Source: Capitulum mitella (Eukaryota > Arthropoda > Thecostraca > Pollicipedomorpha > Pollicipedidae). Taken from it: a DNA stretch of 64,000 nt. A model generated the notes under the pieces. It searched no databases. It saw only the letters and a program-made list of their open reading frames with translations, and was not told the DNA's origin. Of this stretch, positions 1 through 64,000 are shown piece after piece; the stretch's first letter is position 1, and each line of letters opens with the position of its first letter. The stretch covers positions 9,863,538-9,927,537 of the forward strand of contig CP099850.1 in NCBI GenBank assembly GCA_030062745.1, read 5' to 3'. A program made the position numbers and the translations under genes.

Positions 1-1062
1 TTAATGCCTCCGGCAGCATTGGTGACGATGACGTGAGAGACGCCCACCAGCTTCATCACACGAATCGGCATAGCCGTCTGAAACGAAAGCCGCCATGTTG
101 GCCTCATGGGTAATGCGCGTTCAGCTGGGCGCACAGAATGAAGACAGAGGTAACATGAGTCTCGGAAACCGTTGCATGAGAGTTTCTGTCGACTTCCGGT
201 CTAAGCGTGATAGTCCCAGTCGACCTTCTACGGATGATGCACGCGGATGACGCAAACCCGGATATGCTCACCATGTACTGCAATGAATCCCTCGAATCCA
301 GCACAGAGGGAGAATTGGTCTGCGCTTCAGTCTTTCCCAGTTCCCGCGGCGGTGCCACGCCAGCTCACCTTCCACATGGGGTAGCCCTCGTAGCTGTGGA
401 AGCGGCCCTTCATGCACATGACGGGCACGCCGGCGAGCAGGCCGAACACCACCTGGCCGGCATGGCCCACCACCGTCGACACGGGGAAGTTGGGGATATC
501 CTCATACGGGAACGATTCTCGTTCCTTCAGGTGGTCCACCAGACTGCCTGGGAACGGACCGCCAGAACGGAGAGTCAGGAGAATAGTCACGTGAACGTGG
601 CCATCAGGTCAAGGGGAAACAAGGACGTGGCCAAGGAGGAGGGGCCATGGGGGCTATGGCTCCCCCCTGAGCCAAGCGGTCTGCACTAAATATATAACGA
701 TTTCGCATGAATGCGGAATAGTGGTCATATATATGTTGCAAAAGCAAGCATTCCATGTATTCCTATGGCTTTAATAAGAGGTCAGGTACATGAAATTGCT
801 GCTTTTCCTATAAATTCCGTCATATGCCAGCGCCATATGACAAAATTTGACATTGCCCCCCACCCCAAGGAAAATCCTGGCCACGTGCCTGAGGGACAGC
901 CAGAACTTTGCAGCCGCATAGGTCGAAAACTGAAGAACAGATGGGTGGTAGAAAGAGCAGGCCAAAACGGCCTTAGTAACAAAGAGAAAACAAAGTCAGA
1001 AAAATCATCAGAGACACGGGAAGGGTCAAGTAAATGAGCGACAAACAGAGAGAGAAAGAAGC

Positions 1063-1133
<71 letters not shown>

Positions 1134-1893
1134 GAGGGAGAGGAAGGGAGAGCGAGATTGAGTGGATGAGTGAGTGAGTGAGTGAGTGAGTGGGTGCGTA
1201 AATAAATGGCCGAGTGAGAAGAAAGTGTTTTGTGTGTTGGTAGCTAGAGCGAGACATGACAGCGACCTGCTCACCCAGCCCAGAGCCGCAGATAATGCCG
1301 ATAGCCGGTCGGTGTTTGGTCCGCTCCAGCAGGTAGTTGGCGCTGATGCTGATCGTGTCGTAGTCAAACCTGGGGACGACCAGATGACCAGTCTGAGGCT
1401 CGTGAAGTGATAAGTACGGCATACGTGACGTCAATGACCGGGATTAGTCCGAATGAATACTGCTGGCATTGCTTTGTCAAAGTTATCGGAGTGTCTATAG
1501 CATGTCACCGCACGAAAAAATTTCCTTCGAATTTTAACACTGAATGTATGTACCACTGAAAAACGACTCCACGCCACTAGTATAAAAATATAGCCTAAAA
1601 AACATTTTATTCGCATCCTTCTTGTATCAAAGCCATAACGAAGTGGTCTCAGTCATTTGATCGTGGACGAGTTTTTATTCATTTCATGATTCGATGTTAT
1701 TGCATACTATACTGACGTACATGGAGCATGCAACATACTGTTTAATTATAGGCAACGCAGATATACAAGGGTGTGTACCTAAATAACAAACAAACGTTCA
1801 TGAAGAAATACAGAGCTTAAGTTCGATGCGACGTGTATGCTTATACGCCACACAATGCACGACAATAGAACATGCACGCTACACTCATATATG

Positions 1894-1927
<34 letters not shown>

Positions 1928-2533
1928 GTCTATATAGTCAGTCCTGGCAACATTTTTACTAATGAGACGGGATTTCCTCACAGCACTCCTCGCCGCATTC
2001 AATAGCGACTCAGAGTAATCCCGGGTGACAACAACAGCATGCGCCAGAATAGAGATGGAAAGCGAACATCAAAAAATTGGAGAGGAAGCAGAAATGAGGA
2101 GACAGTGATGGAGTGGGCCGAAGCTGGGGATTGAGGAAAACTGAGAGTATAACATGCCGTGCAAAGCAAAGGGAAGGATACTGACGGAGAAAATAAAAAA
2201 ATACCTTTGGAGATTGCCTTGGTCATAGGCAACAGGAAACATCAAGGGGTGAAAAGTGGAAAAACAGAGGGCGAATAAGTGGCATGAGAGAGGAGAAGAG
2301 GGAGGAGAAAATGGAGAGAAACGAAGGAAGTCGGGAAGAGACTGGCCAATGCAGACAGCCAAAGGCAGCATGACTCAGGCAGAGAACGGAGAGTCAGCAA
2401 CTCACGGCGCCTTCTCCCCCGGCAGCGTTTGCTCCAGACACATGCTGCCGCCACCGGACGCCAGCGCCTTCAGGGCGCACGGCGAGGGCGTGCGCGACCG
2501 CTGGACGCGGGCCGCGGCGTCAACGACCGACAT
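1..2533 (-). CDS. PNP: Purine nucleoside phosphorylase, 5' four exons (partial, runs off left edge)
   Basis: PNP performs phosphorolysis of (deoxy)guanosine and inosine in purine salvage, as a cytosolic trimer. Four exons join with matching phases: 2406-2533 (ATG at 2533, 42 codons plus 2 nt, donor GTGAGT), 1275-1369, 369-547 and 1-77, where the window ends. Visible family landmarks are TKHRPAIGIICGSGLG (phosphate loop, split by intron 2), STVVGHAG (catalytic His region), GRFHSYEGYPMWK, and VTNAAGG (purine-site Asn region). These follow the order and spacing of animal PNP. The first exon encodes a longer N-terminus than the few residues usual before the FDYDTI segment. An alternative start at 1434 reads straight through the acceptor at 1370, but the phase-2 match favours the spliced form. 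Intron 2 carries the GA/GACA microsatellite. The identity is firm; the first exon is a strong inference. Confidence 0.9.
1065..1192. repeat. (GA)n/(GACA)n plus (GAGT)n microsatellites
   Basis: A compound microsatellite: GA dinucleotides pass into GACA tetranucleotides, then after a short GA-rich spacer into GAGT units. It lies in the second intron of the PNP gene. Spurious Ser/Leu-rich and Cys/Val/Ser-rich open frames cross it on the minus strand. Confidence 0.95.
1894..1926. repeat. (TA)n microsatellite
   Basis: Uninterrupted TA dinucleotides in AT-rich DNA within the first intron of PNP. Confidence 0.9.
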
Positions 2534-5500
2534 CCTGTCCCAGGTTAGCGGGTTAGCGCGCGGCACCTACCCGCAGGCGCCGCCGTTCCCAGCTGTGGTT
2601 AGTGTTACGGGTGGCGTGCTCTGACGAAAGAACGGCGTGGAAGCCGGGTCCAGGCTCATTCACTTTCGGTGAATGGTTTCACCTGCTGAATCGGGCACTG
2701 AAACTCGACTCGACCCATAGAGACCCAAGTTTCATGCGTGGAAATTGCTTATGATTTTGGTTAAAGTTACCTTTTACAAACACACATCCAAGACTACTTT
2801 GAAGACCGGCTAAAAACACTTTCCCAAAGCAAAGATGCTTGTAAAAAACGGTTTATTTCGGGCAATCATGAAAACCATTCATTATGTCTCTTTGCCGTGC
2901 CAGTTTTGAAACATGCCCTAATGAATCCAGCCTATGTTAAAATCTGTCCATAAAATATACCTACATCTAGTCTAAACCGGGTTGTGATTGTAACGGCCAC
3001 GAACCTTGCAAACTTGCGAATATTTCTTCTGCATTTTTGAGATGCTTATTCTGTGTTTTAAATAGGGGTGGAACTCCAAGACCTTTGAAAAGGGCCGGGT
3101 CCCTCCGGAAATCATTTGGGACCCTTCGATGTTTTGGAAATGTAACAGTACGTGAATATGGGATTTTACTGCTGCACTGAGGTGCTCAAAACCCTAGGGC
3201 TATTCGACCGCCTCATTTAGCTAACTTCCAGCTAAAGTCTTATTTTAACTGCGGCGAATTTAAGCGAAATTATACACAGGCTTACCAAAGTTCCATGATG
3301 ATGATGCGATGATTTGCCAGCCGGCGTCATTGGTTAATGTAATGTGATGCATTTTACGTTCTTTTTTGTAGCTACATGTTATTTATTAGTACTGCATTTT
3401 GTGATATGACGGTTTTTACGTTGCTGTCTTTTTGGATAGTGCTGTCTTTTTGGAAAGGATGTGTATCCGCCATATAATTTCACACAAAATCTTGTCTCAG
3501 ACACTTCAATATTATATTCCCAGTGTGTGCAAAACGCCCCGCCTCTGGTCCCGGCAGCGTCCTTCATTCCACCTCATAATGATATGGGCGTACAATGCAA
3601 GTTGAGACATAACCTTGCAACATGCGAGCGTTATGAGAACAGGAATTTGATGCGGACGATCGAACTGTTATTTCCCCAAAATTCTGGACGGTCTTGTTCC
3701 TCAACGTCTTCGTCTCATGTAGCACGCACGTCCGGACCACGCTCTCCAATCACGTCTCTCACCCGAGCGTTTGCTTCGACAAACGCGGAGGCAACCTGAT
3801 CTGTGCGAACACAATCCAGCCGGGCGTTTCTCTCGGCCGACTGGATCCAACCTTCGTCCAGCGACAGCCGGCCACGCGTCCGCACAATATGCCAGACGGG
3901 GTGCCGCGGAATCCGCACCAGACCCCCCTGACCCGGGTAAACAGACCAGCGAGTGTAGGACGGTCCCGCGCGCCATGTGGCCCGCCGCGGGGCCGCGGCC
4001 TTGACGCCGACACCTGGCCCGGACCACGTCGGACGGACGCCGACGGCACGTCGAGATCGACGTCGGCCTTCTGCATATGTGACGTCAGGACTTGCAGTCG
4101 AGACCGCGGACGGTGCGTAGGACGCGCCGCGTCGCAGTTGCCCCTGCTGCGTCACGATGAGCCTTGCGGCAGCCTGATTCGGGCAGGGATCGATTGATAG
4201 CCATGAGAGCCGTCGCGCCAGCCAACGTTTGTGAGATGGAATTATTCCTGCTATTGCGTGCAGCTGAGCGCTGCGTGCTGAACCATAGCTTGTCTGCCTG
4301 TGCACCGATCGCCGCGACAGAACTCAGGACTCAGGACAGAACTCAGCTGGAACCCAGACCAACGGCCTTCTGCGCCAGTTTCCGCCAGCATCATCGCCAG
4401 ACCACCAGCCTTGGTTCATCTGTGATCCCCGCTAGCACCAGGACAGGCGGACAAGCCCAGCGTTCTCGCTTATGCCTCCTCGCAGTCGGACACAGCCATA
4501 CACGTCTGCCGGTGCCTGGGACGTGCTGAAACTCGCACTTGATGCCGTATGAGCAGGAGCCCCCTGCAAAAACTGCGGCCCACATTCATCGTCGGAAACA
4601 CTTGAGCGCCCGCCCGCCTTTTCGCTTTATGCAATGCATAATGCCGCAAAAGTAACGCGGAATAATCGGCACAGTCTCATCTTCGGGAAGCTAACTGGTC
4701 TTGCGCTAAAGAAAGTCGAATCGCACACATCATTGTTAAAATATGCGTCGTTTGGTAAGAATTTATAACGAGAGCATCGCTCTAAGCTGCGTGTAACATC
4801 GGCGTCAAAATCCATGTTCAACCCAGAATTAAGGCCTGCATCGATGGATTATGTTTTACATTCTCCACAAGTGCGCAGAACGGCCGTGTTCAGAGGATTA
4901 CCGACCCGTCCTACCTTCCAAAAGAAAAAGTCACGGAGATCAAACAAAGGCGGTGGCGCTGGTTATGAGACAGCTTTTGAGACAGCCATGAGACGGGAAG
5001 GATTGGGCGTTGAACGTTTGGCAAGGGGCAAGAGGTGCCCAAAAAGAGGATGCACGTGAGATATTTCCAAAGTCAAAATCCAATGCATGCTGAATTTAAC
5101 TGATCATCTTTGGCGACTTTTCTAAGGGGAGTTTTACTGTATTGTGTTTCTGCTCTCGTTACAGTACCCTTTCAGCGTCCCTTTGAATCCTGGTCAGTTG
5201 CATTCATACGCACTGAGTTCATGGTTCACGATGAAAGAGGCCTCATGCACCAACAATGCTTCAAAACGTGTTTCTCTGCTATGGTTCTCGTAAGATTTTG
5301 TTCACACTTCGCAGAACAAGACCGAGAAAAAAGCGGGCAGAAACCATCGGACAGGTTTTCCCTGGAAAGAAGAGCAGCAAGAATGTTCTTGCTGCTGCCT
5401 TGCGTTGCGTTGTCCCTTTCATCAGGCATCGACGACGTAATCAAAATTTTTCCCCCATTGTCTGGGCAACTAACTAAAGCGGGATCTCGGCCTTCCCCAT

Positions 5501-6105
5501 TGACTGCGTAACACCTTGTCGTAGTCAAAGAAGGAAAATCCCCAGCAACATGGCTAAATTTAGAGAATATTTAAGAAATACTAAAGGAAATGTTGAAATC
5601 TTATTTTGTATTATGAGGATCTCGATCCCTCGTGTGTGTGTGTTTTTTTTTGTATAGATTCGTCCCTAATGTTTCATGGCGAGTGCCGTGGGAGGCATCG
5701 CCCATGCTGAGCCGAGATTGTTGCAGGTATTCTTACCCCGATGGACACTACAGATCTGTTCTCTACAGTATAGATGCTCCGCTACACGTAAGCTCAGTGA
5801 ACGACTGACCGTCTCCGTCTAGGTTCTGCCGTCTGTTTTAGGGTTCGAACTCAGTGTGCACGATACAAGACAGATTTTATTGTCCGGTTCCTTATCCACC
5901 TGGCGGCGAATACTGCTTTTTATTGTACATGGGATATGTGACAAATACCGAAATAAAATGTAGTTCGTTGGTCACATCCACATCTGGGCAAAAACCGCAT
6001 AATTGCGCTTCGTTTTTCACCGATGAAAGCTTTATCTTTTCGTGGAAGGAACTGTTGAAATAATATGTTGTGCTTGTCAGTAAAATAGTTTTAATAAGAA
6101 AAAAT
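2534..6105. other. Upstream flank of PNP, no gene recognised; CpG-rich patch at about 3760-4170
   Basis: I see no supported gene here. The patch at about 3760-4170 is rich in CpG and open on both strands for up to 196 codons, but neither translation resembles a known protein and no splice sites frame it. It may be a promoter or CpG-rich regulatory block for the minus-strand PNP gene, which starts 1.2 kb away; that is a guess. The rest is ordinary AT-richer DNA. Confidence 0.4.
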
Positions 6106-7176
6106 ACAAGGCATCTGAGGCATTCCACGACAAATGGACACGGCAAAGGGGTGGTTGTCGACCCTTATGCCTCGGATTTTGACCGCTGTATTGGGTTTTC
6201 GTATACCCTGAATTCACCCGCGCAAATTTTTGATCAGGTCAACGGTTCAGAAGTTTTAGCCTCCAGCATTTCAGAGAGGGCACGCTGCAAGGGTTTGTTC
6301 GGTGGCCGATAACCAAGTGAAATATTATTGGAAACCTAAATATATGAACTTTTTTCAACCTGGAAATGCTCAAGAAAGCCGTTACTGCTCAAACTTTTTA
6401 GATGTAATAAATAACAAAGAAGTTATGATGTGGCCTCAGGTACTGTGATCTCCGGTGACCTTGACGCCCATAAAATTGTTTAAGTCTGTTCAGCCAGAAT
6501 GGAAGGTGCATGTGTTGGATTGATATATACCAGATAAAAGAAGTGCCGTTTTTGTTATGAATGCGCATTTTGGAAGCGGAAATTTTGCCATATCTGAAGG
6601 TTCTTGAGACTAAGAACTAAGAGAACTAAGAGAGCTACGAAGATGAAAATGACACCAATCAAAGGCTCTTTACATTTCATGAAGAATGAACGCATACTTA
6701 TTCATTCTGAGTAAACATTGTATGGTCAGGAGGTCAAATAAAGTCATGTTATGGCATCCAAAATCTGTGGGCAACTAAAGCAAGCGTGATGGTCCTTTAA
6801 ATCGATTTTGAACCCTGAGCAGGCCAAAAAAGGCCAAAAACAATTGCCCGTTCTAAAGCAGATAAGTTGTTCCGTTGAGGTCATGTCGGGTCAGGTCAAA
6901 AGCCATTGGAACATAACAATGACCTGTCTCGAAGCTGGTACTCAGATAAAGTTACTTCAAGCATACATTTTGGAATCACAGTTGTAAATGTTTGGTCACG
7001 CAAAACAATCCGGAAAAAGATTAATATGGGTCATCTAAGGTCAAATCGGGTCAACGAGGTGAGGTCAGGTATCACAAAATTCGCACCTCAAGATGGGGTA
7101 ATGGTGCGAATGTCAAACAAACACCATTTGATCTCTGTTATCATGCTGATGTTTTTGAATGGCATGGAAATCGTCA

Positions 7177-7204
7177 AGGTCAGGTCAGGTCAGGTCAGGT
7201 CATG
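7177..7204 (+). repeat. (AGGTC)n pentamer tract
   Basis: Five consecutive AGGTC units near the centre of the palindrome. The hexamer AGGTCA is also the classic nuclear-receptor half-site, but at five-base periodicity these overlap rather than form normal direct repeats. Confidence 0.85.
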
Positions 7205-7238
7205 TCAAGGACGACCGTGGGAAAGAAGTGCCTGCTTC

Positions 7239-7277
7239 GTTCAAAATCAAACACCGTGGCACCGTGGTGTTTCGAAC
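7239..7277. repeat. Hairpin at the centre of the palindrome
   Basis: AAACACC at 7249-7255 pairs with GGTGTTT at 7266-7272, flanked by a second pairing GTTC/GAAC. The 10-nt loop is centred on about 7260, the same axis as the kilobase-scale arms. Confidence 0.75.
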
Positions 7278-10200
7278 GAGACATATTCATTTTGCATGGC
7301 ATCGTTAACCTGACCTGTTTTGATTGAACCTAACTAACTTAACCTGACCTGACTTCCACGTCATTTAAGAATACATTCAAATGAGTATTACGGACAAATG
7401 GCGTTTCTCGTCACTCGCACGTAAAGTTGCCATATTCGACCTCGGGTGACCTGATATGACCTAAGATGACCTACACTGATCTTTTTCCGAGTTTTTCCAT
7501 TTGTAACCAGACATGACCAGACACCAGACAAGCAGCAAAGAGATTTCCCAACGTACGGTTGAGGTAAATTTACTTGAGTGCCAGTTTCGAGACCAATCAG
7601 TGCTGTGTTCCAATAACCGTTGACCTGAGTTGGCATGACCTGAGAAGAAGAAGATATCTTTTTGACAATGAAAAGAACGTTTCTGGCCCTTTTTGGGCTG
7701 CTCTGTACTCAACACGAATTTATAGAATCGTCACATTTGCTCAAATTGCCCACAGATTTGAGACATCATAACATGACCTGGTTTGACCTCCTGACCTTAC
7801 AATATTGACTCAGAGTCAGTAAGTATGTTTTCATTCCCCATGAAATTCGACGACCTTTCGATTGGTGTCACTCTTAATCTCCGTAACCCTATTAGATCTC
7901 GAGATCCTGTTGTGGGGTATGGAAAACCTTCGAACATGATAAAATTTGCGCTCTCATGATGAGCTTTTGTACCAAAAACGCTATTTCTCGAATTTATTAT
8001 ATATGACAAAAATATGGACCTTCCATTCTGGCTAAACAAAATTTAGCATTTAACGGCATGGAGGTCAGCAAAGGTCACGTGACGTGAGGTCATACCGTAA
8101 CTCCTTTATTATTTATCATAAAAAAGTCTGATCAGCACCGGTTTTCTTGAACCTTTACGAGTTCAAAAATGTCCGGATATTTCGATTTAGAATAACATTC
8201 CACATAGTTATCGGCCATGAGCAAATCTTTGCAGCGTGACGTCGCCGAAATGCCGGAGGCCATAACTCAGACACTGTTGACCTGATGAAATTACAATTTG
8301 CATACGTGGATTCAGGGCATAAGAAAGCCAAATACACCAATTTTGGTCCCGACCTGAGGCATGAGAGTGCCGCCCCTTTTACGATTTGGAATGGGGAATC
8401 ATCTACTGGATTGGGGAGAGATTATGGGGAATGGGAGTGGAATCATCTACCGGATTAAAGTGAGAGAATACTGCAAATACGCCTTGGAAGACACGTTATA
8501 TTACAAACGCAAGCATCGTAGAATTCAGTAAAGGTATGCAACGTCCGATTTCACGTTATTCTATCCATGGGTGGGCTTGAATCGTCAAAATCATTCCTTT
8601 CATTTGATGGCAGTGGTGGTGATGATCATGGTTACGACGATGAATCGCAATGATAACAAACCTGTTGGCAATGCGAATTTATATATTTTCCAAATGTGAG
8701 CCGGCATAGTTTACCAAAGCAGCGTGCCGTGCAGACAGCTGCCACTAAACGGATCCTTGAGCAAACATCGGCCTGGCTTTTCTGATACCCATTGCAGATA
8801 CGGCAATTCCCCTGCTCCCAGAGCGGGCGATGGTATTGCAGGACCGTGTCGCGACAGCAGAAATGCCACCGACCCGAACACGGCAACGGACATCGGCCAA
8901 ACCCGGCAGCGAAAACGTAAATATCATCACCCGGTGCAGCAAAACTCGATTCCGCACAATCCGTGCAACTAGCGATCGGCTTCTTCTGACTCCAAATCCA
9001 GAAGCATTCCTGGGAAAGACTTCCAGGAAGAATTTCCTCCAGCCCCAGTGTACCCAGTCGCATCTAGGTGCGAACGGCAGTGATTCCGCACCCGAACTAG
9101 AAACAGCACGACACGAGGGGGCGCCGTATTCCCAGCTCGTAGGACCTGGCGGGGCTCCGCCCAGCCCCAGCCGGAGCATCAGCGCACGTGCATCGGTCAC
9201 TCACGGTTCCGTCATGGTGTCTGTCACCGCTGCGTGTTCTCCTCCCTGCTTCACTGGCGTCACTGAGGCGCTCGGGGTCACGACGCTGAGGCAAGGTCGG
9301 ACGGCGGACACCGCGGCGCGCGCAGACGCGGGAAACCCGATAACGGTGGCCTGCAGCACGCCAGACGCCGGGCGACGACTCGGGCGTGGAGGACCACTGC
9401 GAGCGGACCGTGAAGCACGGGCCACCAGCGTAACCCTTCTGTGAAAGACCGGCCAGAGGCCTAGGACAATACTGTCCTGTTTACCGTTGGTTATTTTTAG
9501 GCGCGGAAACTATGATGGACCTTATGGCCTGTATTTTCCACAGATGTTATAGGTGACGAGGACAGATCAAATACTATTTGCTATTTGTGATGATTGTTGT
9601 TTTCGGGTTTAAAAATGCGGATTCAGAATGACCGAAACTGTTTATGTCAGGAGGGATCAGCAAAGCTTTGATGTCAGATTGACGAAATTGCGGTAAACCT
9701 TTGTGGAAAAAATATTTTTTGCTTTGCCCGATCCTTTGGCTACTTGCTTAGGATCATGGAAATACAACATGGCAAATTTTAATTGACTCCTCAACGCTCC
9801 TACTACGGAAGCAAGATTTTCCCGAGGCGTTATGGTGTAACACAAACGTTTGATGGCCATTAGAGCAAGAAACGACGTATTGCAGCCTTTCACGGTTAAA
9901 AATGGCGTTTCCCGTCTGTTAGTGACTCTTACGAGTTCGATTAAACGAAAAACGAATTGCGATGGAGTTTCTATTAAGGCGATAGAAACAATCGATACTT
10001 AAGAAATCAAAACCGTTCTCTTTTGCTTATGGCACGAAATGAAGGCAAACTTTGTAGTTTACTCCTCATTCGACAACACGGAACACAAAAGGCGACTGGC
10101 GGCCGGGAGTTGGAGCTGGTGTTGTGCAGCAGAAGTGACATTTCGCCCGTGACACCGTCGCTTTTGCAAAACATTGTTCGTGTAGCTTTCAGTGCCCTTT

Positions 10201-11144
10201 TTTCAGTCGCGCGCTGGAATCGGAAACGTTCGGCGAAAACAGGCTTTGAATAGTGGACGTTCTTCAGCACTCACTCTCACTCAGTTTTCAAGGAATTCAT
10301 ATGGCTCATGGTATCCTCGCATTTACGTTATATAATGTTTCACAGCATAATGACGTTCTCTATTCCATGCTGTTACTCTATGGAACGCACGCCGAGAAAA
10401 AGAATTGCCCACGAAGTAGACAACTGGCGGCGCTACCACACTGTACTTCGTCTGTGACGGGGTCACGAGGCAAAAACAGAGTGGTAAACATAGGACAAAG
10501 TAAGCAGAATTCGTCACTCGTTGTCGTGTGGAGATGCGGCGGGCGTCAGAATGACCCACTTTGATTCTAAAAGTGAGGCAAGTGGTTTGAAGGACTCGTG
10601 TTGCCGACAAAAAGAGCGGACGTATCCTCCAATTCCTCACGAGCCGCACTGCTACTGTGGTGCGTCAAACTGAGCAGTGAAGTGGCATTTCATTGCTCCA
10701 TTCTGTCCCCCTGTGACCTGGTGCTGACAATCGAGGCGCGTTATCAGCTGCTCTAATTGACCGGACACTACACGCCTGAAAACATACGTGCACGCATCCA
10801 GTCTATGGGATCACAAACGCCGCCGTGCTTTTCTGAACGTTGTTCCAGAGACCAGCAGATGCAGGTATTCCAGTTTGCTAAATAACTGGTAGATCTTATG
10901 GTACTCGTCCCAAATACACTAACATAATAAATGCGGGGATCTAGTAAACCCGTTTTATGCGACCCAGACGCAGAGGTGGGGGTCCAGTGCTGGGTTGAGG
11001 GGATCCAGAACGGCAGTTTTTGGGGATTTTCGCATAAGGCATATGACGCTTTCTAAAAAAATACGGCATGAAAACCCATTCATATCGCCTTTCCCAATAA
11101 TTCTCGGAAGTCCCCAGCCATGGCGTAGTGTGATCAAAGCAGGG

Positions 11145-11290
11145 GCGCAGTCAAAATTTTCTTGAGGGGGGAAGGGCCAGAGTTTAACGTGAACTGAAAT
11201 CATACGAAAACCGCCTGCTGGGAAGACGATGTGCAATGGTTTTCACAAAAAATGCGGGCCTAAGGGGGACGCCCCTGGCCCCCCTTGGCC
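11145..11290. repeat. Dispersed repeat, copy 1
   Basis: Shares the block GTGAACTGAAATCATACGAA, then a GGAAGACGATGTG(C/G)AATGG block and a G-rich tail, in the same orientation as 21275-21405. The two copies are clearly one repeat family; function unknown. Confidence 0.8.
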
Positions 11291-13396
11291 GTAGCGGTGG
11301 ATCAAAGCAGATATCAGCGTAAATTCGACTAATAGATCTCCAGAAACCTAATCAGTTCACAAAGCCGAAGCAGCGGGACGGGGAACCCTTATAAGCGTAC
11401 TATAAACAACCAGCATTTTTCCTGACAAGTGAACGGGCTCAGAGATACAGCTCTACGACAGGACATATATGGTGTTCACTGATGCACGACAATCGAACCG
11501 CTCCTCGGAGCCACCACACCGTGAGAGGTCGTAATGCTGAGCCTGTGGTGCATGCTCTGAATGCATCCAGGCAAAGTTAACGTTAGACGAAGTCACGTAA
11601 GTCCCCGGCTGACTGAGCGACGTGATCTGGTTGGCCAGTCACACACCCAAAGGAATATCGCGGAGCAGGGCTTCGCGGTCTGCACGTCGACGCTGTGCTT
11701 ATCGGAAATCTGCACAGCTACTACGCGACTGGAGCTCAAGCCACGTGGCGCGGCGATAAATCTGGAAATGCGTGACGTGTCTAGGCTTATTGACGTCATT
11801 GGCAAATACGCCAGTGATAGTAACGACCTTGTTATGCCGCTGGTGATTTACAGCCACTTGCGCAGAATATGACGGAGTTTTCAAAGACGAATGACCGGTT
11901 TCCGTACGGCGAGTCAATGGGGGCAGTGCACTGGTCCGATCCCACTGCAGTGTATCCTGCGTCGTTGCTGCACTGGTGATAGGGGAGTGAAGGTCATCAT
12001 TCCAGCTGCAGTGTCAGGACAATACAGGAATATTTCGCGGTCGTATCTGTGTTTTCTTTACTAAACAATGGGTCGCATCCTGTGTATGTGTGTGTTTTGC
12101 AATGTCTGGTCTTCGGAACTGCAAGTTGCAATTTTATTCGAATTTACCGGCCAAAGCTTACACGTCAGCCAGCTGCCAGACAAGCTCGTGTCAGACCTTC
12201 TGAGATAATTCCGGACTGAGATTCTTGAAATACGGCAGCCATCCGACATCTATTGGAAGAGGTCGCTGCTACATACCCATAAAATTTCTGATGATTCTCA
12301 CGCAGGCTCGTAAGCTTAAATTACGGATAAAGCTGAGAGGAAGGGAGCGGGTCACCACTGGCTTTTTTACGATTTTTCTACGCAGTAACCTACAACCGAC
12401 ATTTAAAGCTAGGGATAAGCGAGTGGGGTTCCCTGAATCCCACCTCCTGGGCCTCTGGCCTGGAAATGGCTTGCTACTTAGCGGCCTGACGGAACATTTT
12501 AGGCGCCGAATCGATAAGCAGTCATGCGCCTTATCTCTAATACTTCTCCGATTTCACTGAAAAGCCAGAAAACGAGACATCACTCCCTAGTCCTCCCCCG
12601 CTTGTGTACCTGGCGGCGAGTGTCCAACAGCATTTCTTAACTCGAGAACCAGACTCTGGTCAAACTTGGAATGCATGGGTTTTAATTTCCAGAGAGCATT
12701 CCAGAACGCCCCGACCAGAACTACTCTGGTTTGTATCTTGGAAATAACCCAGCCGCGGCAGAAATTACACTGCCAGGCGCTTCATCTTCACGGGCGAGTG
12801 CAGATCAGTTTACGAGGGGTGTGAGTACTGCACTCGAACAACGACGGCCGCATACAGTGAAGATCGACCATTCTTCTATGACTAATCACAGGTTTAGCAC
12901 GCTTTCGAAATCCTTCGAGATGCTGCGTCCTATACTGTGCCTTGAGTCGTTCATGGGCCGACCTTGGGGATCGTGTCGACCACTGAGGCGGATCCCGGAA
13001 ACAGAGCGGTTTGTCAAACAGACGGACCGGCCTCATGAACGACCGTCGGACAAACATACCGACACACAGTCCCCTGCTCCCCTTCCCACCCCTAGCCGCG
13101 AGGGCCGACAAGGGAGGCGGGACGCTTTGAGGCCACAGCTTTGCTGCGTTCAAACTGAACAGCTATGACAGCAGTCCAGTTTACTGCTAAATTGCAACAG
13201 CAGCGTTTTGACTGAATGGTCGAACGCCGGACCGGTGCGAGACGTGACGGTGTGGCTCGCCAGGGAGGCATGGCGGAGAGGAACTGCAGGGAGGCGTGTC
13301 AGGGAAACCGACTGCCAAGCTGATAGGCAGATCGACAGGCCGAGAGGCAATCGCCACGCAATGCAAACGGGTGAGCTAGAGGGGGCTGCATTTGAA

Positions 13397-13466
13397 TACA
13401 CCCACACCCACACTCACACCCATACACCCAAGCCCACACCCACACACGCACACACACACACACACA
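13397..13466. repeat. (CACACC)n/(CA)n microsatellite
   Basis: CACACCC-like units passing into pure CA dinucleotides. The His/Thr-rich open frame across it is a by-product. Confidence 0.9.
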
Positions 13467-16400
13467 GAGCAATGTTTGGGTCTCCTTCTCGAACTTTATG
13501 TGGGGAAACTCCTTCCTCCTTCAGAAGTATCTGACGCCTGCATATATTTAACCCAGCGACGAACTTCATAAGCTTGTAGGATCAGGAGACAGTTTGTTTT
13601 TTCCTGGAAATCACATTTTTCCGCCCGCTTAATCGTTAGAAGGCTCCATGGCACATTGCCTAGCCATACATAGAGCCATGGCAAACGGAACATGAGCCGT
13701 TTGTCGGGGTAGTTCCAAATATATCTCAAGGACAGTCAAAAATGTGTCTCAGATAAGCCTGTGTATCCAACCAGAACGTCAAAACCATAAAACTCGTCAT
13801 TTCTTCTAGCGAAATGTTCAATGGCTCCGGACGAACAACTGGAATAATTTCGCAGTCGCCACATTACTAATAGCTCGGCATGCTGATATAACAGCGATCA
13901 AACTGCACTGACTTTCGGAGAGAAAGGATGGCTGCACTTGAGTGTTGACTTCAAGAAGTCTCGGCATGGGCACGTAGGAACGGGGAGGAGAGACCATGGC
14001 CCTGAAGTTTTGGAAGGTTTAACATTAACTCTATGGGAAAAATGATTCTGTTTGCCCCTCCTCCCACACACACTTTTCTGGATGCCGCTACGCCCCTGAA
14101 TCTCCGAGCTTCTTGCCGCTGTTCGCGACGTCCCACATATGCTTAGTATGTAAGTCAGCAGGACTGAATTCCGTGTCCCATACGCTGTTTGGTCTGGTTT
14201 TTGGGATCTTCTGGGACAGTTCGTGTCCCGTGCGAAGTTTGGTCTAGCTTTCACCGTTTTGACCGAACATTATCATTTGCACCGGGCGGCCTGTTCTCTG
14301 TTCTCTACGAACTGGCGCCGCTGCTCAGATTAAAAGCGTTGGGAAATGAATTCATTGATTTATGCCGGACATGCAATGCAGACAAAAATATCTAGTCTGA
14401 TGAGGCGACATATCACTGTCGCTATGCAAACGACAGCAAATATTTCCTAAGGTCTCCTAATCGTGGTTTTCTGAGGTCTTCTGGGCGGACCTTAATGGGA
14501 AGTTAGGGAGGCAGGTGTTCCCGTATTTTTGCGGAAAATAGCATCACGCCAATACATACCGAAATGGGATAACATCACAGTGCCAACGCAATGTTATATG
14601 GCCGATATGGCGCTAAATGGAATTTGGACAGCATGAGCTTCATATAACATATGCGTCCATAATGATTTTGCAATGTCTCATTCTTGATGAATGACCGGTG
14701 TCTGAGATCATGTAAGGTCGTATGAGGATAATTTTCTCTTTTGCACATTCCACGACTGAAATGAACTGCGAATCCCGAGACCGATGTCATTTCACCGCAA
14801 CAATTATACGAAGTTGTTATCAGGTGTCACAGTTTGTGCAGAAAGACATGAACTGCATGCCAACCGCGCCAGATCATGTCAGGTCAAATGACAGTTGCTG
14901 ATGAAAATATTTCGTATCATCGACGCATCAAAGACCATCCTTCTCCGACTCCCCAGTGCCATTATCCTGAAGTCTGGTGATGCAGCGCTGAAGGCGAAGC
15001 AAATTTTGCGCCTAAAGCTCATTTCACGGAAATATTCCACGTTTCTCATCATTTTAAGATGTTTTAAGTTGCAACAGCACCCGCATCTCCACTTTCCAGC
15101 TCACTGTCGTTCGGAAGAGCCTCAGGCCTTGGTTGGCATTCCACTCTAAAAAGGGACGGACATGTCACGTGGAGGTAATGTGTTACAAGATGTCTGAAAT
15201 TGCAGACATCTTGGAGAGAAAAGGGTTCGGTAGACTGGCTTCAATCCCCTGTGCCCTTTAAGGGCTGAAAAGTATCTTGTTGATGGAACAACCCCAATCC
15301 AGGTGTAATTTCATTCACTTTGGAGACTTAAAAACCTGATGATGTACTTTCAAGGACTACGCCTGATGTACTTTACTTTTTACTTACGCCTGATGTACTT
15401 TCAAGGACTACGGAAGACCAGGTAACATCGCAGATTGTTAAGAGCCATTCTTCGACTGAACAGCGCAGTTCTCAAGTCAATGACATCACAGGGTAGCTCA
15501 TAACATTAACCTGTTCCGACGCACGGAGCCAGCAGACCGTGCAGGCCGTTCGCATTAGACGGCTTTGTCCGATTAAGATGCACGTTTCTGGTTTCCTTCG
15601 ACGCGAGCGCCATCTGCATCTCGCCATACCAGCCAACACGTAGCAGAGGTCACCACTCCCATACCAACAGCCAGGCACCATCTGCGCACCTATTCTCGTA
15701 GAGCACAGCCTAGATCTGAATCGATCCTTTCGGGACAACGTGCCATTCGCATTCCTTCCTTTAGCTTCATAGCTTTTAAATGATCCGAACGTGTCGGAAA
15801 GTTCACCGACACCAAACCGGAACCAGCCAGGCTTCAGCCATACAGCGGCCGCAGTCGCAAGCATACTGTTTTCACGTCTGACCTTTCCAGCGCTCATTGC
15901 GACGCATAATCCACCATGGTTCGGGTTTTTTGTACTTCAGCGAAACAGAGAACGTCATCACATCAAACGTCAGACCCTCGTCACATGCCACCACGAGACG
16001 CACCGGGCGTACAACTTCCAGAAACGACATAGATCTGCTACACGGGAGGTTTGCTTCAGTTACGGCTTCACATTTGCGCTAAACGATCAGAGGGGAGAGA
16101 TCAGTCCAACGTCTGACGCGCGAGCTCGAGAAGCCTCCAGGGTCACTATGATAACATTCCTCACGCTCGAACGACTTTCCCTGCTGAAGAAACGGTTCTC
16201 AGGTCACCACGGGCGGACACAAATACGGCGAATTCCAACCACCACAACAGGTACCAAACATATAACAGCGGGCGGCGGGTTTGTGCGCCGAACATCGACA
16301 TCCAAACACGGCCACTCTCAAAACTGGGATTGTCACCATCGCCATCTGCCGCCCGGCGAGATTCGTCCGCGGAACACGGGACGACGTTCGGAGCCCAGCT

Positions 16401-16930
16401 CAATTCCGCCTGAAGGGCACACCTACACCGCACAACCAGTGGCGCTCTGCTAAGCGACGTACCACGAGTCGGATTCATCCTCCAGCGACGATTACAACGG
16501 CAGCATACGACCCAAACAGCCGGACGATACAGCGTAACGACAAACAGGACATAAAATACTGAGATTTTACATACAGGACATAATATACTGAGCGCGGGAA
16601 CGGCGACATAACAGCAGCGGCCACATGACTGAGGAAACACCAAAGCAATGGCAGCTACGGCAAAAGCAGCGACTCAGCGAACAGGCCAAGGAGCAGACAA
16701 TGGTAAGTCAACCATCGAACTCAGGCCAACTAATCGGCGCGTTTCCGTGGCGTGCAAAAACGGGCAGAAACACACGTCAGGCGTTTCACTTCCGCGTACT
16801 TCACACACCACATCGAAACACGAAAGGCTCTAGGAAGGATCCAGGAGATCACCACTTTGAGCCCATGATCGCTGGCAGCGTCCGTGCGTCAGACGACTGG
16901 CGCCCGTCGGCCCGCCTTCGCGCTGCGCCA

Positions 16931-18626
16931 TCACCGCGCGGCCGAGGCGGCGCCGCCTTCCACCACGGCCAGGAACTGGTTCAGGAAGAACACGTCGCAC
17001 TGGTCCTCGCGACACATGTCGCGCACCGGCTTGGTGCTGCCGAATGGGTTCTTGTGGGGCGACAGCAGCACGCGCAGGTCGGGCGCGGCCCGCTCCAGCT
17101 GCTCCAGGTCGCGCGCCAGTTCGGAGCGCGTGTACGCAGTCAGGATGAGCGGCACGCCCTCGTGGCGCACGAGGAACGGCAGCGATTCGCGCCACGTGTC
17201 CTCCTCCTGGTCGGCGAACTCGTGGATGCCAGAGTTGAAGCAGACGACGGCGTCGGGCCGCGACCAGTGCGGGCCGCGGCAGTACGCGTGGTATGTGCTG
17301 GGTCGCATTTCGTGCACCACGGCGCGGCGCCGGCGCACGCAGTCGTCGCAGCGCGTGGCGCCCGAGTCCTCGACGGCGCCAGCCAGGTCGCGACCGCAGC
17401 CGCGGAACAGCTCCGGGCCGACAAACACCAACCGGATGGCGCGCAGCCGCGGCAGCCGGTGCACCAGGTACTCCCACTTGATGATGCCCAGGCACTCGAC
17501 CAGCATCTGCGCGCCGACCACGTGCACGGTGAGCCGCTCCAGCTCTTCGACAGGCCGGCCGGCCGGAACCCGCTGCAGCGCGTACAGCACCGTCAGCGGG
17601 AAGCTGAGCCGCTCCGTGAGGAACGCGATCAGCACCGGGTCCACGTACGCGCCCTCGGGCACGGCGTCACTCTCGGCCAGGATCTGCGCCGTCAGCATGG
17701 AGACGATGTCGGCCGGCAGCGGGGCGTACCGTTCGTCCACGTCCGGCAGAATGGGCGGGTCGGCCAGGCCGTGCTGCGACTCGTGCCGGTCGCAGGCGAG
17801 CGCCAGCCGCAGCGGCTCGCACCAGCGCGCGTGCCGCGCCGCGTCCTCGGCCTCGTGCGCGGCGCCGCAGTAGAAGGCCGAGTGGCAGCGGCCGCACTCG
17901 CGCTGCTCGGCCGGGCTGAAGCGGTGGCAGCGCTCGCACACCGGCGGAAAGAAGAGCATCTCCTTCTCGTGCTGGCGCAGCTCGCGGCCCAGCATGAGGC
18001 GCAGCGCCAGCGTCTGGCTGGCGCGGTGCCGCAGCCACTCCTGGCCGTCCACGATGCCGGCGCCGTCGGCCAGCACCGAGCTGCCGTCGTCGTTACGCAG
18101 CCTGCCGGCGGGCGGAGCGTTACGTCGAGAGCACGGGATAGTCAGCAGGTACGTTTGACGGACCACAAACCACACAGCACCGGCGTGACGGCTGGAAGTA
18201 GGTGTCCAGGCATCACAACTGATACAGTCAAGTGGCAATAGGCATTCTCACCTTTAGCTGTTTTATCACGCACAGCTGGCATCTTTGATAAGACAACTGT
18301 CTGTATGACTTCACAAATACATTAATGTCATCATACAGCAAAATAAATGAAAAAGTTACGGACCCTGAGGCCAACAGACAGACTCCCTTCACAAAACCGA
18401 TCTGACTTGTCCAATCAGCTCACTTTTTACAGATGGCCTTGTGCAGTGGCCAGTCCAGCTTCTGGTGCTCCTTGCTGCAGTACTTGATCATGCGGCAGTT
18501 GGCGCAGCGGCTGAGGCTCCTGTCGGCCGTGGGTGTAGCCTTGCAGACGAAGCAGGCGCCGGGGAAGTAGTGCGGTGGCACATCCAGCACCTCCTCACGC
18601 TCCTCCTCCGCGGCCGCCGCCGACAT
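16931..18626 (-). CDS. Two-MYND-finger protein with MSS51-type C-terminal domain
   Basis: There are two coding exons: 18424-18626 (ATG at 18626) and 16931-18101, phase 2, giving 457 residues. The first MYND zinc finger has C25, C28, C41, C44, C50, H54, H62 and C66; the second has C123, C126, C137, C140, C146, H150, H158 and C162. After them comes a long domain with LTVHVVGA, GIIKWEYLVHRLP and LVFVGPEL, the signature order of the MSS51 C-terminal (ZMYND17-like) family. MSS51 relatives act in mitochondria in yeast and vertebrate muscle; the role of arthropod two-finger members is not established. An acceptor ending TTTCTTCAG at about 18664 suggests a 5' UTR intron upstream. The last exon is extremely GC- and CpG-rich, so a 538-codon shadow frame runs on the other strand. 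Confidence 0.88.
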
Positions 18627-18664
18627 TGCACCAGTCAACAACTGGATAGTGCTCACTAGCTGAC

Positions 18665-20560
18665 CTGAAGAAATGAAGCAACCAATAGCTCATGATGACT
18701 TTTATGGTGAAACAACTTACAAAATACACTCATCATTCTGTTTGGGTGCATAAAGATACTGAGACAGCAGAGTGAATGAAATTAAACCACTTACTTACAC
18801 CTATATATGGATGCTTTTAGCTGCACAAACTTGCTTAGCTGGATTTTCTTCTGTCCTTTCAAGCTTACCCTCAGATAACACAGCTAGATTCACATGCATC
18901 ATGTTCAACTAAACTGAGTACTGTATATCTTAAATATTGAGCAACAAAGTAGACTGAAAATCAAATTAATGAATAAATATGCAGCTAAGACCATCACATA
19001 GCAGCTCTGATACTTTGTGAACTGGGTGACCTTTCCAATTTCAGTTTGGTTACTACATCCTAGTTTTGTCACTTAATTATGGGACAACCTATGCAAATTA
19101 CAACTAAACCATGGAAATAACAAGCAACAATAAGCAGCTTGCTCTGTCACGGGCAGGAAGGATGGGATGAGGATGGGATGGGATGAGATGAGAAGGATGG
19201 GATGAGGAGATAGAGCAGGAGAAGATACCCAGGTTTTTGACAGAATGGTATATAATGCTTATAGGGGGCAACATGAAACAACCAATTTTCAGTATTGCTA
19301 TGCTATTCTGGATAAATCAGGACCAATATTGACTTAATGATTGCAAGCACTGTTAAAAAGTCATTTACAAAAACGACCTATAGCCATTTTAGTTTTGTCA
19401 AATCAATCTGCCAAAAACAGTAGCCACAAATATAACTTTGAGAACAAAGATGCAGAAAATACCAATTATCCAACATGATGCATTAACAAAAAAAAAACAT
19501 TACATTAACAAAAGTAGAAACTACTATAATGTGTCTATATGCTACCAAACAGATCAAGTAAAATCACTACCATCTGATCACTTAGGCTGCTATCACCAGT
19601 CAGTTTTGCACACACACACAAAATCATTATGACATTGCACATGAAAAGATAAATGTAATGCAGAACATGCAGGCCATGAACAAAAGTGTCATTTCAGAAA
19701 CCTAAGAATTGCAATTTCCAGTCATGTAACTATAAATCTTTTTGCGGTGCACCCACAAACATGGCATGTGTGCCCACAAACTAAAAACAGTTTATGACCC
19801 CAAACACAATACTTGCACCTTTTCATGACACACAGGGACCCATATATATGATGCAGGTATGCAGGTATGTTTCCACTACATAACTACAAAAAAAAAACAC
19901 AAAAATGAGCCCATATGTGTTCCAAAGAAGTAGTGATCACCCTTATTTTCCCAAGTTTCTGCTGTTTTTTTTTACCACACAATAAAGAATATTAATTTCC
20001 TGAGTCTGAAAATAATGTGGCCAAAATGCACATTTTTGGTGTTCAAGGGGATAAGGGTTGGCCAAGTCCATCCCATGCAAAAATTTTGGTGCCTGAGTGC
20101 ACCCACAAAGGATTTTGGAGAATCCCACTCCTGGCAATTCCCATGGAAAAAATATTTCAATATTCTGCTTAGTCCTGCTACTGGGTTCTGAAACACCATT
20201 AGGGTGACTGTCCAACTGAAAGCAGAGATGGGTCATCATCTCACTACTGTCCACTGAATGGTATCAGTTAGGTTGCAGTTGGGTTGGTTAAGTTAGGTTG
20301 CAAATCTAAAACAAACATGATAACACTGTTTATCACTTACAAACTAAGCCCCAGGCTTAGTTTAGTCTGACCAATACATCACACTTGTACAGAGGCATTT
20401 TCCATTGATGCAAACTAAACATATGATCTACAAGGAACATCCAAGAAACTATGGATGCAAAACATTCATGCAACAGAGCCAGTCTTCTACATTTTAGATG
20501 TTCACGACCTTTACATTTGGAATGAAGTGTCCCATCTCAAGGAAAACCCGTAAAATAAGA
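18665..20560. other. CpG-depleted AT-rich tract, probable 5' UTR intron of the MSS51-like gene
   Basis: Only a handful of CG dinucleotides occur in almost 2 kb, although flanking DNA is CpG-rich. No coding sequence is visible. It lies directly upstream of the putative acceptor at 18664, so a methylated transcribed intron is the simplest reading; a single large inserted element is the alternative. Confidence 0.55.
19158..19208. repeat. (GGATG)n simple repeat
   Basis: Irregular GGATG/GGATGA units in tandem. Confidence 0.85.
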
Positions 20561-21274
20561 AACATGTTCAAATTGCAAACACACGTGATAAAACCAGCAC
20601 AAATGCTGGAGCCTACAAAACTAACAATCTTGCCTTTAAAAAGTTCGTATTGCTAAAAAGGCGTTAAAACGTAGGTACAAGCCATTAGATATTGGAAGTT
20701 CGGACACAGTTCAAAAAGGAATACAACTAAGTACGAAATTAAAAAAAACAATCATGAATCACAGGAAATGCATTCGTGATCGTACTTAACCAACACGACA
20801 TGCGATAGATTACCACGTACGCACGTACGCCGCTATTATCGAGGCCGTAAATTTGTTTGTTTGTTTGTGAGTTAGGACACACAGCCTCTTGGGCTCAGGT
20901 GTCCAAAGTCTTGGGTCAAGTCCTGTGTCTCGTCGGGCGTCAGTCGTCTGCGAGGCCGTAAATACGGCTATTTGTGGCGTATGTTTGTGCCGGTGCGTAT
21001 CTTTTGTACCCATACATATTCCGGAGTAATACTACGTTCAATAATAAATGACGCAATGAATCGCCATAAAGACATTGGCAAAGGCAAATAAATATTTTTC
21101 ATGAACCAAACATAAAACACCACTTATATGGAACATCGTGCCAAGGAAAGGCGTGAAGTGGAATCAGTTCCGCTTCACACCATTTTCTGGTGTTACCAAG
21201 AGTCAGGGCCCTCGTATCATTTTACTCCAAATGGCATCTGCGAACATTTGAGACCAGGTCTCACGAATGCAGGG

Positions 21275-21405
21275 TCACAGCCAGTATTTTCTTAAGGGGG
21301 GGGGAGGACCGGAGCTCAGTGTGAACTGAAATCATACGAAAACCAACTGTTAGGAAGACGATGTGGAATGGTTAAAAAAATGTGGATTTAAGGGGCCCTT
21401 TGCCT
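21275..21405. repeat. Dispersed repeat, copy 2
   Basis: Direct-orientation relative of 11145-11290: same GTGAACTGAAATCATACGAA core and following GGAAGACGATGTG block. Confidence 0.8.
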
Positions 21406-21539
21406 GTTCCTGAGTCCAATATATTTTTGATCTATAACTGACTTTTGTAACAATGAAGTGTCTCCTGGTATACTGAAGGTGTTTTGCTAATTGAATATAT
21501 ATGTAGCGTGCTCCTTGATCGCCTTGCATTCGGCAGCCG

Positions 21540-21765
21540 ACGCACCGGGCGAAGCGCACTCAGCAGCACAACGTGTTTCTGTATTTTCGGTCGGACGTGA
21601 CCACGCGCCGCCCTCGGACTCCGTTTGCACACTGCCTCGGCCCCGCACCAGGGAGCTGCGCGAGCCGAGCGGACAAACGAACAAAGGGCGAAGCGAGACG
21701 CGGCTCACGAGCGCCCCCATGGGTCGCCCACCCAACTATGGGACGCGGCCCGAGTGGTCGCGCGA
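21540..21765. promoter_or_regulatory. CpG-rich island, possible promoter of the MSS51-like gene
   Basis: A sharply bounded GC- and CpG-rich block with no recognisable protein in either strand. It sits upstream of the CpG-poor tract that precedes the MSS51-like coding exons, where a promoter would be expected. This is position-based inference only. Confidence 0.3.
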
Positions 21766-22129
21766 CCAATACTGGAAGATTATACCTTTCATATACAATG
21801 TCTAAAAACCAAAGGAGTATTTAAGAGTTATTCTTCAAAATATTAAACACATGGAAGACCCTGTGTCGGGGACAGCTTAAACAATATGTATATGCAAGGG
21901 CACTGACCGGTCCAGAATAGGTGCAAAGGTGAGTCAGCTATGCATGCACCCCAACAAGTTAATTTCTCCTCGGACTTCGGTCACTTGTTTCGTCATTTAT
22001 ATAAATTAAAACAATTATCCTATTTCTCACGGAAGCGGAGAAGACTGATCTTGCGTCGGTCGGTTGTCATTTTCTACCATTGAACAGCAGCGTAGCCGGA
22101 GGTCCTAGGCCGGGTTTCCCGAAATTTTT

Positions 22130-22745
22130 AGGCCCACAAAGGGGCCCCCTGGTATTTGCCTGAAGGCGCCCCCTGGCCGGGAGACAAACCCACTCACCAG
22201 TAAAGCGGACCCAGACCCCAGGCGAAGACCTCTGACAGATAGCAGGGTGTCCCTAACTGGGAAAGGTAAATGCGGTCCCCGGCATGTACCTGCCAAAAGG
22301 CAGATATCCGAAAGGATACTCCTCTGCAAAATGGTCCTCAGCCATAAAAAGTTCTCCTACCATGAGATGGTGCCGGTATGCGGGAAGTCCCACGAAGGGG
22401 TCCCCTGGCTGGGAAAGGCAAATCCACTCCGCCGCAACGGGCCCCCCGATCCCAGTCAAAGATCATTCTGGCAGGAAGCATTGTGCCCCCGAAAGTTACC
22501 CCTGCGAAAGGTAAGTGGGTCCCCCGGCATGTGCCTACCAAAAGGCATATGCGAGGACAGGAAAGGATGCTCCTCTGCAAAAGAGCCGCAGGCCAGAAAA
22601 GGTCCTTCTGCTATGGGACGGTTTCGGTGTGTCGGAAAGGCCCACGAAAGGGTCTCCGGAAATTTACCGATTGGGGCTCCCTGGCCGGGAAGGCAAACTC
22701 ACTCCTCCGCAAAGAGTCCCCAGACCAGATAAAGGAAATGTTCTG
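22130..22745. repeat. Tandem duplication, unit about 245 bp
   Basis: The block starting near 22264 (GGTAAATGCGGTCCCCGGCA) recurs near 22510, with the same following CCAAAAGGCA and CTCCTCTGCAAAA motifs. The CCCCTGGCTGGGAAAGGCAA block near 22402 recurs near 22675. A degenerate partial copy precedes 22264. Overlapping open frames in all phases reflect the lack of stops in the unit, not coding. Confidence 0.75.
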
Positions 22746-23499
22746 CCTTTAGCAGGTGTTTTGAACTGAAAGGCGTGCAAGTTTTAGCCTGCAGCCTGAA
22801 AAAACAAATCTATGAAAAACCGATACTTCGTGGTTCCAATAAACTGGTGAGTTTTGCATCTAACGGTGCAAAGTGTAATGTAATTGCACAGCAAATCTGC
22901 AACGTCTATGGACCGATACACGTCACAAACCGCGCCGTCCGGCACCGCCGAGTGACGCCAGGCGGCGGTTGCCCCCTTACGGGCAGCTTCCTTGGAGACT
23001 GCTACCTTCGAATATCAACGGCCCGATGCGAGCATAAGATTTCCAGGTACTCACGTGACGCGAGGGCATTCGTAGAGATCAGGAGACAGGAGGTGTGAAT
23101 TGGTTATTGGGTTATTTCGATGTGATCATCAGCTCCAGACAGGAAAGTCTGTCGAAACGTGTTGTGAGAGTCCGATGGCGCCTTCGTGTACACAACGTTT
23201 AATACTTTCGGAGAGTAAAACATATAAAAAAACGCGTCGCCAGGGTTTGTACATCAAACTCAGGTTAGAACGAACTGATCCTAGTGGCATACACTTCAGA
23301 ACAATGAAGTAAATGTATAAAAAAGAAAACATAATGGACCAATAATCAGTTACCTTGAATATTTTCTCCTTCTTAGAGTATTATGTACTCAAAACTGATT
23401 AAACGAACGAAAATTAGTTCCAGACGTACGTGCCCGACGAACAGTCTCAGGTTACTTTTGAAGCTGACCGATTGTAATTTTCGTTCCATGCGCACTCAC

Positions 23500-23600
23500 C
23501 ATATTTAGGTCCGTACAAAGTTTGTGAGATGTAGTTACTATAGAAACTACAGCTGCTATATATGATGGACGGCATTTCATTGCACAGTTCAGATATGAAC
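23500..23600 (-). other. Candidate isolated exon (LCNEMPSIIYSS)
   Basis: An acceptor ending GTTTTTAG and a strong GTGAGT donor bracket 33 open codons (phase 2 in, phase 1 out) containing LCNEMPSIIYSS and ending GPKY. No partner exons were found. A 35-nt piece of it (23553-23587) recurs at 28599-28633 on the other strand with one difference, so it could instead be a fragment of a repeat. Confidence 0.25.
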
Positions 23601-23924
23601 CTAAAAACACAAAGGTTGAGGTGGCTTGCTGCGAGTGTGTTTATTTCAACAGATGTATTTCGCATGTTAGTTTCACCGGAATGGAACTGGCCGTTAATTG
23701 TTCCAGGTGTTTCTGTAACACCTATCTACGTTAAATGATACGCACATACCAATTCACATTCGTTGTGCTTCCTATGTTGACTACACGTTTGTGTAAACAA
23801 ACAAAATAATGTTCTAGAAAGTATACGAAAGCTACGTCTTCAAAACCTACGTTTGCCACGAACTGTAACGATTAATGAATGATTTTAGTGGCATTTTGCT
23901 CGAAAAACCATGGATCTCGTTTGA

Positions 23925-23949
23925 AATTTCGGCAAATTATGCCGAAATT
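23925..23949 (-). other. Perfect 10-bp hairpin just after the stop codon
   Basis: AATTTCGGCA and TGCCGAAATT form a perfect stem with a 5-nt AT loop, four bases beyond the stop codon of the Pro/Tyr-rich gene at 23954. A 3' UTR structure is possible. Confidence 0.5.
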
Positions 23950-23953
23950 GCAT

Positions 23954-24287
23954 TCAACCAAATCTTGATCTGCTTCGTCCAGATGACCTTGACGAGCTTC
24001 GCCGTGATGACCTTGAACTGCTGTAGCGCGACCTAGAGGTGACTGGGTAGGATGGCCGGGGTCGCCGGGTAGCAGAGTAAGACGGTCTTCGGGTGGAGGC
24101 AGGGTAGGACGGTCTCCTAGTGGTGGCAGGGTAGAACGGTCTCCGGGTGGTGGCAGGGTAAAACGGTCTCCGGGTGGTGGCAGGGTAGAACGGTCTCTGG
24201 GTGGTAGCTGGGCGGTACGGACGCTGTGTCGTGGCCCAGCGCTGTGTCTGTGTCCCCCAGCTGGGAGCACGAGTGGTGTCGTACCGT
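23954..24287 (-). CDS. Last exon of a Tyr/Pro-rich repeat protein with Arg/Ser tail (paralog B)
   Basis: The acceptor TTTTGCAG at 24288 opens a phase-2 exon of 110 codons ending in TGA. It encodes RYDTTRAP, then five nearly identical nine-residue units of the type RRPFYPATT. A PSYPVT segment and an Arg/Ser tail ending SGRSRSRFG follow. The tail and the intron phase match paralog A (27755-28166: PSYPVTQKPY then RSRSSGTRSRSWGR), so the two are tandem relatives. A long open frame in another phase of the same strand, with PPPGDRSTL repeats, is the shadow of this one. Upstream exons were not found, so the N-terminus, secretion signal and intactness are unknown. Composition suggests an extracellular structural or cuticle-like protein; this is inference. 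Confidence 0.65.
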
Positions 24288-27200
24288 CTGCAAAATGGAA
24301 AACGCGTCGCGTCAGCTGACCCTCGTCTAAAAGTGGAAAACCAGGGCTGGGAGGGGGGCGTGGAGGTGGGAGAGACGGAAGGGAAAACCAGGGGTGGGGA
24401 GGGGAAAGACGCACTGTTCCATTGCCAACCAGGCTCTTGTACTAGGAATGGATGCGACTTAAACTGCCAAAACCAGCCATTATTTTATCCGCGAGAAATT
24501 TATTACCCGGTTCTCGAGGTTAAGCCTCTGGTACTTCCGCAATAATTCAGTGCTGGGTAAAGTAGACGATATCCGATACTTCTGATGAAAACACGTCGCC
24601 GCCAGGTAAATTTTCGGCTCAAATCACTGAGTGGCGCTCACAGCAACATTTCCACTCAGACATGATTATCCTGAAGAATGCCTAAAGGAGAGTGCAAGCG
24701 ACCTTCTTTGACATTCCGATGCCTATGTATACGAGAAGACATGTTTTTTGTTGTTATTAGCCGCGGTTCTTGGCTTTGGTTTATCCCCAAAAAGGTATTA
24801 AAAGCAATGTAACTGTAGATGATGGGACTTAAAATCAGTGCCTTGGGACATTTAATAGTGAATAATTCCATACCTACTTGGGTATCTTAATTTTTCTGTA
24901 CCACAGCTTCGGTGATCGGGAGATCTTGGGCTCTGTACCTTACAGTCTCGTGGGGCATATTAGTTATATGTAAGCAGCACCAGCCTCGCCGTTAAAAATA
25001 ACTTTGGAATTGCTTAGATATTGGAGATGATGATTCGACAAGTCATTTACTCTTTAACGAAGGTTGACTTTCATTGGTCACGATTTTTTATGAACAAAAA
25101 CGCGTTTTGTTTGTTTGCCAGTTGCCTTGGCTGCTTTATATTGCCACCACCAACAAATTGAAAAGCACGATGTCAATTAGCGCCTTAAAACAAGGTAAAT
25201 GTTCTACCATGACGTCTTCGCACTTCCTAACATTTCTGAGGATGCCAGTCGAAATCCTCTAGAGGAGTTTCATGTTTCGGCGTATTGGTTAATCTTGCCG
25301 GTACGAAACGGACTGTAGACGCACTTAACACTCGCAAGTCTTCTTGCTTATCGAAGAGACTTGAATGCATTGGTTGGAAACGTTAAGTTTAAAAATACAA
25401 CTAGTATGCCATGTTAGTCGAGCTGGAGCTAAATCACCCCGGCTTTTCCACGTCAAGCGCAATCAACAGCTATATTGACCGCGAATACAGCTAAATTCAT
25501 TTTCCACGAGGTTCGCATCCAAATTTTAGACAGCACACCGACAGCGGCCGACTCCAAAACGCGTGAACAGAAACTGTCACATTCAAAGCAAGCGCTCAAT
25601 CCGCGAGTCCGTTCATGGTCGTGCCCGGGGCTTTGGCGGCAGTGCCGACTGAGCCACCCGGTCGCGGCCGAGACGCCCTCTGGTGGCGGTCGACTCGGGC
25701 CGGCTCAGCCCTTCCTGCCTCCTCCGAATCGTCCGCGGCTGCCGCCCGACCTGGAGACAGCAGGCCTCGTCACTCTTACGCCGCCGTCACGCCGCTGTCA
25801 CGTCGCTGTCGCAGGGCCGCGATGCTAGGGAGGCACGCGGCCGCGCGGGGATTATTCCGAAAAAGAACCACTGGCTCCGGTGATAAATATTAATGAATGG
25901 AATGTGGCTAGAACCTAACTTATTTCTTTTCATGTGCCGTTAATTGATGCTTGGGCTGAGACTTGCCGCTTCTACGCTGTCATGAAAAAACCCGTGGACG
26001 GTGTTACTCAAACTAATTTTTTAAAAGTATCTCGTTCTCCAACGCCAGGGAAGGTCATGTTGCAAGGGCGTCAAGAGAGTCCCAAAGCTGTGATTACTGT
26101 GACCAGATATCAGCATTTTCACGCATCATACATTGAGGACGGTTCCCTGTTCTTGCCATATGAGTATGAATGGGTCAAATAACGAATGTCGTAGCTTTAA
26201 ATAAACGAATAAACTGTCACCATCATTTGCTGCAGAATCAATGCTAAGTATACGATGGACTGCAGCTTGAAACGAACTCAAACACACAAAACTTGTTTTC
26301 TAGATATAAAGCATTACGCACGCGAACGATATCTGAGCTTCTTCACCCACGGTTACGAAAACGTTTCTAGAAATACGTGCACAAACCACGTATTTTTTTT
26401 AGCCCAGTTTGTTTGCCTGGGTGAAAACGCTTGTCTCCTGTTGGGCATTGCGTACGACGTCAAAGGACCGCAAGTTTAAATGTAAAACGGCTTACCTTCT
26501 TCTCCACCTTGTCTCCTGACTTTCGACAGCAGTGCTTTGACTTTTTCCTATCACCGCAAAGTTTCCTCCGCAAATGCTTGTTATCAAAAGATCTTTCCGT
26601 GGTGCTTTGGATTGCTGGTTTCCATAAATGCATTAACGTTTCTTTTTGGTTTACGCGATAAGGTTCTTGAGTCCTGTCTCAGTCCCGCCCGAAAAATTGT
26701 GTTTCACTGTAAGTATATTAAGTTGTGGAAGTAATTTGGGCATCAGGACGCGGTATTAAAGGCAGCTTAAGTGTCGTATACCACATTCCATACTTTTCCT
26801 TGTGCTCGGAAATAAGGGCATTTGCCCTAAAAACTTGGAAAATGCAGTTTTTGGGGGGTTGGGGAAAGGGTAGAAACCTAGGTCATAATGGTTTCATCTA
26901 GATTAATGGTGAGGGCTTTTCTTGTGTCAATTTTCCCGTTCACGCCATTGTCTGAGTGACGTATAATGCGGGAGGAAAGAACAGATCACTTTGCATCAAC
27001 ACAATTTTCAAGAGAGCTTTTGCCGTCTTCTGATGTTTTCAGCCACAGTTTGTCTCCACAAACATCTCGCATTCACCTGGAATGCTACAGTATTCTTCTG
27101 ACACTGCATGCGCATTTTTCACTTTCGCATTTGACACCACATCTCACGCAAGAAGAGTTTTAAAAGTTGCAATGGGCTAGAACGGCCTGTGAACAACTGG

Positions 27201-27754
27201 CCCCTTATTTAGCATTGCCTCAACTTTCCCTATTGCGTGAAACATGCTGAGCATTAATTAACGTTACTAGCTTTTGTCGCAAAGCAGTGGATGCACTTAG
27301 GTGAAACTGTCGCAAACATACCAAAGGAAAAATGAAATCAACGAAGATGCTGAGACTTGCGACTAGACGTTTGTGCAGGAGGCCATAAAACAGGTAGAGC
27401 TGCTTTCCCACCAACGACGATAGATATTAACACAAGCAGCATGACGATACGTAAAAGCGAAAGGCCTCTGTATAACCTACGATGGGCTTAACCCTATCAG
27501 TAAAAAAGGAAGGAAAAAGATCCTACCCAACGCACTCGCACATGCTCGTGACTCAGTCGCATCCTCTACAGACCATGTGAGTAGGAGCAGGTTTAAAACA
27601 GACATGGCTAGAGCCGTTTCTGTGTCATCGCTTTCTATGCAACACCCTAAGGCGAATGTTAAAATTTTCGAAAGTCGTTTGGACCGCCGCCCTACTTGTC
27701 CTAAGGGCTCCTACGCCGAAGCGCAGACACTTGCCCGATCTTTCCCGTTCGGTC
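24288..27754. other. Spacer between the paralogs; CpG-rich block at about 25600-25850
   Basis: No supported gene. Upstream exons of paralog B should lie here but I could not identify them. The CpG-rich block at 25600-25850 has no known protein in any frame and might be its promoter region. Confidence 0.35.
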
Positions 27755-28922
27755 TCACCTGCCCCAACTCCTGCTGCGAGTGCCGCTTGATCTACTCCTG
27801 CCCCAGCTGCTTCTTCTGCCGCTCTTTCTGGTGCTGCTGCTCCTCGAGCCGCTGCTGGTTCGGTATGGCTTCTGTGTGACCGGGTAGCTGGGGTTCAGGT
27901 TTCGGTTCTTGAACTCGGGCTTGCTGGTGCCGTAGTTGGGCTTGTGCGTGATCGGATATGAAGGCACCTGCGACGCCGGCCGCTGGCCGAACCCGTTGTA
28001 CGCGTTGTAGCTGTTGTAGCCGTAGTTGTTGCTGAAGCCGGGCGTCGCACCGAGGTTGTTAAAGTTGTTGAAGTTGGTGAACTTGCCGCGAGGGTTGCCC
28101 AGGGCGCCGTAGCCGCCGCCGCCGAGCGCTCCGAATGAGCTGCCGTAGCCGCCGTAGCCTGGGTACCTGTCGGACAAACGCGAAGAAGCTCTCAGAGGGG
28201 CTCCACGGGCCAACAGGGGATGATGCGTAAGTGAAACTCGATCGACGAACAGGAAACGACGCGTCGGTGGGGCTCCGCTGGTTGAAAGGGAACGACGCTT
28301 CAGTGCGATCCATTGTCCACCAGGGAACGACGGCCAGTGAGGCTCCATTGCCGTCTATGCTCCGCGGGAGCTTCAACTGATGGGAATGTGCATTCCGTGG
28401 GCGGGTCTTTTGGTCATGTGTTCCACATGATGATATTTTGTTTGGGAGACGGATGTGGGAAACATGGATGGTCCAGATCGTGATAAAAATTAGACGGACC
28501 GGACTTTGGTTTCGGTTGTTGTCGGCGAGCCAGGGTTTGTATTAGGGCAGGGCATCCGGGCAACAGTTGCTCAGTTGCTTTCATCGTGTTGTGTGCAACT
28601 GTGCAATGAAATGCCTTCCATCATATATAGCAGTGTGGCTGCAAATGATAACATCTACATCACTATATTTTTCTGTCCCTTTGCCAGTCTTTACAATCTC
28701 ATATGGCAGTCAAAGCTTCCAATCATTTACTTACCCGTATACTTTCCCAAGCTTTTGCTTGTTCTTGTAGTGCCTGTAGAGACCGTAGGCGCCCCCGAGC
28801 ATCATGAGCTGGGTGAACGAAGGTCGATGGAAGCCCAGGTGGTAACCGTGGTGGTGCACGTAATCGCCGTACCGCCGCGAATAGGACCGAGTCGACTCGT
28901 CCCGGTAGGCGTCGCGAGCAGG
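27755..28922 (-). CDS. Gly/Tyr/Asn-rich protein with Arg/Ser tail, last two exons (paralog A)
   Basis: Two exons, 28735-28922 and 27755-28166, join in phase 2 with a perfect GTAAGT donor and give 199 residues. The first contains a His/Tyr stretch (DYVHHHGYHLGFHRPSF) and a short hydrophobic segment QLMMLGGAYGLY. The second is low complexity: YPGYGGYGSSFGALGGGGYG, then FNNFNN and YNSYNAYNGFG. Then come PSYPITHKPNYG and PSYPVTQKPY, and an Arg/Ser tail ending in TGA. The final GGCAG|GTGAGA could also act as a donor, but the stop aligns with that of paralog B. An upstream phase-0 exon, probably with the start and a signal peptide, is missing. Function unknown; a secreted structural protein is plausible. 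Confidence 0.7.
28599..28633 (+). repeat. 35-nt block shared with 23553-23587 (inverted)
   Basis: Identical but for one base to the minus strand at 23553-23587, lying here inside the intron of paralog A on the opposite strand. The two flanks do not match well, so this looks like a short transposed or captured fragment. Confidence 0.7.
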
Positions 28923-29107
28923 CTGAAGACATTGGCCAGAACGGTTATTTTCACCCTCTTTGCACACCAGTCACAATTTCGCTTCTACACCCTTTCGGTC
29001 ATGTTTTCTGAAGCGTAGGACGTTTCTACACGTTAAAAATAGGACGGCGATACGGATTTTTGCTCGTCTGTCCTAAAGAGGGCGCTTCCCAATAGCGACA
29101 GAGCCGG

Positions 29108-32100
29108 CTAGTCGTCAGATCGTTGTGGTCTCCGCACGCAGGCCGTGAACGTGGTCTCGCTGATTTCACGTTTGATTGGGGAATGTGTAAGGCATCCCTG
29201 AAATGGAACAAAATAATATTTTAGTCTTATATGGGCCTGCGACGGAAACCACTGAGTCTCTTTTGGACTGCCGTTGCCTCTCAGCAGGATTTCATAACTG
29301 TCCCTACCTGTCCGTAGCTCGATTCTACTGGCTCCGACCAGGGCACGACGTAGCTGTTCTTTGTCAGAAGCAGCTCGGTCCTGTTGAAGTCCTCGTGCCC
29401 CATGATCAGGTACTCCCTGTCGGACCAAGGCGGCTTACATTAATGACTTTATCCCTGAGCTGAATTTTAAGAACGCCGTATCCATCTTGGCCTGTGGAAG
29501 GGTACGACGTCAATGGTGCCTGCTGAGCATCGGTGTAAAACCCGAAGGAGATGTGACCGAATGGATCACGGCTCACCCCAGGACGCCCAAGGCTGGGCAG
29601 AAAATTGTTCCTTTTATTCCCGAAAGGGGGGATTCGCCCCCCTGAGATCTCGAGGACTACACATCTGATTTCATCGTAACATACGGCAATCAGTTTACCA
29701 TGACGTGACATACATTTTTTACGAAAGAAACTCTCAGAATCTTGAAAGGGGTGAATACAGAGGGAAGAGTCAAAACTGGGGTATTTTTGACTTGTTTGAA
29801 CTCCGTTATTCATTGGCCGACTTTGATGCAATTGGCATGAATCAAGAGCTTATCAGGAAGACTTTTTGCATCGGCCCATATGTTTGAAATTTTGAGAAAA
29901 TTCAGGGGCGTTGACAGAGTTCTGAAATTTGGAGGAATGTTTCCTTAAGAAATGGGTTAACATTAAAGTTTAGTTTCTTTAGCCGTTACTAGTCATGTCA
30001 TGCTTAAAAGCACGAACAGCATCACATTGTTTTTTTTTATAATGTTCGCGTAGGCGGCGCCAAGGACAAGAAAAGGGGAAATGACATGGTCACATGTTTA
30101 TCAGGCCAGCTTACGACCTTTGGCGTCAGATGACCTCAGATGACCTCAGATTCACATGGAATAACCTTGAGTGCATTTCATGGTGTGTTCCAAAAACGTT
30201 CTCATTATTTGGATTCTCTATATTTCTTGTTTATGGCTGTCGTGATATAGGGTACACGCACAGACATTTTAGGTCATAGCTCCGTGATCCGACCTGTCGT
30301 CAACCTGAAACTTGGTATATATGTAGGGGACACTCTTCGAAACCATACATATACCCCGATTTTTTTTATTTCGAAAATAAGCGTCAAAAGCGTTTATATA
30401 AAACCTAATTTTGACTTCTGAGCTTGACCTGACTATATCAACTAGCCTCATATTAGCACAATTATTTTTATATGCTTGCCCAGTTGTTTACCTTTGCGTC
30501 CTTATAAAGTCTTAGACTCTATCGTGAGGACTTAATATTTGGCAGCCATTTTTCGTTTACCTTCAGCAGTGTCAAAAATGACTTGAGGTTCCTCCCAAAA
30601 ACATGGCCTGGCTCCGCCCCTAAACAAAAAAAGAATTATAAGATTTTGACGGAGTACGTAAAAGGTAGGAAAAGCGACCGGGTCTCCTGAAGCTGCTTCA
30701 AAAAACCTGGCAATGGCGAGCAAAATCCGGAGCTAGCGGGAGGGGTAGGATTTAGCTCCCCTCGCCGGGAATAGGGTTAAGGCATCAAAAGTCCACACCA
30801 GGAACGTTTGGTATGTTGGTGATTTGACTAAAAAGGTATATTTTTATCGCATCGCCTGGCCCCCAAAAGAGATTTGGTCCCCCAAGACGGCCGACTGGTT
30901 CCGTCCTGGCGAACAGTATCATCTTCTTTGAGCGATGAAAGACATTTGTCACGAGTGATGGAGTGAATGGAAGAACGCACAAAACACGAAACATATTTTC
31001 AGTGACATCAATCTTTTGCACATAACATTTGGACTATTTCGTTTTTTTTTAGTCTTCCGTATAGCAGAGTCCTAAATTTGTCCTACTATGTGTGCTACAG
31101 AAGTTGAGAGAGGGCAGAGAAGTCTGATTAGCTCGAAATATTTGAACGCAGACAGAAAATATGCCGGGAATACTGACTTGCCGGACTCCAGCTCCGGACA
31201 CTTGCAGGATGTGTTGGTGCGGATGAAGCTGATGTTGTTGCGCACGAGCTCTACGATGCCTTCCCGGTAGATGTCCAGCACGGTGACGCTCAAGATAGAT
31301 GGGAAGTGGGATGGCGCAAATCCCTCCATGCGTGCCTTAATCGCTGCAGGGACAAGGTTGACCTGGTAATACGTTATATAAGAAATACATTATTTCGGAT
31401 GGCTTACAAGCCTCTAAAAGAACAATGCAGTAATCTTACGAGGAAGGTTCTTAAACCGTATTTCCAACAAATATAGTAGGAATCTCACGGCCAGTTGCAA
31501 AGTTTCCTGGTCCCGTTCAACAACCTGAGAATAGCACGTCCATGCAGCTCACAGTGATGGCAATCAACAGTCATCACTACGTGGAACAACTGGCCATCGC
31601 GGCTTTAAATAATAGGAGCTCATAGGTGCTAAGCTTATAGCGATCGCAGCTGACAGGAATGGAAGCTTACAGTAATCGTAGTCCCGATTGTCCATGAGCT
31701 TTGTCGTTGGCTTCTCTGGCTGGTGCTTCTTCAGGCAGTGACAATTATCTGCAAACAAGACAAGGAAAAATCCGGTTATTTATGACTTGAACACGTGACA
31801 GCCATCTTTCCAAATGGTGAACTGGGCCAGCTCAGAGCCTGCTACTTAAGAGAGTGCTGAAAACGACATAGGTCTTATTTGCAAACTTCTGTCGCAGTGC
31901 AAGTACCCGTTTTCATAGGAAATCATACACAAAAAGGCACATCTGTATTTGTAAAACGCATCACATACGTAGATTTGGCATGTTTTGCTATGCTGTAAAA
32001 TGTCACTCACGTCATTTCCTTATATCAAAGATGTCTTCTAATATTTCTATCGAGGTTTCACTGAATAAATTTTGCCACATGGACGGTCAGAAGCCCACCA

Positions 32101-35100
32101 AGTGATCAGCTTCTGTCAGTCCATGTGACGAACTACAGTGCTGCTTTCGTCGCTGGAAATCCGTGATAAACCATCAGCATAAAAAGGCATACATGAGAAT
32201 CCCAATGACTGCAGGCCGCTGTCGGTGCCCGTTTGTGATGCGTAAGTAGTGCCGGCGAGCGGAGGACCATCTCTCTGTGGGCAAAGGCAACAGCGGCTGC
32301 ATGCCAAGCAGGACGGAACGGTGCAGCCAGGCAGGCCGTGCAGCCGCGTCCGAGAGGCACCCCTGAGATGACCAGCTACATCTGGCGGACTTCTGCTCTC
32401 ATCGTGGAATCGTTCTCAACCGTAGTTCGTGGACATCCGGCTGGTAATGCTTGGATAGGTGGCGCATACGCCGGTTTTTGTGGGTGATTAAGCAGTTCTT
32501 TTCGCAATCCTACCGAAGAGCACAGTCCCGATTACCTTCTGCCTGATCATTCGCACGATTTGCATATCTGAGAAAAAGTACGAAAGTTGCTGCGGACTGC
32601 ATGCAGCTTTGCTATTATATAATTTCCCGGCATTGGATAAGGATTTTCATTTAAAATGCTTGAATGATAAATAGGGATATAATATAACGGCCGAGCACTA
32701 AAATTTGACACAAATTTGAACGTACGGTAACTCCACAATCACCGCACGTGCAAATAACTATCATCGCGTGGAAGCTTGTCAATTTTTTGTGTGATTATGA
32801 ATTTATTGAGTTCCCCCTACGATCTTTATCATGGCGGCCAAGCAGAAAGATGTTCTGCGAGAGCAGATGGCAGAGTTGAATGAAAATCACCGCGAGCTTC
32901 GTAAGCTTTGAGACATTTCATGGCCAGGAATATGCCTCAAAGGACACGCTATAATGTCCTTAAGAATTTTGAGATGGATATTTCACTCTAAAGAATGGTT
33001 GGTTCTGGCGGAAAAGCGAAGGAAATGAGCAGCAGTTTATTACAGGCAAAGAGTACAACAGGCAACAGGCAAAGAGGCAAAGAGTAAGGCATATACAACA
33101 GGCAAAGAGTAAGCTGATGTCTCGACACGAAAACTGCCCCGATGTTTTGGGATTTCCCTAGCTTACGTGAACAAAATACTAAAAAAGAAAGGTGTGACCT
33201 AGCGGAATAGAAAACCCGCCCCAGAAGTGACAACAAGGCAGGTGGAAACCCGAAGGAAGATATTAAGCAAGGTGGCGTGCCACCTGATGTCACCTGCTGA
33301 CCGCCGGGCGGTCGGCGGGTGAGAAAGGAGACAATATTCCCGAAAATCGATGCTTTTCCACATCTGAACACGTCGCAAATAACCCCCAAGGTTTTTTCTG
33401 TTCTAAGAACAAGTTCTCAAAAAGATCATGTTGCGTCTTGCCATGTTTGTGCCATGCCACGCCATGCCATGCCGCGCAGTTCGTCACAACCGTTTTCTGC
33501 GAAAGCAGAGGCGTACGCAGGAAGCTGGGAAGCAACGTCAGGCGAACATCTGAAGGGAAGGATCCGACAGAACATCTGCATCACTTGCAATTTTTATATA
33601 AGGGATGGCAAAACATGCCTATCTAAGCGCATTTGAATTTCATGCCAAATTTTAGTGCTCACCTGTTACCGTGTCAGCAAGCAAAAATACATTCAAGGTC
33701 TGCAAATCTGGCGCACTGATAACTTTCATGCATTATCCCGTTGAATATCACCGCATCAAAATGCCGTCATAGTCATGAATTCGACATCGGAACTCACTTC
33801 GCCAGTAAATTCATTGCTTCGCTTTGGATTTACTTCAACGTGAGGTGCGCAACACAAGGTCAATAGCCACGCCACTTTAAACTGTACGGTTGCAACATTC
33901 TAAGAGCACGGACATGGGGAAAGCCTGAGGACCACTGACAACTTTGAGGCGAATATTTACATGCAACGCAGTGCAGTTAATGAGAGGAAACGATGCTCTC
34001 CCCTCGATGGCAAAAGCGGGGAATGCTGTTGCTTCCCGCCGTTTCTACGCAGTGTTTTATTCATTGCGGTTTGATGACGTCATCGGCGACCTTGTAACTC
34101 TTCATCGTTGGGAATCCCTGGCTACGTAGAATGCATCAGCGACTCATGTACCATCATCATCGTAGAACGCCCGAAGGGGTACGAAAACTCCAGGCGCAGC
34201 GCAGTTAACATGACCTCGGACCCCTCGTCGGTACGGGAACCCAGGTGAGGTTTCACTGACGCTGAGTCGTCGTTTTACAGAATGCTTGTGACGAGAAAAT
34301 GTTCATGGGGTTGCCATTTTTTCGAACTGCTGTCCTCGCAGGCCGAACTCCTGACCAAGACAACATTCCTCAACAGGCGTGACATCTGGGCGTACATGGA
34401 CAAATAACAGCCCGAAAAATAATGGCTGAATTGACTTCAATTGACTTCTACGATGCAACTGTCCCCTGCCAAGCGTATGGGCTAAAGCTGACCCAAGACT
34501 GATCATTGGGCCACAGCTGACGCTACCTGACCTCTGGGCCGCAACTGACCTTGAACTGACCTTTGAACCTCAGCTGATCTTACCCGACATTTGGGCTGCG
34601 GCTAGCCGTGAATTAGCCTCTGAACCGTAGCTGACCTCGATGTGACCTCTGCGCCTCAGTTGGCTCTGAACTGACATCTTGGCTGTAGCTGGCTACGAAC
34701 TGACCTTTGAGCCACAGTGGACTCTACCTGACCTCTGGGCTACGGCCAGCCCTAAACTGACTTCCGAATCGCCGCTTACTCTGAAGTGACCCCTGGGTCG
34801 CAGCCGACCCGGAACTGACCTCTGGGCGTGAGTGAGGTCGGCGTGAGGCAGGGCGACGAGTCGCCCTCGCGCGGCATCAGGTCGCAGTCGGGCCAGGCTT
34901 CCGTCACGTTGTACATGAGCAGCAGGCCGTAGCAGCGGTCACGTGCCCGCTCGCACACGTGCCGACAGGGCGCCGGCGGCCCGGCCAGGCCGTCCAGGCA
35001 GGGCGGCGCCAGCGCGCTGCACAGCATGAACGTGTAGTGGCCGAAGCAACCAGAGTCCTGCAGCTCAGACAGCGGCTCCAGCGCCAGGTTCACCTCGCCC

Positions 35101-35243
35101 TGCGACGTGTGGCCCAGCAGGTTCGGCAGCCGCGTGTCCTCGTACGGCATCCGCTGGCAGAACGGCACCTTCATCTTCTCGCATTCTCGGCCGCGCGCGG
35201 CCGGCGCCGCCGCCGCCAGCAGCAGCCAGGCCAACAGACGCAT
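29108..35243 (-). CDS. Secreted Frizzled-related protein (Frizzled CRD plus netrin-like domain)
   Basis: Five exons join in phase: 34820-35243, 31671-31748, 31178-31343, 29308-29416 and 29108-29197, giving 288 residues. Residues 1-18 are a signal peptide (MRLLAWLLLAAAAPA). A Frizzled cysteine-rich domain follows: CEKMKVPFC, MPYEDTRLPNLLGH, FMLCSALAPPC, PCRHVCERARDRC and WPDC. Then comes an NTR-like part: CHCLKKHQ, IKARM, a VLDIYREG beta strand, NTSCKCPEL and EYLIMGHEDFNRTELLL. This order and the CKCP/YLIMG motifs are typical of the sFRP3/4 (FRZB) group, which bind Wnt ligands outside the cell. The last exon (GCLTHSPIKREI...RRPQRSDD) lacks the usual Trp/Lys-rich end of the NTR domain and is the least certain. 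Intron 1 begins with a minisatellite and intron 3 holds a dispersed repeat. Confidence 0.88.
29620..30782. repeat. Dispersed 1.2-kb repeat, copy 1
   Basis: Collinear and in the same orientation as 56828-58052. Shared blocks include AACATACGGCAATC, a GCATGAATC(A/G)AGAGCT segment, CAGATGACCTCAGA, GCAGACATTTTAGGTCATA, AAGCTGCTTCAAAA, and the end block ATAGGGTTAAG. It lies in an intron of the Frizzled-related gene. No coding capacity is visible. Confidence 0.85.
34496..34815. repeat. Minisatellite (CTGACCTCTGGGCCGCAG-like) at the sFRP exon 1 donor
   Basis: About ten degenerate units of roughly 30 bp containing (A/C)CTGACCTCTGGGC and variants occupy the start of intron 1. On the minus strand the units read CCCAGAGGTCAGTTC, the same as the exon 1 donor at 34819/34820. 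Confidence 0.85.
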
Positions 35244-35480
35244 CCTTGCGGTGCGCGGGCGCGGGACGGACGCGACCGCGCGGACGGGCGGCGCGCGCCA
35301 ACTGCCGCGCCGCGGCGCCGCGCGCTGCGCGCCCGGAACCGGTTCGGAGCGGCGCCTCTGCCCGTATCGGGCCGCTCATCTTGGCGGCGGCCCTGGCCGG
35401 CCGGGACGCCGCTGTTGTTCCTGGCTCTGGAGGTGACCTCCGGCTCGGAGAGGACGGTCGCCGATAGGCGCGGGGCGCGG
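35150..35480. promoter_or_regulatory. CpG island around the sFRP start
   Basis: Very GC- and CpG-rich DNA covers the signal-peptide end of exon 1 and continues about 240 bp upstream. A promoter or 5' UTR of the Frizzled-related gene is likely by position; no TATA box was seen. Confidence 0.45.
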
Positions 35481-35503
35481 GCGAGAGAGCCTCTGAAGAA
35501 TGG

Positions 35504-35790
35504 CGGGGGGGGGGGGCGCAGCCTTATGCGAAAACAGGGGACCGTCTGGTATGGGGCAGAGGACAGCCTGTGTGGGACGGTGGCGGCCGGGTGTGCGACG
35601 GAGGACGGCCCGGTGTGAGACAGAGTATGGATTGGCGCGAGATAGACGGCGGAATGGTGTGGGGTCAGAGGACGGTCTGGTGTGGGGCAGAGGGCGGACA
35701 GGGTGTGGGACAGGGACGGACTAGTGTGAGACAGAGGACGCATTGGTGTGGGGTAAGAGATGGTCAGGCGTGGGACAGCAGGTCAATGCA
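35504..35790. repeat. Poly-G run and GTGTGGGACAGAGGACGG-like minisatellite
   Basis: A 13-base G run is followed by degenerate 25-30-bp units with GGACGGTCTGGTGTGGGGCA. The long Pro/His/Ser open frame across the minus strand is generated by the repeat. Confidence 0.8.
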
Positions 35791-37616
35791 GACAAGCAGG
35801 AAAGACAGAGGCGGGACCGTCGCGTTGATCTTCCATGCAGCCGATCTCTGCGTTCCAGTAGCATTACCGCCCAAAGAAAAATTTTCTGGACCCAGAATAC
35901 CATTTTACTGGATCGTCCCACATGTATTGGTTTGTCTGCAGGCAGCCAGCGTCGAACATCTTTTGAGAGTTTTTTTTTCTGAGCCCCAGTATTCAACATC
36001 AACAGATCGTCGCACGGAGCCTGCTTGGACAGACACAGGGCACCCCACATCAGACGTTTTGCAGGGCCTGCTGTGTGGTGAAGCAGACTCGGTTATATGT
36101 TTTTTTTATCTTCTGTGTATCTTCTGTGTGCCTTTTTTGTATGCCTTCATAAGAAGTCCAGTTCAGTTTTAGAATATCATCAAATATTTTTTATCGTCCC
36201 TAACTGAATTTATTATGTTTGTTTACGAGGCGAATGGCTTATTTCCACGCATCCACGCTGTGGTACGACAACTTCACCCGTTACGAGACGCTGATGTGCT
36301 GCAACTTCCTCTCAGTGTGACGCGTGACCAGGTGTTCTTGGTCCATGCCCTTGTCATGCGCTCTGTGCGTTCCCGTACATCAATCGATGTCGGCCATTGA
36401 ATACAGACACGAGCTCTGGACGGCTCGGGTTTATATCTACGTGTGTCCAATGGCCGGCTGTTTTTCTCTTCTCAGCCTCAGTTTCCATTCACATGTATGT
36501 TTCCGCCGGAAGTAGAAACACACAACTAGACACACATGTTTCATGCGCATTAATCGTGTGGTTTCAAGTCGCAAATCCACAACTGTTGTAGAACGGAACA
36601 GTACGAATTTTTACAGCAGAACGAAGCACTAGTCTCTCCTCACTTAAATGACCAGCCGGAACATGTAACACGATTCCGCCTGGGCCTATGCATTTCTGTT
36701 AAGGAAAGGTCATCCACAGAACTGTTCTATATTTATTTTTGAGACTGCAAAAGCAATACATGGTAGACTCAGTAACATTTCAACAACAGGAATACAGATT
36801 ATCAGTAACATGGTGGCGAGTGTATGCCGGTGATATTCTCCTTAGCAAGGAAATAATATCACTGTCAAAAAGCGTTGTCGGTCCCAGCAATGATATAAAA
36901 ATAGAGAATTATTTCGCTGCAATAAAGGTCGAATGACTTATAGGTACGCCTCCGTGATCGAAAATCGCTTATGCCAATATTTTCACTAACCCTTATGTTG
37001 GAACTGAGGAGCCTTTCTCCAAAGTCGAAAAAGATGTTTCCTGCCCACGACATTGCGCATTTAGCCTTCTGCACCTGGAGACGAACAGTTCCTGAAGAGT
37101 TCAGGACAAAACCTGAAGAGCGTAAGCCTTGGAAAACCCTAAACCAAACAATAATATGCTCCCGTTGTATAAAGCAAATACTTAAGATTAACACTGCCCA
37201 GCATGTCCCACAACTGCTCATCGCTTGAGGCAGGCATGCTGAGAAACACAAAACTCGTCAGGGTCTTCTAGGATTGGTGATAGCTGATATTTCACGTTAA
37301 ATGGGTTTGCGAAGTACACTGAAGCGCTCCAAGAAATACTTGGCCATTCGTGAAACTGTACAAAATGACAGAGTGGTAGGATATGATATAGGCTAATGCC
37401 ATCGAGAGAAAGCGTGTGAACGATTACCACACTTCAGTATATCCTCGATCAGGAGCTACCACTCGAAAACAAGAGTATTTAACGGCTCTGCCCGGACAAT
37501 AGGACGGACGATAGTAGCGTGAATCCGAAGGCGCCACCCCGACCCTATACTAGCGGGCAGTGGAACCCGGGGACAACACTACGGACAGCAGAGTTCTGGA
37601 AACGCCACTCCGTGTC
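35791..37616. other. Spacer between sFRP and receptor genes, nothing recognised
   Basis: Short open frames on both strands (for example 36865-37251 minus and 36971-37228 plus) show no domain, splice context or composition that would support them. Confidence 0.5.
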
Positions 37617-40600
37617 CTAAACCAGCGGCCAGTAGAGCTCCAGGGCGCGGTAACAGATGCAGTAGAGCGCGCCGAAGCAGACAGCGACCCAGTACATCAG
37701 GTGATGAGCGTCTAGCCCGAACAGCTGCCCAGTGACCGTCTGTGTCTCCTTCATGGCCACCTGCCACAGGGTTGTGTTGCGTTGGTCCCAGCCTCGTCCT
37801 TCCTCCCGGGCCGCGGACGGTCGAGCCCCGGCCGCGGACGAGCCAGCCCCAACCGCGGACGAGCCGTCCCCAGCCGAAGACGGGCCGGCCCCAGGCTCGG
37901 ACGAGCCGGCGGGTTGCGCGGCCGGCCCGGCGGCGGCTGCGGCCGGCCCGGCGGCCTCGGTCGCCTCTCCGGGCGCCGGCTCGGGCTCGCTGCCGTCGGC
38001 GTCGGCCCGGAGCGAGGCGAGCGAGCCGGCCTCGTCGTGCAGGACGGCGCGGGGCGTCTTGGCGCGCAGGTGCTGCCCGTCCTCGGACAGCATGATGGAC
38101 TGGCGGAGACAGGCCGGTTCGTCAGACGCGCCAGGGGTTAATATATCAGGTGACGGGATAAATGCATCAGGGGATAAATACGTCGGGCAAAAGAATGATG
38201 ATCAGGAGACAGATGCATCAGGGATATATGTGCGCGGGGATGGATATATCACAAAATAAATAACTCACATGATGAATCATTTAATGGATAATTGAATCAA
38301 GAGACATATGCATCATGAGGTAAATCCTACAGGAGATGGATGCATAAGAGGATACATGCATCAGGGGATTAATGCGTCAAGAGATAACACGTCAAGGGAT
38401 AAGTGCATCACGGGATAGATGCTTCAGGGCATTGTTGTATTAAAGGATAAATGTTTCAGAGGATAGATGCACCCAAAGGTAGATGTATCACGGCATAGGT
38501 GCGTAAGGGGCATAATCAGGACGCTGCCCGACAAGGTATAAATACATGAAGAGATGAAGGAACATGGGAGAAGATGCCTTAGGGTGCAAATGCATCAGAG
38601 GTAGATACATCAGGAGGTAGATACAATAAAGAATAAATGCATCCGGGGCGGAATGCTTTGAGTAATCAGCCAAATGGATCCCAGATGCCCTTCTCTCTGG
38701 ATATCACGAGTGCCAGCCGGACTCCGATGTAGAGCACCGGCGACGCACCGCGAGCGGCAGCTCCACCGGAGCACCCACCCTCCTGATCAGGTACAGCACC
38801 AGCACTGCGAAGCAGACGGCGACCGGCAGCTGGCCGACGGATTGCCAGCAGCGAGGCTGGCTGCTCAGGTCCAGCCACACCAGCGTGACGCTCTGACAGA
38901 TGCGCAGCATGGCCAACAGCACAGCGGCAGAGATGCACGGCTGTGGAGCGCAGGCCCAGACGGTCAGCCCGGCAGGCGGATGGAGCTGGGTCGGTCAAAG
39001 GTCACTCCAGTGGAGACCGGTATCTGTGTGTCCCAGTTCCCGCAGTGGCGGGTTGAGCTGACGGGTCATAAAGGAGAGCAGATACGCTACACGAAAAAGG
39101 GAAGATTGGGCGACGGAGTCTGACCATGTCCAGTTATCTGAAGCCATGTAGAACGGACCCAGGCCAGGCCAGGTCGGGCGGAGTCAGAGATGACACAGAG
39201 CGCGTTCGGCGTGGGTCCCGCGGTGCCAGAGCGTCTCTGTTAGGCAGTCGAGGCTCACCCGCGCCTCACCTGGGACCGCTGCACCAGCTGGCCGATGCGA
39301 ATCGTCTGCAGCTGGGCGTAGTTGAAGCAGGTGGGGAAGCTCTGGGCGAGACACATCACCATCAGGTGTTCACCGGTCTTGACCACCATCAGATGCACGT
39401 ACTTGAGCGAGAGGATGTGGATGACGATGCAGTAAGCCATGACGTTGTCCACCAGGAGGCGCACCAGACAGGTGACGACATAGGTGGCCAGGGTCAGGCT
39501 GGTCCGCGGGCTGTCGGGCGGCAGAGAGGCAGACTAACAGCCAACTCCTTACCACGTCTTCTCAGGCCACGCCATGATGATCCAGCTGGAGTAATTTCCG
39601 TGGAATGTTTCTGATCGTGAGTGGTCCACCCAGTTATATATTTTACCAGTTTTCTCCTTGAACGGTATTAGTTAATCGGGAACAACCTGGCATACCATTA
39701 CTACGTCAAGCAGCTCCTTGAGCAGCTTGATTCCGAACCCTTAGTGAGGGAGTCGCACAGGCGGGTCTACGGTCAGGGCAAAGTGAAGATGCAGCTTTCC
39801 AAATAGTCCCCAAAATTCAGCATAAACCTTGGATAGTTGCGAGGGGCGAAGAACACTGAAGGGCGTTCATGAAGATAAACAGCCGTCTTCGTACCGGGGG
39901 AAACTTGGGTTTACACACAAAATATATTCCTCCCGGAAGAAAGGTGATTGTTTATTTTCACAATCGTGCCTAGGACATGGGATGCTATTACGTTGCTATT
40001 TTTGACATTAAGCCAGCAATTTTTTTATTTTATTGCAGCGTGTTTCCTTCTTCATCCATGAGCATGTCAAGTCGACATTTTCCCTTGCTTCTGAAAACTG
40101 ATCAACCATGTGGTGCTGCATTAAAGAAGCAATGACATTTATTCTTATTCCAACTCTCAAAGCCATCCTCATCCACTGAAGTCAAATAAAACAACGAAAT
40201 TAATCTCTGGGAGGTTACCGAGAAAAATGAAGCGAAAATCCGCATGTTTCGACATAGTACAAGTGCAGATACACCGCTTTTCTGCTGGCTTTCGGCGAAG
40301 CGTTTTGAAGCGAGGCTATATCTTATGGACCGCAAAGCACGGTAAAAATAAAGACTACGTCCCAGAAAATGACGAACATTTGCTCAAACGTTCTGAGTAC
40401 CCTTTTCCGGTGTTGCAGAGTTATAAGGTTTAAGGGCAGATATCGTCACGCGATCCTCGATAACCACAACTGTTGTTGACAAGTCCAATCTATGTCAGTC
40501 TCAACTGAATTTAATGGCCCTTCAGTATCGTCAAACTTTTCTAGAGAGCGAACCTTGATATCTGAATGATCAGTTCACTTCGGAGTTTGGCTGATCATCC

Positions 40601-42721
40601 TCGGGTGATCCGAGCTCGGGTCTAAACGTCATCAACTTTGCTAGCCGGAAAAACGGGCGGCGAGTCACTCTCCGAAAGAAGAAGAGGAAAAGAAAGCCAT
40701 CCAGTACCCCAGATCCGGACCACTCACCTGGGTTTCAGGATGGTCAGGTCATATGTGAGGATGCCCTCTCCCATCAGGCTGCTGAAGAGGGAGAATATAT
40801 TGATGGCGCCGCACCAGAAGACAATCAGGCCGCGATCCCGGCGGCAGAACTTCATGAATGCGTGTGAGACGTCAAAGTATTCGCGCTGATCTGTGACGGC
40901 CTCGTATGCCTGGAGTCGGAAGAGGTATCGTTTGATTTCGACAGACACGGTACTCTGTTACGCCGACAGTCGTACTGGAGACATCGTGAAACTTACGCAC
41001 AAAAAATGTTTATCCAAAGGTTTTGCAAGGAGAAACGGAAAAGCATCCATAAAGAACGAACATAAATGTAAAAAAATGACACAAGACACATGTACGAAAA
41101 ACTCCATAAAAGTCCAATATTGAGATTTCGTTAACATCATTGTCATTTGAGATGACACCTGAGAAGATGACAACGGTGTTGGCTGAAAGATGATGAAAAA
41201 GACCCTGGATGAAGAGCGACTCGCTCAAGACGTTTGTCGGTAAGACCAACGGACACATTAAATCTACCAAAATTAGGCTCAATATCGACGTGCCACGCAG
41301 TCACCTACTGTCACAACGGAAGGCATAAGAGGGTTCCATTCTGAATGGCCAAATCAACTGATGCATCGTCACCCGACCCAACAACCGGAACAGTGATTAT
41401 AACAAAACCAAGCGCCAGTTTTTGGACAATCGCGGATCGGGACGGCGAGAAACTTACTGGCTGGCAAGCTGCTGGCCAACTCTTTTGAAAAGACCGTTGT
41501 TGTTCGTTATCTATTGTCGGACCTATCTCAGCAATTTGTATATAATGGATGTGGGTTTTTTAAAGTCCGCTGAAAAAACCTGGTGTTGTCCAGAGAATGA
41601 AATAAATCTTGTTCTTCGGATTTAGTGCAAGTTTTGTTGGTTTTTATTCGCGAGAAACTTTCTTCATTTTCCGGCACAAAATGGCTGTGCCGGCTGTGAC
41701 GTCATTGGTCAGACTGCGCCGTCAGCGACCAGGCCCCGCGTTGCTGCGGGACCTCACTTTGGCGATGATCTGGATCAGGTCCGGGTGGCCGAGGCAGAAC
41801 CAGCAGACGAAGACGCTCATGTAGCCGAGGCACCAGAGCAGGCGGGGGACAAGGAACGTCCAGACGAACGACGACCGGCAGAGGTAGTCGGTCTCGGCCG
41901 GCACGCTGATGTTCGCCTCCAGCTCACTGTATGTGATCAGCCGTCGCAGGTAGACCCTGCAGCACACCCAACAGAGCAGAACGTCCTGTTTGTGGAGGCG
42001 TAGGCAAGTCGCCCAAACTGGGCGTGGTTATGTGGAGCGGTTGAGGGAGGCATTTGTCCAATCACCTCAGGGTAATACGAGAGAAAATTGGATGTATTGG
42101 CAAATTAGCCAAGTAGGCAAAGCAGCCAAGATATGCGAATTTGGGTGAGGGGCACGGGAACATGACTAATCACCATATTCATGGTACTGCGAGAAAGTGG
42201 TTTCCTCCGCATCAAATCGACCCGCTCACTGTTCCCTGGTATGTTACGTTGTTTTACGTCCGGCGTTCATATTTTCCGATGTTCGAGTTTTGTCAACTCA
42301 TCACGCTTCATGAAGGAAGTCTCTGAATATGTCGCTGCCCTGTACGATTCTCTCCGGGTATATAAATCCCATCCCGTTTCGCCGCTTAGCATTCAACCAT
42401 AGTCTCGTCCCGCACCTTACAATCCGCCCCTGACCAGCAGCAGCCCTCCCCGGTCTCGGCCCCCACGCACCGGCGACAGTGGGCCCACTGAAGGCCGAGG
42501 CTGACCACGAGCAACAGCAGCAGCGCCACCGTCCAGAGACAGGCCAGCAGGCGGCAGCGGAGCGGCGCCTTTTCCGGCTGGTCGTCGGCCACGTCCGGCG
42601 GCTGGCTGCAGGCCGCCAGGCCGAGCGCGCGCTGCCACGGGCTGGCCGTCCGGCACAGCCGCTGCGCCTCCTCGTAGACTCCCAGCTCGGGCGAGCACGG
42701 TGGTGGCAGCAGGCGGCGCTC
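37617..42721 (-). CDS. Gustatory-receptor-like seven-pass membrane protein (six exons)
   Basis: Exons 42416-42721, 41758-41985, 40728-40909, 39270-39510, 38779-38940 and 37617-38099 join with consistent phases and good donors, giving 533 residues without the start. Hydrophobic segments occur in every exon: LLACLWTVALLLLLVVSLGL, then a pair around FVWTFLVPRLLWCLGYMSVF. Next are LIVFWCGAINIFSLFSSL, TSLTLATYVVTCLVRLLV, and the ISAAVLLAML and LPVAVCFAVLVLYLI pair. The last is MYWVAVCFGALYCICY near the C-terminus. The layout, with a long loop before a C-terminal helix, matches the arthropod Gr family of ligand-gated chemosensory channels. The classic TYxxxxxQF motif is not obvious. The loop before the last helix carries an unusual 70-residue Ala/Gly/Ser/Pro insertion. 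The start codon lies upstream, probably at 47936. Confidence 0.75.
38128..38660. repeat. Minisatellite of GGGATAAATGCATCA-like units
   Basis: About thirty degenerate units of 15-18 bp (GGGATAAATGCATCAG and variants such as GAGATGGATGCATAAG) fill most of the intron between the last two exons of the receptor-like gene. Confidence 0.85.
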
Positions 42722-45039
42722 CTGCCGAGGTCACGCGCGTGACGTCACGAGAGAGGGGGGGGGGGCAGCGACCGCGCCGAGATGGCGGGCGGCCGAGGGT
42801 CTGTCTGACGTCAGCGACGTGATGTCACAAGGTAGCGGGCAACATACCCGGACGGCAGGGGAGGCAGTGGTAGCGGGAGGCCTCCGATGTTAATGAATAC
42901 CAGCAGCGACTAAACCGGAACGGATAAACGGCCAGTACTGATACTCTGAGTTTGAAATTAGTGGCTTGGCATGACACGGCAGGCTACATAGGCTGATACG
43001 AATGTCAGAGGTGGCGACCAGCGTTTTTATCGCGACCAGATCACGGCTACCGCAGAACATTATTATTGCACGACATTATGGCAGGTCAGTGTTACAAGAT
43101 TTTGGGCTCTACCGGTTTTACGTCTGTTCGCAAGAAAAATGCAAACAAGGCTGTCTGCTCTTTTACCTTAAGAGATTCTTTTACACGTGGTAACTTCCAG
43201 CATGCATCCGCACAAGACGTTTCGGTCGGAAAAGACCAAGCACCGCTATTCCAGTGGCACCATCTATACGGCTAGAGCCGCCTACGGATTGTGTTTCGAG
43301 CACCGTCCGCTCTCCGTCTATAACATTTGTCCGTTGTAACACCACTACGCACCGACATTGCGGCACACACTGAAAAATGTCATTGTTGAAATAGAAGTCA
43401 CACCAAGTGACGTTACCGCGCTGGGACACGGGAGTTCTTCTCGAGCTTTGTTTGAGAACATCTGAACAGTCAATAGTCGAATCACGCGACTGCAGCAACA
43501 CATCTCTGGAGCAAGAGTCGTTTTTTTTTGTTCCATACACCAGAACACGTACTTAAATAAGCATTACTTCTCAACACTGTGGCCTAGATGTAATCCACGA
43601 GGGTAAACATGCAAATGGTGAACAGTAATTTTTGAACAAACGAAGGCTATAAGTCTCTGGGATGACAACTACGTTACTTCTTGCAATGTGCGTCTGCATG
43701 ATTCCACAGCTGAAGCTTTGTCTTGGATAACGACAGGCTGTAAGCGTCGTTATCTCATGCGTCGTCAAAGGATGCTAAAAACAGACGGTTAAAATTCATA
43801 CGACAATCATGTAGACAGAAAAAACTGAACAAAGGCGTAAAACACTATCAAATCGTTTGCAGCGGACGCAGGAATTGAAAACAGCAAGTGAGAGAAGAAA
43901 GAGATAAAAGGCAATTGCTCTAGAATGAGATAATTTCGCAGACTAACATGCGTTTGTCCACCTCTCTTCTCATGCGAAGGAGTGACGAGTGATGACTTGT
44001 CTCACAGGAGGGGAACAACGCGCCGTGATCAATCCTCTCGTCTGAAATTCCACCACATTTTCCAGCCTAGATATGACTTGCAAAACTGGGTCTCTTCTTT
44101 TTTTGTCCGGTGCTTGCTGCTTTGGATGTGATTACCGAATACTGAGAATGACTGTTTGAAACGAACGCACTGCTATCACCGCACCCACTGATATCTGGCG
44201 TCAGTCAACTAATAACAGACGTAGCGGTTGCCATGCCACATAACTCTGAATCACACTTCCTCTCCAGGGCATTCCAGGACAGATCGACCATCAAAAACGT
44301 AAACTGACACCATGCATCTCGGACTTCGATGAAAATGCATATATAAGGTGCTGAATGAACCTTGCTGTACAAAATTCAGCTCGATTGGAGCAACAGTTAC
44401 TGAGTTATAGCCTCCGGCATTTTCGTGAGCCGACGACGGTGCATGCCACAACAGTGCATGGCTATACTTGACGGTTGATGACTCCGTAAAAATATTTTAA
44501 ATCCTAGAAAATTGCATATTTTCTGACTTGCAATGAATTGCGAGTATTTTGGTACGCCCAGATATGTTTATTTTACAATTCTGACAACGTGGTCGCGTGA
44601 CCTCCGTTGACCTGACATGACCCTGATATGAGGGAAGTGAAAATCGTATTATTTTTACTTTTCAGAATTGACTTTGGTAAATTGTCTTTGCATTGGGAGG
44701 TTTTGAAAGGTAGGTGTTTCCTATGAATATGTGTTTTTTCAGACTTAATTATAACCATTTTCTGGACTAGGCCCACAAAAGGGGTACGTCAATTTAATCA
44801 GGTACAATCACGGTAGCTTGGCTGCCTGAAATGCGTTTCAAAGGTCTCAGGAGCTGTTCAGTAGTAAAATCTCTTCGAGGACAGATGGAAGCTAATTTCA
44901 GTCCCTCTCGCCGTGGTGCTGTAAACCAGCCCGACCAAGTGTATGGGGTATGTGAGTTGCCAAGGAGACGACAGCGTGCTATTCTTTTTGGACCTCGTCG
45001 ATGACCAGTACGAGGACGACCGGTCGATCACATTGAGCC
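42722..45039. other. Intron or spacer DNA; nothing recognised except repeat traces
   Basis: A minus open frame at 43181-43540 has no recognisable domain. The segment at 44270-44450 shares the CTGAGTTAT(A/G)GCCTCCGGCATT block with the arms of the palindrome at 6110-8395, and GACCTGACATGACC at 44610 is of the same family. If the exon at 47809 belongs to the receptor, this is part of its first intron. Confidence 0.45.
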
Positions 45040-45623
45040 ATGGGAAGATTTTCTGGCAAAGCTAAGTCAAAGAATATCTCGGCTAACCAAACATCCCTTC
45101 ATTTCGAAAAGCAAAAAGCCGTGTCCTTCAGGGATCTGAACAAATCTTTGTCTGCGGGAGAAATGGTAGTTGCAGGCGATTTTGTTGGAAAATTACTCCC
45201 TCGTCGTGCGAGGCTAGGCCCGGGCTTACACTGGAATGTCACCCAAGCTACGGCACACCCATCCGTCGCCTCTTGGCAGGAAGACGACACGGCAGTCCAC
45301 CAGAGTTTCTGCATGATATCCGATGGGATGAAGCATAATGTGGGCAAGGTTCATGTTTTCCTGGAGCAGTTAGCCCCAGCGCCGAAGGCTCAGATTCCAG
45401 GTCTGCACAAAATGTATTACATTTTGGACGGATGCGCGGCTCATTACAATAACAGATTTAATTTGGCCGGCACTTGTTTCTTCTATGATGATTTCGGTTT
45501 GGCCTGTGAATGGCATTTCTTCGAGGCGTCTCATGAGAACAATGTCTGAGACGGCATCGGGGGACAACCAAGATAGCTACAGTCAGAGGAAGTCTGGCCC
45601 GTCCACATCAAGCAAAAATTTAG
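45040..45623 (+). pseudogene. Decayed transposon-associated protein (DGCA.HYNN / DFGL..EWHFF family)
   Basis: A 169-codon frame from 45040 to 45549 carries SAGEMVVAGDF, GLHWNVTQATAHP, MISDGMKHN, MYYILDGCAAHYNN and DDFGLACEWHFFEASHENN in order. This is the signature series of an uncharacterised, mobile-element-like family with many copies in arthropods and cnidarians, whose members continue after the EWHFF motif with a short CDG-GG segment. Here that Cys position is a TGA stop (45547-45549), and within the following G run (45559-45563) the frame shifts. The continuation reads TTKIATVRGSLA in another phase to a stop at 45621. It is therefore broken. Function of the family is unknown. It lies on the opposite strand from all the genes here. 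Confidence 0.7.
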
Positions 45624-47808
45624 ACGCCACAGGCGGTGTTCGAATTCCTTACCAACAAACTAATTTCAAGCATTCATTTAAGTGTAGTGAGTCAAGAGAA
45701 AGCATCGTGAGTGCTAGAGTCACCACAGCAGCGCTTCGCGATGCCGGTCACGGTGACAGAGACGAAAAATTTGCACGCGTTTTCTACCGTCGATCAGTAC
45801 ATGATGGTTGTACAAGAGGTGCCATTCAGGAACACAGGGTGCATTGTACGAGAGTGCAAGTCCGCACACTCGGGTAGAGCAGTGAGTGCTACTGATTTAT
45901 GGTAGCGCACCAGGTCTTGCGCTTGTGTTGAGTGTTCTGTAGTATGTACCTTCCTCTGGCAGACCAAAGAGCAACATTTTTTTGTTAATGTTGTGTGATG
46001 CATTTGGAATATGCAGTACGCCGTGGATTTAATAAGTGTTTATGAAAACCTCATTATTTTTGACGAATTCCGAGTAACATAAATTGTCCCGAGATACTTA
46101 TGAACAAGCTCATTTCTTCGCTATTCTGGAGGGTGAATGAGATACGGAATGATTTAACGGCCAAATACAAAAAGGGGCGTAACTAAGGACGAAAAATAAC
46201 ATTTATAGAAAACACCTATGTACGAAAATGCGTCTGTTTAATGATAACCTATCAGCGTTAATTTTCAAAAACAAGAATTGTTAAATATTAACTTCCCTCG
46301 TGCCAAGGTCATGTAATGTGACCAGAGGTCACCAGGCGACGTGTTCAAATTTCGAGAAACTAAACAATGTAAATGGCAAAAAAAAGATTTCGTTCAATGC
46401 AAAACCAATAATGTATGGTTTTCCAACAATCAAATCGTTCGTGTTCGCGATATAGCCCATCAGACAGAAGCATTCATCGTGACCTCATGAAAACGCCGCA
46501 AACTATAAGTCGATAATCATTGCTGTGAGCGAGCTGAAAGCTGCACAGGTGAATTTGGAGCATTAGGTTACTCCAAGGACAAATCTTTACCAGGATTTGA
46601 GATATGGAGTGTTACCCCTTGCACGATCTGTGTTGGAACTGCCTGTCAGCCATCTGATATGATTTTTTTTAAAAATGTTGCCTTTTTACTTAGAACGGAT
46701 GGAACGTTACCGATGACTAGCAGGTTGTTCATGCTTCACGGAAAATGTTAGTGACAGGAAAAATGCCGGTATGTTTGTTTTATCCGTTTATATTTACCGG
46801 TAAATTTATCTGAGTTATATTTCATTTGGGAAGAACCATCTGATCCTGCAGACGGTCACAGTGAAACTGACTGACCCATGAACCCTACGTTACGGATCAT
46901 TCTCTGCAGGCTTGGTCAACTGACGAAGACAACAGCTGATGTGCCTTTCACCGACGTCCGACCAAGTGTTAGGGATCAGACGGTGCGGGCAGGGTTACCT
47001 GACCCACAGACAGGCTGTAACCTTGACCGACCTCTGAACCGGGCGTGGTGGATCTCATGGCCCTGAATGAGCCAGTTAGGTCTTCCTGAAGCAGTGTATC
47101 GGCGAGTTGAGCCTCTTCACATTCGTCGCTTGCCCGGCCGTCACTCCTGCGGACAGACGTTGCAGACAGAGGTTTATCTATGGGATCATAATACCCCCTT
47201 TATCTTGAAAACATACGTGGCGCGAAAAAGCAAAACGTCGTCAGAAAGACCTTGGCAAGAGTTGGCTAGAAGCACTCAGTTCTTCTGAAATCAGGCAAAT
47301 ATTAAGGTTCTGCATTCACCACATGAAGGTCAAACAATAAACAAGGTCACCACATAGCCTAGGTCAAAGTTATGACGACTATTAGTAGTGCGTTTGTAAT
47401 GTTTGTTGAATTATCCGCCTTCATATCGTTAATCAGATATCGGACGACTGAAATTCCATGACATCCATTTTTGTCATCGAGAATAGCCTTCCCTTCCTCG
47501 TGACGCTCACGCCCCAAACATTTTTCACAAGTCGTCTGGGCACCGGACGTTTCTTCTTTATCCTTGTGCAAGATCTTTTCTTAAGAAAAGGGGCTTCATT
47601 TGTCCACCAAAAGCAAGGAGACTAAAATATTACGAACTGTATACAAAGAGGGTATGACTGTAGGTTTTATCAGTTGTGTTTCCGCAAGGTGTCTGCAGAG
47701 AAAAGAACTGGAGCATATTTAAAAAAAATCAAACTAGATTAGATTGGGGTAAATAACATACCTCTGGCTCCACAGTCGCAAGCTCGGTAGTTTTCGTCGT
47801 TTGCTTAC

Positions 47809-47936
47809 CTCAGGGGCAGGATGGCGGAGTCCAGATGATATTCGATGGGCTCGGAAGGACTCGGCCCAGTGGGCGGAGGGTCGGCAGGCGGACCCACATA
47901 GTCCACCTCCTTGGGCGTTCCGTAACGGTGCGCCAT
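47809..47936 (-). CDS. First coding exon, probably of the gustatory-receptor-like gene
   Basis: ATG at 47936 opens 42 codons plus two bases (MAHRYGTPKEVDYVGPPADP, a Pro-rich stretch, then EYHLDSAILPL) ending at a perfect donor, AG|GTAAGC. The surrounding 47800-48120 is a GC-rich island in AT-rich DNA, as for a promoter and first exon. The next minus-strand coding DNA is the receptor-like gene. Its first listed exon starts in phase 0, so a direct join needs either a missing exon or the internal acceptor at 42642. That acceptor would give SAILPL-S-PWQRALGLAAC, reminiscent of Gr N-termini. The exon is well supported; its gene is inferred. Confidence 0.55.
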
Positions 47937-48492
47937 GGGTCACAGGCCGCGCTCGCCCCCTCTCGCAGTGGACCGCAGACACGCTCTGCTCCGGCCCGGT
48001 GCAGCGACTGCGGCTGGCCCTGACCCCAGGAGGGGTCAGCTGGCCGGCAGTTCAGCCCCAGGCTCCTGGCGCGCGCCCCTGACGGCTGGCTGTGCCGCAC
48101 GGCATCTGGCGCAGGAATCTCCGGCAGAAGCCTGTAGGTGGTTGGCAGGCGGGATGGTTGACTGGTTATTAGACCAGCTAATAACGTTCCTGATCGCATT
48201 TGGTGAGCTCAGAGAAGAAAGACAAATAATTTCAGCAGTTCGTGGACGAAGCAGGACCAGTTTTCTGTGAAGACCAGTTTTCTGTGGTATCTATTGTCAT
48301 ATACTGCGTATCAGTGTACGGCAGCTGCTCTGCCCAAAACATGTCAAGTGTACAGAAATTACTCAGTCTTTATATGCACGGGTTATATCGGGACGCCGCA
48401 AAAGAGATCACATAAGTGATGTTTTGTGCCAGCTCGAACGGTTAACAGCGCATGACCTTGCCACGTACCATGTACTTTATCTAATGAAGCAT

Positions 48493-49601
48493 ATTATGAT
48501 TAGGGATGCACCGGATATCCGGTCCGGCCGGATATCCGGGCGGATACTAGAGATTATCCGGTATCCGGTATTCGGCAGGGTGCTCCTGTGACCTGGCCGG
48601 ATATTGCCAGATATTTAGCCTCCTGGTATACGATCAAAACGTTGTTCTAATGTCTACAAAACCGTTTCAGGAGAAATGTGCCGTGTTATATTAGACAGTA
48701 GAAGTAACTGGTAGTTACAAGGTGTGTATGGAGCACCACTTTTCCTTCTTAGTTTTGGAGGGTTGAGACATATTTTGCGGGAGTGGGACTCAAGCTGAAA
48801 GCTGTGAAACAAGAGCCAGCATGTGCTCAGCAGCCCATTTTGCGGCACTGTTTTTCTATTTTTTGGATATTTATCTTTCTCAAATCCTCTGATACAAATG
48901 CATTAAAGGATAATATGCTTCATCAAATATACCTAGCATTCGTATAGAATGCTAATCAAGCCAGTCATTCTAGCTCTACCAAGGCGCTATAATGGCATTC
49001 TGTGTATTCTGGCGCCTTTGCCATGGGGATATCTGCGGTAGCAGAAGGGGGGGGGGTCATGTCTCACATAGTTTCCCAGGAATGGTGATTTGTCTTCCTA
49101 ATTTTTAAAGTATGAAGTAGTAGATACTTCCCATTGGCGACGAAATTTGTTAAACTTTCAGATCCAGCAAAGAAATTCCAACCGTATGTCATCATGCAAC
49201 GACGGAAAAAGGTGGATTTAACCCCTTCTCTTACCTATTCTTAGTGGATTGCAGCCAACTTGTCTCCCCCTTAACTTCTGAACCGTGCTCGCACCCATGC
49301 CTTTGAATGCAGTGAGGGATGGTGAACTCCGTTATGACTGTTGTGTTCTTTATTTATTTACCGATTTTTTTTACAAAGAAACCAATGGAAACCTCACCGT
49401 ACGTGTAGGAACTAGGGTGAAAAATTCACACTGTCAACGTCTTATTTAGTATTTTTCAGTTTTTCAAACCTTCCCTTTTTCAACTTGTCTTTTTTTGTTA
49501 CATTTTCTTCAATGAATACAGTACACAAAAACAGTTAAGCATAATATTTGGTACCCGGCCGGATTACAAAAATCCTGATCCGGTGCATCCCCAATTATGA
49601 T
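48493..49601. mobile_element. Non-autonomous hAT transposon with 8-bp target duplication
   Basis: The element 48501-49593 (1093 bp) starts TAGGGATGCACCGGATATCC and ends with the near-perfect inverse ATCCGGTGCATCCCCA. It is flanked on both sides by the identical 8-bp sequence ATTATGAT (48493-48500 and 49594-49601), the hallmark of hAT insertion. Subterminal CCGG/ATCCGG motifs are dense at the left end. Interior frames are short (longest about 64 codons), so it lacks a working transposase. Confidence 0.95.
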
Positions 49602-52600
49602 GCATCAGGAATCGACCTTCCTGCGTACACAATTCGTGGAATGTCATAGTATCCGAGAGCGGAAAACGAGGAAAGGTGATCCCTTGTTTGTGCCTCGAAT
49701 TCGCTCTGGGGCAGGTAGACGGCGTGTTCAAATACCGTGCGACCACCGCGTCCAGTGAACTGCCAGCTGACGAAACCCTGCTTAAGCGGCACTTTCAAAG
49801 TCGAAACAGCTTTAAGAGTTTTAGCGCATATGGCTGGCTTTTCGGGTGTATTACGATTAGCAAATGTCTCCTTCCAATGCAGTTTACTAGTCAGTCAATG
49901 TGTTATCGCGAGCACAATAATAACCATTACTAATGGACGTGCTTATGAACAAATAAACAGACAAAAAGCAGTGTAAGCATTTATGACCGACTGGTTCTGA
50001 GTAAAACTGCTGAGCTTTGTAAGTGAGCGGAAAATGAAAGCGTCCCGATCGATTGGTCGTCGACGAGTGACCAGCACCACCGTTCAGCACTAGTTGTATT
50101 GCGATGGTCCACAGTGAACTGCGGCAAATTACTACAAATGTAGCGTCGGAGCTGCGTTCAACGTCGGACCATATCCGTCGATCATTGATTCGCAGAAGTC
50201 GGAAGAAATGTGATGGAGTCTGGTAGTGCTTGCATAGTTCGACTCACTGCTTTCTGCAACTCCATGAAAGCTCTGGTTTTAACCCGGCACCGCTTATAGA
50301 ATGTCAAATTGGGCACCCCTCGGTTTTTCTTTAATAACTTCTGAAGCGTTAGAGTGACTATCCTAACCTAACCAAGTTTTCGGTACCTTTTCATCAAACA
50401 ATTTTACGTATTTGACATCAAAACCATTTCCATGCTGGGTTGGGCCATGGAGACATTACGTCATAAATGAACCTCTGCACGCAATTGCACGAACATGCTT
50501 CGTTATTTTTTATGGTATTCCCGAATGTACTGTATGAATTATTTAGATCTATATAGGACATGGATGCTTCGTTTTTTCATAATATTCTCGAATAAAATGC
50601 CAGAATATTTTTGGATTTATATAGGATATGGTCCCCCCAGAGGATATACAGCCGTGACACGCCAACATTAGAAGTCATGCTAAGCCACATGCATGATGAC
50701 AATTGGACATGATTCGCGTTGTGAACGATAGAAGAGGTTGCCGCTGACCTTCCACATCGTCTAAGCCAAGCAAGCCAATCTTTATCCGCCTCTTAGCAAG
50801 GTTTGCCAAATGCAACGTGAGGTCATGTCAGGTTACGTCACAGGTAGATGTCAAAACGAAATGAAATATGATATCGTCTGTTGAAGGTCGTCCAGTAGCA
50901 GCAGACAGCAATTATTGTTCCTAGTCGGAAAAAGAATAATGACTATCTGTCCTGACCTAACTTAGCAATGACCCGATAAAGAGCAGACAGAGCAGATTTA
51001 ATTATCCTGAGATGTCATTTCAGTTCTGCACTTCACGCAGTGACCTTCATCCCAGTAGAGACTGCACTGTACTGGGAAGGTCCCAGCACAGTGCAGTACA
51101 CAGTAATCCCAGCAACAAATTATTGCTCTTTGTTAGGAGGAGTAATGCAACCTCATCTCAGTTGAGAAAGACTGGCCTTGACTGGATGAAAAGCGGGCAA
51201 TGCAAAGCTGATCATAAGAAGGTTTCACTTCCGTCGTTTTTGTTACGTGGATCAAAACGAAGGTAAAGGTATCTTGGATCAAAACGGCTGCGAGTAAGTA
51301 TCGGTCTTTGGCATGTAAAGTAAGACAAATATTTCACCTGACAAATATTTGACCCGACAACTTTTCATTTTAACATGTTTCTGATGCAGAAGATCATGAT
51401 CTTTCGTTTGATACCCAGTGAAGGCTCAAGGACCAGCATTGCCGATGATATGATGTACATGTCAGTTTTTCTGAAGTCGTGTCATGCGTTTTACGTGACC
51501 GGTGACAACATCGGTCATGTGACCTGGGCTAACATAGTATTAGCTGAATCGCAAGACTCAGGGCTACCGATTGGTGGGAGACCGGTTGAGATCCGACGGT
51601 TGGATCCTGAGATAACGGGGGTGCCCCTTTTCACACCCCTAGGCGGCCGCGGGCAGAAAAAAAAAACACGTCAGGCGGTGCCGGATTAAGCATCATGTTC
51701 TTTTTTCTGTGCACTGCACCGACGCAGCCTTAGTCTCGCATTTTTGCGAAAACTATTGCACATCGTCTTCCCAGCGGGAGGTTTACGTAGGTCAGGTCAC
51801 ACTGAGCTCCTCCCACCTTGAGAAAATCCTGGCTGCTCCCCTGGAGCACTACCTCCAAAAATCTCCTCCTTGGATATCAACCATGTTCAGATAATGAAAT
51901 CTCCAAAACTCTGCACATAACAAGAATGTACATGGATGTTTCTGTTCTGCGAAAAGAGTACAGTTAAAATGAAAACATATTACAAACGTCATGGCCCTTA
52001 ATTTAGCTTTCGAGTATCTATTTCAGCATGACCAATCTGATGCCACTTCTGCTTAGCCCAGATCAGATTGCACTCTGAATACCTGTTAGGTTTTTTGTAC
52101 CAGACTCTTCTTGGATTTAGGGAAGCAAAGTGAATGATCAACACCAGGTCAGATGCGCAGCCTTTTCAAAGGATGTATGTTTATCAAAAGGTATTTGTGA
52201 CCTTGCAGCCATTCCGCCACGCTGCCACGAGCTGATTCTTGTATGCTTCCCATCCCAGAGCAATAAGTTTGGACGATTGTATTTCGCATACCTTTCGGGC
52301 CGGTTGATTTAGCGCACCTAATACAAAAAGGGTACAATGCGAAGTGGACTACACACGGACTCAAAAACACAGGCCTAGTTCAGGTGTTATGTTACACTCC
52401 TTCCGTATCTGCATAGACATGAACATCTTTTCTGGCTTCAACCGTTTGTCATTTGCCGGTAGGCGTGGAAAACTATGGATGAATTTCTTCCAAAGATAGG
52501 AACTTTATCATCCAGTCAGTCTCATCCCAAACCACAATATAATAGCGTGCAATGCGCAGGCTTCTTGCAAAAAGTGGGAACATGGCTGGCAATCGGGGGG

Positions 52601-53160
52601 GGGGGGGGTGAGTGGGCCCCCCAGTGGTCAAGAATTTTAACATTAAGTCTATGGCAATGACTGGAAAGAAACGGTCTTAAATCCCATGTGGATTCCCCAA
52701 TAATTTCCGAAAATCTTCTGTCACGGACATGGGGTATATCGTACTGTGTGCTTGGCGAATCCGGACAGATAGCTTGAGAAAGATGGGAGAGAGGGGGGAT
52801 TGATCTGGCTAGGTAGCTTTAAGCCCGTGTGGGCTTGATGACAATAGGTACGTCCTAGATACGTCATATATATCTATGTCTTAGGTACGCCCTGTGTAAT
52901 AAGCAAAAGCTTTCATGTGACTGATAAGTGTCATACAGTTTGAGTTATAAGCTTACCTTACTACTGCTCGAGAATCTACAAAAACTGAGAGAGCTTAAAC
53001 TGTACTTCATATTTCCCCTGGATTCAGCACGGACTGGTGTCATGACGAATTAAAAGAATTTTTCGCCATCTTGCGGTTGAAGAGAAGTGATGGAGGTACC
53101 TATTCTTCCCGCTAGGTAGCAGTGTTACCCACCCGGTGTCAGGGCCATTTCAGACCCTCC
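49602..53160. other. Gene-free stretch with repeat traces
   Basis: No coding sequence is supported. There is a G run at about 52595-52608 followed by a TTTTAACATTAA.TCTATGG block also seen at about 14020, suggesting another dispersed repeat. Confidence 0.4.
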
Positions 53161-53163
53161 TGC

Positions 53164-53165
<2 letters not shown>

Positions 53166-53226
<61 letters not shown>
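53166..53226. repeat. (TA)n microsatellite
   Basis: About thirty TA dinucleotides. Confidence 0.95.
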
Positions 53227-53230
<4 letters not shown>

Positions 53231-56100
53231 TGCTCATATTTGCTCGCCTCATCCATATTTGTCTTGCTTTTCATTCATTTTATTGTGTTTTTCGTCCTTA
53301 AACTACGCATATAGGGAGAGAGATAGTGGCTGCAAAAATCGTTTTCATTAGGGACATGTAAGCTAAGATGTTAGGCGACGGCAATGGTTGAGTCGCAGTG
53401 TTACAACCAACAAAATCGAAACACAGCAATAGTCCTACAACTTTTACGTAGATACTTTCAGACCACTGAATTTCCTGAAGCATCGTTTAGTCAGATGAAC
53501 ATTGCGCCTCTTGTCAACAAGCTACATCATTCATGGCTGGACATCCTGGGTGGTTTGGGAATGTCTAAACAGTCCACTTTTCAGACGTTTTAACATAACG
53601 CCTTTGGCAGTGAATAGGAGGAATCGATCTGGAGTGTTATGTACTTCCCCCTCCCCCATAACTTTTGGTTATCTTAAGCCACGACATCACTAGTGATGGC
53701 TGAGCTGGTACTCAAATCATCGCTTAGCGAAAAATGACCCGATCATCGGCAGAATGGAAGATAGGTATACCAACGCCCCCCCCCAAATTTCATCTGTCAG
53801 CTTAATTAAACCATGTAATTTGTGAGTCAGGCGTCCAGCATTACGCACTTACATGACTTTATATCATTTGCTCGAAACCACCCCTTTTTGTAACAGAACT
53901 TGCTCTCCGAAAGTTTCTAAAGCGCTCCTCGCCAAAGTTACCCCGGGAGTGTTACACACGTGAGCCATATCAGTCATGTGAATTCATGACAATAAAAGGC
54001 CTGGTTCCTTGCGGTCCATATACGCACAGAGCTAAGATTGCTCCTAGTTTCCTGTGGAGAGTTACAACTGCCTGGGTTTTTTGTGGAACATCCGGTAAGT
54101 AGGTATGCGTATGGTGTAAAAGAAGTACGACCTTGAAACGCAATACCAGAAATGGAGACATTTGTAACAATACAGTGCGTCGTAACTAACATTTCTGAAT
54201 GCTAATAAACCTTGTTTACGTTCTGTCAATGGCCAAATTTCTTCCCATTCGCAAGGTGATCAATGTTTTGAAAAAAATCAACTCATGGCCGATACATTTA
54301 CTAAGTTATAACCATTGATTTACTAATTTCGCTATAATGGGAGCACGGGTGTGGCGGCCATGCGACTTAGAACATAAGAAATACCCAAATGGATCGAGAC
54401 AAATAATGCCGCCATGCTGTTTTGATACCATTCAGTCAAATATTTTCCTTGCTCCTTCCTGAGTAATTTTATACGATATACTAGAGGCAATTGCTCGTTC
54501 CCCAAAAGTGTCTCAACTTCATCCTTCCTATGTGTGCTACTGCTCCGTGTTTAGCTACAATTGTTAAACCTAGACAAATATTGGGCTCTCCAGCCACCCT
54601 AAGTGACAAGCTAAGGATCTTCTCATTTATTGTGCCGCATAATTAGATGCATAGGAAACTTCAGATAGCTTCCTAGACAACCCAAGCGTTTGTTAAACCT
54701 TCCTTCCACGCAACCAAAAATTTTTTGCAGCTGCATCGGACAAGGCCACTTTGATTCGTCTGTTGAGTCGCGTGACGTCATTGGGGTGGCTGTTTCCAAC
54801 TCATTTCTCTCTTTGAATACCGATAAAACGAGGGAACAAAAATAAATGCATTCATTATTTCTGATTGTAACGATACCTAGTTGAACACTTTCAGGTAGCC
54901 CGGTGACTTGTCAGATCACAGCGATATTGTACCAAATCGTTTGCGGTCTTCGCTATCATTAAAGTTTTCTAGCATTACGACCCGCATGCCTTACCTAGCA
55001 TTTGTGTGAACCTTGTTTTAAATGTGGTCGTTTGTTGTGGCCTGTGATTATTTTTCTCTGGGCTCAAGGTCAGACCAGTGGAATATCAAATAACGTTGCG
55101 AATCTTCTTGTGCTGTTAGTGCCAAAAAAGATCCTAATTATCACAGACCAGAATTTTGAGCATCGATAAAGATAACATTTCCATTATACCGGCGGCAACA
55201 ATTACGCTATACCAGTCCAAAAGTATTTTCGAACCGTATCAGGTTAGCGACTTCAGATGACTTTGAAAGCGTTAATGACCTTTCAAAACCCACAGTGTTG
55301 TCAAGTGTATGCCCAAACACGCCGGTATCAAAAATTGACTCCACATATTGTCAGGCTCCTGTGGAAGAAGCCCAAATGCAGCTCAGGACTAGAAAAACGG
55401 CTTGCTTGAGAATAATGTTATAACTTGGTGACCTGATATTACCTGGTAGCACCTGTTTTTGGAGAAAGATGCAGAAGGGTTGCAAGACACTTGACGGGAA
55501 ACCTGATGGGGGATTTCTTTCATATCGTTAACCTGATTTCTTTTAACCTTCGCCTGGCGATGGTTAAAAGAAACATTTAACCCTCGCCCAGCGGGGCCAT
55601 TTTTACACTCTCTCCCGGAGGGGAGGGGTCCTAAAACGACCCTGTTAACTTTTGAACAAAGAGAGATAGAGCAACGCGGTAAAAGCCAATGTGTTATTCG
55701 TCACGTAAGCTACTCAACAGCATCCAATTTTTTGGTTGCAGACTAACAGGTGACCTCCAAGGTCACGGCAATGACCTCGAAGAGGCCATGTCGAAATATG
55801 TCGAAGTTTTTGTAGCGATACAGCTTCCACTTTTATGAGCATAAATTAATTCTGTAAGCACCAGCATATTGGTCGGTGTCTTAGGTATCGGGAAATGCAT
55901 GTGTTTTGGATCTAGGTCAGTGGATGACCTCTTAGGTCACCAAAATGCGATCATGGTCGAAATTTGCAATGAGAGGCATGACAATCCCATCACATTTTTG
56001 TCAGGTCAGAGGTCAAACGAGCGAAGACACGAGTATCGAACTTGGCACACCGGTTCTCCTTGGGCTGAAGGGGTCGCCTATTTGGGGTCGCAGCCACCCT
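53227..56100. other. Gene-free stretch
   Basis: No open frame longer than about 80 codons and no recognisable exon. GGTCA-rich sequence of the repeat family appears from about 55740. Confidence 0.45.
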
Positions 56101-56104
56101 AGTT

Positions 56105-56370
56105 CCCAAGGTCACCGTCAGGGGCGCTTATCTCGTTTTACGGTAATCGGCCGTTGTCGAAAACCACTCGAGCTAAAGCCACCAAAGTTGGTGTGCGGGT
56201 AGACGGGCACGCGGTCTGTCTTAGCCAATAATTGTGGGATCGCGACATTTTCTCAAGGTTCCGCTTGGGGCGCGCATGTCCTCGAACGGGAAATGGCTTG
56301 AGTTGAGAACCGTACTAACTAGAGCCACGAAATTTGCTGTGCGGGTAGTCGGGCAAGAACACAATAATTA
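56105..56370. repeat. Diverged tandem duplication, unit about 150 bp
   Basis: The series AAGGT..CCG..(A/T)GGGGCGC, CTCG, AGAGCCAC or AAGCCACCAAA, and GTGTGCGGGTAGACGGGCA at 56109-56208 recurs at 56257-56355 with TGTGCGGGTAGTCGGGCAAG. Confidence 0.65.
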
Positions 56371-56827
56371 TCTGAGCATACAACTCTCCAATTTTTCGTA
56401 GTCGATGGTCAAATCCCGTCAGTGTTTGATATATATGTTTGATTTAGCTTGACATCTGATGACGTCACCCTTCCGATACAATAAAATGGGGTGATTGACG
56501 CCTAAATCGAATACAATTATGGAAGAAGCATGAAACACAACACTGTAATACCCAATTTCCAACAAATGAAATGTATTGTTCGACCTAGTTAAAAACACGA
56601 CGACATGGTCTTGACAAAAGGCCACAGGCCACGACCTGTCGCATGGGAAATTCTGAAAATTTCACTCAGTGTGTATAAATGTTCAAAAATGAGCTACAGA
56701 AAAAATCAACTCTCTGTCTCACGTAGCTGTAAAGTTATCGTTGAGAAAACGCAGGTAGAGAGGGTCTTAAAACAACCCTCCCTGGCGGGCGAGGATCAAC
56801 CCTACTCCCGCACTTGTTACGCTAGAG

Positions 56828-57033
56828 CGCATTCCCGTATGGCGGGGGGGGGATTATTCCGCCTTCCCCTGATATCTCGAGAGCTACCCAATCGATCTGA
56901 TCGTAACAAACGGCAATCGCTTTGCCATCACATAAACTACATATATTTAAAAATACATCTTGAAAATCTTATAAGGGTTGGTTATAGGGGGCAATAAATT
57001 CAAAAGAGGGATTTTTTGTTTTGTTTTGTTTGT

Positions 57034-57093
<60 letters not shown>

Positions 57094-58052
57094 TTATTGA
57101 CCGATTTTGATAAGTGGCATGAATCGAGAGCTCACTGATGACACTTTTTCTTCGGCCTATATGCTTATAACTTGGGGAGGATTTAAAGGCGTTCTCAAGG
57201 CCTGAAAAACGGGAGATATATTTTTCGGAAACCGAATTAACATAAACGCTTGATACCCTTTTTTAGACTTCTTTAGCCTTTTTATACCTACGAAGAACAA
57301 ATCGCTTTGCGTTGCCTATACAGTGTTAGCATAGGCAGCGCCAAGGGCATCAAACGGGGCAACTTCATGGTCGCATGTTCATTCGCAAAGGTCAGCTCAC
57401 GACCTTTAACTTCAGATGACCTCAGAATCACAAGTAATGGCATCGGGTTCACTTCATAGCGTCTCAAAACGATTTCATGCATTTAAATAAACTATATTTG
57501 CAAAAGTCCCGGCTATGACAGACGTGGTATAAGGTACACGTGCAGACATTTTAGGTCATAACCCGAGAGCCGACCTGATATCAGTCTGAAACTTCAAACA
57601 CAAGTAGACGACACCGTACTGAGTCATCTGCACTCAGGTTTTTCCGTTTGAAAATAAGTGTTGAAATACTCGCATGTCAGACTTTGATTTTGGCCTCAGC
57701 CTGAGCTTGCAAATTGACCTCAGGCCAACAAAAACACTTTTGTATTGTTGTTTTGGTATAAACTTATACAATGATGTAACGTTTCAAGCTCCTTTTTAAG
57801 ACCCGTTTTTAACAGTAATTTCTGTTTTAATTCAGTGTTGCCAAAAATGGCCAAAAGTACCTCTCACAAACTTGACCTGGCTTCGTCCCTGCGAGGAAAA
57901 AATGAAAACGTGACAATATTCGTAAAAAGAATAGACAGGAAAATGGATCGCGTTTCGTAAAGCTGCTTCAAAATCCCTGGAAATGACAAGCAAAACACCG
58001 AAGGAAGAGGCTTCTGAAGCCCTCCACCCTCCAGCCGGGGATAGGGTTAAGA
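56828..58052. repeat. Dispersed 1.2-kb repeat, copy 2, interrupted by (TA)n
   Basis: Collinear relative of 29620-30782 through to the ATAGGGTTAAG end block. A pure TA run at 57039-57091 sits in this copy where the other has none. Confidence 0.85.
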
Positions 58053-61000
58053 ACGTCCATTATTATAGTGTCATAGAAGTGAACATAAGAGGTCAAGACT
58101 GCTAATAAATATTCTCTAGTTTACTCGTGCTATAAAACGGGCGTTTATCAATTTTTCTTCCTTTGTAGCACTTTGAAAAATCAGGATTCATTGTCTTAAT
58201 GACTGAATGGCAACGATATTTATTCGTTTGGCTCTCTAATTTGGCTAATTTTTGGTTCACTTTTGTGTTTACTTTCTCACCACTTTGTTTACTGTTCTCA
58301 CCTGCAAAGTATAGTTCCTCATCCAAATTCTCTTTGTCATTTTCGTCTTCACACCAAGGCTGTGACTAAAGCTGTTTTTTTTCAAAAATCATTTCTTTTA
58401 AGTGCCGTAATGATTTTGACAAGTGGATTCCAATGGGATCTATGAAAGGGGTACTTTTTACTGGAATGAATTGACGTTCAGCGTGAAAGTGGATTGTCAC
58501 TTCATACATTTTAGTCTGCTTTCGCTAGCACTTGTAATTTGAGCGCTTAAAGAAACTGGCCTTAAAAAAAAGACGAATACAGTAGGAAAATCCAAGCGGA
58601 ACTGTATCGACGTGCTTCTGAAAAGTGAGCAACGGTTTGTAATGGCACTTTTAGACTCTGTTTGAGGTCTGTAAATGGACGCCCTCGGTAAAGGTACACT
58701 TGACGTTTATCTCACGTGGCACCCATCTTCTGGAAGGTTCGGTTTAAACAGACTGCTGCGCAGCATTGACGTTGATGGAGATCCCTCCGGGTTTACTTGA
58801 CAGTAATGTGAACAACGCTTCCTGGACAACTACGGTGTGCAGGAAGGTTGTTGATCTGGCGCTGCTTGTCCAATTAGAAGGCTGAGAGCTGTCTAAAGCT
58901 GAAAATACACCGGTAGCGTCCTCTCGGAACCACCTCGATCGTGAGATCTGCCTTTAAAGCCATGCTGGTTCTGAAAATGGCTGAACTGCATATCACTTGT
59001 CTAGAGATTCTGCACACGGCTGGCTTTGATTGCTGTGGCTGATCTGGCTGCAAGATGAAGTGCAGAGGCTGCCCGAGGGAGCAAACAGGTTCCAATGATG
59101 CCGAGATGAAGGACCGCTGTATTGCTGAGCTCTTGTGTGAAAGTCATGTAGCATGAACAATGAAATCGCTCAGTGATCGTCGGTCTTGTTTTTGTTGAGT
59201 CGCCGTTGTAGCACGTACGGCTAGCATCTAGGACTTCAGAGGTTATTCTCCTCTGCATTTTTACCGAATAAAGCTAATGCACAAATGGCGCATGCTCGAT
59301 ATATTAGCAAAGCTGCATTCATTTTGATTGTCTTGTTTTCGTGTACAACTGTCAACCATCAGACACAACGAGAAGTAATGCATTTATATCTCCTTATCAA
59401 CATTTCTCTCCCTAACTTTGATGAAGACGGCAAATTGGAGTGATACCAATGACATTTCTTTTTCCGCCATCTCGCCTATTTTTTTGCATTATAAGGCTCC
59501 CATAAAGAAAAGTAGATGTTCATGTCTGGAACCGTTCTCGCCTTGTTACTCATGTCCCCAGATGAGTCTCTAGACTTCCCTTGCCTCAGGGCTTTTCACG
59601 ATTAAGACGGAGGGCGTGAGCGCAATGATCGACCGATGGCAATCAGAAACGTTGCCGTGCTGTACGTCCTCTACATTGAGCAAATAGCCGGCCGCCATTT
59701 TGACGCTCTCTGATAGGTCGATACACAAGTTCATTTCGTTACTGCTGCATCGGATTGCGAGCTGGTACTGTCACGTATTAAGTGGTTCTCACGTTGTCTG
59801 CTTTATGTGATGTATACCACCATTGGCATATTATTAAAAAACTGTCGTTTAGATGCATTGAATGATGAGATGGGCATTCTGCGTGTCATCTTCACGAGGA
59901 AATGTTTTATGTTCCGTATGACTGGATGATTTTCCCATAATCTGTTCATCACGTTACTGACATTATTTTGCAGCAAGCCATTACATTTCTACCTTCGCTG
60001 ATGGATACAGAAGCTTAGAAATGACGTGTTGTCCCTTATATGGACAACGACTTTTATGGGCAGCAATTTAGTTCCAAGCCATTGAAACACTGAAACGCTC
60101 ACTGAAACATTACTTGGTTACGAATATCAAGTCCACCAGTATAACATGTCCCTTGCACAGATATAAACATATGCTTTTGAAGAACATTAATGCCTTTAGT
60201 TCAATGTCCGGCACAGGTCCGAAAACGGACAATGGTTTTGTATGTTTATAAATGGGCTTGGGCCTGGTCCTAATGCTGGCTTGTCGTCCATTAGTTTTGC
60301 CTTTCGGTGTGGAAACCATCGAACAACCCCGAACTGATTTGTCAAGAAAAACACGCCTGACTGACAAATAAAATCCCTATTGTTCGTTGCCTTCTTGTTG
60401 CAAGGGCCAGGTGACTTGTATAAATATCTACAAACAGGAAACGAGGCCAGGGTGTAAAACCACCAGGAGTGCACCTTGTCATACAGTCTTAAAAAAATAC
60501 GTCATCCAATAGTATATGGCAGATGCAATCCCAAACTTTTCCGAGGAGAAGGGCGGTGGTCTTCACAGTTTTTATATGGCATCCAGTTGCTTGGAAAGTA
60601 CTATAGATTAGGCCACGGGTTTTCGATGTCGATAAAACTGGGTTTTTTTTAGTGCCCAACTACTTTGCATAATTAGTGTCACATTTACAATTACGTGATT
60701 GCTACTATTACTAAACATCAATACGTGAACGCGGAAAACATCTCCTTTAACACTTTATGGTTCCGAATCTTTAAATTCCCAAAACGTTACAATATTCTTT
60801 CCAAAGCCATCGGATGCAGCGTTCCTTTTGCTGTATTCGTTAAAGTCCAATTCACTCCGACATTCCGGCAGTTGATCGCCAACCACAGGGGGGTTTCGTA
60901 TCCAAATATAATCCACATTCCCATGGACGCAGAAGGGTAACCGGTCTACCCGCGAAAAATATATCGTTGGCTGCGAAGGAATGATAATGATTATAGTAAT

Positions 61001-62066
61001 TAGGCTCAGGTATATTGTCATGAACGTGAACAAATACGCATCCGAGCACTGCACCAGTAAACGCATTAGATAAGAAATTGGCAACAGTAATTCTGTAGAG
61101 CTGGAAACTCTTGAACATGCGTTTCCAGATTAAATTTGCAGACTGTTTAAGAGTTAAGTGAAGTCTTATTAGCAACGGAAGCCTATTTGTAAGGGAGAAT
61201 TCCGTGAATTGCTTCAAACGTAAAGGAATACACGTAGATTCGTTTCGTTGGGGAGTATGAACATAAACATACATGAACACAGATGAACATCAGCCATCTG
61301 TTTTTGCAAAGCACTGATAGAAAGAACAATTCTTTGGCTCAGATCGATCTGAACATCAACCCGCGCCTGTGAAATGAAGACGTTAATATACACGGTTCCG
61401 AGACTTTTTGCCAAAGCAGAAATCACGTGAATCTGGTTTCAAAGAACTTCAACCTGAACCACACGTCATTCCAACATTGCGAGAAGTAATGGATTATCTT
61501 CTCAGCAGGCTAACGAAAGTCAGCATTAGTGTCAGCGGCGTGGAATCTGACACATCACAATCAAAACGGGTGAAGCGATTCCGACCCCCCCCCCTACCTA
61601 ATCGTAATTTCAGGTAACGCCTGACTTCTGTAGTGAATGTTTAGCGCACCAACAAAGATACCACGTGGTCGCTTGGGCGCCTGGCAGTCAGTATGATCCT
61701 CTGTTGGCCAGCTGCCAGCTAACCCGCTGGCCAAATATCGAGCGCTCGCTGTGGGAAGACGCAAAACCGTCTCGTCGGGACAGATTGCTGAAATGCCAAG
61801 CTGATAAGCAGCACAGCCACCACCGTGAGACGTCTTAGTCTTTAGTAGCCTTGGGTAACAAGTCTGCTGTACACAGATAATTATAGCACTACAGTTCATA
61901 TAATAAAGAGACTTTTGCTCGCTGTATAGTATAGCAGATTATGTTTAGTAACGTTTGACACCTTGAGCACAGACACCGGCAGCGGGCGGCGGCGACCAAC
62001 GCCACGTGACAGCTTTTCGCCATACTAGTAGTTACGCATGGCGTCAGTCAGACATCGTGAGCACAT
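58053..62066. other. Gene-free AT-rich stretch
   Basis: Minus frames at 60110-60474 and 60755-61280 and others are under 145 codons, with no domain or splice support. A C run lies at about 61585-61592. Confidence 0.45.
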
Positions 62067-62337
62067 GTCGCAACCAGGCTTGTGCCTGGTTCTGAATCGC
62101 ATCGAATTATCACGGAATCGATTCAGGAATATAATATTGTTCTCGTGAATTGTAATCCGAGTCGATTCAGGTAAGACCTCAAGGGAATTAGAATGGGAAC
62201 TGAATTGCACACTTGTCCGAACAATCATCCGTGAATCGATTCGCCAGAGTTCAAAGAGAGAGAGAGGCAGACATTGATCGAGTTACATTTTTCTTACATT
62301 TTTTTGCGCTATTTGCACTTAAGTATTGGATTACGTA

Positions 62338-62399
<62 letters not shown>

Positions 62400-62551
62400 A
62401 TGACATCCTTTTGGTTTTCGTCTGAATCCAAACCGATTCGATTTCCTTTTGAGAAATGCGCTGAATCTGAATCAGAATCGACTCTTCGCTCTGGAAATCC
62501 GAAAGTGAATCGATTCACTTTCCAGGAATCAGGCACAGACCTGGTTACAAC
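62067..62551. mobile_element. hAT-like non-autonomous element containing (TA)n
   Basis: The element 62075-62543 (469 bp) starts CAGGCTTGTGCCTGGTTCTG and ends with the inverse of CAGGTCTGTGCCTGATTCC. Its flanks GTCGCAAC (62067-62074) and GTTACAAC (62544-62551) are an 8-bp duplication differing by two transitions. GAATCGATTC-type palindromes recur inside both halves, and a TA run fills 62341-62394. No coding capacity. Confidence 0.8.
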
Positions 62552-64000
62552 CATATATATGCGTATATTGTGACTACACTTGCATAACGGTTGTGTATTT
62601 ATTAATACCATAAATCCCGTGCCACGTATCCTTGCGCCAAACATGCAGAGCAGAATAACAATAACAATGAAGGCCTGTGACTGCATTTTACATAAACACG
62701 TAAAGGACTTTGCGTACTATTTTGCTCACGGGAGATGCAAATTATTCCCAGTTTTCAGATCGTCACAAAATAATTACGTTTATATTTGCCTTACCTGATT
62801 ATGTCGCACAGAGTTTCCTGCGTTTCTGGCTTCTTAATAAAATGTCGAAAAATAGGAAAAACTAGCAAACCACGTGGTTTTCCAAGAAGTTTCGTTCCTG
62901 AAGCCATGCTGACAGCTGGGCTGGCAGCGTTGGCAGTTAAGGACAGTCTAGGAGCTTGTTCGCCGGGATACCGGAAATTTGCTTATTAAGATCAATAGAG
63001 GCCAGTCAACTTTATACGTATTTCAGATTAGACTTGGACATTAATTATGCCAAGTCCCTAAATATATACCAGCAAAAATTTGCATCAGCCGTCTGGCTCG
63101 TTCAAAAGTCATTTCGAAAAATGACTGGGGTAACAGATTCTTGTCAGGTGGTAGAATTTGTTTATTTCATGTTGCGTGTTTAAAGGTAGCCCAAACACTG
63201 AGTAGTTTTGAAGCGCCTCCCTGGGTATCAAGATTGCTAATCAAGGGAGCGTAATTCCAAAAATATCTGCGAATATACTCTAGCAAGTAAGCGTTCAAAA
63301 CTGGTTTTTATCGGCTTTATGACTGCATTCGCCCGCTGGGCTCGATAACTCAGTCTAAACCAGGTCTTATGACTTACAACTTCTTCTAAATCAGAGACTC
63401 GTTCAATTTTTCTTTTTTTAATTGGTCGGAATATTTTGATGGAGCGATATTAAGGACTAAGGGTCGCATTCGGGGTGAACAGATGCCAACCCAGTACACC
63501 TGATCGCGCAATTCCAGGTAACAGTGGACTGTGGCGAAATTTAACACACCGCCAAGGGTGCAACACGACCTGCGGCATTCAGCATGGCCCTATACACGGA
63601 CCACTTGCCATCAGACTTGCGGGTCAGATATCAAGCACTGGGATGGCTCAAACCCGTCTCTCCAGGACGGGGAGGCCGGCACTCAGGGGTGAAAGTTTTT
63701 GTTATTGATTGGGAGAAGGAGAAAAGTTAAGACCACTTCGCCCTTCCCCAACGACAGAGAGCTCTCCGGACTTTGTATGCCTTATTTTGAGGTCCGACTC
63801 TGTTTTCAGCGTCCTTCAAGAACGTCCCGGACTCATAAAAGCGTGGGGGGGGGGTTCCAAATAGTTTCATCCATGATCCTTTTATCCATGAATATTATGA
63901 ACCAAATCATCTTGGATATGCACCACAATCAAAGATTGGAGAGGAACTGCCATTCCCCCATAAAAAAAGTCGAAGGCTCCTGTGTGCCATTAATTTTCTT
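62552..64000. other. Gene-free right end
   Basis: Only short unconvincing open frames and a G run at about 63845. Nothing recognised. Confidence 0.45.

Follow-up and report, generated by a model that had tools for sequence, protein, structure and literature searches.

The palindromic element and its relative in the window

The window, the whole stretch of DNA analysed here, spans 64,000 nucleotides (C12:9863538-9927537) of the 477-Mb, 16-contig genome of Capitulum mitella, and copies were sought in that same genome. Its open reading frames (ORFs) include one with an Fz domain and another with an MSS51 C-terminal domain and a MYND finger. Positions 6115-8393 (forward strand) form a palindromic element, as delimited by arm alignment and consensus comparison. 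The left arm, a long terminal inverted repeat (TIR; 6115-7248, forward strand), and the right arm, which is the left arm inverted (7273-8393, reverse strand), join near 7260. Alignment of 6121-7257 with the reverse complement of 7261-8393 gave 821 identities, 245 mismatches and 138 gap columns, with a score of 840; up to 60 randomly placed centres within the window reached no more than 125. The 2.3-kb imperfect palindrome reported in a preliminary description of this DNA is thus real. In a self-BLAST of the window it was the sole inverted pair of at least 150 bp at E 1e-12, and no Rfam family matched it at the gathering score. The self-BLAST also returned a pair of 0.5-kb direct repeats (29812-30313 and 57096-57594, 67% identical).

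A stem-loop lies on the symmetry axis as had been described (7249-7272, forward strand), with a perfect stem of AAACACC and GGTGTTT enclosing a 10-nt loop. The arms are rich in GGTCA, with a cluster at approximately 10-bp spacing in the left arm (7029-7067, forward strand), five tandem GGTCA at 7178-7202 (forward strand) and a cluster at 10-bp spacing in the right arm (7448-7472, reverse strand); the spacing of the first and last is also seen in the consensus. The window copy is 86.1% identical to the family consensus. Comparison of copy ends identifies its left terminal motif as a decayed GGGGCATTCCACGACAAATCGACA (6117-6140, forward strand), while at the right end the final 6 consensus bases are unrecognisable, and a target duplication could not be read at its own junctions.

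A second, more decayed relative is located at 44266-46643 (forward strand). The preliminary description had taken 44270-44450 for a single-arm fragment; arm comparisons reveal this to be part of one arm of a two-armed element, in which shorter inverted arms surround a non-palindromic middle. The left arm (44266-44761, forward strand) scores 201 against the consensus (shuffled maximum 109), the right arm (46031-46643, reverse strand) 177 (shuffled maximum 83), and the two arms score 205 against each other (shuffled maximum 78). Between them lies a 170-codon open frame (45037-45546, forward strand), a possible transposase remnant whose resemblance to transposases is presumptive. No Pfam family matched it above the cut-off, and a single-sequence structure prediction for the ORF near 45040 was unusable (pLDDT 36). 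As the window contains 24 ORFs of at least 150 aa, the length of this frame proves nothing.

Dispersed copies, common ends and target duplications

A search of the genome with the left arm yielded 74 matches from the 40 scored of 517 candidates, many of them forming inverted pairs 2.1-2.3 kb long. These were grouped into 38 places, of which L052 and L055 were fetched additionally and five were left out. The main set of 31 fetched loci comprises the 20 best with approximately 3 kb of flank, the window copy among them, and 11 with short flanks. Both arms are present in all 31. Inserts occur near the middle in L034 and L037; L049-L051 give partial alignments or extend past the fetched stretch. 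The insert at the palindrome centre of L034 (L034:4110-4955) is a Mos1-like mariner, with the Pfam domains Transposase_1 and HTH_48. L052, L053 and L055, whose terminal motifs lie more than 2.3 kb apart, were considered as autonomous copies and rejected, being palindromes with inserts instead. The insert of L055 holds a 348-codon open frame (L055:1608-2651), presumably pogo/Tigger-like.

The copies start with GGGGCATTCC and finish with GGAATGCCCC, in unrelated flanks. The terminal 24-mer occurs 115 times in the genome at up to 2 mismatches, with 0 occurrences of a reversed control. If the ends have drifted by approximately 14%, about one third would pass the 2-mismatch filter, suggesting very roughly 100-200 copies, sister families included in the count. 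Seven of eight exact terminal-motif sites missing from the left-arm match list were fetched (approximately 0.75 kb each, one end), and all seven run into palindrome-type arms, L056 for just 140 bp.

Target duplications were examined in 13 hand-chosen junction pairs from independent insertions, with a nested group (see below) represented once, by L029. L021 (right end decayed) and L037 (same insertion as L032) were omitted, as were L022, L045, L046 and L048-L051, where one end is missing, replaced or beyond the fetched stretch. In direct orientation, the 4-bp words beside the two ends agree at 38 of 52 positions, compared with a shuffled mean of 29.9 (P = 0.004 and 0.003 in two runs). Words shifted outward match at 11-15 of 52 positions, and inverted matching of the 4-bp words (27/52) shows no excess. 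For the same 13 insertions, no other word length tested (2, 3 and 5-10 bp) exceeded shuffled matching significantly, the lowest P being 0.16; 7-bp and 8-bp words match at 22/91 and 31/104 positions, respectively, no more than after shuffling. Exact 4-bp duplications flank L024 (TGCT), L033 (AGCT) and L042 (ATTA), while the flanking words of L028 match at 0/4 positions. The preferred target looks AGCT-like.

These data bear on whether the palindrome could be the chance product of a single-arm repeat having inserted twice, independently and in head-to-head orientation. The copies are strongly divergent, and single cases could mislead. However, the two arms are arranged about one common axis in 31/31 fetched loci, and the 4-bp duplication lies outside the arm pair. 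Two-armed copies, consensus arms and duplication together rule out chance head-to-head insertion for the fetched loci, and we regard it overall as vanishingly improbable. Lone arms in random arrangement, named in the preliminary description as the finding that would speak against a palindromic unit, are absent among these loci; with 40/517 candidates scored, lone arms may occur elsewhere.

An element at L054:180-3031 (C1:25632679-25635529) shares approximately 27-31 terminal bases with the palindrome family, in a one-base variant, and has an ATTA duplication on both sides. Its 0.65-kb inverted arms are 76% identical to each other and unlike those of the palindrome family in sequence. Its own 1.4-kb middle holds a very common repeat of approximately 475 bp (7060 candidates), and three ORFs of that middle gave nothing better than E 0.16 against Pfam. 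L054, likewise considered as a possible autonomous copy, belongs to a sister family, with other arms and its own middle. A tblastn search with ORF fragments from the second window element, L054 and other loci found no convincing link among the matches listed.

Flanking sequences reveal a second mode of spread. Ten of the 20 best loci have both flanks in common, L022 shares the right flank alone, and L032 and L037 have other flanks, common to those two. Homology of the shared right flank stops approximately 1.05 kb out at ...ATGTTAGCTGGG(TA), and that of the left flank persists in L034/L039 to 2.9 kb, where the fetched DNA ends. Within the shared-flank group the palindromes are 80-94% identical and most flank rows approximately 80-97%, with some L036 rows at 74-77%. 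Such shared, diverged flanks indicate that one palindrome insertion later multiplied within a larger repeat. At least 10 loci have the palindrome embedded in this larger repeat (L034, L039, L026 and others), whose right end abounds in ACGTTGT/ACAACGT-like words and in which no coding capacity was noticed. The shared flanks could suggest that the palindrome is a mere segment of this repeat, devoid of mobility of its own. In contrast, seven of L021-L040 lack a shared junction flank (L021, L024, L025, L028, L030, L033 and L040), and these seven, together with L041-L044 and L047, keep the common ends, each next to a 4-bp word of its own; L041-L047, with their short flanks, lie outside the shared-flank comparison. 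We consider it highly unlikely that the palindrome is such a segment.

Consensus, decay and the question of a maintained hairpin

The weighted family consensus is 2276 bp long, with arms of approximately 1.1 kb each. Aligned with each other, the consensus arms have 1042 identities over 1112 aligned bases, with 70 mismatches and 76 gap columns. These mismatches and indels indicate that the founder was already an imperfect palindrome. Divergence and GGTCA conservation were assessed on 14 solo copies, which have a mean identity to the consensus of 86.4% (approximately 14% divergence) and a mean pairwise identity of 76.2%, compared with a star expectation of 75.3%. This star-like divergence points to one old burst followed by decay. 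Along its length the element shows even identity to the consensus (0.83-0.89 per 100 bp). The window palindrome is a fossil, in neutral decay since one burst.

The perfect stem on the axis of the window copy raises the possibility that the palindrome is a kept hairpin, either as a dsRNA or small-RNA source or as a structural site. The claim that the central stem has stayed intact does not hold across the family: the exact stem occurs in 1/20 aligned copies, that of the window alone, and the centre is absent or interrupted in 3 others. At the axis the consensus reads AACACC...ATTTTT, although in a predicted fold the consensus arms nonetheless pair close to it. Paired changes were counted over positions identical in the two consensus arms, with 9 solo copies providing the main count. 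Positions changed in both arms numbered 181, with 161 expected; comparison of arms across copies gave a similar mean of 19.2 observed and 17.7 expected per pair, and identical changes amounted to 8.7 per copy within copies and 9.2 between copies. In 11 nested copies, which are not independent, 223 double changes were observed and 194 expected. Paired changes in the 9 solo copies thus lend no support to selection for pairing or to inter-arm conversion. The arms drift independently, and nothing indicates a maintained hairpin. GGTCA positions are slightly better conserved than matched bases, by 1.9-2.5 points (z 3.3 and 2.8), a small excess that may be due to alignment bias. This and the stem of the window copy favour a kept hairpin, while the absence of the stem from other copies, the flat conservation and paired arm changes no commoner within copies than between them argue against it, and we deem it very improbable.

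The consensus contains 41 GGTCA/TGACC, compared with a mean of 3.65 and a maximum of 10 in 200 single-base shuffles. Its left arm holds 18 GGTCA, with six pairs at exactly 10 bp. L054 shares the ends with just 14 GGTCA/TGACC in 2.85 kb by raw count, which suggests that dense arrays typify the palindrome family more than the shared ends do. AGGTCA is the half-site of nuclear receptors. It is conceivable, and in our view unlikely, that the family represents an undescribed cut-and-paste lineage, with GGGGCATTCC ends, a 4-bp AGCT-like target and an unclassified transposase, whose co-oriented GGTCA arrays, many of them AGGTCA at approximately 10-bp spacing, serve as multiple transposase docking sites or, more boldly, recruit host nuclear-receptor proteins.

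A probable two-TIR foldback transposon family

We consider it highly probable that the window palindrome represents a non-autonomous two-TIR foldback DNA transposon, in a copy that is now dead. This reading is based on both arms being present in every fetched locus, with common ends in unrelated flanks; on the 4-bp duplication in 13 insertions, the star-like divergence and the independent drift of the arms; and on the window relative with its shorter arms about a non-palindromic middle, together with the terminal bases and ATTA duplication of L054. As in two-TIR foldback elements, the arms make up most of the element, the dispersed copies have common ends and the duplication is of fixed length. 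Counting against a transposon, no candidate transposase (ORF 45037-45546 and the L054 ORFs) scored above the Pfam cut-off; the imperfect match of the consensus arms and the unreadable target duplication of the window copy also weigh against it. The interpretation in the preliminary description is partly supported as a whole: the palindromic copies, their common ends and their 4-bp duplication bear out an old mobile element of foldback type whose arms are complex and GGTCA-rich.

A related element whose middle was coding would have provided the transposase in trans; this enzyme would have recognised the terminal motif, and perhaps also the GGTCA repeats in the arms, and cut and pasted the whole palindrome. 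Loss of the middle from such an element, with two long arms left behind, is the probable origin of the palindrome. The hairpin would need no function after insertion.

The closest parallel is Galileo, of the P superfamily in Drosophila, whose two-TIR (2T) elements are, in the portions of the published accounts available, non-coding, approximately 1.7-2.2 kb long and equipped with TIRs of up to 1.25 kb (PMC3573991, PMC3688188). Its long TIRs are described as containing extra transposase sites (PMC3688188), an analogy by which the GGTCA arrays are putative transposase docking sites. In both cases terminal bases are common to families, long TIRs are family-specific and repeats occur within the TIRs; in contrast, Galileo as described has 7-bp target words rather than the 4 bp of the palindrome family, and a known P-type transposase with a THAP domain that likewise sets the palindrome family apart (PMC3573991, PMC3688188). 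Galileo or P superfamily membership, which calls for a 7-8 bp duplication, was rejected, words of these lengths showing no excess. The Mutator-type Tetris of Drosophila virilis (PMC4079207) and Tm1 of Meloidogyne (PMC3169594) are similarly foldback, non-autonomous and present as decayed copies, and differ, by the accessible parts of their descriptions, in 8-10 bp duplications and tandem or composite arms where the palindrome family has 4 bp and complex arms. A Mutator-type assignment was rejected, as 8, 9 and 10 bp words are without excess. A 4-bp target duplication occurs in other superfamilies besides Sola2 and is hence a weak criterion. Sola2 shares the 4-bp length with the palindrome family and, in the available part of its description, has TIRs of 12-21 bp and AT-rich duplications, unlike the mostly AGCT-like target seen here (PMC3627910).

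A literature search returned no palindrome family of this kind by name in what was found. The palindromes form a new family within the two-TIR foldbacks, a known kind of jumping DNA, and the window copy is a neat but ordinary fossil. Copy comparisons hold no sign of a kept function, and the 4-bp duplication sets the family apart from the foldback elements compared, which have 7-10 bp by the descriptions available. Kilobase palindromes here spread as dispersed units, and then travelled further inside a larger repeat.
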